Assembly (NCBI RefSeq): GCF_000721705.1
Contig: NZ_JOJL01000051.1
Coordinates: forward strand, 1-49,027
Direction: 5' to 3'
DNA: 49,027 bases
Origin: Actinoplanes subtropicus
GTDB lineage: Bacteria; Actinomycetota; Actinomycetes; Mycobacteriales; Micromonosporaceae
Position 1 is the stretch's first letter, and each line of letters starts with the position of its first letter. The position numbers and the translations under genes were made by a program. Below are positions 1-49,027 of this stretch, piece after piece. Below the pieces are notes generated by a model. That model was given only the letters and a program-made list of their open reading frames with translations, ran no database searches and had not been told where the DNA came from.

Positions 1-39
1 CGCAAACCGGTCAACCAACCCATACCAACCGGCCATCGA

Positions 40-578
40 GTGCTGCAACGGGTCGACATCGATGCTCATCGAGCAGGTCACTCAGGAAGAAACGCACCCT
101 CCAGCGACGCGTCCTCGATCTACATCCGTATGCCAGCCGACCTCAAGCGGGCGGTCGACGACCACGCCAGGGGCCGGGGCAGCACGGTGACCGCCGCGGC
201 GGTGGATCTGCTCGGCCGGGGCCTGCAAGCGGTCACCGACGAGAAATCGGTGGCCGACCTGGAAACCGCGCTCGCCCGCGCCGTAAAGAGAAGGCGGTCG
301 CGGAGGCCGAATTGGTCACCGCTCGGGCGCAGCTGGCCACCCTCGGCACCTTCGTCGAGCGGGCCAGCGAGCAGGTTGGTACCTGCCCGAGCTGCGGCAA
401 GCCAATCACCGGCCGCGACCTGTTCGCGGTCAGCCGATGCCCGTCCTGCCGCGCGCCGCTGACCGAGCTGCTCGCGCCGAGGACCACCGGCCCCGGCGGG
501 CTCGACCCGCGGGAGATGTTGCTGATCGCCGGCGCGCTCGGCGCGTTGATCGGCCTGTACGTGTCCAGCAGGAAATAG
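40..578 (+). pseudogene. Frameshifted zinc-ribbon membrane protein gene
   Basis: Two overlapping reading frames together read as one protein. The first (from about 40, or the ATG at 130) gives an N-terminal ribbon-helix-helix-like stretch (IYIRMPADLKRAV) and then turns into Arg/Ser/Pro-rich nonsense after about 282. The second frame picks up at about 282 with KEKAVAEAELVTARAQL, then a zinc ribbon with two CPSC pairs, and a C-terminal hydrophobic helix ending at 578. Adding one base in the C run at 281-282 would join the frames, so this is a one-base deletion or a sequencing error. The gene after it starts 11 bases beyond the stop, with its ribosome site abutting that stop, so the two were probably co-transcribed. 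The biological function is not recognised. Confidence 0.6.
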
Positions 579-588
579 GAGGAACCAG

Positions 589-777
589 ATGAGTAAGAAG
601 CGAGCCCTGACCCTGATCACGCTGGCCGGCGTGCTCTATCACCTCGCCGCGTTCGTCAAGGACGGCGAGCAGTGGCTGACCAATGCGCGGCAGGCCCGGG
701 ACAACCCCTCCTTGGACACCCTGGCGACCCTGGTACTAGCCACCGGCATTGTGGTCATCGACTTCGGACGGATCTGA
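589..777 (+). CDS. Small membrane protein of unknown function
   Basis: This 62-residue protein starts at an ATG preceded by a strong AGGAGG site at 579-584 that abuts the upstream stop. It has a basic N-terminus (MSKKRALTL), one hydrophobic stretch near residues 6-22 and another near residues 45-59 (ATLVLATGIVVIDF), so it is probably a two-helix membrane protein. It sits directly behind the frameshifted zinc-ribbon gene and is likely part of the same transcript. I do not recognise the family. Confidence 0.6.
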   Translation: MSKKRALTLITLAGVLYHLAAFVKDGEQWLTNARQARDNPSLDTLATLVLATGIVVIDFGRI

Positions 778-890
778 CCGCGAGCTATCGCCACAGCGCC
801 GCCACACCGCGGTGATCGGCGGATGCCTCCGCCTCTCGCCTCTCGGGTCAACTGGGATCGGTTCCGGACTGAATAGCCGGAGTCGGCACC

Positions 891-1055
891 GTGCTGGCCT
901 TCGCCGGATTCGCCGTCGCTTTCCTCTGGGAGGCCAAGAAGCGTCGCCAAGACGATCCGCAACGGTGGTACCGGGACGACTGGCTTGACGGGGCGCCAAA
1001 GGGACGGTCGGAGACGAAGCCCAGGCGAAAGCAATACCTCACCGGGCCGGAATGA
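891..1055 (+). CDS. Possible small single-helix membrane protein
   Basis: A 54-codon frame from a GTG has an N-terminal hydrophobic segment (LAFAGFAVAFLW) followed by a charged tail (EAKKRRQDDPQRW). About three quarters of third codon positions are G or C, as in a real gene here. There is no convincing ribosome site and an in-frame stop lies shortly upstream, so the start is uncertain. The rest of 778-1197 shows nothing else I can support. Confidence 0.35.
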   Translation: MLAFAGFAVAFLWEAKKRRQDDPQRWYRDDWLDGAPKGRSETKPRRKQYLTGPE

Positions 1056-1197
1056 CGTTGCGGGGTGCGGCTCGGGTTCTCCACAGGTCGTTCACAAATA
1101 CGGCGCCTTGTCTGCACGGGTGATCAATAGGCTGCCGCTCGGAGGTTGGCCGGTGGGTCACGGGGGCACACCGGCGGCCTTGTCTTCGCGGGGTTAG

Positions 1198-1908
1198 ATG
1201 CGGAGGGAGGTGGCGGTGGTGGAGGCAGCGGAGCGACGGGTGCTCGTCGTCGAGGATGAGCGGACCATTGCCGATGCGGTTGCGGCGCGGCTGCGGGCCG
1301 AGGGCTTCGTGGTGGAGGTGGCCGGGGACGGGCCGGCGGCGGTGGCGGCGGTGAAGCGGGTGCCGCCCGATCTCGTCGTGTTGGATGTCATGCTGCCGGG
1401 GTTCGACGGGCTCGAGGTGTGCCGGCGGATTCAGGCAGAGCGGCCGGTTCCTATCCTTATGCTGACCGCCCGCGACGACGAGACCGACCTGCTGGTGGGG
1501 CTGGCCGTGGGCGCGGACGACTACATGGTCAAGCCGTTCTCGATGCGGGAGCTCGCCGCCCGGGTGCACGCCCTGCTGCGCCGGGTCGCTAAGGGTGCGC
1601 CGGTGCCGGCCGGGCCGCCTACGCTGCGGTTCGGCGACCTGGAGATCAATCAGGCGGAGCGGCGGGTGCTGCGGGCCGGCGTGGAGGCGCATCTGACGCC
1701 GACCGAGTTCGACCTGCTGGTGCATCTGGCGGCGCATCCGCGGACGGTGCTGCCCCGGGAGCGGCTGCTCGCCGACGTGTGGGGCTGGGCCGACGCGTCC
1801 GGCACCCGGACGGTGGACAGCCACATCAAGGGCCTTCGGCGGAAGCTGGGTCCGGATCTCATCCGTACGGTGCATGGCGTGGGTTATGCCCTGGAGGTGG
1901 AGCGATGA
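1198..1908 (+). CDS. OmpR/PhoB-family response regulator
   Basis: This is the cytoplasmic DNA-binding half of a two-component system. The receiver domain (about residues 13-125) has acidic residues E19-D20, phospho-acceptor D63 in the VVLDVMLPG motif, T90 and K112 (YMVKP). A winged-helix output domain follows (about 140-236), with the TPTEFDLL and VDSHIKGLRRKL signatures of the OmpR class. Counting from the ATG at 1198 gives 236 residues, but GGAGGGAGG at 1202-1210 is better placed for the GTG codons at 1216 or 1219, so the true start may be a few codons later. The stop overlaps the start of the sensor kinase, so the pair is translationally coupled. The signal sensed is unknown. Confidence 0.93.
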   Translation: MRREVAVVEAAERRVLVVEDERTIADAVAARLRAEGFVVEVAGDGPAAVAAVKRVPPDLVVLDVMLPGFDGLEVCRRIQAERPVPILMLTARDDETDLLVGLAVGADDYMVKPFSMRELAARVHALLRRVAKGAPVPAGPPTLRFGDLEINQAERRVLRAGVEAHLTPTEFDLLVHLAAHPRTVLPRERLLADVWGWADASGTRTVDSHIKGLRRKLGPDLIRTVHGVGYALEVER

Positions 1909-2930
1909 TGGGCGTCCGGATTCCGCTGCCCCGGCCGCTCGACCCGGTGCGGTCGATCAAAATCAAGATCGGGATGATCCTGATCGGGGCGGGCGCGGCC
2001 GGGATGGGCTGGTTCACGCTCTGGCTGCACTGGTTCCCGATCTGGACCTCGGTGACCGCGATGCTGGTGGCGCTGAGCACGCTGCAGATCCTGGCGCACG
2101 GCATGACCTCGCCGCTGCGCGAGATGACCGCGGCGGCCAAGGCGATGGCGCAGGGCGACTACTCCCGGCGGGTGCGGGCCACCTCCCGCGACGAGGTGGG
2201 CCAGCTCGCCGAGGCGTTCAACCACATGGCGGCCGACCTGCAGGCGGCCGACCGGCAGCGGCGTGAGCTGATCGCGAACGTCTCGCATGAGCTGCGTACG
2301 CCGATCACCGCGCTGCAGGGGCTGCTGGAGAACATCGTCGACGGCGTGGCCAGCGCTGAGCCGGAGATGATGCAGACCGCGCTGAGCCAGACCGAGCGCC
2401 TCGGGCGGCTGGTCACCGAGCTGCTCGACCTGTCCCGGGTGGACGCCGGCGTGGTGCAGCTCGCCCGTACACCCATCGAAGTTGCTTCGTTCTTCGACGA
2501 CGTGGTCGCGGAGGCCCGGGTGAACGCGGCCGGCGCCGGACGGGACGTGCGTTTCGAGGTGTCCGCGCCGGCGGTCGTGGTGCCCGGCGACCGGGAGCGG
2601 CTGCACCAGGTCTTCGCGAACCTGCTGGACAACGCGGCCCGGCACAGCCCGCCGGGCGGCACCGTGCTGGTGCGCGCCGAGCGCCGCGACGATCATCTGC
2701 TGCTCGCGGTCGCCGACGAGGGCGAGGGCATTCCGCCGGCCGAGCGGCACCGGGTCTTCGAGCGGTTCACCCGCGGCGAGCGGCCGGGCGGCGGCGGGAC
2801 CGGGCTGGGCCTGGCGATCGCCCGCTGGGTGGTGCAACTGCACCGCGGCACGATCGCGGTCGTCGACCCGGACGGGGCCCATCGCGGCTGCCACATCCAC
2901 GTGACGCTGCCGCTTCAGCAGGCCGCCTGA
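1905..2930 (+). CDS. Membrane sensor histidine kinase (HAMP-HisKA-HATPase)
   Basis: The kinase partner of the preceding regulator. Two transmembrane segments (about residues 20-40 and 44-63) are separated by a very short loop, so there is almost no extracellular sensor domain. A HAMP linker follows (about 65-117), then the dimerisation and phosphoacceptor helix with H128 in NVSHELRTP, and an ATPase domain with the N box (NLLDNAARHS) and G boxes (DEGEGI, GGTGLGLAIA). The ATG at 1905 overlaps the regulator's stop as ATGA. Short-loop kinases of this type are often thought to sense membrane or intracellular cues. The ligand cannot be read from the sequence. Confidence 0.93.
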   Translation: MMGVRIPLPRPLDPVRSIKIKIGMILIGAGAAGMGWFTLWLHWFPIWTSVTAMLVALSTLQILAHGMTSPLREMTAAAKAMAQGDYSRRVRATSRDEVGQLAEAFNHMAADLQAADRQRRELIANVSHELRTPITALQGLLENIVDGVASAEPEMMQTALSQTERLGRLVTELLDLSRVDAGVVQLARTPIEVASFFDDVVAEARVNAAGAGRDVRFEVSAPAVVVPGDRERLHQVFANLLDNAARHSPPGGTVLVRAERRDDHLLLAVADEGEGIPPAERHRVFERFTRGERPGGGGTGLGLAIARWVVQLHRGTIAVVDPDGAHRGCHIHVTLPLQQAA

Positions 2931-2998
2931 GCTAGCCCGTATCGCCCGATGGGCGGCACAACCCTGCCCAAAGATAGCCGGAAATATGGAGGTAAAAC

Positions 2999-4558
2999 GT
3001 GTCCGCTCCGCCGGTTCTTGCAAGACCTCCGGTCTACCCGCCCCAGCTGCACGGGCCTTGGCACTCGACCGCGCCCTGGGGACGCTACTGGCCGGGCGCC
3101 CACCGACCACCCTCCGCCGGCGGGATGCTGGCGATCGCCGGGGCCGCCGTGGTGGCCGCGATCAGCCTGCCGCTCGATCGGGCCGGCGTCGGCTGGCTGG
3201 TCGCCACGATGGCCGGCGTCGGCGCGCTGGTCCTCGCCGGCGCGATGCCCGCCGCCGCGCATCCGGACGAACCAAAACCGCTGGTCGTACGCCGAACCGC
3301 GCGCCCCGGCCCGGACCGCTACGCGTGGGCGGCGGCGACCGTCGCGCTGATCGGGGTCGGCACGATCCGCTCGGCCGGGTGGCTCTTCCTGCTCTGCCTC
3401 GCGACCGCCACCCTCACCGGCGCGCTCGCCCTGGCCGGCGGGCACTCGCTGCGCAGCATCGCGGCCGGCTACACGATGCCGGTGTTCGCCGCCTTCCGCG
3501 CGCTGCCCTGGCTGGCCCGGACCGCGGCGCGGGTGCGCAAGCCGGTCGAGGCCGCCGCGAACGTCCGGGTCGCCGCCACGGTCGCGGTCTCTATCACGCT
3601 GCTGGTCGTCTTCGGCGCGCTGTTCGCCTCGGCCGACGCCGCGTTCGCCGGGACCCTCCAGCGTCTCTCGCCGAAGGTCGACCTGCCGACCACGGTCCGC
3701 TGGGTCTTCGTCTTCGCCGTCGCGGCTTCCGGGCTGGGCGGCGCCGCGTTCCTGCGCGCCGGGCCGCCCGATCTGTCCAGGTTGGACGCGACCGAGGGCC
3801 GCAAGGTCAGCCGATTCGAGTGGGCCGTCCCGCTCGGCCTGCTCGTGCTGCTGTTCGCCGGCTTCGTCGCGGTGCAGCTCACCGTGCTCTTCGGCGGCAA
3901 CCGGCACGTGCTGCGGACCGACGGGCTCACCTACGCCGAATACGCCCGATCGGGCTTCTGGCAGCTCTCCTTCGTCACCGCGCTGACCCTGATCGTGCTG
4001 GCCGGCGCCGCCCGCTGGGCGCCCCGCGCGGAGCCCGCCGACCGTACGCTGATCCGCTTGGTTCTTGGTTCGCTGGCCGCCTTGACGCTGGTCATCGTGG
4101 GTTCGGCGCTGCATCGGATGAACCTCTACGCCGACACCTACGGCCTCACCCGGCTGCGCCTGCTGGTGGCCTGCTGCGAGGCCTGGTTCGGCCTCGTGCT
4201 GCTTCTCATTCTTATTGCGGGCGTACGCGTGAAAGCTCCCTGGCTTCCCCGAGTGGCGATCGCGGCGGGGGTCCTGGCGCTGCTCGGCCTGGCTGCCGCG
4301 AACCCGGACCGGTTGATCGCCGAACACAACATCCGGCAGGCCCGTACGGTCGACCTCGACTACCTGAGCACGCTCTCGCCGGACGTGGTGCCCGGGCTGG
4401 CCGGGCTGCCGCCGAACCGCCGGGCCTGCGTGCTCGGCCGGCTCGGCACCGACCTGATGATCGATCCCGATGACTGGCGCGGCTGGAACCTCGGTCGCGA
4501 GCAGGCCCGCAAGGTCATCGCCCAAGATCTATCCGACCCCGCCTTCCGCTGTACTTGA
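2999..4558 (+). CDS. DUF4153-type multi-pass membrane protein
   Basis: A 519-residue polytopic membrane protein with about ten to twelve hydrophobic segments and a Pro-rich N-terminus. Features seen in actinobacterial DUF4153 (formerly DUF4173) proteins are present: the LFASADAAF segment, the HRMNLY motif and an extracytoplasmic tail with ARTVDLDYL. The GTG at 2999 has GGAGG at 2988-2992, a good six-base spacing. It lies 68 bases after the two-component system in the same direction and may be co-transcribed with it. The family has no established biochemical role, so the identification is by family resemblance only. Confidence 0.75.
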   Translation: MSAPPVLARPPVYPPQLHGPWHSTAPWGRYWPGAHRPPSAGGMLAIAGAAVVAAISLPLDRAGVGWLVATMAGVGALVLAGAMPAAAHPDEPKPLVVRRTARPGPDRYAWAAATVALIGVGTIRSAGWLFLLCLATATLTGALALAGGHSLRSIAAGYTMPVFAAFRALPWLARTAARVRKPVEAAANVRVAATVAVSITLLVVFGALFASADAAFAGTLQRLSPKVDLPTTVRWVFVFAVAASGLGGAAFLRAGPPDLSRLDATEGRKVSRFEWAVPLGLLVLLFAGFVAVQLTVLFGGNRHVLRTDGLTYAEYARSGFWQLSFVTALTLIVLAGAARWAPRAEPADRTLIRLVLGSLAALTLVIVGSALHRMNLYADTYGLTRLRLLVACCEAWFGLVLLLILIAGVRVKAPWLPRVAIAAGVLALLGLAAANPDRLIAEHNIRQARTVDLDYLSTLSPDVVPGLAGLPPNRRACVLGRLGTDLMIDPDDWRGWNLGREQARKVIAQDLSDPAFRCT

Positions 4559-4588
4559 CATCCCCCCGGAGACCGGGAGACTCCGGGC

Positions 4589-4972
4589 ATGGGCGGGGAC
4601 GGGACTCCGGAGCGTACGCGGGTGGTGCTGGGTGAGGTCGCCGCCCGGCGCCGCCCCACCGACCGCAGCCACGCGGACCTCGCGGAGCAGACGCCGGTGG
4701 GTGAGGCGCTGGTGAAAGGCCTGGTCCGCGCCCAGCTCTCGCTCGCTCTCCGGCTCGCGCTGGTGGTGGTGACCGGGCTGGGCGCGCTGCCGATGCTGTT
4801 CGTGGCCGCCCCCACGGTCGGCGCGGTCAAGCTGCTCGGGGTCAACCTTCCGTGGTTGCTGCTCGGCGTGTTGTCGTTCCCGTTCCTGGTCGGCGTGGGC
4901 TGGGCGTATGTGCGCTGGGCCGAACGCAACGAACAGGACTTCATCGCGCTGATCCGGAAACCCGAGCAGTGA
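4589..4972 (+). CDS. DUF485-like small membrane partner of a symporter
   Basis: A 127-residue protein with a charged cytoplasmic N-terminus (about 45 residues) and two hydrophobic helices (about 48-78 and 85-107), ending in YVRWAERNEQDF. This arrangement and the gene order match the YjcH/DUF485 proteins that precede ActP-type sodium-solute symporters. Its stop overlaps the GTG start of the symporter (GTGA), so translation is coupled and the two products probably work together. Start ATG at 4589; no strong ribosome site. Confidence 0.65.
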   Translation: MGGDGTPERTRVVLGEVAARRRPTDRSHADLAEQTPVGEALVKGLVRAQLSLALRLALVVVTGLGALPMLFVAAPTVGAVKLLGVNLPWLLLGVLSFPFLVGVGWAYVRWAERNEQDFIALIRKPEQ

Positions 4973-6591
4973 ACCCGTACCTCGTCCCGGGTCTGATCCT
5001 GGTCGTCGTGGTGACTGTCGGCATCGGCGCGTACGGCCTGCGCTTCGCCCGTACCACCTCGGATTTCCTGGTCGCGTCGCGGGCGGTCAGCCCGGCCTGG
5101 AACGCCGCCGCGATCAGCGGCGAGTATCTGTCGGCCGCCTCCTTCCTGGGCGTGGCCGGGCTGATCTTGCGGTACGGCGTGGACGTCCTCTGGTACCCGG
5201 TCGGGTTCGCCGCCGGATATCTGGCGCTGCTGCTGTTCGTGGCCGCGCCGCTGCGTCGCTCGGGCGCCTTCACCCTGCCCGATTTCTGCCAGGTGCGGCT
5301 CAGTTCGACCGCGCTGCGGCGGCTGGCCAGCGTGTTCGTGGTCTTCATCGGCTGCCTGTACCTGGTGCCGCAGTTGCAGGGCGCCGGGCTGACCTTCACC
5401 ACGGTGACCGGCGGCTCGTACGTGTGGGGTGCGCTGCTGGTCGGCGTGGTGGTGACGGCCAACGTGGCGCTCGGCGGGATGCGGGCGATCACGTTCGTGC
5501 AGGCGTTCCAGTACTGGCTCAAGTTGACGGCCCTCGCCGTACCCGTCATCTTCCTGGTCTTGCAGTGGCAGTCGGATGGGCGGCCGTCCGTCGCTCCGCC
5601 GGCCGGCGCGGTCTTCCCGGCGGCCACCTCGGTGGTGGTCGAGCAGGACGCGACCGTCGACGGCGTCGAGGTGCACAAGGGCGAGGAGTTGTACTACGAC
5701 GAGGGCGACCGGGTGCCGCAGGTCAGCACGGTCGACGCGCACTTCGGGCCGGAGTGGCTGCTGCCCGGCGGCGAGCGGACGCTGTTCGCCACGTACTCGC
5801 TGATCCTGGCGACGTTCCTGGGCACGATGGGGTTGCCACACGTGCTCGTGCGCTTCTATACGAACCCGGACGGGGCTTCGGCTCGGCGTACGACATTGGT
5901 GGTCTTGGCCTTGGTCGGTCTTTTCTATCTGTTGCCGACGCTGTACGGCGTGCTCGGCCGGGTCTACACGCCGCAACTGCTGATGACCGGGCACACCGAC
6001 GCGGTCGTGCTCACCCTGCCCGAGGCGGCCCTCGGCGGCGGTCACCTCGGCCGGCTGCTCGGCGCGCTGGTCACCGCGGGCGCCCTCGCCGCCTTCCTCT
6101 CCACCTCGTCGGGGCTGCTCACCAGCGTCGCCGGGGTGGTCTTCACCGACGTGCTGCGGGCCGGGCGCGGCGGCTCGGTCCGCGACTTCCGGATGGCCAC
6201 CCTGCTGGCCGCGGTCGTGCCGGTCACGCTCTCGGTGTACGTCTCCAACATGGACGTTTCCCGGGTTGTCGGGCTGGCCTTCGCGGTGGCGGCGTCCAGC
6301 TTCTGCCCGCTGCTCGTGCTGGGCATCTGGTGGCGCGGGCTGACCGACCTCGGGGCGGCGGCCGGGATTCTGATCGGCGGCGGGGCGGCGATGGTGGCGG
6401 TGCTGATCACCGTGCTCGGGCCGCCGCTGGACGGCTGGGCGGCGCAGTTGATCGGTCAGCCGGCGGCGTGGACGGTGCCGCTGGCGTTCCTGGTGATGGT
6501 GATCGGGTCGCTGCTGACCAGCCGAAGGGTGCCGCACGACGTGGGCGCGACCATGCTCCGGCTGCACGCTCCGGAGTCGCTCCGCATTTAA
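4969..6591 (+). CDS. Sodium:solute symporter family transporter (ActP-like)
   Basis: A 540-residue cytoplasmic-membrane transporter with about 13 hydrophobic helices. The TTSDFLVASRAVSP segment, SGEYLSAASFLGVAG and the later FLSTSSGLLTSVAG sodium-site-like region are hallmarks of the SSS family and are close to the acetate/pyruvate (ActP, MctC) branch. A hydrophilic insertion (about residues 205-258, with charged runs such as KGEELYYDEGDRV) interrupts the helices and looks like an external loop. It starts with a GTG overlapping the stop of the DUF485-like gene. The substrate is inferred as a short-chain monocarboxylate from the pairing, not from the sequence. Confidence 0.82.
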   Translation: MNPYLVPGLILVVVVTVGIGAYGLRFARTTSDFLVASRAVSPAWNAAAISGEYLSAASFLGVAGLILRYGVDVLWYPVGFAAGYLALLLFVAAPLRRSGAFTLPDFCQVRLSSTALRRLASVFVVFIGCLYLVPQLQGAGLTFTTVTGGSYVWGALLVGVVVTANVALGGMRAITFVQAFQYWLKLTALAVPVIFLVLQWQSDGRPSVAPPAGAVFPAATSVVVEQDATVDGVEVHKGEELYYDEGDRVPQVSTVDAHFGPEWLLPGGERTLFATYSLILATFLGTMGLPHVLVRFYTNPDGASARRTTLVVLALVGLFYLLPTLYGVLGRVYTPQLLMTGHTDAVVLTLPEAALGGGHLGRLLGALVTAGALAAFLSTSSGLLTSVAGVVFTDVLRAGRGGSVRDFRMATLLAAVVPVTLSVYVSNMDVSRVVGLAFAVAASSFCPLLVLGIWWRGLTDLGAAAGILIGGGAAMVAVLITVLGPPLDGWAAQLIGQPAAWTVPLAFLVMVIGSLLTSRRVPHDVGATMLRLHAPESLRI

Positions 6592-6671
6592 GGTTGTTTA
6601 AGGTACGACCCCGGTCTCCTTAAGGTGGGCGCCGCGTATGACCCGGCAACCACCTAGCGAAGGAGCGGGTC

Positions 6672-7319
6672 ATGAGGCGGTACCGGCGGAATTCGATGAG
6701 CGGGCGTACGCGGAAGATGCTGATCGGCGGGGTCGCGCTGGCGATCGCCGGCGGGGCGGTCGCGGTCGGCACCGGGGTGAGCAGCGCCGCGGAGAACTGC
6801 GTCGGTCTCGACCAGGCGCTGCGTAACAATCTGCAGTTCATCGCGGGGCAGCGAGCGAATCCGGATGCGCTGTCGGATGCCCGGATCGCGAACCGGCAGG
6901 CGGTCGTCGACCTGATCAACCAGCGTCGGGCGGTGGCTGGATGTACGGCCGATGTGGCCGCTTCCGTTCCCGGCGCGGCGGCTGGTTCGGCGGCGGGTTC
7001 ACCGACAAAACCAGCAAAGCCGCCCAAGACGACCGCCCCGGCTGCTCCTCCGGCCGCCGGCACCGGCGCCGGCCAGGTCGTCTGCAAGGGTTCGACGGTC
7101 ACGCTGTCGGGCGAGTCGGGCGCGCCCTTCGCGTCCAGCGGCACCTTCCCGATCGGCACCGTCCTCAAGGTCACGAACCTGGACAACAGGAAGAGCACCA
7201 CCGTGAAGGTCCAGACGACCTCGGGCAGCTGCGTCCTGCTCAACAACGCCGCGTTCGAGCAGGTCCGCGAGCCGGGGAAGTTCCTGATCCGGCACGCCGT
7301 CATCGAAAAGATCGGTTGA
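6672..7319 (+). CDS. Secreted protein with double-psi beta-barrel (RlpA-like) domain
   Basis: A 215-residue exported protein. The N-terminus is basic, followed by a hydrophobic signal core (MLIGGVALAIAGGAVAVG) and likely cleavage near VSSAAEN. The mature part has a small helical region, a Pro/Ala-rich linker (about 95-130), and a C-terminal barrel with FPIGTVLKVTNLDN and two cysteines that could form a disulphide. The barrel resembles RlpA/expansin-like domains, which bind or cut cell-wall polymers. I cannot assign catalytic residues with confidence. GAAGGAG at 6659-6665 supports the ATG at 6672. It is monocistronic, with gaps on both sides. Confidence 0.72.
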   Translation: MRRYRRNSMSGRTRKMLIGGVALAIAGGAVAVGTGVSSAAENCVGLDQALRNNLQFIAGQRANPDALSDARIANRQAVVDLINQRRAVAGCTADVAASVPGAAAGSAAGSPTKPAKPPKTTAPAAPPAAGTGAGQVVCKGSTVTLSGESGAPFASSGTFPIGTVLKVTNLDNRKSTTVKVQTTSGSCVLLNNAAFEQVREPGKFLIRHAVIEKIG

Positions 7320-7387
7320 GGGGGTAGCCCGGGCCACTCCCACGACGGGGGTGGTCCGGGCTGGATGTTGCCCGCTACCGTCGGGTC

Positions 7388-8167
7388 ATGACGGCGCCGG
7401 CGCAACGCCAGGGTGAGCAGGCCGCGGCCATGTCGCTGCGCGGCCTGGTCAAACACTTCGACACCAAGCTCGCGGTCAGCCAGGTCAACCTGGACGTGCC
7501 GGCCGGCTCGTTCTACGGCCTCCTCGGCCCCAACGGGGCCGGCAAGACCACGACGCTCTCCATGGCCGTCGGCCTCCTGCGGCCGGATGCGGGTCAGGCA
7601 TTCCTGCTGGGGTACGACGCGTGGGCGGACCCCGCGGCCGCCAAGGCACGGGTCGGCGTGCTGCCCGACGGCGTGCGGCTCTTCGACCGGCTCACCGGCC
7701 CCGAGCTGCTGGCCTACCACGGGCTGCTGCGCGGCATGGAGCAGGCGACGGTCGACCAGCGCGCCCGCGAGCTGCTCGAGGTGCTCGAGCTGGGCGTCGG
7801 CAACCGCACCCTGGTGGTCGACTACTCGGCCGGCATGAAGAAGAAGATGGGCCTGGCCTGCGCGTTGCTGCACGCGCCGCGGCTGCTCGTGCTGGACGAG
7901 CCGTTCGAGGCGGTCGACCCGGTCTCGGCGGCCCTGATCCGCGACATCCTCCAGCGGTACGTGGCCGGCGGCGGCACGGTCGTCTTCTCCAGTCATGTGA
8001 TGGAGGTGGTCGAGCGGCTCTGCGACCACGTCGCGATCCTCTCCGACGGGGTGCTGCGGCTGAACGGGCCGCTCGACCGGGTGCGCGGCGATCGCTCGCT
8101 GGAGGAGGTGTTCGTCCAGGTCGTCGGCGGCCGGGTGGCGACCGGCTCCGAGCTGGCCTGGCTATGA
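7388..8167 (+). CDS. ABC transporter ATP-binding protein
   Basis: A 259-residue ABC ATPase. It shows the Walker A GPNGAGKT (residues 47-54), a divergent signature YSAGMKKKM (146-154), Walker B LLVLDEP (166-172) and an H-loop histidine in VFSSHVMEVV. The order and the LSxG-to-YSAGM change match the export-type, ABC-2-like ATPases whose partner is a single large membrane subunit. The downstream gene overlaps it by ATGA and encodes such a subunit. The cargo is not recognisable. Confidence 0.93.
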   Translation: MTAPAQRQGEQAAAMSLRGLVKHFDTKLAVSQVNLDVPAGSFYGLLGPNGAGKTTTLSMAVGLLRPDAGQAFLLGYDAWADPAAAKARVGVLPDGVRLFDRLTGPELLAYHGLLRGMEQATVDQRARELLEVLELGVGNRTLVVDYSAGMKKKMGLACALLHAPRLLVLDEPFEAVDPVSAALIRDILQRYVAGGGTVVFSSHVMEVVERLCDHVAILSDGVLRLNGPLDRVRGDRSLEEVFVQVVGGRVATGSELAWL

Positions 8168-9747
8168 CTCCCGGGGTCCTCCCGTTCGTCCGGCTCAAAC
8201 TGCGCCTGCTCGCCAACGGCCTGCGCGGCAGGCCGGCGCGCATCGCGCTGTTCCTCCTCGGGGTCGTGCTCTCCGGCGTCTTCGCGATCATCGGGTACGC
8301 GATCTTCGCGATCCCCGGCGTGGCGCACCGCCCGGGCGCGGCGGCGATCCTCCTCCCGCTCGGCGGCGCGGTCATCGTCCTCGGCTGGCTGTTCCTGCCG
8401 CTGGTCTTCTTCGGCGTCGACGAGTCGCTCGACCCGGCCCGCTTCGCGCTGCTCCCGTTGCGCCGCCGCGCGCTTCTGCGTGGGCTCTTCGCGGCCGCGC
8501 TCACCGGGCTGCCCGCGCTGGCCACGCTGGCCGCGACGGCCGGCATGGTGGAGACCGCGGCCCAGCTCGGCGGTCCCGCCGCCGCCGTGGGCGAGCTGGT
8601 CGGCGTGGTCGCCGGCTTGCTCCTGTGTGTGGCGGTGAGCCGGGCGGTGACCAGCGCGTTCGCGACCGGTCTCCGCTCGCGCCGGTCCCGCGATCTGGCG
8701 GCGATCGTGCTGGCCATGTTCGCGGCGGCGATCGGGCCGCTCCAGCTCGTGGTGCTGGCCGGCGCCCAGCGAGCCGATTGGGGCGCGGTCGGGACGGTGG
8801 CCGAGGTGGTGGGGTGGACACCGGTCGGAGCCCCGTACGAAATCGGTCTGGAAATCGCCGCGGGGCGTTGGTGGGCCGCCCTGCTGAAGTTGCTGATCGC
8901 CCTGGTCGCCATCGGCGGCCTGCTCCGGTGGTGGAGCGCCACCCTGGAGAACGCGATGATCGGCACGGTCGGCTCGGAAACGCGGCGGACGGCCACCGAT
9001 CGCCACCCGGTCGCCCTGCTGCTGTTACCCCGGCTGCCGCGCACCCGCTTCGGCGCGCTGGTGTCCCGCGAGGTGCGCTACTGGTGGCGCGAGACCCGGC
9101 GGCGGGCCAGCCTGATCACGTTCACCATGGTCGGCCTGTTCATGCCGGTCGGCCTCTCGGTCAGCGACAGCTCGCCCGGTGCGCTGGTCATCTTCATGGG
9201 CGCGATGGCGGCGCTCGGGCTCGCCAACCAGTTCGGCTTCGACGGCAGCGCGTACGCCGCGAATGTCACCGCCGGCGTCCCCGGGCGCGTCGAGATCGGC
9301 TCCCGTGCGGCGGCGCACGCGATCTTCACGCTGCCGCTCCTGGAGGTGGTGTCCATTGTGGTGGGCGCCCTGTACGGCGACCCGGGGCGGATACCCTCGA
9401 CGTTCGGCCTGCTGATCGCCTCGTACGGCGTCGGCCTGGGGTTGGTCTTGCCGGTCTCGGTGCGGGCGGCGTACGCGTTCCCGGCGTCGAGCAACCCGTT
9501 CGCGATGCCGTCGGGCGGCAGCCAGGCGAAGGGGTTGATCGCCTTCGGCGTCCTGCTCGGCTCGATCGTGGTCAGTCTGCCGCTCCAGATCGTGGCGCTG
9601 CTCCTCGGGCCGGTGTGGATGTGGATCGGCCTGCCGGTCGGTGTGGCGTACGGCACGGCGGCCTATCTCATCGGCTGGAACATGGCCGCCGACCTGCTGG
9701 ACAAGCGGGCGCCGGAGCTGCTGGCGGCGGTCACCCCGAACCGCTGA
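8164..9747 (+). CDS. ABC-2-like transporter membrane subunit
   Basis: A 527-residue integral membrane protein with about twelve hydrophobic segments in two halves, separated by a hydrophilic region near residues 255-295. Start ATG at 8164 overlaps the stop of the ATPase gene, so the two form a coupled exporter operon. The sequence has LLPLRRRALLRGL after the first helices and REVRYWWRETRRRASL before the second half, a pattern I associate with actinobacterial ABC-2 permeases. The direction of transport (export) and the substrate are inferences. Confidence 0.85.
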   Translation: MTPGVLPFVRLKLRLLANGLRGRPARIALFLLGVVLSGVFAIIGYAIFAIPGVAHRPGAAAILLPLGGAVIVLGWLFLPLVFFGVDESLDPARFALLPLRRRALLRGLFAAALTGLPALATLAATAGMVETAAQLGGPAAAVGELVGVVAGLLLCVAVSRAVTSAFATGLRSRRSRDLAAIVLAMFAAAIGPLQLVVLAGAQRADWGAVGTVAEVVGWTPVGAPYEIGLEIAAGRWWAALLKLLIALVAIGGLLRWWSATLENAMIGTVGSETRRTATDRHPVALLLLPRLPRTRFGALVSREVRYWWRETRRRASLITFTMVGLFMPVGLSVSDSSPGALVIFMGAMAALGLANQFGFDGSAYAANVTAGVPGRVEIGSRAAAHAIFTLPLLEVVSIVVGALYGDPGRIPSTFGLLIASYGVGLGLVLPVSVRAAYAFPASSNPFAMPSGGSQAKGLIAFGVLLGSIVVSLPLQIVALLLGPVWMWIGLPVGVAYGTAAYLIGWNMAADLLDKRAPELLAAVTPNR

Positions 9748-9813
9748 CCCCCACGAGGGCACGAAGATCCGGTAGCGTCCCCCGTCGTTCAATGTCTACG
9801 GGGAGATCTTGAC

Positions 9814-9999
9814 GTGAAGATGCATCTTCGTGCCCATGGGATGGCTTTGCTGGCCGCCGGAGCGCTGACCACCGCTTCCCACGACTCCCGGCCGGCCTGG
9901 AGCCGCCGGCCGGAGGGTGAGCACCCGCGGAATCAGCGCCCGCGGAAACGGGCCGAGCGCGCCCGCGGCGGCCGCGCCAACCGGGCCCGAGGCTGCTAG
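9814..9999 (+). CDS. Possible small basic peptide with short leader
   Basis: A 61-codon frame starts at a GTG behind GGGGAG at 9799-9804. The N-terminus has a short hydrophobic stretch (ALLAAGALTTA) and the rest is Arg-rich, ending in a cysteine. It lies immediately before another exported protein. It may be a decayed secreted-protein gene rather than a working one. No family recognised. Confidence 0.3.
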   Translation: MKMHLRAHGMALLAAGALTTASHDSRPAWSRRPEGEHPRNQRPRKRAERARGGRANRARGC

Positions 10000-10032
10000 T
10001 TCGACGCACCCTCCCAGAACGGAGATCCCATT

Positions 10033-10497
10033 TTGCGAACCAGCAAGCTGAACCTCATGCGCGGCGCGGTGTCCGCACTCGCGGCCTCCGTGGTCGCGGT
10101 GGTCGCGTTGCCGGCGGCGGCCATGGCCGACGACAACTACTACAAGACCTGCGGGGACAGCAACGTCATCTGCCAGACCGGCGTGACGGCCGGCCTCGTG
10201 GAGGGCGAGTGCAAGACGACGAGCGCCGCCTTGGCGTCCACGTCAGTCTGCGTCGACTACAGCGGCGACAACGTCTACGTCCGGGACGGCAAGGCCGACG
10301 GCTACGCCGCGATGGCGTACGTCTGGTCTGCGGACGGCGTCGAGATTCGCTACTGCCGGAACAATCAGGGCTACGGCACCTGGGTCAAGTGCAACTTCAA
10401 CTGGGTCGAGGCAACCGACCACACCGTGGGCGGCGGGTGGAAGGTGAGCTCAACCGCAATGGAACTCGAGCAACTGTGGACCTGGTACGGCAAGTAA
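10033..10497 (+). CDS. Small secreted protein of unknown function
   Basis: A 154-residue protein with a classical signal peptide (basic start, hydrophobic AVSALAASVVAVVALPAAA, cleavage around AMA-DD). The mature part is about 120 residues with six cysteines and many aromatic residues near the C-terminus (WTWYGK). Start TTG at 10033 has GGAG at 10020-10023; an in-frame ATG at 10057 would shorten the leader. It is followed by a strong hairpin. I do not recognise the family, though the size and cysteine content suit an extracellular inhibitor or wall-associated protein. Confidence 0.6.
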   Translation: MRTSKLNLMRGAVSALAASVVAVVALPAAAMADDNYYKTCGDSNVICQTGVTAGLVEGECKTTSAALASTSVCVDYSGDNVYVRDGKADGYAAMAYVWSADGVEIRYCRNNQGYGTWVKCNFNWVEATDHTVGGGWKVSSTAMELEQLWTWYGK

Positions 10498-10507
10498 CAG
10501 CCGACGA

Positions 10508-10556
10508 CCCCCGCTGGTCTGCGTCCGCGCAGGTCGGCGGGGGACGTTACTTTTCC
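10508..10556 (+). terminator. Hairpin terminator after the small secreted protein
   Basis: A 16-bp stem (CCCCCGC side at 10508, GCGGGGG side ending 10543), allowing G-T pairs, closes on a TCCG loop and is followed by a T-rich stretch (ACTTTTCC). It lies 10 bases after the stop codon at 10497. A close relative of this hairpin lies at 25391-25426. Confidence 0.7.
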
Positions 10557-10640
10557 TGGTCGAGGCCCATGCGGCCAAGGGTTGGGGTCGTCGCGAGTCA
10601 TCCCTCCGGTCGCCTGATCGGAAGGTTCGGTCCGATCACC

Positions 10641-11264
10641 CTAGTTCCCCGCCGGTTTCAGGTTGATGATGATGCCCTGATCGGCGCACGCGGACTGCAG
10701 GCCGGTCATCTGCTGCGTGAGCGGCTGAAGATAAATCAGGGCGCCCATCTGGTCCTCCTCCTTGCCGTCAAGCGTCTGCGACATCTGCCAGACCACATCC
10801 ATCAGCTTCGTACCGTGGTCGCGGATGTCGTCGTAGCGGGAATCCTCGAAGACTTTCCGCGCCTGCCGGTACTGCGCCTCGGTCATCTTCTGGTTGCTGG
10901 CACTGTCGGTGCCGGCCACTGTCTTCGATCCGTCTCGCAAACCCTCGCAGGCTTTGATCCCCGAATCCTTGAAGATCAGGTTCTTGTCATATGCGGTGTA
11001 CAACCCGCCGACGAGAACCAGGACCGCCGCGGCCAGCACCAGCCACGGCCAGCGGGCCTTCTTCGCAGGCGCCGGTGACGGAGCCGACTGCTGCCACAAC
11101 TCAGGCGCCTGCTGTTGCCAGCCGACGCCATAGTGCTGGGCCGGCGGTCCGGACACAACCGGAGGCTGCTGCTGCGGGTACTGGTGGCCGTACACGTGGC
11201 CCTGCGACGGCCGCTGGCCCTGAGGTCCGGAGCCCCAGCTGTGCGGATTCGGGTCGTACGACAT
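10641..11264 (-). CDS. Single-pass membrane protein with Pro/Gln-rich N-terminus
   Basis: A 207-residue protein read leftward. The first about 65 residues are disordered and rich in Pro, Gln and Gly, followed by a basic stop (PAKKARWPW) and one transmembrane helix (LVLAAAVLVLVGGLYTAY). The extracytoplasmic part of about 115 residues is polar and mostly helical with two cysteines. This is a common actinobacterial architecture, but the outer domain is not one I recognise. It converges on the upstream secreted-protein gene. It is the last chromosomal gene before the integrated element. Confidence 0.6.
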   Translation of the reverse strand: MSYDPNPHSWGSGPQGQRPSQGHVYGHQYPQQQPPVVSGPPAQHYGVGWQQQAPELWQQSAPSPAPAKKARWPWLVLAAAVLVLVGGLYTAYDKNLIFKDSGIKACEGLRDGSKTVAGTDSASNQKMTEAQYRQARKVFEDSRYDDIRDHGTKLMDVVWQMSQTLDGKEEDQMGALIYLQPLTQQMTGLQSACADQGIIINLKPAGN

Positions 11265-11479
11265 GGGGTGGACTCCACGGGCCGGTCACCTGGGCTGGTT
11301 ACACGGCCGGCCACCAGCCCAGGAGGACCGGCCGCGTGCTCTACCCAACGACACTCGGTGTCCCCGCGCAGTCACCCAACCGGGCGGCATCGATCACCGA
11401 CTGTCTCGGCGGATGTCACCGTTCGATGCCCCATTCCGGATCGTCGAGGGCGGGTGTCGCTCCATCTGTGGCCTGACCT

Positions 11480-11538
11480 GCGGAGGGCGTGGGATTCGAA
11501 CCCACGATGAGTTTCCCCATACCGGTTTTCAAGACCGG
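11480..11538 (+). repeat. attL, 59-bp copy of the tRNA-Ser 3' half
   Basis: These 59 bases are identical to 25447-25505. Read on the minus strand they run from the anticodon stem-loop through the T arm to the acceptor 3' side and discriminator G. They mark the left junction of the integrated element. The base pattern beyond them differs from the right copy (no CCA triplet follows the discriminator here). Confidence 0.9.
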
Positions 11539-11889
11539 ACGCTGCAAGGCCCTGACCTGCACGAACATCGCGGATGGCTTGAGCATTGTCGCGCAATGGT
11601 CGTAGCCCGGCGGTTCGGGTGCGCAGCATCGAAGCCGAAGCGATCAGTCGTGTCCCAACAGCCTCCGGGGCATGAAGGCTGGTTGTCTTGTCGTCAGCCC
11701 GAGCTGGTGCTTCTTGGCGCAGTCCGCGCAGTCACCTCAAGCCTCTTGCTCTAGTTGAGCAGTCGCACGGCCAAGCCGTTCGGACACGATGGCGGCTACC
11801 TACGTCGTTGTTGCAGTCGACAGTGGAGGGATGGCCTAGTCCGGAGTCTTCTCGATACGATGCGTCAACGAGTCGGCTGGGGAGGTATC
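11539..11889. other. Gene-free left end of the element
   Basis: About 350 bases between attL and the ParB-like gene. I see no coding frame with a credible start and no strong hairpin. It presumably holds the promoter of the cargo pair and left attachment-site arms, but no site can be defined by eye. Confidence 0.4.
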
Positions 11890-13383
11890 GTGCCGTACAA
11901 GGAACTTCGGCCGTCACAGGTCATCCTCGATCCGGAGAATCCACGGCTGCCCGACGGGACCTCAAGTGATCGAGAGGCGATCAACCAGCTCCTCGATGAG
12001 GGTGACGATGCTCTAATCAGCTTGGCTAGAGACATGGCCAAGACGGGTCAGACGAATCCGGCGGAGCTTCCGATCGCGATCAAGCAAGGCAGCAAGTATC
12101 TAATCCTTGAAGGGAATCGTCGGTTCGCTGCTTTAAAGCTGTTAGGCGATCCCATGCTTGCCGATAATGAAGAATACCGTGCCGCTTTTCGGCGAGCAGC
12201 ACTTCTGGGCACCCCACCGAAGTCCGTATTTACCCTAATCATGACCAGTCGAGAAGAAGCCGAACATTGGATCGTTCTTCGACACACTGGGGAGAATAAC
12301 GGGCGTGGGGTTAGGCGTTGGAGCGCTCCGCAGACTGCGACTCATCGCAGGCGAGCAAACCGCCCAGTCGATAGTGGCACGATACGGTCCATTGTAATGG
12401 CTGATGAGGTGGAAGAAGCTTACAGCCAGAATGACGAACTCACAGAGCTCATTCGCCAGACCCGTCGAGGTAAGCTAACCAATATCGGCAGATTCTTTTC
12501 TCCTGAAGTCCTGAATCGTCTTCACTTCTCAATCGAAGTAGACGAAGATAGCCCTTCGCGCGAACGCATGCTCCTCGTTCGGCATAGTCGCGAGCAGCTG
12601 GAGCCGTTCTTTCGTTGGGCTTTCACATTTATTCGAGACAACTCAGTGGATGCCTATAAAAATGCAAGAATTAGAGAAACTCTACTAGATGGTGTGCCCG
12701 ACCTGCTGCCATCGGATACCGAGGCACGAAGGTATCCGTTCCGCCTCGCTGAAACCGCTGGCACGGCAACTAGCATGTCTGATCAGTCAGCCGCCAACGT
12801 GAGTTCATCACCTTCGACAACTTCGGTTAATTCTGGAGCGTCCCCTAACCCGAGTTCGCCGCCTGCTCCGGGATCCAGTACCCCAGCCGGCAGCGGCCAA
12901 ACGGCGACATCTGGCAATGGGGCACCGGTCGGAAGCGTAGGTCGCAAACACGAGGCTAAGCCCGAGAAGTACCTGTTCCATGACCTTAGGCTTCCTAATC
13001 ATCCTCAGCGGATACAGAAAGTTCTAAAAGAGTGCCGAGACCTCGTTATCGAGGATTTTTCAAGCGTTGCCTGCGTGATGGCACGAGTAGTTGTTGAGTT
13101 GTCGGTATCTTCGCCGGAGGCATTACGCCTTTCGGGTACCACTGAGAGCGACAGTCTTAAGAACAAGATCATTGCTATGCTAAAATTCCTTGATCCAGAC
13201 ATCGAGAGTAATCCGAAGAGAGACAGGGAATTGGCGCAGGCCTTTCTCGAAGCCTCAGAGTTGGGTATCCCGTACTTGAATGGCTTCGTCCATAATCCGA
13301 ACGTTGTGCCCGATCCGCATCTTGCTCGCCGATTCAGTGCGGCTTTCCGGCCGATGCTAGAACGGATCGACGCACAGCTGTGA
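11890..13383 (+). CDS. ParB/sulfiredoxin-fold N-terminal domain protein
   Basis: About 497 residues. The N-terminal domain opens with the ParB-type lead (VILDPENPRLP) and has the family's central motif EGNRRFAALKLL about 70 residues in. A helical middle region follows, then a long Ser/Pro/Gly linker (about 12780-12940) and a separate C-terminal helical domain ending in YLNGFVHNPNVVPDP. This is not a plasmid-partition ParB with an HTH and dimer domain; it resembles ParB-fold proteins encoded next to DNA methyltransferases on mobile elements. GTG at 11890 follows GGAGG at 11881-11885 closely; ATG at 11860 is an alternative start. The stop overlaps the methyltransferase start. G+C is only about 48% (29/60 at 12121-12180), so its origin differs from the rest of the element. 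Confidence 0.78.
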   Translation: MPYKELRPSQVILDPENPRLPDGTSSDREAINQLLDEGDDALISLARDMAKTGQTNPAELPIAIKQGSKYLILEGNRRFAALKLLGDPMLADNEEYRAAFRRAALLGTPPKSVFTLIMTSREEAEHWIVLRHTGENNGRGVRRWSAPQTATHRRRANRPVDSGTIRSIVMADEVEEAYSQNDELTELIRQTRRGKLTNIGRFFSPEVLNRLHFSIEVDEDSPSRERMLLVRHSREQLEPFFRWAFTFIRDNSVDAYKNARIRETLLDGVPDLLPSDTEARRYPFRLAETAGTATSMSDQSAANVSSSPSTTSVNSGASPNPSSPPAPGSSTPAGSGQTATSGNGAPVGSVGRKHEAKPEKYLFHDLRLPNHPQRIQKVLKECRDLVIEDFSSVACVMARVVVELSVSSPEALRLSGTTESDSLKNKIIAMLKFLDPDIESNPKRDRELAQAFLEASELGIPYLNGFVHNPNVVPDPHLARRFSAAFRPMLERIDAQL

Positions 13384-14252
13384 AGACGGAATTTATTTCG
13401 CCCCTGCGATATCCAGGCGGGAAAGCGAAGCTTGGGCCTTTCTTCGCTCGAGTTTTGTCAAGTCAACCTGATGTAATTGACTCCTACGCTGAACCGTATG
13501 CAGGCGGAGCGGGTGCCGGACTGTACCTACTAGCTGAGGGTCATATCCAAAGCCTCATTATCAATGACCTAAATCCAGGGATTGTAGCGTTCTGGCGTGC
13601 GGTGCTGTTTGATACGGACGCGTTCATAGATCGCATCCTGGAGGCGGAGGTCAGTGTCGAGGCTTGGCACATACACAGGGAGTCGTACCTAAGTCCTGCT
13701 GGACGTAGCGATATCGATCTCGGATTTGCAACCTTTTTCCTCAATCGCTGCAATCGATCGGGCATCCTGACTGCACGCCCAATTGGTGGACTCGATCAAA
13801 CCGGAAAGTGGAAGATTGACGCTCGATTCAACAAGGCTAACTTGGCCGCGCGAATTCGGCGCCTTCAGACTCTCAGCGACAAGATTTCCGTGACGGAGAA
13901 ATCTGCGTTGGACTTTTTGTCGAGTATCTCCCGGCGCATTAAGCCTGTCTTGCTTTACGTCGATCCACCATATCTAGTTAAGGGCGAGGAACTCTATATG
14001 AGTTCTCATTCTTGGAGTGATCACGAGAAGCTCGCTGCGAGTCTCGCCAAAACTCGGCACCCATGGGTCTTGACATACGACACAGATGACAGGGTAAGAA
14101 GCCTGTATCCGGCCAGCCGATGTCTCGCTTACAGCATCTCACACACCGCGCAAACGCAAAGAATAGGACAGGAATTTATGCTGTTCAGCGCGGGCCTACG
14201 GGTTGGCGATACTGCGGTTTCGTCGAGTCGGTTTGGCACGTGGGTTTCTTAG
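13380..14252 (+). CDS. D12-class N6-adenine DNA methyltransferase
   Basis: This 290-residue protein should methylate adenine at N6 in a specific short DNA site using S-adenosylmethionine. It has the family's opening YPGGK (residues 9-13), the cofactor-binding EPYAGGAGAG region near residue 38 and the catalytic DPPY at 195-198. Length and order match Dam-like D12 enzymes. It starts with a GTG overlapping the stop of the ParB-like gene (GTGA), so the two are made together. No restriction endonuclease is adjacent. Low G+C marks it as foreign cargo. The target sequence cannot be predicted by eye. Confidence 0.9.
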   Translation: MKTEFISPLRYPGGKAKLGPFFARVLSSQPDVIDSYAEPYAGGAGAGLYLLAEGHIQSLIINDLNPGIVAFWRAVLFDTDAFIDRILEAEVSVEAWHIHRESYLSPAGRSDIDLGFATFFLNRCNRSGILTARPIGGLDQTGKWKIDARFNKANLAARIRRLQTLSDKISVTEKSALDFLSSISRRIKPVLLYVDPPYLVKGEELYMSSHSWSDHEKLAASLAKTRHPWVLTYDTDDRVRSLYPASRCLAYSISHTAQTQRIGQEFMLFSAGLRVGDTAVSSSRFGTWVS

Positions 14253-14534
14253 ATAAGTCGCTGCTTCGAGCTAGAAATCGTGCGCGCGCCATCCGCCTCA
14301 ACAGCCAAGACCATCCCGTCGCCCTCGACCCGCTCACCGTGGGAGTGGGCCGGGTCTGCTCGGCTTGCCCCGGGCCGAGGGTGACGGGTGCGCGGTCATC
14401 CCGAAGCCGGAGCGCCCCCGCCGGAGGCGCAGTAGCCGCAACCATGAGCTAAGTCCGCGAGTCCCATGCCTGCCCTTTCTACGTCGAGAGGTGGCCTGCA
14501 TGTATAGGCTTGTCCATGGACGTACAAAGGTGGT
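14253..14534. other. Short gene-free spacer after the methyltransferase
   Basis: G+C rises back to the element's level here. No credible gene. A 10-bp palindrome (GTCCATGGAC, 14512-14521) lies just outside the end of the leftward small gene, flanked by TTGT and ACAA, and recalls the operator near 14882. Confidence 0.35.
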
Positions 14535-14783
14535 TTAGTCGACAGGTTCGCTTTCTTGTAGGTCGTTTGGCTGCGAGAAGGCGATCTCGTGCGCTCTGTT
14601 CTCCTCGATGCCCCACTCGCCGGCGAGGACATCGCGGACATCCTCAGGCTGGCACCGGAGGGCGAAGTCGTCACCTACGGCAACAACGTCCGAGATCCCC
14701 ACGATCTGATCGCCGATCAGCACGCTCAATTGAGCTCTCTTGGGAAGTTGGGATAGTTGATTGACCAGGTTTTGCCTGCGCAT
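14535..14783 (-). CDS. Small protein of unknown function, divergent from GntR gene
   Basis: An 82-residue acidic protein (MRRQNLVNQL... ending ESEPVD). The ATG at 14783 is preceded on its strand by GGAAAGG with seven-base spacing, which decides this start over the upstream ATG at 14822. It runs away from the GntR-type gene, and a 14-bp palindrome lies between them, so it is a likely target of that regulator. No known domain is visible; a beta-rich segment (VLIGDQIVGISDVVAVGDDFAL) suggests a compact fold. Confidence 0.6.
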   Translation of the reverse strand: MRRQNLVNQLSQLPKRAQLSVLIGDQIVGISDVVAVGDDFALRCQPEDVRDVLAGEWGIEENRAHEIAFSQPNDLQESEPVD

Positions 14784-14881
14784 CGCATGACCTTTCCGAG
14801 TAGTTTTCGGCTCCTCTGTCATCGGGGCGTGTTGGTGCTGGTCGTTAGCGGCGGTGACCGGATCTGGTACATGCACGTCCT

Positions 14882-14895
14882 TACTTGTCCAAGTA
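14882..14895. promoter_or_regulatory. 14-bp palindromic operator for the small GntR regulator
   Basis: TACTTG-TC-CAAGTA is a perfect palindrome with a two-base centre. It lies 23 bases before the GntR start at 14918 and about 100 bases upstream of the divergent small gene, the usual place for an autoregulatory operator. Binding is inferred. Confidence 0.55.
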
Positions 14896-14917
14896 CGTAG
14901 TTAGCGGTTCGTTGTCG

Positions 14918-15190
14918 ATGGCGCTCGTTTACGTTGAGAATGTGATCGAGCCGGACGGGCCAGTTCCGCCATATCTCCAACTCGTCGAGATCCTCGCCGA
15001 ACGGATCGAGCGTGGCGCCTGGCAGCCGAATCGACCCATTCCAAGCGAGCTGCAGCTCGTTCAAGAGTTCGGCATTGCGCGTGGAACGGTCCGACGCGCG
15101 GTCGCGGTTCTCCGGGAGCGCGGGTTGGTCTTCACGGTGCCCCAACGAGGCACCTACGTTTCGCCCTCACCCGCCGCCCCGGCTGAGTGA
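14918..15190 (+). CDS. Minimal GntR-type winged-helix regulator
   Basis: A 90-residue protein made almost entirely of a GntR winged-helix domain: PPYLQLVEILAERIERG, then PSELQLVQEFGIARGTVRRAV (recognition helix) and a wing ending in RGTYV. It lacks any effector-binding domain, unlike FadR or HutC types, so it probably acts as a simple repressor in element control. ATG at 14918 is chosen because the earlier TTG at 14885 falls inside the palindromic operator; GTG at 14941 is also possible. Its end overlaps the convergent HAD gene by 24 bases. Confidence 0.8.
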   Translation: MALVYVENVIEPDGPVPPYLQLVEILAERIERGAWQPNRPIPSELQLVQEFGIARGTVRRAVAVLRERGLVFTVPQRGTYVSPSPAAPAE

Positions 15191-15892
15191 CTCCTGTTCG
15201 TCTGCCTGTTCGCACCTCCTGACCAGGGCTTCGGCGAGTGGCCCCATGCTGGTGATGACTAGGTCGGCGCTTCGGAAGGCTTCGACCTTGTGCGGGCGGT
15301 TGGCGTAGGCGATGACTCGTACTCCGGCTGCCCTCGCTCCGTCGATGTCCGACAGCGAGTCGCCGACTAGAACGGCTCTGGACGGCAGTACGTCGAGCGC
15401 CTTGACGGCGCGCGAGATCGGCTCCGGGTTGGGTTTCATCCGTGCCGGATCGGCGTACGCGCGGCCGATCACCTGGGCAAAGTGCCCGGTGAGCCGGTGC
15501 GCAGTGAGGTAGGCGGTCACCGCGCCGGCCGAGTTATTGCTGACCACCGCCACGGGGAGCCCGGCCTGCCGAGCGGCCACGATGACTTCGCGACCGTACG
15601 GCGTGGGAGCCGCTGTCTTGACCGCGCGGCGCTCTGCCTCGCAGAGAGCATCCTCGGCGAGGACCGTGACGCGCTGGTTGCCGATTGAGCCTGCCCATCG
15701 CAGAACCTCGAGCGGGTCCGTCTCGCTGGTCAGGCGGGCCGGTATGTCGATGCCTTCGCGGTGCAGCAGGTCAACCAACTCGGCCGCGACATCGTGGGCC
15801 GGATGGCCGGCGAAGATGCTGCACACCGGCCCGTCGAAGTCGAGAAGAATGGCGTCGACCTCGGCGAGCAGCGGGGCGAGTTCGGCGGTCAT
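15167..15892 (-). CDS. HAD-superfamily phosphatase
   Basis: A 241-residue cytoplasmic hydrolase with all four HAD motifs: DFDG (nucleophile D18 and acid D20), VVSNNS (motif II), MKPNPEPI (motif III lysine) and VGDSLSDIDGARAAG (motif IV). The helical cap between motifs I and II points to the phosphoglycolate-phosphatase/beta-phosphoglucomutase-like class, substrate unknown. The ATG at 15892 overlaps the stop of the GntR-UTRA gene (ATGA), so the pair is one operon. HAD genes tied to a GntR regulator occur in other actinomycete elements, but their role in element biology is not established. Confidence 0.85.
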   Translation of the reverse strand: MTAELAPLLAEVDAILLDFDGPVCSIFAGHPAHDVAAELVDLLHREGIDIPARLTSETDPLEVLRWAGSIGNQRVTVLAEDALCEAERRAVKTAAPTPYGREVIVAARQAGLPVAVVSNNSAGAVTAYLTAHRLTGHFAQVIGRAYADPARMKPNPEPISRAVKALDVLPSRAVLVGDSLSDIDGARAAGVRVIAYANRPHKVEAFRSADLVITSMGPLAEALVRRCEQADEQESLSRGGG

Positions 15893-16755
15893 GCTTCGTA
15901 CCGGTAGGCGATCGTCGACCACACCGAGTCGAACCACTGGCGCGATGCCTCGACGAACTGTGTGCCATGCGACGCGTCATCGTCGGCCACGGCGTAGTGG
16001 AACAGAGGCACGTCCTTGCCCATCAGGTCGTAGATCGCCATAGGTTCACCCTTGATCGAGACGGTGCGCTCCATGACCGGATAGAAGCCATAGAAGACCT
16101 CTTCGCGGTTGAGAACGTAGAGCTTGAACAGCGGCGATGCCCGGTGCATCCGTACTTCCACCGTCACTGATGGGACTAGCCCGAGGTCGCCCAGCTCGCC
16201 AACCTGGTCGAGGATGCCGTCTGCGGCACGGCGGGTGATCCGCTCGGCCCGCTCCCGGACGGCCGGATCGTCCGACTGCGTCTCGGCGCGAGCGGGCAAC
16301 GCCATCGGCGCGGTCATATCCGAGATCAGCACCCGTACGGCGATCGACTCTGGGGTGAGGTAGCCGGCCCTGACCTTGTCGAGCACCTCGGAAAGCGCGT
16401 CTCGGAGCGTCTCACCAGAGAATCCCGCGAAGTCGATGGCGACGTGCGGGCGTTCGAACGCTGCCTCGATGTGCGGACGGAGCTCGACCGCGCGTTGGGT
16501 CTGAGCGCGTACGAAGGCACCACTCCCCTGACGGGTGACGATCAGCCGTTCCGCGCGGAGCAACTCCAATGCGCGTTTCACCGTTTCCCGCGCAACGCCG
16601 TAGCGGGCCGCGAGGTCAGGTTGCGACGGAAGCCTGTCGCCCGGTTGCAACCGGCGCGTGAGGATGGCCGCGCGCAGCTTGTTGGCGATCTGCTGCGAAG
16701 CCTGTTTCGGATCATCGGGGTCTAGCTGGCCAAGGAAGTCAAGGTTCTCGGTCAC
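15889..16755 (-). CDS. GntR-family regulator with UTRA-like C-terminal domain
   Basis: About 288 residues. An N-terminal winged helix (QIANKLRAAILTRRLQPG, then PSQPDLAARYGVARETVKRAL) is followed by a linker and a C-terminal domain of about 200 residues of HutC/UTRA-like size, which usually binds a small ligand. The most likely start is GTG at 16755. The longer frame would begin at a TTG at 16782 that lies within the first operator-like site. It probably controls transfer and replication genes to its right, and itself. Confidence 0.83.
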   Translation of the reverse strand: MTENLDFLGQLDPDDPKQASQQIANKLRAAILTRRLQPGDRLPSQPDLAARYGVARETVKRALELLRAERLIVTRQGSGAFVRAQTQRAVELRPHIEAAFERPHVAIDFAGFSGETLRDALSEVLDKVRAGYLTPESIAVRVLISDMTAPMALPARAETQSDDPAVRERAERITRRAADGILDQVGELGDLGLVPSVTVEVRMHRASPLFKLYVLNREEVFYGFYPVMERTVSIKGEPMAIYDLMGKDVPLFHYAVADDDASHGTQFVEASRQWFDSVWSTIAYRYEA

Positions 16756-16771
16756 CGCTACACGGTAGCTC

Positions 16772-16860
16772 TGACTAGCCAAGTTAGGGAAGTTCGGGTT
16801 TTGGCCTTGACCTGACTAGTCATGTCGGCCTAGCTTGATCTCACGGCACCTGGCTAGCCA
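16772..16860. promoter_or_regulatory. Three operator-like sites upstream of the GntR-UTRA gene
   Basis: Three related 10-mers lie at 16772-16781 (TGACTAGCCA), 16813-16822 (TGACTAGTCA, perfect palindrome) and 16851-16860 (TGGCTAGCCA, perfect palindrome). All share TGRCTAGYCA. Their centres are 41 and 38 bases apart, close to four helical turns. This pattern suits cooperative binding by the divergent GntR protein. Binding is inferred. Confidence 0.6.
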
Positions 16861-17185
16861 GGCGAGCCAAGAGGTCAGTAAGGACGGGAACGGCGGCACG
16901 AAGTTGCCGTACGCCATGACACCGCTGGGTCCTCGTCGCTCATTGACAACTGAAGACGTGATCTGCGGGGTTGCTCGGGTGTACGGCCGTTGACGTGTCC
17001 GGCCGGCCAGACCTGTCCGCCCATCGGCTCAACGTGACGTGCTGGGCAAGTGCGTCGCGCCGTACCTCGCAGATCACGGGCCGCGCCTTCTCGGTGCGAG
17101 CCATCTGCCCTCCGCATTGACCCCCTCGTTCCCGATGGTCGGCACGGCTGCTGTCGTGCCGGCCTCCGTTCCTGGAGGACTTCCC
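16861..17185. other. Leader region of the transfer operon
   Basis: About 325 bases between the operator array and the first rightward gene. No convincing gene is present. It should contain the promoter of the operon running from 17186 to about 23383; no clear -35/-10 pair can be picked by eye. Confidence 0.4.
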
Positions 17186-17431
17186 GTGAGCAAGCTTCAC
17201 CGGATCGCCGACGGCCCGACGGCCGCCGACCTGGACGCGATCGAGGCCGAGTGGCCGCTGATCGCCGCCGAGCTGGACCTGTTGGACGCCGACATCAACC
17301 TCATCAACGCTGCCGACCACGGCGGCCCGACCGCGCTGGACTGGCGTCGCAAGCGCCGAGCCGAGGCCAAGGTCACCCGCGTAGCGGCCGAGTTGGCCGC
17401 GCGCCCGACCACCCGGAAGCGGGTGGCCTGA
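17186..17431 (+). CDS. DUF6284-like small protein of the element
   Basis: An 81-residue charged protein (HRIADGPTAADLDAIEAEWP... ending RKRVA) with a helical middle rich in Asp, Glu and Leu. It matches my memory of the small DUF6284 proteins that open transfer operons in actinomycete elements. GTG at 17186 follows GGAGG at 17174-17178 with good spacing, which decides this start. Its stop overlaps the next ATG (TGATG). Function unknown. Confidence 0.7.
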   Translation: MSKLHRIADGPTAADLDAIEAEWPLIAAELDLLDADINLINAADHGGPTALDWRRKRRAEAKVTRVAAELAARPTTRKRVA

Positions 17432-18204
17432 TGACCATCGACCTCAACCGTCTCAAGCGGCTTGGCTGGGCCATCCGCGCTGTTTTCACGCTCGGGATCG
17501 CCGCGTCGCTGGCGGGGAACGTGCTGCACGCGGAGAACAACGCGATCAGTCAGGCGATCTCGGCGTGGTCGCCGCTGTCGCTGCTGCTCGCGGTCGAGCT
17601 GATCTCCCGGGTTCCGGTCAGCCGGGGCGCTGCGTCGGTGGCGCGGCTCGCCGCAACGGCCGTGATCGCTGGTATCGCCGCGTGGGTGTCGTACTGGCAC
17701 ATGGTCGGCGTGGCCGTGCGCTACGGCGAGACGGACGCGTCGCCGTACCTGATCCCGTTCAGCGTGGACGGCCTGATCGTCATCGCCTCGGTCTCACTGG
17801 TGGAGATCGGCGGCCGAATCCGCCGCCTGGTGCCCGCGCCCGAACCGGTGGCCGTATCCAAGTTGCCCCTGGTGGCCGAGCCGGAACCGATCGCCTCGAT
17901 CGTCGAGCCGGAACCGATCGCCTCGATCGTCGAGCCGGAACCGACGGCCCCGGTCGTGGAGCCCGTTCCGGTTCCTGCTCCGGTCGTCAAGCAGCGTCCG
18001 AAGCGCGTCACGCCGCGTCCGGCGTCGGCGGACAAGGTTGCCAAGGCCGCCGCGAAGCTGCCCGGTGCGAGCGTCTCCGCGATCGCCGAAAAGGCCGGTG
18101 TGTCTCCGTCTACCGCCCGGCGTCACCTCGCCGCGCTACGCGCCATCGACGCATCACCATCCGCCCCGGAACCTGCCGAAACTCCCGTTCTCGCCGCTGC
18201 CTGA
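17431..18204 (+). CDS. DUF2637 (SpdB-like) membrane protein with C-terminal HTH
   Basis: About 257 residues. Four hydrophobic helices fill the first 125 residues (for example SLLLAVELISRVPV, VIAGIAAWVSYWHMVGV, GLIVIASVSLVEI), the pattern of DUF2637 proteins that act in plasmid spread. A repeated acidic linker follows (EPEPIASIV twice in tandem), then a basic stretch and a small helix-turn-helix (AIAEKAGVSPSTARRHLAAL). A membrane protein that may also contact DNA fits a role in anchoring or passing the element between hyphal compartments. That role is inferred from the family and the neighbours. Confidence 0.8.
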   Translation: MTIDLNRLKRLGWAIRAVFTLGIAASLAGNVLHAENNAISQAISAWSPLSLLLAVELISRVPVSRGAASVARLAATAVIAGIAAWVSYWHMVGVAVRYGETDASPYLIPFSVDGLIVIASVSLVEIGGRIRRLVPAPEPVAVSKLPLVAEPEPIASIVEPEPIASIVEPEPTAPVVEPVPVPAPVVKQRPKRVTPRPASADKVAKAAAKLPGASVSAIAEKAGVSPSTARRHLAALRAIDASPSAPEPAETPVLAAA

Positions 18205-18229
18205 CCCGACCACCGAAAGGAACCGCCTG

Positions 18230-18427
18230 ATGGACACCGACCGCCTGTACCCGATGCCCGCACCCGAGGACGACCCGCGTTTCAGCTTCGGCCTGCTCGC
18301 GGACGTGGTGAGCGTGTTGGAGCGGCACGGCTACCCCCGGCCGACGCACGGCCGGGACCTGATCGATCTGCACGGGGCACTGTTCGGGTTCCTGTACGCG
18401 CTTCCCACCGAGACTGCCTCGCACTGA
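18230..18427 (+). CDS. Small hypothetical protein of the transfer operon
   Basis: A 65-residue acidic protein (MDTDRLYPMPAPEDDPRF... ending TETASH). ATG at 18230 follows GAAAGGA with suitable spacing. It lies between the DUF2637 and translocase genes in the same direction. No domain recognised; G+C and codon use match its neighbours. Confidence 0.55.
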   Translation: MDTDRLYPMPAPEDDPRFSFGLLADVVSVLERHGYPRPTHGRDLIDLHGALFGFLYALPTETASH

Positions 18428-18519
18428 CTTCGCCCGGCGGCACGGCCCAAACCGACCAAAGCAGCGCCGTGCCGCCGGTCCCACCCGCAAGCCCTTCACG
18501 ACCCACAGGAGAGAGCCTG

Positions 18520-20661
18520 ATGGTCCCGCACAACCCGAACCCTGACGACAACCAGTTCGATTGGACCGCGGCTGAGGCTGACGTCGCCGAGGTCGTTGAC
18601 CTGGACAAGGCCCGTACCCGCCGGACCAGCGAGACGGCAGATACCCACTTTGAGGTGACTCTCGACGACGCACCGACGGCCGGCGGGATGCCCGTCGACC
18701 CGCCCCTGTCCGGGCCGGCCGGGCGGGTCCCGATCGTGCCGGTCGGTTGGTCGACGTGGCCGAACATCAAGCACAGCATCCGGCAGACCTTGGCCGTGAC
18801 CGCGTATCGGTGCGGCTTTCACGCGATCCGCTCGCCGAAGTACGCGATCCTCGCCGCGTTCTGGGCAGTGGTCGGCGTGTTCCGGCTGGCTGGCTGGCAG
18901 ATCCGCTGGTGGTGGGTGACCGAGCAGTACGCGCTACGTCAGGGCACGGCCGACGCCAACGATCCGGCGATGTGGCTCAAGCTGCACCGCGAGGTCAAGG
19001 CCACCCGCATGTGGCGATTCCTCGTGCTGACCTTCGAAGCCCTGACCATCGTGATCGGCGGCCCGATCCTGTGGGGGACCGGCCCGTGGTGGGCATTAGC
19101 CCTGGTCATCGGCGGTTCGATGGTGTTCCTGGCGCACCTGGGACGGCCGGACGACCGGCCGATCATCACCCCCGCCACGGTCGCGGGCCGGTTCCGGCGG
19201 GTGAACCCGGACATCATCCTTCGCGCTTACTACGCGGCGGGTCTCGGGCATCCGGACAAGCCGCACCAGCAGATCAGCTTCGGCTCGACCATGGCCCGCG
19301 ACCCGTCGGGAACGGGTTCTCAGGTGTCCATCGATCTGCCGTACGGCAAGACGTTCGACGAGGCGGTCAAGGCACGCGGAGCGATCGCCTCCGGCCTGGA
19401 CGTGGCGATCTCCCAGGTCTTCATCAGCCGGGACTTCAGTAGCCATCGCCGCCACACGCTGTGGGTGGCCGACCGGGACCCGCTCTCGCAGGGCGCCGGC
19501 CGGACTCCGCTGTTGCGCTGCAAGGCCACCGACGTGTGGCAGCCGGCCCCGTTCGGCCTGGACGAGCGCGGCAACAAGGTCTTCGTCGACCTGCTGTGGA
19601 ACTCGATCCTGATCGGTGCCCAACCCCGCCAGGGCAAGACCTTCGCCGCCCGCCTGCTCGCGCTGTACGCGGCGCTCGACCCGTACGTGAAGCTCACCGT
19701 GCTCGACGGGGGCGGTAAGCCGGACTGGCGCAAGTTCGCGTTGGTGGCCGACCGGTGCGCGTTCGGGCTGGCGATGACCCGCGACGGCGACCCCGCCGAG
19801 ATCGTCTTGGAGGCGTTGCGGGAGATCAAAGCGGACGTGCAGGACCGGTACGAGCGGCTCTCGAAACTGCCCGTGGACGTGTGCCCGGAGGGCAAGCTGA
19901 CAAGGGAGATCGCCCGGGATCCGAAGTACCGCATGCCGGTCCGGCTGGTGTTCCTGGACGAGTTCCAGGAGTACTTCGACCTCGGCGAGATCTCCAAAGA
20001 GATCGCGTCCCTGCTGGTCTACCTGGTCAAGGTCGCCCCGGCGGCCGGGGTCGGGTTCGTCGATGCCACCCAGCGGCCCTCAGGGATCGGGTCGGGGCAG
20101 GTCGCCCAGCAGTTCGTATCCTTCCGCGACAACCACCAGGTCCGGTTCTCCCTGCGCACCGGTTCGTGGCAGGTGTCCGACCTGGTGCTGGGCTCCGGCG
20201 CTTACTCGGAAGGGCACGACTCGTCGACGCTGCTGCCCTCCTACAAGGGCGTGGGCATCCTACGGGGCGCGTCGGACGCCACCCCGACCGTACGCACGCA
20301 CCTCGCCGACGCTGACGATGCGGAGAAGATCCTGATCGCCGCGCGGCAGCTTCGTGAGGCGGCCGGCACGCTGTCGGGGATGGCGGCCGGGGAGGACATC
20401 ACCCGCGCCGCCCGGGACGTGCTCGCCGACGTCCGCTCGGTGATCGAGCGCGGCGAGACCGGTGCCCAGTGGGAGGAGATCGCCGCCCGACTGGTCGAGC
20501 GGCTGCCCGAGGCGTACGCGGACACCACGGCCGAAGCGATCTCGGCGCAGGTCCGGGCGTTCGGTGTACGCAGCGTTGACGTCAAGCGCAACGGCAAGGC
20601 GCTCAAGGGCGCCAAGACCGACGACATCGACGCCGCCATCGGCCGGCGCAAGGCCGCCTGA
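18520..20661 (+). CDS. FtsK/SpoIIIE-type DNA translocase (TraB-like)
   Basis: A 713-residue hexameric DNA pump for conjugative transfer. The N-terminus is polar, followed by hydrophobic segments near residues 108-133 and 165-205 that hold it in the membrane. The motor domain has Walker A AQPRQGKT (367-374) and Walker B LVFLDE (476-481), then a glutamine-rich region typical of the FtsK fold. The C-terminus has a small winged-helix-like tail (about 630-713). In Streptomyces plasmids a single such protein moves double-stranded DNA between mycelia. ATG at 18520 follows AGGAGAG. It is the core of the transfer operon. Confidence 0.92.
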   Translation: MVPHNPNPDDNQFDWTAAEADVAEVVDLDKARTRRTSETADTHFEVTLDDAPTAGGMPVDPPLSGPAGRVPIVPVGWSTWPNIKHSIRQTLAVTAYRCGFHAIRSPKYAILAAFWAVVGVFRLAGWQIRWWWVTEQYALRQGTADANDPAMWLKLHREVKATRMWRFLVLTFEALTIVIGGPILWGTGPWWALALVIGGSMVFLAHLGRPDDRPIITPATVAGRFRRVNPDIILRAYYAAGLGHPDKPHQQISFGSTMARDPSGTGSQVSIDLPYGKTFDEAVKARGAIASGLDVAISQVFISRDFSSHRRHTLWVADRDPLSQGAGRTPLLRCKATDVWQPAPFGLDERGNKVFVDLLWNSILIGAQPRQGKTFAARLLALYAALDPYVKLTVLDGGGKPDWRKFALVADRCAFGLAMTRDGDPAEIVLEALREIKADVQDRYERLSKLPVDVCPEGKLTREIARDPKYRMPVRLVFLDEFQEYFDLGEISKEIASLLVYLVKVAPAAGVGFVDATQRPSGIGSGQVAQQFVSFRDNHQVRFSLRTGSWQVSDLVLGSGAYSEGHDSSTLLPSYKGVGILRGASDATPTVRTHLADADDAEKILIAARQLREAAGTLSGMAAGEDITRAARDVLADVRSVIERGETGAQWEEIAARLVERLPEAYADTTAEAISAQVRAFGVRSVDVKRNGKALKGAKTDDIDAAIGRRKAA

Positions 20662-20671
20662 AGGTCGCGGA

Positions 20672-20750
20672 CGACCCGCGACCGGTCGCGTTGACGCGAC
20701 TCGACCCGCGACCGGCCTGGTCAGGCCATACATCGGCCGGTCGCGGGTCG
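20672..20750. repeat. Three copies of a 14-bp GACCCGCG repeat, with 16-bp hairpin
   Basis: CGACCCGCGACCGG occurs at 20672-20685 and 20702-20715 and inverted at 20737-20750. The second and third copies form a 16-bp perfect stem (20702-20717 with 20735-20750) around a 17-base loop, with no T-run. The 8-mer GACCCGCG resembles the GACCCGGA recognition repeats reported for Streptomyces TraB proteins, and the site lies 10 bases after the TraB-like gene. I propose a transfer (clt) locus; a structured terminator is the alternative. Confidence 0.5.
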
Positions 20751-20796
20751 CCCTACCCCCAGCTCAACCGCTGAAACCTGCCCTCGGAGGTCTTCC

Positions 20797-21069
20797 GTGG
20801 CCACCCTCGCCGCGACCGCAACCCGTGACCTGTCCCTCTCCGGCCTGCTGTTCGTCTTCCTCGTGATCGTCACCTTCTGTTATGGCGTCGGCTGCTGGAT
20901 CTGGCCGTTCGGCGCGTGTCGCAAGTGCAAGGGATCCGGCAAACGCCGCTCGCCGTTCGGCCGCGCGTTCGGGCTGTGCCGCCGCTGCGGTGGCGACGGA
21001 CGACGCCTGCGGATCGGCCGCCGGATCATCAACAGCCTCCGCGAGCTGCACGACAAGGGCACCCGATGA
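20797..21069 (+). CDS. Membrane protein with two DnaJ-like CxxCxGxG motifs
   Basis: A 90-residue protein. One transmembrane helix (SLSGLLFVFLVIVTFCYGVGCW) is followed by a cytoplasmic tail with CRKCKGSG and CRRCGGDG, the zinc-binding repeats found in DnaJ, here as a minimal two-motif unit. The tail is strongly basic. GTG at 20797 follows CGGAGG. The stop overlaps the next gene (ATGA). Membrane-bound zinc proteins of this kind are common in element transfer operons, but their role is unknown. Confidence 0.7.
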   Translation: MATLAATATRDLSLSGLLFVFLVIVTFCYGVGCWIWPFGACRKCKGSGKRRSPFGRAFGLCRRCGGDGRRLRIGRRIINSLRELHDKGTR

Positions 21070-21404
21070 AGGCCCGCACAATGGCTCGCCTCCAACGGGC
21101 CGAGACCCCGCACACGACCTGGTGCACCCGCGATCACCGGTGCGGAGTGGCCGAGCACCGGTCGGCCGACCTGACCGCCGACGAGATCGGCGGCCGGGCC
21201 TGGCTCACCCGTGTACGCGCCGGAGATGTCGAGTACATCGAGCTCCGCGCGCGGATTCCCTTGCACCGCACCGAAAACGTGGCCCGGTGGCAGCTCGCTA
21301 CCGCGCTGACGCTCATGCGTGAGCTGCTCGCCGAGGTCGCCCCTCGCCTGGCCGGGCTGGCCGGCCGCGAGCAGCGGCCGGCGATCGGCCGCCGCGCCGC
21401 CTGA
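21066..21404 (+). CDS. Small protein with CxxxxxC motif, unknown function
   Basis: A 112-residue protein starting at the ATG overlapping the previous stop. The N-terminal half has TTWCTRDHRCGVAEH, a short cysteine/histidine cluster that could bind metal, and the C-terminal half is helical. It sits between the zinc-ribbon membrane protein and the Rep-like gene, so it is co-expressed with them. I recognise the type from other actinomycete elements but not its function. Confidence 0.6.
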   Translation: MKARTMARLQRAETPHTTWCTRDHRCGVAEHRSADLTADEIGGRAWLTRVRAGDVEYIELRARIPLHRTENVARWQLATALTLMRELLAEVAPRLAGLAGREQRPAIGRRAA

Positions 21405-21436
21405 ACCTGCCCCTTGATCAGAGAGGACTCGACGAG

Positions 21437-23383
21437 GTGACTCAAGCTGGGCACGACCTGGCCGCCGAGCAGGCCGTCATCGGTGCCGCCCTGCTCGCCC
21501 CCAATCTGATGGCCGACCTCGCCGGCCTGCTGGCCCCGGCCGACTTCGGCCGCCCGGCACACGGCGTGCTTTGGGAAGCCATGTGCGGGATGCACGCGGC
21601 CGGCATCCCGACCGACCCGATCACCGTCACTGCCCACCTGGCCGAAACCGGTGACCTCGGCAAGGTGGGCGGGGCACCCTACCTACACACCCTCACCACC
21701 CAGACGCCCTCGACCGCAAACGCCGGCCACTACGCCGGCATCGTCGCCGACCTGGCCAAACGGCGCACCGTCGCCGACCTCGGGGCGCAGCTCGCCCAAC
21801 TCGCCGCGTCCGGGGCCGACGCGGCCGAGGTGGTGGCGACCGGGCGGGCGCTGCTCGACAACGCCGGCGTACCGGGTGGCTGGTCGCCACTCATCCCGCT
21901 CGGCCGGGGCCGACATCTGCCGCCATTTCCGGCGGAGCTGCTGCCCGGTTGGCTGGCCGAGCAGGTGATCGCGGTCGCCGAGTTCACTCAAACGCCGCTC
22001 GACTTGGCCGGGAGTCTTGCCCTGGCCTGTCTGTCGACGGCGGCCGGCGGCCGCGCCGAGGTGGAGGTACGCGGGTCCTGGCGGGAACCGACCAACCTCT
22101 ACACGGTCATCGTGCTCCCGCCCGGCTCCCGCAAGAGCGCGGTGTTCGCGGCGATGGTCGCGCCGATCCTGGCCGCGGAAAAGTCGCTGATCGAGCGGAC
22201 CGCACCCGCGATAATCGAGGCCGAGATCGCCGCCAAAGTCGCCGGTAAGGCGGCCGAGAAGGCCGCCCTTGCAGCAGCCAACGCCGACAACGGCCGAGAC
22301 ACCCTGATCGCCGAAGCGACGGCGGCCGCGATGAACGCCGAAGCCATCACCATCCCGGCGAAGCCGCAACTGGTCGCGGACGACGTGACCAGCGAAACGG
22401 CCGCGTCCCTGCTCGCCCAGCAAGGCGGCCGGCTGGCCGTGCTCTCTCCCGAGGGCGGGATCTTCGCCACCATCGCCGGCCGCTACTCCGGCACCCCGAA
22501 CCTAGAAGTGTTCCTCAAAGGCCACGCCGGGGACATGATGCGGGTTGGCCGGCTCTCCCGCGACTCCGAACACGTCGACAAACCCGCCCTGACCATGGGC
22601 CTCGCCGTGCAACCGGAGATCCTGCGGGACATCGCCGGCATGCCGGGCTTCCGAGGGTTGGGCTTGCTGGCCCGGATCCTGTTCGCGGTACCGGAGAACA
22701 CCGTCGGGTTCCGCAAGGTTGGTGCTGACCCGATCCCGACCCAGGTCGCCGCCGACTACCACGCCGGGCTTCACGCCCTGGTCCTCACGCTCGCCGAGTG
22801 GACCGACCCGGCCGTCCTGGTTCTCACCCCCGAGGCCAACGATCTGGTCCTTGAGATCGAGCGACAGGTAGAACCCCGGCTTGCCCCGGGCGGTGCCTGG
22901 TCGCACATCGTCGATTGGGGATCGAAGTACACCGGGGCGGTCGTCCGGATCGCCGGCCTGTTGCACCTCGCCGAGCATTTGCGCGAGGGATGGGGCAGAC
23001 CAGTCGGTGCGGACATCGTCGAGCGCGCCGCGTTGATCGGCGAGTACTACGCAGCCCACGCCCTCGGCGCGTTCGACGACATGGGCGCCGACCTGGCGAC
23101 GCGCAACGCGCGGACGATCCTGGCGTGGATCGAGCGCACCGGAACCAGCGCGTTCACCAAACGCGAGGTGTTCCGGTCGCTCAAGTCGGCGCAACTGCCG
23201 ACCGCTGGCGACTTCGATGCACCGCTGGCCGTGCTCGAAGCACACGGCTACCTCCGGTCGCTCGACCCGCCCGCACCGAAGCGGGCCGGCGGCCGGCCAC
23301 CCTCACCGAGCTTCCTCGTCCATCCCGAGGTACACCGACCGGCCGCGACTGTGCACCCGCTTGCCCCGCGCCGCGCCTCGTAA
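21437..23383 (+). CDS. Rep-like protein: DnaB N-terminal domain fused to DUF3987
   Basis: A 648-residue protein likely to start replication of the excised element. Residues 8-130 match the N-terminal domain of DnaB helicase (EQAVIGAALLAP, then DPITVTAHLAETGDL). The middle and C-terminus match DUF3987 primase/helicase-like proteins. The expected Walker A is degenerate: PPGSRKS (228-234) has Arg where Gly precedes the lysine. GTG at 21437 follows AGAGGAC. An inverted repeat lies directly after the stop, and a candidate origin there would fit a Rep gene. It is not a rolling-circle Rep of the pSAM2 type. Confidence 0.78.
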   Translation: MTQAGHDLAAEQAVIGAALLAPNLMADLAGLLAPADFGRPAHGVLWEAMCGMHAAGIPTDPITVTAHLAETGDLGKVGGAPYLHTLTTQTPSTANAGHYAGIVADLAKRRTVADLGAQLAQLAASGADAAEVVATGRALLDNAGVPGGWSPLIPLGRGRHLPPFPAELLPGWLAEQVIAVAEFTQTPLDLAGSLALACLSTAAGGRAEVEVRGSWREPTNLYTVIVLPPGSRKSAVFAAMVAPILAAEKSLIERTAPAIIEAEIAAKVAGKAAEKAALAAANADNGRDTLIAEATAAAMNAEAITIPAKPQLVADDVTSETAASLLAQQGGRLAVLSPEGGIFATIAGRYSGTPNLEVFLKGHAGDMMRVGRLSRDSEHVDKPALTMGLAVQPEILRDIAGMPGFRGLGLLARILFAVPENTVGFRKVGADPIPTQVAADYHAGLHALVLTLAEWTDPAVLVLTPEANDLVLEIERQVEPRLAPGGAWSHIVDWGSKYTGAVVRIAGLLHLAEHLREGWGRPVGADIVERAALIGEYYAAHALGAFDDMGADLATRNARTILAWIERTGTSAFTKREVFRSLKSAQLPTAGDFDAPLAVLEAHGYLRSLDPPAPKRAGGRPPSPSFLVHPEVHRPAATVHPLAPRRAS

Positions 23384-23389
23384 CCCCTG

Positions 23390-23457
23390 TGCCAGAACTG
23401 CCACAACCGCCACAACCCCACCCCGCTGAGGTTCTGGCGGTTGTGGCAGTTCTGGCA
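23390..23457. repeat. 23-bp perfect inverted repeat after the Rep-like gene
   Basis: 23390-23412 is the exact reverse complement of 23435-23457, with a 22-base loop. Each arm reads as a run of near-repeats of about nine bases (TGCCAGAAC, TGCCACAAC, CGCCA). It begins six bases after the rep stop and has no T-run. It may be a replication origin or iteron block, or a transcription stop. Confidence 0.65.
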
Positions 23458-23710
23458 GACGCACTCCGGCCGCCGCCCGACCCGCCCGGCCGCCGGAGAC
23501 CAACCCGCTGAGAGCCACGCACAACATCGGTGCATCCCTTCATACCGACTAAGCCGAAATCTTGGCTCACGGAGGCTCTCAGCGGCCCACTCTGCGGCGC
23601 TCTGCCGCATCGCTCGCTTGAACCACCACTCGACACCCCTCGCCGCTGCTGGGTGCCTAAAAGGCTGCTCAACGGTCGGCGCACCACCTCGCCAGGGAGG
23701 CCGGACCCCG
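23458..23710. repeat. Structured spacer between Rep and Xis
   Basis: About 250 bases without a credible gene. CCGCTGAGAGCC at 23505-23516 is the reverse complement of 23574-23585, and CTCCGGC (23465-23471) pairs with GCCGGAG (from about 23491). Together with the upstream 23-bp repeat this makes a dense block of dyad symmetry, typical of replication or recombination control sites. Confidence 0.45.
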
Positions 23711-23899
23711 ATGGCACGCGCGTTTCTAACGCTTGACGAATTCCTCGAAGAGATGGACGTGGCCAAGTCGACGTTCTTCCGCTGGAAGGCCATCGGCCAG
23801 GCCCCACGGACGTACAAGCTCCCCAACCGATCGATCCGTATCCGCCGCACTGACTTCGAATCCTGGCTGTTGAGCCGTGAGGAGCCGCAAGCAGCATGA
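23711..23899 (+). CDS. xis: Excisionase (Xis), AlpA/MerR-like helix-turn-helix
   Basis: A 62-residue basic protein with a winged-helix DNA-binding motif: TLDEFLEEMDVAKSTFFRWKAIG, then a basic wing (PNRSIRIRRTDFESWLLSRE). It is the DNA-bending partner that favours excision over integration. ATG at 23711 follows GGGAGG a little upstream. The stop overlaps the integrase start (ATGA), so the two are made together. This Xis-Int arrangement is standard in actinomycete elements. Confidence 0.85.
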   Translation: MARAFLTLDEFLEEMDVAKSTFFRWKAIGQAPRTYKLPNRSIRIRRTDFESWLLSREEPQAA

Positions 23900-25290
23900 G
23901 CACCTACGACGTCAAGATCTGGGCCATTCAGGAGCACAAGGGCAAGGACCCGAAGACCGGAAAGCCGCGCAGCACGTACCGGGTTCGTTGGGTCGTAGCG
24001 GGCCAGGTATTCGGCGAGAGCTTCAAGACGAAAGCCCTCGCTGAGAGCTTCCGATCGAAACTCGTGGTCGCTCAACGCGAAGGCGTCGCGTTCGACGAGC
24101 CCAGCGGTCTACCGGAACCGATGGCGCGAGAACTCAACACCCGTTCCTGGTACGACCACGCGGTGGCGTTCGTCGACATGAAGTGGCCGCGCGCCGCCGC
24201 CAAGCATCGGAAGAGCATCGCGGAGGCATTGTCCAATGTGACTCCGGTCTTGCTCTCCGGCACGCGTGGCGCGCCGGCCGAGGCCGATATCCGGCGCGCG
24301 CTCTACGCCTGGTCGTTCAACAAGGCACGCCGTGACGCCGGACCGCCGCCCGAGGAGTTCGCCCCGGCGATTCGGTGGATCTCGTCGAACACCGTGAGTC
24401 TGAACGAGCTACGAGATGCGGCATTGGTGCGCAAAGCGCTCGATGCTCTGTCGCTCCGGCAAGACGGTAGGCAGGCAGCGGCGACGACCATTGCGCGCAA
24501 GCGGGCGGTGTTCTACGGAGCGCTTCGGTATGCCGTCGAGCTCGGCCTACTCGCCGCGCACCCCATGGCCAACGTCCAGTGGGTCACGCCGAAATCGAAC
24601 GACGAGATCGATCGTCGGTCGGTCGTCAACCCCGAGCAGGCACTCACGCTGCTCGGTGCTGTGTGCGAGCGGCATCCTCGGCTGGTGGCGTTCTACGCAT
24701 GCCTGTACTACGCCGCGCTGCGGCCGGCCGAGGCACTTCACCTCCGCATCGAGGATTGCGAGCTTTCCGAGGACGGGTGGGGAATGCTTCGGCTGTCCGG
24801 CTCGACTCAGCACGTGGGGGAGGGCTGGGGCGACGACATCAACGCCGTACGGGAAGACCGAGAGCTCAAACACCGAGCGAAGACCGCCGTACGCCTGGTG
24901 CCCGCCGCTCCGCCGTTGGTCCGCGCGCTTCGCTGGCACCTCGCGGAGCATGGCCACGCGCCGGACGGCCGGCTATTCGTCACCCAGGGATATGGGCACG
25001 GCCCGGTGTCGAAGGAGACGTACTCGCGCGTCTGGCGAGCTGCTCGCCGTGCCGCGCTGTCTCCCGCTCAGCAGCGCTCGCCGCTGGCCCGCCGGCCGTA
25101 CGACCTCCGGCACGCGGCGGTCTCGCTGTGGCTCAACGAAGGCGTGCCGGCAACCCAGGTCGCCGAGTGGGCGGGGCACAGCGTCCACGTGCTTCTGAAG
25201 GTCTACGCCAAGTGCATCGAGGGCCAGGATCAGGCGGCCCGCCGCCGCATCGAGGCAGCGCTGAGCAGGGACGACGATGCGGCCGCGTGA
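23896..25290 (+). CDS. int: Tyrosine recombinase integrase
   Basis: A 464-residue site-specific recombinase that inserts and excises the element at tRNA-Ser. An N-terminal arm-binding domain and a SAM-like core-binding domain precede the catalytic domain. Catalytic residues visible are R276 (AALRPAEALHL), R405 and H406 in YDLRHAA, H428 (AGHS) and the nucleophile Y437 (VYAKC). The usual first histidine of the HxxR box is replaced by Y402. It lies 156 bases from attR, as expected. Confidence 0.93.
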   Translation: MSTYDVKIWAIQEHKGKDPKTGKPRSTYRVRWVVAGQVFGESFKTKALAESFRSKLVVAQREGVAFDEPSGLPEPMARELNTRSWYDHAVAFVDMKWPRAAAKHRKSIAEALSNVTPVLLSGTRGAPAEADIRRALYAWSFNKARRDAGPPPEEFAPAIRWISSNTVSLNELRDAALVRKALDALSLRQDGRQAAATTIARKRAVFYGALRYAVELGLLAAHPMANVQWVTPKSNDEIDRRSVVNPEQALTLLGAVCERHPRLVAFYACLYYAALRPAEALHLRIEDCELSEDGWGMLRLSGSTQHVGEGWGDDINAVREDRELKHRAKTAVRLVPAAPPLVRALRWHLAEHGHAPDGRLFVTQGYGHGPVSKETYSRVWRAARRAALSPAQQRSPLARRPYDLRHAAVSLWLNEGVPATQVAEWAGHSVHVLLKVYAKCIEGQDQAARRRIEAALSRDDDAAA

Positions 25291-25309
25291 CCGCTGAGGT
25301 TCGACGAAC

Positions 25310-25329
25310 TTTGTCGCGCATTTGTCGCG
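25310..25329. repeat. Direct repeat TTTGTCGCG, possible integrase arm sites
   Basis: TTTGTCGCG occurs at 25310-25318 and 25321-25329, an 11-base period close to one helical turn. The pair lies between the integrase stop and attR, where arm-type binding sites are expected. Identification is inferred from position only. Confidence 0.4.
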
Positions 25330-25390
25330 GTGAGCAAGATCGAGCGGGCCGCAGTGAGATCGAGTGAGACTCAAGATCTGGAGATGACGA

Positions 25391-25430
25391 CCCCCGCTGA
25401 GCTGCGTTCGCGCAGGTCAGCGGGGGTTTT
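25391..25430 (+). terminator. Terminator after the integrase
   Basis: A 16-bp stem with one mismatch (CCCCCGCTGA side at 25391, TCAGCGGGGG side ending 25426), a TTCG loop and TTTT. It probably ends integrase transcription before the tRNA gene. It closely matches the hairpin at 10508-10543. Confidence 0.8.
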
Positions 25431-25444
25431 CGCTGTTCATGATC

Positions 25445-25532
25445 TGGCGGAGGGCGTGGGATTCGAACCCACGATGAGTTTCCCCATACCGGTTTTCAAG
25501 ACCGGCGCCATCGGCCACTAGGCGAGCCCTCC
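25445..25532 (-). tRNA. tRNA-Ser(UGA), rebuilt at the right end of the element
   Basis: A complete tRNA on the minus strand: acceptor stem GGAGGGC/GCCCTCC, anticodon arm CCGGT-CTTGAAA-ACCGG giving anticodon TGA, a class II variable arm, and T arm with GTTCGAATC. Discriminator G is followed by an encoded CCA (25447-25445). The 3' part is the attR copy supplied by the element; the 5' part is chromosomal. Confidence 0.95.
25447..25505 (+). repeat. attR, 59-bp copy within tRNA-Ser
   Basis: Identical to attL at 11480-11538. It runs from the anticodon arm to the tRNA 3' end, so recombination anywhere in it preserves a working tRNA. Confidence 0.9.
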
Positions 25533-25662
25533 CGGTGCTGCGCTCCCAGTTTGCCAGACTCGATCACGGCGCTGGGCAACCCCTCTCGTTCCAAACTTTT
25601 ATCAAGTTGGCTAACAAGCATCTGAGCTGGCAAAACACGGGGATCGACGCAACCCGCGCCCA

Positions 25663-25691
25663 TTGACATGGCATCGACGTACGTGTTTATT
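25663..25691 (+). promoter_or_regulatory. Possible sigma70-like promoter of the GH30 gene
   Basis: TTGACA at 25663-25668, a 17-base spacer and TTTATT at 25686-25691. The start of the GH30 gene lies about 60 bases downstream. The -10 is imperfect. Confidence 0.4.
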
Positions 25692-25750
25692 GTTCAGAAA
25701 CCTTAGCGATCCCGGCCAGGGCCCCCACCTACGGCAAGGGAGATCTTGAC

Positions 25751-27604
25751 ATGTCCATCCCCATCCCCAAGAGGCCGCTGCTTGTCGTGGTGGCGGTCGT
25801 CGCCGGTCTTGTGGTCGCACCCCAGGCGTCCGCGGCGGGCGAGGCGGTCAACGTCTACCTGACCACGACCAGTGACTCCGGCGGGCGCACGGTCACCCGC
25901 GGGCTGCAGCAGCAGGCGCCGATCGCGTTCGGGAGCGGCGGCGGTAGCGCGAACCAGACGATCACCGTCGACGAGAACACGACCTACCAGCCGTTCGAGG
26001 GGGCCGGCGCGTCGATGACCGACACGGCCGCCTTCGACATCAAGGGGAGCGGCGCGTTGTCGTCCGCGACTCAGAACGACGTGATGACCAAGCTGTTCAG
26101 CAACAGCGGGGGGATCGGCGTCAGCGCGCTGCGCAACGTCATCGGCTCGTCCGACCTGGCGCAGAACAGCTACTCGTACGACACGACCTGTTGCGACCTG
26201 AACGACTTCTCGTTGTCGCGGGATGCCGACATCATGGCGCTGACCAAGCAGGCGTACGGCCTGAATTCTTCGATGTTCGTGCTCGCCTCGCCGTGGTCGG
26301 CGCCGCCCTGGATGAAGGACAACAACGCCTACAGCCAGGGCTACCTGCAGGCGCAGTACTACGGCACCTACGCCCAGTACTTCGTGAAGTACATCCAGGG
26401 CTATCAGGCGCAGGGCGTGCCGATCCGGTACGTGACCGAGCAGAACGAGCCCGGGTGCTGCGCCGGATACCCGTCGATGCAGTGGAACACCTCGGGCCTC
26501 CAGTACTTCGCCAAGACCAACCTGCTGCCGGCCCTGCAGAACGCGGGGCTCAGCACGAAACTCCTGGTCGGGGACTGGAATTTCGACACGTACGACACGT
26601 GGGTCGCGCCGCTGCTGGCCGACACCGCGATCCGCAATCACCCGAACTTCGGTGGCATCGCGTGGCACGATTACGCCGGTTCGCCGTCGGAGGCGACGAC
26701 GGTGCACAACCAGTATCCGTCGGTGAACGCGTACATGACCGAGCACTCGGGCGGCACGTGGGTGTCGAACCAGCAGGCCGAGGACATGGGCGACCTCATC
26801 GACTACTTCCGCAACTGGGGGCGTAGCTGGACCAAGTGGTCGCTGGCGGTGGACGAGGCGATGGGGCCGCACAACGGCGGCTGCGGCACCTGCACCGGGC
26901 TGGTCACCGTGCACCGCAACGACGGCCGGCGTGGGCAGGTCGACTACACGGTCGAGTACTACACGATGGGTCACCTCACCAAGTTCGTGAAGCCGGGCGC
27001 GGTGCGGATCGACTCGACGGCCAACTCGACCGTGCCGAACGTCGCCTTCAGGAACAGCGACGGGTCCAAGGCGTTGATCGCATACAACACCAGCGGCGGT
27101 ACGCAGTCAGTCAAGGTGAATTGGGGCGGTCAGTCGTTCACGTACAGTCTCCCGACCAAGACCTCGGCGACGTTCACGTGGAGCGGAACGCAGAGCGGGT
27201 CGGGCTCGGACCGGACGGGCACGATCACCGGGCTGGGTGGCAAATGCCTGGACGTGACCGACGGCTCGACGGCCAACGGGAACCAGCCGCAGATGTGGGA
27301 CTGCACCGCCGACAACGCCAACCAGCAGTGGACGGTCGGCGCCGACGGGACGGTCCGGGGCCTCGGCAAGTGCCTGGACGTGGCGAACAACTCCACGTCG
27401 GACGGCGGGGTCGTACATCTGTGGGATTGTTATTCGACGGTCGCCACGCAGAAGTGGACCGCCTCCGGTGGCACCTTGATCAACTCCGCGTCCGGGAAGT
27501 GTCTGGACGTGAAGGACAACAACACCGCCAACGGGGCGAAGCTGCAGATCTGGACCTGCACCGGGGCCGCCAACCAGAGGTGGACGGTTCCGGCAGGGGC
27601 TTGA
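25751..27604 (+). CDS. Secreted GH30 glycoside hydrolase with CBM13 ricin-type lectin
   Basis: A 617-residue extracellular enzyme. A signal peptide (residues 1-28, cleavage after ASA) precedes a GH30 beta-barrel catalytic domain with the general acid E233 in TEQNEP and nucleophile E331 in YMTEHSGG. The C-terminal about 135 residues form a three-repeat beta-trefoil with QxW motifs (NQQWTV, TQKWTA, NQRWTV), a carbohydrate-binding module. The fold fits endo-beta-1,6-glucanase, glucosylceramidase-like or xylanase activity on plant or fungal polymers; the exact substrate is open. It is followed by a strong terminator. Confidence 0.88.
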   Translation: MSIPIPKRPLLVVVAVVAGLVVAPQASAAGEAVNVYLTTTSDSGGRTVTRGLQQQAPIAFGSGGGSANQTITVDENTTYQPFEGAGASMTDTAAFDIKGSGALSSATQNDVMTKLFSNSGGIGVSALRNVIGSSDLAQNSYSYDTTCCDLNDFSLSRDADIMALTKQAYGLNSSMFVLASPWSAPPWMKDNNAYSQGYLQAQYYGTYAQYFVKYIQGYQAQGVPIRYVTEQNEPGCCAGYPSMQWNTSGLQYFAKTNLLPALQNAGLSTKLLVGDWNFDTYDTWVAPLLADTAIRNHPNFGGIAWHDYAGSPSEATTVHNQYPSVNAYMTEHSGGTWVSNQQAEDMGDLIDYFRNWGRSWTKWSLAVDEAMGPHNGGCGTCTGLVTVHRNDGRRGQVDYTVEYYTMGHLTKFVKPGAVRIDSTANSTVPNVAFRNSDGSKALIAYNTSGGTQSVKVNWGGQSFTYSLPTKTSATFTWSGTQSGSGSDRTGTITGLGGKCLDVTDGSTANGNQPQMWDCTADNANQQWTVGADGTVRGLGKCLDVANNSTSDGGVVHLWDCYSTVATQKWTASGGTLINSASGKCLDVKDNNTANGAKLQIWTCTGAANQRWTVPAGA

Positions 27605-27618
27605 TCTTCGCTGGCCGG

Positions 27619-27665
27619 GGGCTCGCGAGCGGTGGTGGGTGCCGCTCGCGAGCCCTCTCGTTTTT
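27619..27665 (+). terminator. Rho-independent terminator after the GH30 gene
   Basis: A 14-bp perfect stem (27619-27632 with 27642-27655) with a nine-base loop, then TCTCGTTTTT. Confidence 0.85.
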
Positions 27666-27692
27666 GTCACACCCCTCGGGCAAGCTGATCCC

Positions 27693-28655
27693 ATGCAAGC
27701 GATCGTGATCGAAGACAAACGGCTCGTCCTGCGCGAGGTGCCCGACCCGGTGGCCGGCGAGGGCGAGGTGGTCGTCGACGTCACGGCCGCCGGGGTCAAC
27801 CGTGCCGACGTGTCCCAGCGGCAGGGCTTCTATCCGCCCCCGCCCGGCGCCTCGGAGTATCCGGGGCTCGAGTGCGCCGGCGTGATCAGTGCGGTCGGTC
27901 CCGGCGTGCCCGGCCACCACGTCGGCGAGCGGGTGGCCGCGCTGCTGGCCGGGGGCGGTTATGCGGAGCAGGTCGCCGTGCCGGCCGGTCAGCTGCTCCC
28001 GGTGCCGACCGGCCTGTCGCTGCGGGAGGCGGCGGCCCTGCCCGAGGTGGCCTGCACGGTCTGGTCGAACGTGGTGGATCTCGCCCGGCTGCGCAAGGGC
28101 GAGACGCTCCTGGTGCACGGCGGCGGCAGCGGCATCGGCACGTTCGCGATCCAACTCGGCAAGGCGCTCGGCGCGACGGTGGTGACCACGGCTCGCGCGG
28201 CCAAGCATGACGGTCTGACCGGCCTCGGCGCCGACCTGGTCATCGACTACACGACGGACGACTTCGTGGCGGCCACAAAGGACTTCACCGGTGGCCGCGG
28301 CGCCGACGTGGTGCTCGACATCGTGGGCGCGAAATACCTGCAGCGCAACGTCGAGGTGCTCGCGCCCGACGGCCGGCTCGCGATCATCGGCTTCCAGGGC
28401 GGGCGTACGGCCGAGCTCGATCTCGGGCTGCTGATGGCCAAGCGCGGGCGCATCTCGGCGACCGGGCTGCGGGCGCGCGGGCTCGCCGACAAGGCGCGGG
28501 TCGTCGCCGGCGTGCGCCGCGAGGTGTGGCCGCTGGTCGAGGCCGGCGCGATCAAGCCGATCGTGCACGACACGCTGCCGCTCGCGGCCGCGCAGGAGGC
28601 GCACGAGTTGGTCGAGTCCAGCGAGCACGTCGGCAAGGTGCTGCTGCTGCCGTGA
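27693..28655 (+). CDS. NAD(P)H quinone oxidoreductase, zinc-independent MDR family
   Basis: A 320-residue cytoplasmic reductase of the medium-chain family. The N-terminal GroES-like domain (AAGVNRADVSQRQGFYPPPPG, then GLECAGVI) leads to a Rossmann domain with the LLVHGGGSGIGTFAIQLGKALGA variant of the dinucleotide motif. The zinc-binding cysteines of alcohol dehydrogenases are absent, placing it in the quinone oxidoreductase (Qor, PIG3-like) group. ATG at 27693. It stands alone between two terminators or repeat regions. The physiological acceptor is not known. Confidence 0.9.
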   Translation: MQAIVIEDKRLVLREVPDPVAGEGEVVVDVTAAGVNRADVSQRQGFYPPPPGASEYPGLECAGVISAVGPGVPGHHVGERVAALLAGGGYAEQVAVPAGQLLPVPTGLSLREAAALPEVACTVWSNVVDLARLRKGETLLVHGGGSGIGTFAIQLGKALGATVVTTARAAKHDGLTGLGADLVIDYTTDDFVAATKDFTGGRGADVVLDIVGAKYLQRNVEVLAPDGRLAIIGFQGGRTAELDLGLLMAKRGRISATGLRARGLADKARVVAGVRREVWPLVEAGAIKPIVHDTLPLAAAQEAHELVESSEHVGKVLLLP

Positions 28656-28825
28656 GGGAACGTAGCACTTTCGGGGGTATCTGGAGGGGGTTTATGCGGG
28701 GATAGGTCCGATATGCGGCGCGTCGGCGTCGTGGAGCGCAGGGTGTTGCTCAGCATGGTGGCCGCGACCCGGGCGGCGAGCCGGCGTTCGGCGTCGCACG
28801 CCTTTGTCGCCGATCCGGCTGGGGA

Positions 28826-29794
28826 GTGCTTGTGCGCCATGCTTCGCCGCGTCCCGCAGCGAGGTCCGGGTCCGAGCCAGTGGGCTTGGGGAGCACGGCC
28901 GGCGTCACCCGGGCGTCGGCCGCCGCAAATGCTGTGCCGGGCGCTTTCGGGGACGCTTTGAGCGCTTCCAGGGCCGCGGCGGGTGCCTCTGGCTCTGGGG
29001 CTGGGGCCCTTGGCTCTGGGACGCGGGCCTCTGGCTCTAGGGCGGGGGCCTCTGGCCCTGGGGCGGGGGCCTCTGGCTCTGGGGCGGGGGCCTCTGGCTC
29101 TGGGACGCGGGCCCCTGGCCCTGATGCGGGGGCTTCTGGGTCTGGGGCGGGGGCTTCTGCGGTCGGGGCGCGGGGTGTTTTGGCGGGGGGATCGCCTGAT
29201 CCGGTGCCGCTGCGTGTCGAGGGCGGTGGGAAGCGGCGGTGGCTGTGGGTGGCTGTCGTGGTTGCGCTCGCCGCTCTGGGGGCTGGGGCGTTTGTGGTGG
29301 GGGCCCAGCCCGGTGACGCGGGCCGGAGAGTGGCGGCCGTCGGAGCCTCGGTGGGCCCGCGCGGCGGTGCTCGGGTGATCGAGGACGGCGCGGACGACGT
29401 GGCGCTCGACCGGATGGGGGCCGACGGCGCCTTCATCGTCACCGTGACCGGGGTTCGCTGCGGGGTCGAGGCGGTTGGGCCGATCGGGCTGCGGCGGCAG
29501 GCCCACGAGCAGTTTTGCCTGGTCGGCGTGTCGGTGGAGAACGCCGGGCGGGAGGCACGCGTGTTCGACGGCGGGGCGCAGCGGGCCGTCGACGCTCATG
29601 GGCGAGCGTACGCGGTCGTCGGGCGGGCCGCGGTGTTCCTCAACGAACGGGCGCCCTCGCTGCGCGAGGCGATTCCGGGTGGCGGCACGGTGCACGGGGT
29701 TCTGCCGTTCGAGGTGCCGGCCCGTGCGCGCCTCGTCGCCTTGCTGGCGCACGAGTCGGCCGGTACCCGGGGCGCGCGCATCACGCTCTCCTGA
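28826..29794 (+). CDS. DUF4352-type membrane-anchored protein with Gly/Ser/Ala repeats
   Basis: About 322 residues. The N-terminal half is a disordered run of seven-residue units (such as GASGSGA), followed by a basic stop, one transmembrane helix (WLWVAVVVALAALGAGAFVV) and a beta-rich outer domain. The outer domain fits DUF4352: VTVTGVRCG, FCLVGVSVENAG, VFLNERAP and PGGGTVHGVLPFEVP. It is probably a surface-anchored protein whose repeat arm lies in the cytoplasm. The GTG at 28826 is uncertain because the repeat region obscures the true start. Function unknown. Confidence 0.65.
   Translation: MLVRHASPRPAARSGSEPVGLGSTAGVTRASAAANAVPGAFGDALSASRAAAGASGSGAGALGSGTRASGSRAGASGPGAGASGSGAGASGSGTRAPGPDAGASGSGAGASAVGARGVLAGGSPDPVPLRVEGGGKRRWLWVAVVVALAALGAGAFVVGAQPGDAGRRVAAVGASVGPRGGARVIEDGADDVALDRMGADGAFIVTVTGVRCGVEAVGPIGLRRQAHEQFCLVGVSVENAGREARVFDGGAQRAVDAHGRAYAVVGRAAVFLNERAPSLREAIPGGGTVHGVLPFEVPARARLVALLAHESAGTRGARITLS
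28976..29160 (+). repeat. 21-bp tandem repeats within the DUF4352 gene
   Basis: About seven units of a 21-base motif (GGGGGCCTCTGGCTCTGGGG plus one base, with variants). In frame it codes for GASGSGA. Because the period is divisible by three, unit gain or loss would not shift the frame. Some units differ at one to four bases. Confidence 0.8.
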
Positions 29795-30290
29795 CGCACG
29801 CGGCCGACAAGGGCCAAAACGCGGATCTGGAGGAGGCTCCAGGGGCGCTCTGCGCGGGCCGCGAGCGAGCGTGCGCTGACCGTGAGCGACCTGCGCGGGC
29901 CTGGTGTGCGCCTGGTGCGGCCCGCGGCCGAGCCTTGTCGCGGTCCTGGAGCGGGGCCTGGCGGCCCCGTGAACGAGTCGTGGGCCGGCCGGGGGTTCGC
30001 CTGTTACGGGGACAATACGGACAGTGACACGCCCGAAGCGGAGTGCAATTTTCGGAATCGAGCGGTGGCTATTTACAGCTCAAAACGCATTCTTTTCCTC
30101 GATGAGGTGAGGTTGATTGTTGGAATTCGGCCCCAAAGGAATCGTGTTGTGTGTTGGCATGGTCGCTGGAAATGACGAGTTGTCCGGGTTCCCATTGCCG
30201 TCCATCGACGGGCGGCGCGGGCGCGGCTGAACGTTATGCCGTGTCGTTTGGGATTCGCGCGAGTGCCCCGGGCCGATTTCGGAGGCAACG
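29795..30290. other. Long gene-free stretch before the NlpC/P60 gene
   Basis: About 500 bases with no frame I can support. The part at 30040-30180 has visibly lower G+C than its neighbours. I looked for a c-di-AMP (ydaO) riboswitch, which precedes wall-hydrolase genes in some actinobacteria, and did not see its conserved sequence. Confidence 0.4.
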
Positions 30291-31163
30291 CTGCACCGTC
30301 CGTCCGCGTGCCGGGCGCTGACCGCCGGCGCCATCGCGCTGGCCGTCGTCACGCCGGCCCTTGAACCCGTCGAGCAGGGCAATGCCGCCCCGCAGGCCGT
30401 ATCGCCCGCCACGCTGGCGTCTGGTGCGAATCGCCCGGAATCGGCCCGTATCGACCCCGAGTCCGCATTCCTGGTGCGGGCCGCACTCGCCCATCGGGCC
30501 TCCCGCACGATGCGGCCGGCCCTCCGGCTCGCCGCGGGCCGGAACTCCCGCGTACGCGGCAATGTCGCGCCCGCCTTCCGGCGCCCCGACCGCCGGGCTC
30601 GCGCCGTATCGGCGGACCCGCAGCGCTGGGCCGGGCTCCGTGACCCTGGGCTCCGTGACGCCGGTCTCCGTGACGCCGAAATTCGCGGCGCCGGGCTCCG
30701 TGACACCGCGTCCCGAACCGCCGAACTCCGTGGCGGCGGCTCGCTGACCAGGCGAACCATCGCTCGGCGCCCGGTCCTCCGCCTGGTCACCGAGCATGCC
30801 GCCGCCCCGCGCGCGCAGCGGGTGATGCGGCTCGGGAGCATGACCGCGGTCGTCGCCTTCGCCCGCTCGCAGGTCGGCAAGCGCTACGTCAGCGGCGGCG
30901 CGGGAGCCGGCGGCTTCGACTGCTCGGGCCTCACCATGAGCGCGTACGCCAGGGCCGGCATCCGCCTCCCGCACTCCTCCGGCCAGCAGGCCGCCCGGGC
31001 GCGCAGCATCTCGCGCCGCGAGGCCCGGGCCGGCGACCTGGTGGTCGGGCCGGGGCACGTCGGCATCTACATGGGCCACGGCATGATGATCGATGCGGGG
31101 AACCACCGTACCGGAGTCGTCTATCGGAAGATGTATTCCGGGTTGCGGGTCGAGCGTTTGTAA
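30291..31163 (+). CDS. Secreted NlpC/P60 cell-wall peptidase, likely CTG start
   Basis: The catalytic domain is clear at the C-terminus: FARSQVGKRYVSGGAGAGGFDCSG (catalytic Cys), GDLVVGPGHVGIYMG (His) and the closing DAGNHRTGVVY. It cleaves peptidoglycan peptide bonds. The frame has no ATG, GTG or TTG before 30471, yet the preceding codons read as a signal peptide (ACRALTAGAIALAVVTPALE). A CTG at 30291 stands five bases after GGAGG (30281-30285), so I place the start there. The linker has Leu-Arg-Asp-rich repeats (GLRDPGLRDAGLRDA). Length would be 290 residues. Confidence 0.78.
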   Translation: MHRPSACRALTAGAIALAVVTPALEPVEQGNAAPQAVSPATLASGANRPESARIDPESAFLVRAALAHRASRTMRPALRLAAGRNSRVRGNVAPAFRRPDRRARAVSADPQRWAGLRDPGLRDAGLRDAEIRGAGLRDTASRTAELRGGGSLTRRTIARRPVLRLVTEHAAAPRAQRVMRLGSMTAVVAFARSQVGKRYVSGGAGAGGFDCSGLTMSAYARAGIRLPHSSGQQAARARSISRREARAGDLVVGPGHVGIYMGHGMMIDAGNHRTGVVYRKMYSGLRVERL

Positions 31164-31205
31164 ATGTGTTGATTGCCGGACTCGTGGGCGGAGACAATCG
31201 CGCTC

Positions 31206-31847
31206 ATGATTGCCGATCAGTGGCCGCTGTTCGGTCTGGTGCTGCATACCCCGCGCCTGGAATTGCGGGTGCCGGGGCTGGAGCGGCTCGCCGAGTTGGC
31301 CGCGCTGGCGGCCGGCGGCGTGCACGATCCGGCCGTCCAGCCGTTCGTCGGGGAATGGACCGACGTGCCGCCCGAGCGGGTCGCCGCCAGCGTGCTGCAG
31401 TGGCAGTGGCGGAGCTGGGCGGGCTGGCGGCCGGAGGACTGGTCGCTGGGTCTGGTGGCGATCGCCGGCGGTCGGGTGGTCGGCACGCAGGGGGTGAGCG
31501 CGACCTCGTTCGCCACCCTGCGCGAGGTCGGCACCGGGTCGTGGCTGGGCCGCGCCGAGCAGGGGCGCGGCCTCGGCACCGAGATGCGCGCGGCCGTGCT
31601 CGAGTTGGCGTTCGCCGGGCTGGGGGCGAGCTTCGCGACCTCGGAGGCCTTCGAGGACAACCACGCTTCGTACGCGGTCTCCAGGAAGCTCGGCTACGCC
31701 GACGACGGCATCTCGCGGCACGTGATCCGGGGTGCCCCGCTGGTCGGCCGGCGGCTGCGGCTCGACCGGGCGGCGTGGGAGAAGGCGCGCACGGTGCCGG
31801 TGCGGATCGAGGGACTGGCGCCCTGCCTGCCGATGTTCGGGGGATGA
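31206..31847 (+). CDS. GNAT-family N-acetyltransferase
   Basis: A 213-residue cytoplasmic enzyme of the RimJ/RimL type. It has an N-terminal TPRLELRVPG, the GNAT core beta strand LGLVAIAGGRVVGTQGV, the acetyl-CoA-binding loop AEQGRGLGTEMRAAVLEL, and EAFEDNHASYAVSRKLGY. ATG at 31206 is the likely start; an earlier GTG at 31173 would add 11 residues. It lies 42 bases after the NlpC/P60 gene. The acceptor is unknown. Confidence 0.88.
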   Translation: MIADQWPLFGLVLHTPRLELRVPGLERLAELAALAAGGVHDPAVQPFVGEWTDVPPERVAASVLQWQWRSWAGWRPEDWSLGLVAIAGGRVVGTQGVSATSFATLREVGTGSWLGRAEQGRGLGTEMRAAVLELAFAGLGASFATSEAFEDNHASYAVSRKLGYADDGISRHVIRGAPLVGRRLRLDRAAWEKARTVPVRIEGLAPCLPMFGG

Positions 31848-31857
31848 GAGGCACAAC

Positions 31858-31897
31858 AGCAGTCGGCACCCGCCGCCGAGGCGAGTGCCGACTTGCT
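31858..31897 (+). terminator. Hairpin after the acetyltransferase gene
   Basis: AGCAGTCGGCAC (31858) pairs imperfectly with GTGCCGACTTGCT (ending 31897). No T-run, so its role as a terminator is uncertain. Confidence 0.45.
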
Positions 31898-32114
31898 GTG
31901 ATCGCCACCGAGCACGGGGATCTCTGCCGTACGCACCCGGTCGGATGTCAGACAGAAGCATCGCCCCGCACCCCTGACCCCGCCCGGACCGACTGTGCGG
32001 CCACCCGAACGGGTGAAGACGGGGGTGTGCGATGGCGATCATCAGGAGCGGTTACGCTCGGCATGGTTTGGGAATGCGGAGAAGGTTTTCACCATCTCGC
32101 CGGAGGACACCGTC

Positions 32115-32645
32115 ATGAGTCTCGACCGCCCGGTTCACCCGGATCCGTACGATCTTTTGCCCCCGGTCCCGTCCTTCACGGTGACCAGCACGGACATGAC
32201 CGACGGGCAGCCGCTCGACGACATGTTCACGCACCCGAGCGTGGGCGGTAAGAACGTCTCACCCCAGCTCGCCTGGTCCGGCTTCCCGGCCGAGACGCGC
32301 GGCTTCGTGGTGACCTGCTTCGACCCCGACGCGCCGACCGGCAGCGGTTTCTGGCACTGGCTCGTGGTCAACCTGCCCGCCTCGGTCACCGAGCTCGAGC
32401 GCGGCGTCGACCCGTTGCCCGACGGCGCCTTCTGCGTGCGGAACGACTACGGCGAGCGCAACTACGGCGGGTCCGCGCCGCCGCCGGCCGATCGCCCGCA
32501 CCGGTACATCTTCGCGGTGCACGCGCTCGACGTCGACAAGATCGAGGTCAGCCCGGACGCCTCCCCGGCGTACGTCGGCTTCAACCTGGCCTTCCACACC
32601 CTGGCCCGGGCCACCATCCGCCCGACCTACCAGGTGCGCGGCTGA
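32115..32645 (+). CDS. YbhB/YbcL (PEBP-like) protein
   Basis: A 176-residue cytoplasmic protein of the phosphatidylethanolamine-binding family. It has the ligand-site motifs CFDPDAPTGSGFWHW and NDYGERNYGGSAPPPADRPHRY, followed by the closing AVHALDV strand. Bacterial members are not well understood; some are thought to affect kinase signalling or small-ligand binding. ATG at 32115 follows CGGAGG. It is followed by a strong terminator. Confidence 0.92.
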   Translation: MSLDRPVHPDPYDLLPPVPSFTVTSTDMTDGQPLDDMFTHPSVGGKNVSPQLAWSGFPAETRGFVVTCFDPDAPTGSGFWHWLVVNLPASVTELERGVDPLPDGAFCVRNDYGERNYGGSAPPPADRPHRYIFAVHALDVDKIEVSPDASPAYVGFNLAFHTLARATIRPTYQVRG

Positions 32646-32654
32646 GCAAGCGGC

Positions 32655-32684
32655 AAAGGCCGCCGGGCCTGCCCGGCGGCCTTT
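32655..32684. terminator. Bidirectional terminator between convergent genes
   Basis: A 14-bp perfect stem (AAAGGCCGCCGGGC with its complement) and a tiny loop, beginning with AAA and ending in TTT. It can stop transcription from both the PEBP gene and the convergent methyltransferase. Confidence 0.85.
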
Positions 32685-32727
32685 CTCGTGTCCCGTGCTA
32701 TTTGTCCGTGTCAGCGGGTGGTCTGGG

Positions 32728-33441
32728 TCAGCGCGGGGTTCGTGCCACCACGAAGACGGACTGACCGAACGGCGGCCTTACCACCTGCTCGGCGAACTTG
32801 GTCACCGGCAGTACGACCGAGTCGTACACCTTGACCATCGGGCCCTCCTTCGGCGCCAGCTTGAAGATGCTGGTGGCGGCGTAGTAGCCGATCAGGCCGA
32901 GCGCGTTGGCGTAGTGCAACTTCTCGATCTCGAGGCCGGCCTCGCTCATCGCGGCACGCATCGACTTCTTCGTGTAGCGCCGGATGTGACCGGTGGCGAT
33001 GTCCACCTGGCTCATCGCGAACATGAACGCCGGCACGATCAGGATGATCCGGCCACCCGGGCGGACCAGCTCGGCCATGCTGCGCAGCGCGCCGACGTGG
33101 TCCTCGATGTGCTCGAGGACGTTGTACGAGACGGCGGCGCTGAACTCGCCGTTCGCGTCGGCCGCGGGCAACAGCATCTCGCGGACGTCGATGTTCGGAT
33201 GGGCGGCCATGCGCTCCTTGAGCTGCACGAGCCGGTCGGGGTCGGCTTCGGTCGCCGTGAACCGCGGAAGGTGCTCAGCCCACTCGATCGCGTAGTCGCC
33301 GAGACCGCTGCCGATCTCGATCGGGTTGTCTCCCAGGTACGGGAGCGCGAGCTCGACGAACCACCGGCGGTGGTTCACGGCCGTGGCGAGGCCCTCGAGC
33401 ACTTCGGACTGGATCCGCTGGTCTCCAGTGATGTCTGCCAT
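32728..33441 (-). CDS. Class I SAM-dependent methyltransferase
   Basis: A 237-residue protein with the SAM-binding PIEIGSGLGDYAIEW (motif I), a following acidic strand end (TATEADPD), and SYNVLEHIEDHV (motif II/III). It has a hydrophobic C-terminal segment (YYAATSIFKLAP). ATG at 33441 is preceded by GAGGGA; a longer frame would start at 33501. It is divergent from a large membrane glycosyltransferase-like gene. Such methyltransferases near GT-C genes often modify glycans or lipids; the substrate is not known. Confidence 0.83.
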   Translation of the reverse strand: MADITGDQRIQSEVLEGLATAVNHRRWFVELALPYLGDNPIEIGSGLGDYAIEWAEHLPRFTATEADPDRLVQLKERMAAHPNIDVREMLLPAADANGEFSAAVSYNVLEHIEDHVGALRSMAELVRPGGRIILIVPAFMFAMSQVDIATGHIRRYTKKSMRAAMSEAGLEIEKLHYANALGLIGYYAATSIFKLAPKEGPMVKVYDSVVLPVTKFAEQVVRPPFGQSVFVVARTPR

Positions 33442-33706
33442 AAGTAAGGTTCCCTCGTCTTGCCGATCGAAGCTGACAGCGGGACCGAACGAGTTAACCA
33501 TCCGGCGCCCGGAACCGAAAGTTGAGCGGCCCCCGCCCCCACATTATTTGCCTGATTGAGACATAGGCGGCCGGGGTACACGGGGAGGTTGGCTCGCATG
33601 TGGCACGACCTGGGGATGCCCGGAATACAACGTTCATATCGGCTCGATCACGCATGGGCCGCTCGACACAACAACGTTACCAACCTCGGTTAGGCTCGCC
33701 CACGCT

Positions 33707-35692
33707 ATGACGATTACGGGTTATGACTCGACAGGCCAGTCGGCCGGCGGGAACGTTCTGCCGCCCCGTCAAGTGACCGACCTGGAAGACCTGGACGCGG
33801 AGCTGCGGGCCCTGGATACGGACGTCGACACGGTCGCGCCGGTCTCGCCCGTACCCGATGTTGAGGCCGCCCCTGAGCAGCAGCAGGAGCCCGGCCGGCG
33901 GCTACGGGTCTGGCGCCGGCTCAACTGGCGGGACGTCCTTGCGATAGTGACTTTCGTCGCTGTGGCGCTCTACGTCACGTCGTCACTGTGGATCCATCCG
34001 GGTCACGGATCGGCCACCGACCCGCAGGATCAGGCCTTTTTCGAGTGGATGCTCGCGCACGGCGCAAGAGTCGTCACCGACGGCGCATATCCGTTCTTCT
34101 CGGATCGCATGAATTACCCCGATGGGGTGAACATGATGGCCAACACCTCGGTGCTGGCCGTTTCCCTGCCGCTCACTCCGGTGACCCTGTTGTTCGGGCC
34201 GCATGTGGCGTTCAACGTATTCCTGACTCTCGCGTTGTCGCTCACCGGTATCTCGTGGTATTTCGTGCTCTCCCGGCAGTTCGTGCGTTCCCGGCTGGCG
34301 GCCTGGGTCGGCGCTCTCTTCTGCACATTCGCGCCGAGCATGGTGTCGCACGCCGGTGGCCACCCGAACATCGTCTCGCAATTCCTGGTGCCACTGATCA
34401 TCTGGCGTACGCTGCGACTCCGCGCGGGACGCGCCCTGCGCAACGGGTTGATCCTGGCTGGTCTGCTGGTCTGGCAGGCCTTCATCAACCTCGAGATCCT
34501 CTTCATGACCGCGGTCGGCCTGGGCGTCTTCTGCGTCATCATGGCGGTGGTCCGGCGCAAGCGGTACCGCGGTGAGACACGCGCTTTCCTGCGCGGTCTA
34601 CTGGTCGCGGCGACAGTGGCCGTTGCGGTACTTGCCTATCCGCTGTCCGTTCAGTTCTTCGGCCCGCAGAGCTATCAGGGCCTGCCGCAGTTCGTCCGTA
34701 ACTTCGGGGCCGACCTCGGTTCGTTCACCGCCTATTCCTCGCGGTCGGTCGCCGGAAACTCGGTGGTCGCCGACCGGCTGGCCCAGAATGCGCAGGAGGA
34801 GAACGCGTTCTTCGGCTGGGGCTTGGTCATTTTGTTCTTCGGTCTGATCATCTGGATGCGGCGCCGGGCGGCCGTCGTGGCGCTCGGTCTGGTGGCGCTG
34901 CTGTACGCCGCGATGTCGCTCGGGCCGCGAATTTTCCTGAATGGGATCAACACCGGTGTTCCCGGCATCTGGGCCGTACTGCACAGCGTCCCGGTGCTGA
35001 ACTCGGCCGTGCCGACCCGCTGGGCGATGGCCATCGCGCCGGTCGTCGGCATCCTGCTCGCGCTCGGCGTGCAGCGGGCCGGTGACCTGATGAAGGCGCA
35101 GCCGTCCGCCCGCGGCCCGGTCCGGCTCGCGATGATCACGGCGGTGGCCATGGCGCTGGTGCCGCTGGCGCCGACCCCGCTCAAGACCAGGCCGCAGGCG
35201 CCCACCCCGGCGTTCGTCACGTCCGGCGAGTGGAAGCAGTACGTGGACGACAACCACACCGTGGTCACCCTGCCGTTGCCGGACTCGGGCTACCCCGACC
35301 CGCTGCGGTGGAGCGCCGCCACCGGCCAGGACATGCGGATCGCCGGGGCGTACGCGCTGCTGCCCAACCAGAACCCGCTGAACCCGAACGATCACACCGC
35401 CCTCTTCTCGCCGCCGTGGCGGCCGACCAGCGGGCTGATGGCCTCGATCAAGCAGGGCAACCCGGTTCCCGAGATCAGCGACACCCGCCGGGAGATGACC
35501 CTCGCCGACCTGCGGTACTGGAAGGCCGGCGTGATCATGATGACCCCGCAGGCCCACGACGTCGAGATGCTCCGGGTGATGACCGACCTGCTCGGCTTCG
35601 AGCCGACCTGGACCGGCGGCGCCTGGGTCTGGGACGTACGCGATCTGGTGGACGACCCGAACGCGGTGCTGACCGGCCCCGACATCTCCTGA
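33707..35692 (+). CDS. Large multi-pass membrane protein, GT-C-like
   Basis: A 661-residue membrane protein. An acidic, Pro-rich cytoplasmic N-terminus (about 75 residues) precedes about ten hydrophobic helices, and the last 150 residues are soluble. The first external loop has acidic residues and tyrosines (ATDPQDQAFFEWML, YPDGVN), the typical position of the catalytic acid in GT-C glycosyltransferases using polyprenyl-phosphate sugars. The precise family is not one I can name. It is followed at 83 bases by an MptB-like gene, which supports a shared envelope-glycan role. Confidence 0.7.
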   Translation: MTITGYDSTGQSAGGNVLPPRQVTDLEDLDAELRALDTDVDTVAPVSPVPDVEAAPEQQQEPGRRLRVWRRLNWRDVLAIVTFVAVALYVTSSLWIHPGHGSATDPQDQAFFEWMLAHGARVVTDGAYPFFSDRMNYPDGVNMMANTSVLAVSLPLTPVTLLFGPHVAFNVFLTLALSLTGISWYFVLSRQFVRSRLAAWVGALFCTFAPSMVSHAGGHPNIVSQFLVPLIIWRTLRLRAGRALRNGLILAGLLVWQAFINLEILFMTAVGLGVFCVIMAVVRRKRYRGETRAFLRGLLVAATVAVAVLAYPLSVQFFGPQSYQGLPQFVRNFGADLGSFTAYSSRSVAGNSVVADRLAQNAQEENAFFGWGLVILFFGLIIWMRRRAAVVALGLVALLYAAMSLGPRIFLNGINTGVPGIWAVLHSVPVLNSAVPTRWAMAIAPVVGILLALGVQRAGDLMKAQPSARGPVRLAMITAVAMALVPLAPTPLKTRPQAPTPAFVTSGEWKQYVDDNHTVVTLPLPDSGYPDPLRWSAATGQDMRIAGAYALLPNQNPLNPNDHTALFSPPWRPTSGLMASIKQGNPVPEISDTRREMTLADLRYWKAGVIMMTPQAHDVEMLRVMTDLLGFEPTWTGGAWVWDVRDLVDDPNAVLTGPDIS

Positions 35693-35774
35693 GTGGGGTG
35701 GCGGTCGCCTGACCGCCCCCCGCCGTTTCCCCGATCCGGACCTCCCGGACACCAGTGTTCGTGAGCATCGATGA

Positions 35775-37553
35775 GTGCCGCGCCTCGTCCAGCTTCGCTA
35801 CCTCGGCCTCGCCGCCGCGGTGCTCCTCGCCGCCGTCGCCTGGCTCGGCGGGGCCCTGCCGCACGGCAATCTCGCGTCCACGCCGCTGACCATCGCCAAG
35901 GGCCCCTTCGGGGCCGTCATTCTCGGCGGCTGGCTGGTGGGCACGGCGATTTTCGCGTACGCGTGGTGGGCGGCCCGCGATCGCGTCCCGTCTGGTCGCT
36001 GGTCGTTGCGGACCGCGGCCCTGTGGACGGCGCCGTTCCTGATCGTCCCGCCCTGCGGCAGCCGCGATGTGTATTCCTACGCCTGCCAGGGTTATCTGTA
36101 CGTGCACGGGATCAGCCCCTACACGCACGGCGTGAACGCGGCGGACTGCCCGTGGATCGGCGGTGTGTCGCCGATCTGGCGGAACACCGAGGCGCCGTAC
36201 GGGCCGCTGTTCGTGTTGCTCTCCGCGGCGGGGGTGCGCTTCGCCGCCGGTTCGTTCCTGCTGATTGTGGTGTTCTTCCGGGTGCTCGCGCTGCTCGGCC
36301 TGCTTGGCGTCGCTGCCGGGCTGCCGGTGCTGGCCCGGCGGTGCGGCATCGCGTCGGCCCGGGCGTGGTGGGTGGCGCTGGCCGGGCCGCTCGTCGGCGC
36401 GCATCTGGTCGGCGGGGTGCACAACGACGCGCTGATGGTCGGGTTGGTGGTTGCCGGCCTGGCGCTGGTCACGCTGGGCGCGCCGCTCGACCCGGCCGGC
36501 CCGTTCGGCACGGTCGGTGGACTCGGCGGGGCTGGCCGACTGGGCGGGGCCGGCCTATTGGGGGTGGCGGGACATTTCGGTGCGGCCAACCAGGTCGGCG
36601 CGGGTGGTCATTTTGGCGTGGCCGGCCACCGCGTCGATCGGGCGGCGACTCGGCCGGGGGTGGTGGCGCGGGACGGGGCGATGGCGCGGCCGGATGCAGG
36701 GACGCCGTTGGGGGTGCGGACGGGCCCGGACGGGTGGGGTTGTCTGGTCGCGGGTGGGCTGTTGCTGGGGCTCGCCGTGGCGATCAAGGTGACCGCGATC
36801 GTGGTGGTGCCGTTCGCGGTGCTGCTCGTGCTCGCCCGGCCGTACCGGTGGCGGCAGGCGCTGCTGGCCGGGAGTCTGGTCGGCGGCGGCACGGTGGTGG
36901 CCATGCTTGGCCTGACGATCGCCTCCGGGCTCGGGTACGGCTGGATCGGCGGCATGGTCAACACGAAGGACCTCGTGCAGTTCACCTCGCCGCCGACCGC
37001 GATCGGGATGACCGCGACGTATCTCGGCAAGCTGATCTATTCCGGCTTCGACGCGGTGCCGACGGTTCGGATGCTGGCGTTCCTGCTGTTCGCGCTGCTG
37101 GTGGTCGCGCTCGGCTGGCGCAGCGCGCTCTGGGGCCGCTCCGGCGACCGGCTGGGCGCTCCCGGTCGGCTGCTCAGCCGGTTGGGCGGTCCGGCCGCGC
37201 GGGCCGCCGATCCGGGTGCCTCGGCGCTGCGTGGCGCCGCCCTCGCGCTGGCCGCCACGGTCGCTCTCTCGCCCTACTTCCACCCCTGGTACGCGTACTG
37301 GCCGCTGGCCCTGCTCGCCGCCACCTCGGTCCGCACCGACCTGATCATGGCGGCGGCCACCGCGGGACCGTTGCTGGTGCTGGCCGACGGCGGCGGCCTG
37401 GCCCGATTCGTGAAGTTCCCGGGCGCGCCGCTGATGACGCTGCTGCTGATCGGGTTGCTGGTGTGGCACCTGCGCCCGGTGGCCGGCCCGCGGACCCCCG
37501 TGATGCCGGAGTGCGCCCGGTTCGGCCGGACGGACGTGGCGTCGACCGGGTGA
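35775..37553 (+). CDS. MptB-like alpha-1,6-mannosyltransferase with Gly-rich insert
   Basis: A 592-residue membrane enzyme with about 13 helices. The external catalytic loop shows VPPCGSRDVYSYACQGYL and HGISPYTHGVN, matching polyprenyl-phosphomannose-dependent MptB enzymes that extend lipomannan cores. Residues about 235-320 form an insert of Gly/Ala/Val-rich near-repeats (GGLGGAGRLGGAGLLGVAG) in place of a normal loop. GTG at 35775 is the assumed start. The stop overlaps the next GTG (GTGA). Confidence 0.78.
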   Translation: MPRLVQLRYLGLAAAVLLAAVAWLGGALPHGNLASTPLTIAKGPFGAVILGGWLVGTAIFAYAWWAARDRVPSGRWSLRTAALWTAPFLIVPPCGSRDVYSYACQGYLYVHGISPYTHGVNAADCPWIGGVSPIWRNTEAPYGPLFVLLSAAGVRFAAGSFLLIVVFFRVLALLGLLGVAAGLPVLARRCGIASARAWWVALAGPLVGAHLVGGVHNDALMVGLVVAGLALVTLGAPLDPAGPFGTVGGLGGAGRLGGAGLLGVAGHFGAANQVGAGGHFGVAGHRVDRAATRPGVVARDGAMARPDAGTPLGVRTGPDGWGCLVAGGLLLGLAVAIKVTAIVVVPFAVLLVLARPYRWRQALLAGSLVGGGTVVAMLGLTIASGLGYGWIGGMVNTKDLVQFTSPPTAIGMTATYLGKLIYSGFDAVPTVRMLAFLLFALLVVALGWRSALWGRSGDRLGAPGRLLSRLGGPAARAADPGASALRGAALALAATVALSPYFHPWYAYWPLALLAATSVRTDLIMAAATAGPLLVLADGGGLARFVKFPGAPLMTLLLIGLLVWHLRPVAGPRTPVMPECARFGRTDVASTG

Positions 37554-38359
37554 GCACGGCATCTGCACAGGAGCTTCACCAACCAGTGGAGATCATGTGC
37601 TTCCGTGGGGTGATGACCGACCAGATCAGCTACATGGACACGGCCGCGGCGACCGACATCGGGCTCGACTACAAGCGCCGTTCGGTGGCCGGGCTGGACC
37701 TGCGGCCGGGGCTGACCGTGGCGGACATCGGTTGTGGGCCGGGCACCGATCTGGGCCGGCTCGCCGACGCGGTCGCGCCGGGCGGCTCGGTGATCGGGGT
37801 CGACCGGGATCCGGCGATGCTGGCCGAGGCGCGGCGGCGGCATGCCGCCACGGCGGGCGTCGAGGTGCGGGCGGGCGACGTGCACGGCCTCCCGCTCGCG
37901 GACGCGTCGGTGGACCGGGCCCGGGTCGATCGGCTGCTGCAGCACGTACGCGATCCGCAGTCGGCGATCGGGGAGGTGCGCCGGGTGCTACGGCCCGGCG
38001 GGTTGTTCGGGATGGCCGAGCCGGACTGGGACACCTTCGCGGTGGCCGACGACGACGTGGCGACCAGCCGGGCGTTCGCCAGGTTCGTCGCGGGCCGGGT
38101 GCGTAACGCGACGATCGGACGGGACCTGCCCCGGCTGTGCGCGCGGGCCGGGTTCGGGGTGCGTTCGGTCGAGCCGATCCCGGTGCTCTTCCGCGACTTC
38201 GACATCGCCGACCGGCTTCTCGGGCTGCGGCGCAACGCCGAGCGAGCGGTCGAGGCGGGCGTGCTGCTGGACGCGGTGGCGGCGGACTGGGTGGGCCGGC
38301 TGGCGAGCGGGCCGGTGCTGGCCGGGTTCACCTTCTACCTGGTGGTCGCCGAGGGCTAG
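37550..38359 (+). CDS. Class I SAM-dependent methyltransferase (UbiE/Methyltransf_11-like)
   Basis: About 269 residues. It has VADIGCGPGTDLGRLA (motif I), VIGVDRDPAML (acidic ribose contact) and RRVLRPGGLFGMAEPDWDTF (motif III). The GTG at 37550 overlaps the MptB-like gene stop; in-frame ATGs at 37595 and 37613 are alternative starts, and the segment before them is weakly conserved in look. A role on the same glycolipid pathway as its neighbour is possible but inferred. A hairpin follows. Confidence 0.85.
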   Translation: MSTASAQELHQPVEIMCFRGVMTDQISYMDTAAATDIGLDYKRRSVAGLDLRPGLTVADIGCGPGTDLGRLADAVAPGGSVIGVDRDPAMLAEARRRHAATAGVEVRAGDVHGLPLADASVDRARVDRLLQHVRDPQSAIGEVRRVLRPGGLFGMAEPDWDTFAVADDDVATSRAFARFVAGRVRNATIGRDLPRLCARAGFGVRSVEPIPVLFRDFDIADRLLGLRRNAERAVEAGVLLDAVAADWVGRLASGPVLAGFTFYLVVAEG

Positions 38360-38445
38360 GTTTTGGCCATGCAGGACAGCCCGGCAGCCGCGCGCGGAGG
38401 GTGACCAACGACGGCGCCGGGCGCGTCGATGCGGGACCGGACGAA

Positions 38446-38478
38446 ACCCCGTACTTCCGGGGTCTGATCTTGATCTTT
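38446..38478 (+). terminator. Short terminator between convergent genes
   Basis: ACCCCG pairs with CGGGGT (38446-38451, 38458-38463), followed by a T-rich stretch ending in TTTTA. A weaker stem than others in the window. Confidence 0.55.
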
Positions 38479-39269
38479 TAGCCCTTGTCCTTGATGCAGC
38501 AGCCGCGGCAGACCTTCGGGGTGGGCAGGGTGAAGGCCAGGCAGCAGGTCTTGCGCTGGACGTCGAGCCGGCCGGACGGGTCGGGGACGAGCTCGATCAG
38601 GTCTTCGACGCCGAGGGCGCGGAGGAGGCGCGCGATCGTCTCGGCAGAGGAGCCCGGGAGGGCGTCGGCCGAGCGGAGGACGCCGTAGGCGACGCCGGAC
38701 GAGAGCGAGCCGAGCAGGGTGCGTTTGCCCAGGTGTACGCGGTCGTGGAGGGCGTTGAGCAGCGGGGTCAGGTGCTCGGCGAGCAGCGAGCGGCGGAACT
38801 CGGCGAGCAGCGCCTCCTCGTCGGGGACCACCCGGACCTGCGGGAGGTGCGAGAGGGCGAGCGGGTCGTTCGGCAGGACCGCGATCGGGGTGCCGGGGCG
38901 CAGGCCGAGGGTGAGCAGCGGGCGCGGGTCGCGGAAGTGCATGAGCACGTTCGTGCCGGTCAGCAGCGGGATGCGGCGGGCGCTCGCGAAGCCCAGCACG
39001 GCGGGCAGGGCCAGCCAGTAGGTGTACGCCTTCCAGGCGAGCGCGGCGGCGGCGGGCGGCTGCGCCTTCCAGCGGGCGCCGGCCGACTCCAGCAGCAGGT
39101 CGAGACCCTCGCCGGCGAGCAGCGACGCGGGGCGCCAGGCCGCGGTGTCGTGGACCAGGAGGTCGGGGGCGAGGCCGGGGATCGCCGTGCTGGTGCCGAA
39201 CATCGACCGTAGCGTGGCGGTGATCGGGGAGAGCGGCTGGAGCGACCGAGTCTCGAGGGTAGTGGTCAC
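38478..39269 (-). CDS. FhuF-like (2Fe-2S) siderophore-iron reductase
   Basis: A 263-residue protein whose C-terminus carries the FhuF signature: CC, ten residues, C, two residues, C (TCCLAFTLPTPKVCRGCC), ligating a 2Fe-2S cluster. FhuF-type proteins reduce ferric siderophore complexes in the cytoplasm to release iron. The middle part has no other known domain. The GTG start is at 39269. An iron-regulator box lies about 55 bases upstream, so low iron probably induces it. The neighbouring genes do not make a siderophore. Confidence 0.82.
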   Translation of the reverse strand: MTTTLETRSLQPLSPITATLRSMFGTSTAIPGLAPDLLVHDTAAWRPASLLAGEGLDLLLESAGARWKAQPPAAAALAWKAYTYWLALPAVLGFASARRIPLLTGTNVLMHFRDPRPLLTLGLRPGTPIAVLPNDPLALSHLPQVRVVPDEEALLAEFRRSLLAEHLTPLLNALHDRVHLGKRTLLGSLSSGVAYGVLRSADALPGSSAETIARLLRALGVEDLIELVPDPSGRLDVQRKTCCLAFTLPTPKVCRGCCIKDKG

Positions 39270-39322
39270 TGAGTAGTAGTCACCCCTTCACCTCCGGCTC
39301 AAGACGCCCCACCGTACACCTC

Positions 39323-39341
39323 TAAGGGTAGCCTAACCAAC
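39323..39341. promoter_or_regulatory. IdeR/DmdR-type iron box
   Basis: The 19 bases match the IdeR/DtxR consensus (TTAGGTTAGSCTAACCTAA) at 15 positions by my alignment. It lies upstream of the FhuF-like gene. A second, weaker candidate is at about 39378-39396, nearer the XRE-deformylase gene. Confidence 0.7.
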
Positions 39342-39506
39342 AGCTGCAACCCCGATCTTTCGGACGAATACCCTCGGCAAGGGTTGCCTAACTCGGCGTT
39401 GACGCGTTGCCGGATTTGTCAAGGTACCTGTCGGCAACGCGCTACTAGCACCTTGCGGACACGACGCGGCGGGGACACTGAAGTTCTCGTCGCGAAGGGG
39501 ACATCG

Positions 39507-41042
39507 ATGATGACCACCTCGCCCGTCGAGCGGGCCGCTGACCAATTTGTGACGGCGCTGGCGCACTGGCGAGTCGAGCGCGGGATGAGCAAGAAGCAGC
39601 TTGCCGCGCGCATGGGGTTCGATCCCTCCTATGTGAGCCATGTCGAGGGGCGGCGACATAAGCCGACCGAAGACTTCGCCCGCCGGGCCGAGGCGGTGTT
39701 GGGCGCCGGCGGGGTGATCTGGCAACGCTTCCAGGAGTACGACGAGCTTCGCCACGCCCGCGGGGCGGCCCTTCATCGCGACCCGCCGGTGCCGGTCCAA
39801 TGGCTGCCGCCGGGCACCGGGCTGATCGTCGAGCAGGAGGTCGCCGAGCTGCGGTACGAGGACGGCCTCTACCGCTGCCGGGTGCGGCGCAACCTGTACA
39901 ACGCGGGCGCCGAGCCGGTCACCCGGTACCTCGTGAAGATCGCCGTGGACCGCTACCCGCACGACCCGGCCGGCTCCAACCGGCACCACCGCGAGCACCC
40001 GCTGACCTTCGACGAGATGGCGCTCGAGGCGCTGGCCGGCGAGGGCGCGGCGACCGAGCTCATGCAGTGGCGGGTCAAGCTCGACCGGGACGCGGCCAAG
40101 GAGGTCTGGCTGCTGTTCGCCAACGACCGGGGGCAGTTCCCGCTCTATCCGGGCGAGCGGACGGTGATCGAGTATTCGTACTCGGTCGGCATCGAGAAGT
40201 GGGGGCAGTGGTTCCAGCGGGCGGTGCGGCTGCCGACCCGCCGGCTGACCGTACGGCTGGACTTCCCGGCCGGCTTCGACCCGCAGGTCTGGGGCGTGGA
40301 GACGTCGCTGGCGGCCGAGGTGCCGGTACGGACCCCGCTGGAGCGCCACGAGGAGCGGAACCGGGCGATCTTCGAGTGGTCGACCGACGCGCCGCAGCTG
40401 AACGCGCGCTATCGGCTGGAGTGGCGGTTCCGGGGGCCGGGGGCGCCGTCGTACGCCGAGTTCGCCCCGGCCGAGCCGAACGGGCGGCCGCGAGCCTCGC
40501 AGCAGATGCGCGGGATCGGCATCGTGCAGCGCGGCTCCGACCTGCTGCGCCAGCGAGCCCGGCACTTCCAGCTGCCGCGCGAGGAGGCCGCCGCCCGGGA
40601 GGTGGTGACCGCGCTGCTCGGCTCGCTGCGCCGGCTCGAGGAGCTGCACGACTTCAGCAAGGGAGTGGGGCTGGCGGCGCCGCAGATCGGCCGGTCGGTG
40701 GCGGCCGCCGCGGTGCGCGGGCCGGAGTCGGGAGCCGAGCCGATCGTGCTGCTCAACCCGCGGGTCGTCGGCGAGTCGATCGAGCGGGACGAGCAGTACG
40801 AGGGGTGCCTGTCGTTCTTCGACTATCGCGGGATGGTGCGCCGGCCGTTGCGGGTCGAGGTGGAGCACGCGCGGTACGACGGGACGCGGGTGATCACGAC
40901 GTTCGAGCGTGCGATGGCCCGGCTGGTGGCGCATGAGATCGACCACCTGGAGGGGCGGTTGTACGTGGATCGGATGAGCGCGGAGTCGAACCTGGTGCCG
41001 GTGGCGGTGTATCAGCAGACCGGGAAGCCGTGGGACTACTGA
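39507..41042 (+). CDS. Fusion of XRE helix-turn-helix and peptide deformylase
   Basis: A 511-residue protein of three parts. Residues 13-70 are an XRE helix-turn-helix (MSKKQLAARMGFDPSYVSHV). Residues about 80-350 form a beta-rich domain with many tryptophans that I cannot name. Residues about 350-505 match peptide deformylase with all three metal-site motifs: GVGLAAPQ (386-393), EGCLS (432-436) and HEIDH (476-480). The metal ligands C434, H476 and H480 and catalytic E477 are intact. Free deformylases are about 170-200 residues, so this is not a housekeeping copy. ATG at 39507 follows GAAGGGG. The physiological role is unknown; see findings. Confidence 0.87.
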   Translation: MMTTSPVERAADQFVTALAHWRVERGMSKKQLAARMGFDPSYVSHVEGRRHKPTEDFARRAEAVLGAGGVIWQRFQEYDELRHARGAALHRDPPVPVQWLPPGTGLIVEQEVAELRYEDGLYRCRVRRNLYNAGAEPVTRYLVKIAVDRYPHDPAGSNRHHREHPLTFDEMALEALAGEGAATELMQWRVKLDRDAAKEVWLLFANDRGQFPLYPGERTVIEYSYSVGIEKWGQWFQRAVRLPTRRLTVRLDFPAGFDPQVWGVETSLAAEVPVRTPLERHEERNRAIFEWSTDAPQLNARYRLEWRFRGPGAPSYAEFAPAEPNGRPRASQQMRGIGIVQRGSDLLRQRARHFQLPREEAAAREVVTALLGSLRRLEELHDFSKGVGLAAPQIGRSVAAAAVRGPESGAEPIVLLNPRVVGESIERDEQYEGCLSFFDYRGMVRRPLRVEVEHARYDGTRVITTFERAMARLVAHEIDHLEGRLYVDRMSAESNLVPVAVYQQTGKPWDY

Positions 41043-41047
41043 GCTGC

Positions 41048-42163
41048 CTAATCGACATCGCTGAAGCTGTCGTATTTTATGCGGATTGAGGGGACCTGCA
41101 GTTCGGCGAGCGTCTTCAGGGTCGACTTGACCATCTGGCCGGAACCGGAGACGAAGAAGTCGTGGTCGCTCCACGGGCCGTAGCGGGCGACCACCTCGGA
41201 GATGTTGCCCTGCTCTCCGGGGAAGGTCGGGTCGTCGCTGCACGCGGTGACCACCGACAGCCAGGGGTAACGGGCCGCCAGCCGGTTGAGGTCGGCCAGG
41301 TCGTAGAGGTCCTCCCGGTTGCGAGCGCCGAAGAAGACGTGCACCCAGCGGGTCCGGTTGTACCGGGTCAGCTCCTCGAGCAGCGACTTGATCGGCGCGA
41401 GCCCGGTGCCGCCGGCGATGAACACCGCGTCCCGGGTCGACCGCCGGTCCAGGGTCATCGAGCCCATCGGGGCGGCCAGCTTGATCATGTCGCCGATCGC
41501 GAGCCGGCGGACCAGCGCGCTGGACACCCAGCCGGCGCCGATCGCGCGGACATGGAAATCGAGAGTGTTGTCCCGGCGAGGAGCGTTGGCGATCGAGTAC
41601 GTGCGCCAGAGCCGCGGCTGGTACTTCGGCGTCTCGATGCTCAGGTACTGGCCGGCACGGAATTCGAGCGGCTGAAGCGGCTGGACGGTGAGGACGGCGA
41701 TGTCCTGGGAGCGGCGCTCGTGCGCCACCACCTCCGCGTACCAGTAGGGCGGGTTCGGGTCGGCGTCCGCGCCGGCGAGCATCCGAGCGGCGATCACGGC
41801 GTACGCGTCGGCCCAGGCCTGGTCGTACTCGATGCTCCACTGCTCGCCGGCGTACGTCCGCATCGACTCGATCAACGCGCCCCCCACCACCTCGTAGTGT
41901 TCTGGTTCCACGTGGAACTTGCGGTGGTCCCGGCCCAGCCCCCGCAGGTAGTCGTCGAACTTCTCCGGGTCGTCCAGGGTCTGCACCGCGGTCACGATCG
42001 CGTGCAGCAGGCGGGAGCGTTGCAGGTCCATCTGTACCGGGAACAGGTCACGCAGGTCCGGGTGGGACAGAAAAATCCGGGCGTAGAAGTAACCGGCGAC
42101 CTTCTCCTGATGCTCCTCGACGAGACTCCAGCTCTCTTTGAGCGTGCGTGCGAGGTCTGCCAT
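41048..42163 (-). CDS. Flavohaemoglobin-like globin-reductase
   Basis: A 371-residue fusion. Residues 1-130 are a globin domain with the proximal histidine region (DHRKFHVEPEHYEVVGGAL). Residues about 140-240 bind FAD (RLWRTYSIAN). The C-terminal NAD(P)H-binding domain has GGTGLAPIKSLL and the closing FVSGSGQMVKSTL. Such proteins usually convert nitric oxide to nitrate (Hmp). The flavin and NAD motifs differ somewhat from E. coli Hmp, so it may belong to another branch, such as the mycobacterial type II group. ATG at 42163 excludes a long N-terminal extension in the open frame. It ends six bases after the XRE-deformylase gene, convergently. Confidence 0.87.
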   Translation of the reverse strand: MADLARTLKESWSLVEEHQEKVAGYFYARIFLSHPDLRDLFPVQMDLQRSRLLHAIVTAVQTLDDPEKFDDYLRGLGRDHRKFHVEPEHYEVVGGALIESMRTYAGEQWSIEYDQAWADAYAVIAARMLAGADADPNPPYWYAEVVAHERRSQDIAVLTVQPLQPLEFRAGQYLSIETPKYQPRLWRTYSIANAPRRDNTLDFHVRAIGAGWVSSALVRRLAIGDMIKLAAPMGSMTLDRRSTRDAVFIAGGTGLAPIKSLLEELTRYNRTRWVHVFFGARNREDLYDLADLNRLAARYPWLSVVTACSDDPTFPGEQGNISEVVARYGPWSDHDFFVSGSGQMVKSTLKTLAELQVPSIRIKYDSFSDVD

Positions 42164-42310
42164 GGGGTTCAGACTGAGGCATCTCAATCGGGTAGCCGAC
42201 GTACGAAAAGTGCGACTCGTCTCAGTGTCCGGCGCGTCGCTTGCCCTGATAGGTCCGTTTGTGCTTAGGGGAGCGGTCTCCTTCGAGTGATCGCTCCTAG
42301 AGTGGTCGGC

Positions 42311-43078
42311 GTGACCCTTGATCGAGTCCAGCCCACGCGGCGCTTGCTCACCGTCGAAATCGTCATCGTGTTGCTGCTGTCGCTCGGTCAGTCGGCGGTC
42401 TACGCGGTGGTCTCGCTCATCGCCAAGCTGACCGCCGGCAAGCCGCTCTCCCAACAGGCGGCGGTGCTCAACGCCTCCCAGTCGCCGCGGCCGTACCTGG
42501 ACCTGACGTACCAGCTGCTCGGGATCTTCTTTTCCCTGGTGCCGGTGGCGCTCGCGCTCTATTTACTGAGGCGCGACCAAGTCTCGATCGGCCGAACCCT
42601 GGGCCTGACGGCCACGAAACCCCGCTTCGACCTGGGCTGGGGTGTGTTGCTTGCCGCCGGCATCGGGATTCCCGGGCTGCTTCTGGTGTACGTGGCGCAA
42701 CTCCTCGGCATCAACGCCCAGATTGTGCCGTCCGCCCTGAATCCGGCCTGGTGGACGGTGCCGGTGCTGATCCTGTCCGCGATCGAGAACGCGGTGCTGG
42801 AGGAGGTGATCGTTGTGGGGTACCTGATCACCCGGTTGCGGTCGCTGTCGGTGCCGCTCGGATGGGTCGTGGTGGCGTCGGCGGTGCTGCGCGGGTCGTA
42901 CCACCTTTATCAGGGGTTCGGAGCGTTCGTGGGGAACGCGGTGATGGGGGTGGTGTTCGCCCTGTTCTTCCTGCGGTTCAAGCGGGTGACGCCGCTGATC
43001 GTGGCGCACAGCATTCTGGATATCGCGGCGTTCGTGGGGTACGCGTTGTTGCCGCATTCGTGGCTGAGTTGGGTCTAG
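42311..43078 (+). CDS. CPBP-family intramembrane protease
   Basis: About 255 residues with eight hydrophobic helices. The CPBP motif 1 reads EEVIVVGYL: both glutamates are present, but the usual arginine of EExxxR is glycine. Motif 2 has a histidine in SYHLYQG, and motif 3 a histidine in VAHSILD. The family includes Rce1-like proteases and bacteriocin-immunity proteins. GTG at 42311 is the most likely of several GTG starts. Its last four bases overlap the convergent EcsC-like gene. Confidence 0.8.
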   Translation: MTLDRVQPTRRLLTVEIVIVLLLSLGQSAVYAVVSLIAKLTAGKPLSQQAAVLNASQSPRPYLDLTYQLLGIFFSLVPVALALYLLRRDQVSIGRTLGLTATKPRFDLGWGVLLAAGIGIPGLLLVYVAQLLGINAQIVPSALNPAWWTVPVLILSAIENAVLEEVIVVGYLITRLRSLSVPLGWVVVASAVLRGSYHLYQGFGAFVGNAVMGVVFALFFLRFKRVTPLIVAHSILDIAAFVGYALLPHSWLSWV

Positions 43079-44748
43079 GGCTGTTTGTAGTAGGCCTCCG
43101 CGCGGGCGGCGGTCATCCGGGCCGACGCGGTGCTGCCCAGGACGGCCGCCAGCAGGCTGGTGCCGGGGAAGTAGCGGTTGGCGGCGCGTAGAGCGGTCCA
43201 AGCGCCGGTTTGCGTGGCGACCGCTCGGCCCAGGCGCCAGAGCGCCGTGCTGAGGCCGCCGTTCTCGTCGGCGGCGGCCAGGGCTTCCTCGGCATCGGCC
43301 CTGGTGGGGTGGACGCGGGTGATGACCAGCAGGTCGGCGGCGCGCCGCGGGTCGGTGGGATCCAGGCCGTACGCGGCGGCGACGTGCAGCACGATCTCGG
43401 CGTGCGTGATCGCGGCGGTGCCGAGCAGCGTGATCGGGGCGTAGGAGCCGGCCACCGCGCCGAAGACGCTGGTCAGGCTGCCGAAGCGGGTGAACTGCTG
43501 CGTGGCCAGGCGGGCCAGGGCACGGTCGGAGGCGGCGGGGTAGGCCTCCCGGGTGCGGAGGGACCAGTCGCGGGCGCGGGGGCCGATGGTCTGGACGGCG
43601 GCCAGGGCGAGGAGTTCGGGGGTGCGGCCGGGGGTGGCTAGGAGTTTGGCCCAGGCTTCGATGCGGGTGGGCTGGTCGGCGGGGAGTTCGGCGGACCCGG
43701 TGGTGGCCGGGTCGGGTCGGATGGCGACCTCGGGCGCCGGCTGGGGAGGAGTGGGGAGCTCGGTCTCCGGCTTGGGAGGAGCGGGGAGCTCGGGCTCCGG
43801 CTCGGGAGGAGCGGGGAGCTCGGTCTCCGGCTCAGAAGGAGCGGGGAGCTCGGGCTCCAGCTTGGGAGGCGCGGGGAGCTCGGCGAGGGTTGGCTCTGGT
43901 TGCGGGGCGACCTCGGGCTCCTCGAGTCTTGTCGGCTCGACCGGCTCGGCGGCGTCGGGCTCGGGCTGCTCGGCGGCCGGCGGGGTCGGCTGGGGCTTGG
44001 GTGCGGCCGTGGGCTCGGGCTGCTCTGCGGCCGGCGGGGTCGGCTGGCGCGGGGGTGCGGCCTCGGGCCTGGGCTCGGGCGCGGTGGTGGCGACGGTGTC
44101 CGGCTCGGGCGGAGTCGGGGTTGTGGGCTTGACCTCGGGCTCTGGTGGCGCGGCGGCCGTTGTGGGGGTGGCCTTTCGAGGGGCTCGCTTGGCGGGGGTG
44201 GCCTTCTTGACCGGGGTGGCCTTCTCGATGGGGGCCTTCACCGGGGTGGCCTTCTTGACCGGAGCGGCCTTGACCGGAGCGGCCTTCTTTGCGGGGGTGG
44301 CCTTCTTGACCGGGGTGCGCTTGGCGGCCGTCGCCTTGGTGCTGTCGGGCTTGGGGGCCGGGCTCTCCGCTGGCGGGGCCGCCGATGCGTCGGCGCGAGG
44401 CTCCGCGGGGTTCGTCGGCGACTCGGGGACCTGCTCGTCCTCGGGAGGGCGGCGGGGCGGGCGCACCCTTCGGGGCGGTTCGGAGTTTCGGGGGGATTCG
44501 TCGGGCCGACGGCGCTGCGTACGGGAAGGTGGTTTTGTGGAGGAACGGGCCGGAACGTCGCCGGACGCCGGAGTCTCACCCGGGTGATCCTCGGCACTCG
44601 GCGGCCGGAACGTGACCGCCGGAGCCGACTTCGCCGGCCGGCGCGGCGCCGGCGCGGGCGACTTCTCCTCCGGCGTGGGCTGTGCGGGCGCACTGAACGC
44701 GGGCCCGACGGAACGACCGCGACGCTCGCTGGGCGGCTTCTCCTCCAT
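43075..44748 (-). CDS. EcsC-domain protein with histone-H1-like low-complexity N-terminus
   Basis: About 557 residues. The first 385 are disordered: a Lys/Ala/Pro run with histone-H1-like repeats (PVKKATPAKKAAPVK), then a Pro/Glu/Leu run of repeated units (ELPAPPEPEPELPAPP). The last about 170 residues resemble the EcsC domain (LLATPGRTPELLALAAVQTIGP, QQFTRFGSLTSVFGAVAG). ATG at 44748 is used in place of an earlier GTG at 44769. It overlaps the CPBP gene by four bases. The lysine-rich part may bind nucleic acid or polyphosphate; that is inference. Confidence 0.68.
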   Translation of the reverse strand: MEEKPPSERRGRSVGPAFSAPAQPTPEEKSPAPAPRRPAKSAPAVTFRPPSAEDHPGETPASGDVPARSSTKPPSRTQRRRPDESPRNSEPPRRVRPPRRPPEDEQVPESPTNPAEPRADASAAPPAESPAPKPDSTKATAAKRTPVKKATPAKKAAPVKAAPVKKATPVKAPIEKATPVKKATPAKRAPRKATPTTAAAPPEPEVKPTTPTPPEPDTVATTAPEPRPEAAPPRQPTPPAAEQPEPTAAPKPQPTPPAAEQPEPDAAEPVEPTRLEEPEVAPQPEPTLAELPAPPKLEPELPAPSEPETELPAPPEPEPELPAPPKPETELPTPPQPAPEVAIRPDPATTGSAELPADQPTRIEAWAKLLATPGRTPELLALAAVQTIGPRARDWSLRTREAYPAASDRALARLATQQFTRFGSLTSVFGAVAGSYAPITLLGTAAITHAEIVLHVAAAYGLDPTDPRRAADLLVITRVHPTRADAEEALAAADENGGLSTALWRLGRAVATQTGAWTALRAANRYFPGTSLLAAVLGSTASARMTAARAEAYYKQP

Positions 44749-44891
44749 GCCGAGGCAGCCTAGTCGCAAAGGCGGCGTTTCACCTGCTGGAGTCCCGTGC
44801 GCATGCCCGCGGCGCGCGAGGTGGGCAACCTCTTTGTGCGCCCGTGACCGGGTCCGGTATCCTCAAGCGTCGGCAGCTCACGAGCCGCCGG

Positions 44892-44982
44892 GGAGACTTC
44901 GCCTAGTCTGGTCTATGGCGCCGCACTGCTAATGCGGTTGGGGTTTTAAAGCCCCTCCCGGGTTCGAATCCCGGAGTCTCCG
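44892..44982 (+). tRNA. tRNA-Ser(GCU)
   Basis: A 91-base class II tRNA. The acceptor stem is GGAGACT/AGTCTCC, the anticodon arm CCGCA-CTGCTAA-TGCGG gives anticodon GCT, a long variable arm follows, and the T arm has GGTTCGAATCC. No CCA is encoded. Confidence 0.95.
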
Positions 44983-45018
44983 CGTGTAAAGCCGGTGTGT
45001 ATGCTGGCGGAGCACCGA

Positions 45019-45064
45019 GCGCCCGTAGCTCAATGGATAGAGCATCTGACTACGGATCGAAAGG
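45019..45064 (+). pseudogene. Truncated tRNA-Arg(ACG), 5' half only
   Basis: The first about 40 bases match a tRNA-Arg: acceptor GCGCCCG, D arm, and TCTGA-CTACGGA (anticodon ACG). After that the anticodon stem is mismatched (TCGAA for TCAGA) and no variable, T or acceptor 3' arm follows. The gene cannot make a working tRNA as it stands. Confidence 0.8.
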
Positions 45065-45375
45065 TTTACATCCTTTCTCGGTGTCACCATCTTACATGCC
45101 TTGTGGCCCGTGAACTGCGGAAACGCGGATCGCGGGTCTTTTTCGTGTCCCATTTTTCGAGGGGAATTTCCCAAAATGTGGGACGGTGGTGCTCGGATGG
45201 TGATCGGCTGTTTCGGAACGGTCCGTGCTCGCCCCGGGTGATGCGGCTCGGCTGGTGTCGTTGCGTCTACCGGCCCCCAGACGCGTTGACTAGCCCGTCG
45301 AGGCCTGGAGCCATCGTTCTCGGCCGTCCGGTCCGGTAGCGGCCTGGCCGGCTACGGCCGGACGGGGGTGCTCGC
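45065..45375. other. Gene-free region after the broken tRNA
   Basis: About 310 bases without a supported gene. It includes a small hairpin with a T-run (CGCGGATCGCG then TTTTT near 45137) and a nested inverted repeat at 45147-45184. Base composition is lower in G+C than the surroundings around 45060-45180. Confidence 0.45.
45147..45184. repeat. Nested inverted repeat downstream of the broken tRNA
   Basis: GTCCCA (45147-45152) pairs with TGGGAC (45179-45184), with TTTT/AAAA inside and a central palindrome (GGGAATTTCCC). It could be a recombinase core or a terminator remnant. Confidence 0.5.
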
Positions 45376-45603
45376 GTGGAACCCGCGAACCGCCGCCGGG
45401 ATCGGTCTGGGGTGGCCGACCGCTTGGTATCAGCACGGGCGAGGTCGACGCGCGCCGAGGCTGAGGCCCGCGCGGCTCGTCCGGCCGCGTACCGGGCAAG
45501 TGTGCGCCACTGGTCCCTGGCCATGGCCACGGTCCTGGCGGCAGCCGCCTCGAGTTTGGCTACGGCGGATCCGTCGGGTCCCTTACCGATCGGGGTGGAC
45601 TGA
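45376..45603 (+). CDS. Possible small hypothetical protein
   Basis: A 75-codon frame from a GTG, with about three quarters of third positions G or C. The C-terminus has a hydrophobic stretch (LAMATVLAAAASSLATA). An opposing frame on the other strand is also open, so the call is weak. No family recognised. Confidence 0.3.
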   Translation: MEPANRRRDRSGVADRLVSARARSTRAEAEARAARPAAYRASVRHWSLAMATVLAAAASSLATADPSGPLPIGVD

Positions 45604-45692
45604 CCGAGCGGCACAACTGTTGCCCGCACTCGGGGCAGCCGACATCACCCGAAACGAGACCCGAGGTTGGGATGACCCGGCCAGGAGGGGCG

Positions 45693-46226
45693 TCACGCTA
45701 CGTGGCCAACATGCCGGCGCCAAACATGCTCATTTGCCGATGACCGCGCACTCGATTTTTCGCCGGGATTGTAGGGCGGAGCGACGCCCCATCCCCAATG
45801 CAGGACCGGTGCCTGGTAATCGAGATTGGCGCCCGGCGTGGAGTTGATCACCGCGAACCGGGTTCCCCACTCGACGTAGCCCATGAACGCGGCTCGGAAC
45901 TCCGGGTCGGCGGGCAGTTCCGCGTCGTCGGCGGCCAAACTCATCAGCGACGCGAAACGGAACCGCTGCTCGGGTGTGATGGCGAGGTTGGCGTGCCGGT
46001 TGATCATGTGGTGGTGACCACCGAAGTTCTCGGTATATCCCTCCACGCCGCCGAAGACCTCGATCCACCACGCGACGACGTGCCGGCGGTGCTCGGCGGA
46101 CACGCCTCCGGGGAACAACGGGGAGATCAGTTCATCGTTCTCGACTCGGTCGTAGAACGCGTTGATCAGCCTGGTGAAGGCGGCGTCCCCGCCAGCCCAC
46201 TCGTGGAGGCTCGGCAACTCTGACAT
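45693..46226 (-). CDS. Group II truncated haemoglobin-like protein
   Basis: A 177-residue haem protein with the family lead (LHEWAGGDAAFTRLINAFYDRV), a helix with VVAWWIEVFGG, and the distal/proximal region YTENFGGHHHMINRHANLAIT, where the last histidine before ANLAI is the likely haem ligand. The usual tryptophan at the G8 position is replaced by Phe (EQRFRFASLM). The C-terminal tail of about 25 residues is extra. It lies 38 bases after the MBL-fold gene, so both are probably one TetR-controlled operon. A role in oxygen or nitric oxide handling is inferred. Confidence 0.78.
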   Translation of the reverse strand: MSELPSLHEWAGGDAAFTRLINAFYDRVENDELISPLFPGGVSAEHRRHVVAWWIEVFGGVEGYTENFGGHHHMINRHANLAITPEQRFRFASLMSLAADDAELPADPEFRAAFMGYVEWGTRFAVINSTPGANLDYQAPVLHWGWGVAPPYNPGEKSSARSSANEHVWRRHVGHVA

Positions 46227-46264
46227 GCTGGGCAGCTCCCGGTTCGTAGGTAGCGCCTTGGTGG

Positions 46265-46978
46265 CTAACCGAGCGGGTCGGGGACGATGACGGCGGTCGC
46301 GGCAGCGTGCAGCTTGGCGGTGTCCGGACCGCGCAGGGCCCGGCCGTGGCCGAAGCAGACGGTATCGACGTCGATGGTGGCAAACCGGCGGAAGGATTCG
46401 CGGGCTTCGGGACGATCGTTGTTGAATGGGCCGAGGATGACCTGGCCTTCGTGCTCGGTCGCGACGTCGCCGGTGAACAGCACCCCAGCTTCGGTGAACA
46501 GCAGTGCGATGCTGCCGTCGGTGTGCCCAGGGGTGGAGAGGACCCGTGCGTGCAGCGCGGGGAGGTCTTCGTCGTCGCCGAGTTCGCGGTCCACTCGGCA
46601 GGTCGGCGCCGCGGGGATCGAGCCCGCGATTTTCGCGTAGAACCCCTCCTCGGAGTGCGTCAGGGCCGGCAAAGATCCGTCTTTGTCGCCACGGATGATC
46701 GGGGCGTCGGCATGGTGGGCCCAGACTTGAACTGCTGGCCAGGAAGCCAGTTCAGCAGCTGATCCCACGTGATCGGGGTGCCAGTGGGTCAGCAGCACGT
46801 GAGTCAGTGCCCCGCGGTCGAGGCCCCAGTCCAGCAGCGCGGCGGCGATCGCGTCGCCCTGCCCAGCTATGCCGGTGTCGACGAGCACAACCTGCCGGCC
46901 ACGGCGCAGCAGATAGGCCTGTCCCGGGCCGCTGTCGAGCACCATCCGCAGGTCGGGGCGCAGATCGATGACATTCAC
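46265..46978 (-). CDS. MBL-fold metallo-hydrolase
   Basis: A 237-residue two-metal hydrolase with HWHPDH (H65, H67, D69, H70), a downstream histidine in STPGHTDGS, the bridging aspartate in LFTGDVA and a final histidine in FGHG. The fold and size suit glyoxalase-like or lactonase-like members. No substrate is evident. An operator-like palindrome lies 38 bases upstream of its start and a divergent TetR gene follows, so it is likely TetR-repressed. Confidence 0.88.
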   Translation of the reverse strand: MNVIDLRPDLRMVLDSGPGQAYLLRRGRQVVLVDTGIAGQGDAIAAALLDWGLDRGALTHVLLTHWHPDHVGSAAELASWPAVQVWAHHADAPIIRGDKDGSLPALTHSEEGFYAKIAGSIPAAPTCRVDRELGDDEDLPALHARVLSTPGHTDGSIALLFTEAGVLFTGDVATEHEGQVILGPFNNDRPEARESFRRFATIDVDTVCFGHGRALRGPDTAKLHAAATAVIVPDPLG

Positions 46979-47015
46979 GAGTAGCTCGATTCTCTCCGAG
47001 GTGCGAGCCGGTTCA

Positions 47016-47031
47016 GCTCACGGTTGTGAGG
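47016..47031. promoter_or_regulatory. TetR operator candidate, MBL side
   Basis: CTCAC-GGTT-GTGAG, arms of five bases, 38 bases upstream of the leftward MBL gene. It matches the site at 47139-47154 except in the centre and outer base. Confidence 0.6.
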
Positions 47032-47138
47032 TTACGGGTGGGAGTATGGAAGCGGCAACCCCCCATTCCGGTTTCCCGCCGGAGCTAAGCCGCTGCCCGC
47101 AGTCGATGGACGCAGGGATCGGGGACTGAACGAGATAA

Positions 47139-47154
47139 GCTCACGGCCGTGAGC
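47139..47154. promoter_or_regulatory. TetR operator candidate, TetR side
   Basis: GCTCAC-GGCC-GTGAGC, a perfect 16-bp palindrome overlapping the GTG start of the TetR gene (47149). This implies autoregulation and an mRNA with little or no leader. Confidence 0.65.
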
Positions 47155-47790
47155 ACAACGGCTGCCCGGTCCCGGCGACGCAATCCGCGCGGGTCCGGCC
47201 AGGCTCTACGGGCCGAGATCGTGTCGGCGGCCCGGGCGATCCTGATCGAAGAGGGCTACGAGAGCGCGGTGACGCTGCGCGGCGTTGCGCGGCGGGTCGG
47301 CATCGCCCCGCAGTCGATCTACCCGCATTTCGACGGGCCGGACGAGATCGTGCAAGCGGTCACTGTCGAGACCTTCGCCGAGCTGGGCCGTTTCATCGCC
47401 CATGCGAAGACCGGTATCGAGGCTCCCCGAGATCGGCTTCTCGCCGGTTGCCGGGCGTACATCGCGTTCGGCCTAAGCAACCCGAACCTGTACGGATTGC
47501 TCTTTCGTCGAAATCGCCTGCTTCGCGGCGAGGAAGCGGGCCCGGCCGACACCGCACAGCCCGATACCCGCGACCCGGACGGCGGACCGTTCGCCTACCT
47601 GATGGACGGTATCCGACAGTGCATCGCCGACGGTTCCTCGGCAGCGACCTCGGTGCTTTCCACCGCCGTACAACTGTGGACCGCCATGCACGGCCTGGTC
47701 CTGCTGCGGGGAAGCGGCTACCAGTTCCCCTGGCCCGACCTCAGCCAGACCGAAACCGAACTCATCAGTTCGATCGCCAAGCTGCGCTAA
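47149..47790 (+). CDS. TetR-family transcriptional repressor
   Basis: A 213-residue repressor. A basic N-terminal arm (AARSRRRNPRGSGQAL) precedes the helix-turn-helix (TLRGVARRVGIAPQSIYPHF), and the remaining helices form a ligand pocket resembling the TetR C-terminal WHG domain. It is divergent from the MBL-fold and haemoglobin genes. Two matching palindromes, one before each transcript, suggest it represses both. The GTG at 47149 lies within one operator. The inducer is unknown. Confidence 0.9.
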   Translation: MSTTAARSRRRNPRGSGQALRAEIVSAARAILIEEGYESAVTLRGVARRVGIAPQSIYPHFDGPDEIVQAVTVETFAELGRFIAHAKTGIEAPRDRLLAGCRAYIAFGLSNPNLYGLLFRRNRLLRGEEAGPADTAQPDTRDPDGGPFAYLMDGIRQCIADGSSAATSVLSTAVQLWTAMHGLVLLRGSGYQFPWPDLSQTETELISSIAKLR

Positions 47791-48017
47791 ACGTAAACGC
47801 GCTACGTGGCCGGGTCGAGGAGGACGCCGTCGTCCTCAATCGCTCATGCGCGAGGAACTCGGCCGGGTGACCTCATTGGCCGCGATCAGCTCAGTACTTG
47901 GGCGTGTTCCCCACTCGGCTTGCGGGTGCCTGCTCGTTCCGATCGGCGAGCGTCATGCTCAGACGGCGCCCGGCGTGGATCGTGAACGGTGGTCGACGGC
48001 GGATGCGGTCCGAGTGT

Positions 48018-48761
48018 TCAAGCCAGGTCGACGGCGAGGTCGCTTACGGCGGCGTCCACGGTGCCCCCGTACGTCTCGCCGGCCGCCGCCACCGCGATCT
48101 GCGGGTCGGTTCCGGGCCAGAAATGAGTCAGGAGCAGGCGATCTGCGCCTGCCTCGGCGGCTTGCCGGCCGGCTGTGCGTGCGCTCGACAGGTACCGCCG
48201 TGAATGGTCTGGCACGTGAACCGGGTAGGTGGCCTCGGTCAGCAGCAGGTTCGCCTCCCTGGCCAGATCTACGACATGTCGGCTCGGCCCCGAGTCGCCG
48301 GTATAGGCAAGTGTTCGACCATCGGCGTCCAGGCGGATACCAGCGTTGGGTACCCAATGTGGCAGGAGGCGGGCTTCGGCTCGGAACGGCCCGAGTTCGA
48401 ACACCGCGTCGGGGATCACGTCGTGCACCACGTATGCGTCGTCGAGCATGCCGGGACGGTCCAGTGCCAGGACGGCGTCGAGCGCACCCGCCGGTGCGTA
48501 GACCGGTAGAGGTGATGAGGATCGGCCGCCCAGCGAGCGGGCGCGCAGCAGTGGATTGAGGTCCGCGCAGTGGTCGGGATGGCCATGGCTGATGAATACG
48601 GCATCGATCTCTTCCGCGGAGACTCGCGTCAACAACCGCGGGACGGTCGCATAACCGAGGTCGAGAAGGAGCCGGAACCCGTCGTGCTCGATGAGGAATC
48701 CGCTGCACGCCTCGCCAGCCTGAGGCCATGCACCGCACGCGCCGAGAACCGTGAGCCGCAT
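48018..48761 (-). CDS. MBL-fold hydrolase, RNase Z / phosphodiesterase-like
   Basis: A 247-residue metallo-hydrolase with SHGHPDH (H59, H61, D63, H64), a second histidine in LLPHWVPN, the TGDSGPSRH aspartate and a closing LLLTHFWPG histidine. The long central region and late histidines match RNase Z-like and cyclic-nucleotide phosphodiesterase-like MBL proteins. It is unrelated in detail to the other MBL gene here. The gene stands alone. The substrate is not evident. Confidence 0.85.
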   Translation of the reverse strand: MRLTVLGACGAWPQAGEACSGFLIEHDGFRLLLDLGYATVPRLLTRVSAEEIDAVFISHGHPDHCADLNPLLRARSLGGRSSSPLPVYAPAGALDAVLALDRPGMLDDAYVVHDVIPDAVFELGPFRAEARLLPHWVPNAGIRLDADGRTLAYTGDSGPSRHVVDLAREANLLLTEATYPVHVPDHSRRYLSSARTAGRQAAEAGADRLLLTHFWPGTDPQIAVAAAGETYGGTVDAAVSDLAVDLA

Positions 48762-49027
48762 TCAAGGAATGCTATCTACAGGACCTTCTTCACGCGGCCA
48801 CCGACATCCTCATCTGCCGCAATCCGGTGCGACACGATGTCGCACGTTATGAGTAGTTTCGTCGACAAGGAGGTTCGACGCGATGTCGAAGACGTGACTC
48901 CGGTCAGTGTCCTGGACCGGTCCCCGCTCCTGGTGTTGAACGACGTCCTGCATGACGACGGTGGTGCCGGGTGGCGACGTTCCCGGCGATGATGAGCTTG
49001 AGGGCTGTCTGCGGGTGGCCCTTTGTT
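48762..49027. other. Right end of the window, no supported gene
   Basis: A palindrome (GTGCGAC, five bases, GTCGCAC) lies at 48827-48845. A good ribosome-site-like AAGGAGG (48867-48873) is followed at nine bases by an ATG whose frame stops after four codons. A frame from GTG at 48895 to 48992 is too short to support. Confidence 0.4.

What the first reader, a model, noticed from the sequence alone, without database searches (positions are those of the whole stretch)
11890..14252. Low-G+C ParB-like protein and adenine methyltransferase form a coupled cargo pair in the element
The two genes overlap by GTGA, share a base composition (about 48% G+C in two 60-base lines I counted, against about 73% in a chromosomal line), and sit at the edge of an element otherwise built of standard transfer genes. 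The first protein has a ParB/sulfiredoxin-type N-terminal domain (EGNRRFAALKLL), a Ser/Pro linker and an unrecognised helical C-terminal domain, but no HTH or dimer domain of a partition ParB. The second has intact D12 methyltransferase motifs. No restriction enzyme is nearby. A ParB-fold protein acting with a methyltransferase could be a self/non-self or anti-phage pair, or a methylation-guided element-stability system. Function is inference.
Basis: partly seen in the sequence, partly recalled or inferred. Interest (0 to 1): 0.85.

Follow-up and report, generated by a model that had tools for sequence, protein, structure and literature searches.

The report
PD-lambda-5 phage-defence pair in mobile element
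Two overlapping genes at the edge of an actinobacterial mobile element belong to a known anti-phage system, a DNA-marking enzyme paired with a ParB-like protein that probably ends in an RNA-cutting type of domain, so this is a new member of a known kind in a new setting.

Summary
The pair is real: A (11890-13383, 497 aa) and B (13380-14252, 290 aa) overlap by GTGA and are the lowest-G+C stretch of their length in the window. Both match the known anti-phage system PD-lambda-5 (PADLOC: A E=2e-159, B E=2e-104), so the system idea holds but is not new. A is not an ordinary partition ParB. Its predicted model has a ParB-CTPase/sulfiredoxin-like domain, a KorB-like helical middle, a disordered linker and a C-terminal domain closest to HEPN proteins, with one invariant His. 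B keeps its D12 methyltransferase motifs. Long relatives of A sit beside a B-type methyltransferase in 22 of 25 A-anchored loci; B-type enzymes also occur without A. The pair lies just inside the distal att repeat of a 14-kb integrative element. None of 14 sibling regions encodes it, and 3 of 5 sibling slots scanned hold other defence genes. Most likely mechanism, inferred: B marks self DNA; A senses DNA lacking the mark, and its HEPN-like domain shuts the cell down. A HEPN label for PD-lambda-5 is already in print; I found no published mechanism.

The parts
11890..13383 (+). Gene A, PD-lambda-5 A-type protein (497 aa, GTG start): ParB-CTPase/Srx-like domain, HTH-like middle, Ser/Pro linker, HEPN-like C-terminal domain
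   Evidence: PADLOC PD-Lambda-5_A 2.1e-159, residues 1-497; AlphaFold model pLDDT 87.7; VIA-align matches
11890..12354 (+). ParB-CTPase/sulfiredoxin-like domain (residues about 1-155) with EGNRR motif
12355..12765 (+). Helical middle region (about residues 156-292), resembles the DNA-binding part of KorB; weak
12766..12948 (+). Ser/Pro/Gly-rich disordered linker (residues about 293-353)
   Evidence: pLDDT < 50 at 294-324 and 326-352; poorly conserved in homologues
12994..13380 (+). HEPN-like C-terminal domain (residues 369-497), conserved E381, R399, E403, H468
13380..14252 (+). Gene B, D12-class N6-adenine DNA methyltransferase, PD-lambda-5 B-type (290 aa, GTG start overlapping A's stop)
   Evidence: Pfam MethyltransfD12 8.3e-17; PADLOC PD-Lambda-5_B 2e-104; DPPY 24 of 24
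11480..11538 (.). Distal att copy (59-bp direct repeat, part of tRNA-Ser)
   Evidence: exact repeat
25447..25505 (.). Proximal att copy, inside the intact tRNA-Ser(TGA) 25445-25532 (-)
23896..25290 (+). Element integrase
   Evidence: Pfam Phage_integrase 5e-9
21437..23383 (+). Element DnaB-N/DUF3987 replication-type protein (backbone marker)
   Evidence: Pfam 2.5e-110 and 5.5e-26; relatives in 19 of 67 genomes of the genus at E<=1e-60, the window's own included

Best explanation
The pair is a PD-lambda-5 anti-phage system carried as cargo in a defence slot of a tRNA-Ser-integrated actinobacterial element. Shown by sequence: family membership of both genes, their linkage and mirrored divergence, intact methyltransferase motifs, and the element and its slot. 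Shown by structure prediction only: A's ParB-CTPase-like, HTH-like and HEPN-like parts. Inferred: B methylates adenine at a specific site and so marks resident DNA. A, probably a dimer that binds a nucleotide through its ParB-like domain and contacts DNA, stays off on marked DNA. It switches on when unmarked or replicating phage DNA appears. Its HEPN-like domain then cuts RNA and stops the infected cell (abortive infection), possibly together with direct interference with the phage DNA.
Confidence: 0.55

Rival explanations
1. PD-lambda-5 pair acting as a compact restriction system: A cuts or nicks unmethylated DNA through its ParB/Srx domain (as reported for other ParB/Srx proteins), and the HEPN-like domain is structural or for dimerisation.
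For: ParB/Srx-family single-strand nicking, held back by ATP, is cited in PMC12839542 (passage). The HEPN catalytic Arg is missing at its usual place. Broad protection by the E. coli system.
Against: EGNRR resembles the nucleotide-binding motif of the fold, and Pfam finds no nuclease domain in A. H468, R399 and E403 are about as conserved as the ParB motif, which argues for an active C-terminal site.
Confidence: 0.2
2. Methylation-guided element-stability (addiction) module: loss of the element dilutes B's mark and A then kills the cell, as type II RM systems can.
For: The pair sits on an integrative element, with methyltransferase and putative toxin overlapping in one operon.
Against: None of 14 sibling regions encodes the pair. 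Three of five scanned slots hold other defence genes. The family was found by phage selection.
Confidence: 0.12
3. Not a defence system here: A is a regulator or partition-like factor of the element and B an unrelated orphan methyltransferase.
For: N-terminal ParB fold; B-type methyltransferases occur without A.
Against: PD-Lambda-5 matches of both proteins, 22 of 25 linkage, mirrored divergence, no ParA-type gene among the 15 neighbouring ORFs scanned with Pfam.
Confidence: 0.06

Closest known systems
PD-lambda-5 (found in an E. coli P2-like prophage; Vassallo et al. 2022)
   Same: Two genes, A-type and B-type proteins matched by the PADLOC models; carried on a mobile element
   Different: Actinobacterial host, an integrative element instead of a prophage, low-G+C cargo; protection untested; compared through PADLOC models, as the E. 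coli protein itself was not fetched
Type II restriction-modification
   Same: Adenine methyltransferase that could mark self
   Different: No separate restriction enzyme found in the element; the partner is a ParB/HEPN-like protein
HEPN toxins and effectors (MNT-HEPN, Csm6)
   Same: Predicted fold of residues 369-497; conserved His in the final motif
   Different: Fused to a ParB-CTPase-like domain; the canonical Arg of R-x4-6-H is absent, and a different conserved Arg (R399) lies on an earlier helix
Partition ParB / KorB / Noc
   Same: CTPase-like N-terminal domain with GxRR motif and a possible HTH-like region
   Different: No ParA-type gene among the scanned neighbours; a HEPN-like domain at the C-terminus; a methyltransferase partner

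Membership tests
PD-lambda-5 | A-type protein matched over full length by a PD-Lambda-5_A model | tested here: met
   2.1e-159, residues 1-497, profile 1-449 of 454 (PDLC04007)
PD-lambda-5 | Adjacent B-type D12 methyltransferase | tested here: met
   2e-104 to PDLC04018, profile 3-279 of 291; 4-nt overlap
PD-lambda-5 | Protects against phage | not testable with these tools
   Reported for the E. coli system (PMC9519451)
HEPN superfamily | HEPN fold | tested here: inconclusive
HEPN RNases | R-x4-6-H catalytic motif (motif recalled) | tested here: not met
   H468 invariant, but position 463 is L/M/F/I, 0 of 25 divergent homologues with Arg there
ParB-CTPase fold | GxRR-type nucleotide-binding motif in a ParB/Srx fold | tested here: met
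Partition ParB | Neighbouring ParA-type ATPase | tested here: not met
   None among the 15 neighbouring ORFs scanned with Pfam; other ORFs of the window were not scanned
Partition ParB | ParB HTH domain | tested here: inconclusive
Type II RM | Cognate restriction enzyme gene | tested here: not met
   No restriction enzyme match in the 10 ORFs of the element and its edge scanned with PADLOC nor in A or B; the rest of the window was not scanned

The most novel reading that the evidence does not exclude
A is a nucleotide-switched DNA clamp whose ParB dimerisation domain has been replaced by a HEPN domain with an unusual active site (R399, E403, H468). Loading on DNA that lacks the mark made by B would bring two HEPN domains together and switch on RNA cleavage: a ParB-type CTP or NTP switch used as an infection sensor that reads adenine methylation.
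Probability: 0.25. Interest if true: 0.75.

Novelty: new member of a known kind. Interest (0 to 1): 0.36.

Why it matters
PD-lambda-5 is catalogued but, in the library and searches used here, I found no paper on its mechanism. The domain anatomy and the invariant residues listed here give specific mutants to test. The element also shows one replaceable slot, between the distal att site and a conserved regulator, that carries different defence genes in related elements: a mapped place to look for further systems in this group of actinobacteria.

Tried and rejected
Rejected: ordinary partition ParB (no ParA-type gene among the scanned neighbours, HEPN-like C-terminus, methyltransferase partner). 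Rejected as the main reading: orphan methyltransferase with a chance neighbour (linkage 22 of 25, mirrored divergence). The thought that a HEPN domain in PD-lambda-5 is new was dropped after PMC11811056 was found to list PD-Lambda-5 among HEPN systems (passage).

Led nowhere: A alone in genome contigs gave no relative, and the second scan, with alignment A1, gave 3 loci. The single-sequence model of the C-terminal domain was poor (pLDDT 46.5) and was not used; it took the second and last prediction job. Foldseek against the PDB gave no match at E<=0.001 and no HEPN chain among its 41 listed matches; the HEPN rows come from the wider second look. Foldseek against viral models mostly found ParB-like proteins; the best was the ParB-like gene of Vibrio phage ValB1MD-2. 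The PDB sequence search with the C-terminal profile gave no HEPN chain. Promoter and terminator scans were at or below chance level. A DNA search of E. coli genomes with the Kosakonia pair matched 3 genomes of 5426, only within a methyltransferase gene; in the two that I opened the upstream gene is an AAA ATPase or ATP-dependent nuclease, not an A gene. So the experimentally tested E. coli protein was not fetched. The relatives of the sibling ApeA-HEPN protein were not used for a profile comparison.

Full report
Observation. Two genes lie at 11890-13383 (A, 497 aa) and 13380-14252 (B, 290 aa), both with GTG starts and overlapping in GTGA. A's open frame reaches up to a TTG at 11755; I take the GTG at 11890, which follows GGGGAGG. 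The pair is the lowest-G+C stretch of its length among windows sampled every 100 nt (53.4%; window 68.6%, left flank 70.6%). Third-position G+C is 54-55% against 75-90% in four other element genes. The pair lies just inside the distal copy of an exact 59-bp repeat derived from tRNA-Ser(TGA). The other copy, 13,967 bp away, lies in the intact tRNA next to an integrase. The element also encodes a DnaB-N/DUF3987 protein, a DUF2637 protein, a HAD-like hydrolase and two GntR-type regulators. The 730-aa protein at 18469-20661 has no Pfam match; I read it as an FtsK/TraSA-like transfer ATPase from a Walker-A-like sequence only.

Identity. PADLOC places A in PD-Lambda-5_A (2.1e-159, residues 1-497; 26 models at E<=1, of which the 25 shown are all PD-Lambda-5_A) and B in PD-Lambda-5_B (2e-104; general Type II and orphan methyltransferase models match less well). 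Pfam finds MethyltransfD12 in B and nothing in A. PHROG 9592, of unknown function, matches A over residues 4-493. PD-lambda-5 was found in an E. coli phage selection. [quoted passage not shown] A survey of Actinobacteria reports that PD-Lambda-5 tends to be prophage-encoded (PMC10482375, passage). A 2025 survey lists it among systems with HEPN domains (PMC11811056, passage), while a 2023 review's table, in the passage seen, lists HEPN for PD-T4-2, PD-T4-5, PD-T7-3 and ApeA (PMC10952713). A 2025 survey of the ParB-CTPase fold reports fusions to methyltransferase domains and binding of CTP, ATP or GTP, with no occurrence of HEPN or PD-lambda in its main text (PMC12704722, word search and passages). 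I found no paper on the mechanism of PD-lambda-5 in the searches; most subscription papers are outside that library and bioRxiv as such is not held.

Conservation. In 25 divergent homologues (one of them trimmed; two, L013 and L014, are fairly close to the window's A), N17, R19, N76, R77, R78, H132 and H468 are among the invariant positions, and R399 and E403 are kept in 24 of 25. In 117 close homologues (of the 120 listed; P0039, P0050 and P0051 left out) R399 and H468 are invariant. The canonical HEPN motif R-x4-6-H (recalled) lacks its Arg: position 463 is L, M, F or I. If the domain is an RNase, its active site is unusual, perhaps with R399 from an earlier helix. B keeps LRYPGGK and DPPY in 24 of 24.

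Linkage. Thirty-four loci with an A-type ORF were tabulated. One (L050) had been fetched through B and is left out of the count; L002 was not in this scan, and L032 (a weak match with stops) gave no A hit. Of 25 A-anchored loci with an A ORF of 430 aa or more, 22 have a B-type methyltransferase within 32 bp or overlapping: 15 downstream on the same strand and 7 convergent. In L036 the large overlap (820 nt) probably comes from an over-extended B frame. Three (L040, L052, L057) have none in the fetched stretch; in the Vibrio phage of L057 a B-type gene lies at 35343-36161 of the 41,077-base record. Of 8 short A-type ORFs (one a fragment beside an insertion sequence) only one has a B-type gene, 1 kb away. 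All 7 plasmid records and 6 of the 17 phage records matched by A were fetched. In L013, L014, L037 and L038 the overlap is also 4 nt. Pairwise distances of A and B over 24 pairs (window, L050 included, L056 left out) correlate with r=0.87; 0 of 2000 permutations reach it; host relatedness was not removed. The reverse linkage is loose. Of 14 B-anchored loci that I opened, picked by hand and not already known to hold A, 1 has A-type genes (a ParB-like and a HEPN-like gene in Vibrio phage ValB1MD-2), and 3 have an annotated AAA ATPase or ATP-dependent nuclease directly upstream of B (L061, L062, L100).

Distribution. A-type matches at E<=0.001 occur in 3 of 60 genomes of the genus (the window's own and two weak, partial ones), 5 of 246 of the phylum and 14 of 394 of the class, the window's own genome counted each time. 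The genus is probably Actinoplanes in the broad GTDB sense (inference: protein P0121 is named Nucisporomicrobium flavum and its contig has the same length as G012:C49).

The slot. The DnaB-N/DUF3987 backbone gene has relatives in 19 of 67 genomes of the genus at E<=1e-60, the window's own included, which has a second copy. Of 14 sibling regions fetched, one of them from the window's own genome, none encodes A or B by tblastn at 1e-4. L084 ends at a contig end and shows little of the slot, and five regions (L087-L091) are more distant (63-67% identity in the helicase). Five regions (L078, L079, L081, L083, L084) keep the order regulator-HAD-GntR-DUF2637-ATPase-helicase. An att-like copy is visible on the distal side in L079, L081 and L085, and 27 bases of it in L078. 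Ten slot ORFs from five regions were scanned: a Type IIG RM (L078, 9e-288), an ApeA-type HEPN protein next to a PIN-like protein (L081), and an HNH protein with Type IV restriction matches beside a protein with a candidate-defence match (L085). L079 and L083 gave none, and in L083 no distal att copy was seen. L080 was listed but not scanned. The region beside the distal att site therefore looks like a defence slot in this element family.

Mechanism. My best reading is that B marks self DNA, and that A senses unmarked DNA through a nucleotide-gated ParB-like domain and stops the cell with its HEPN-like domain. The steps from marking to killing are inferred. The rivals are restriction of DNA by A itself, and element addiction.

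Verdict. The pair is a real, well-supported new member of a known defence system in a new setting, with anatomy that makes its mechanism testable.

Noticed in passing
L078, L081, L085 slots (sibling elements): The slot beside the distal att site carries a Type IIG RM, an ApeA-HEPN plus PIN-like pair, or a Type IV-like HNH gene beside a candidate-defence gene: probably a defence hotspot of this element family.
   Followed up: partly
L002, L031, L045, L047, L055, L056, L060: Short ParB-like proteins (about 360-400 aa) are followed by an uncharacterised protein of about 320-370 aa; in L031, L045 and L055 this carries W-A-D-W/Y-x-E-L-L/Q-C. A cytosine methylase is annotated or matched nearby in L002 and L060; I read C5-methylase-like or Vsr-like ORFs in L047, L045 and L049 by eye only. 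PADLOC gives PDC-M38A matches beside PD-Lambda-5_A for the first protein of L060 and L031. Possibly a three-gene cousin of PD-lambda-5.
   Followed up: partly
L061, L062, L100 (and perhaps L101, L102): B-type methyltransferases sit directly after an annotated AAA ATPase or ATP-dependent nuclease in two E. coli chromosomes and a Citrobacter phage; two Streptococcus phages have a 'Lp2 protein 4' gene in the same place. Perhaps another two-gene partnership of this methyltransferase family.
   Followed up: no
L040:4887-8651 (-): A 1345-aa ORF has an A-type ParB-like part followed by what I read, by eye, as a RecD-like helicase.
   Followed up: no
L099:1955-3507: In Vibrio phage ValB1MD-2 the A protein is in two genes, a ParB-like part and a HEPN-like part, directly before B; a natural split or a frameshift.
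   Followed up: partly
L003, L039, L041-L044, L046: Seven pairs have A and B convergent, three of them overlapping tail to tail, instead of in one operon; their A proteins are closer to each other on average (35% against 21% to the others).
   Followed up: partly
window 18469-20661: A 730-aa element protein with a Walker-A-like GAQPRQGKT has no Pfam match although it sits where a transfer ATPase would be expected.
   Followed up: no
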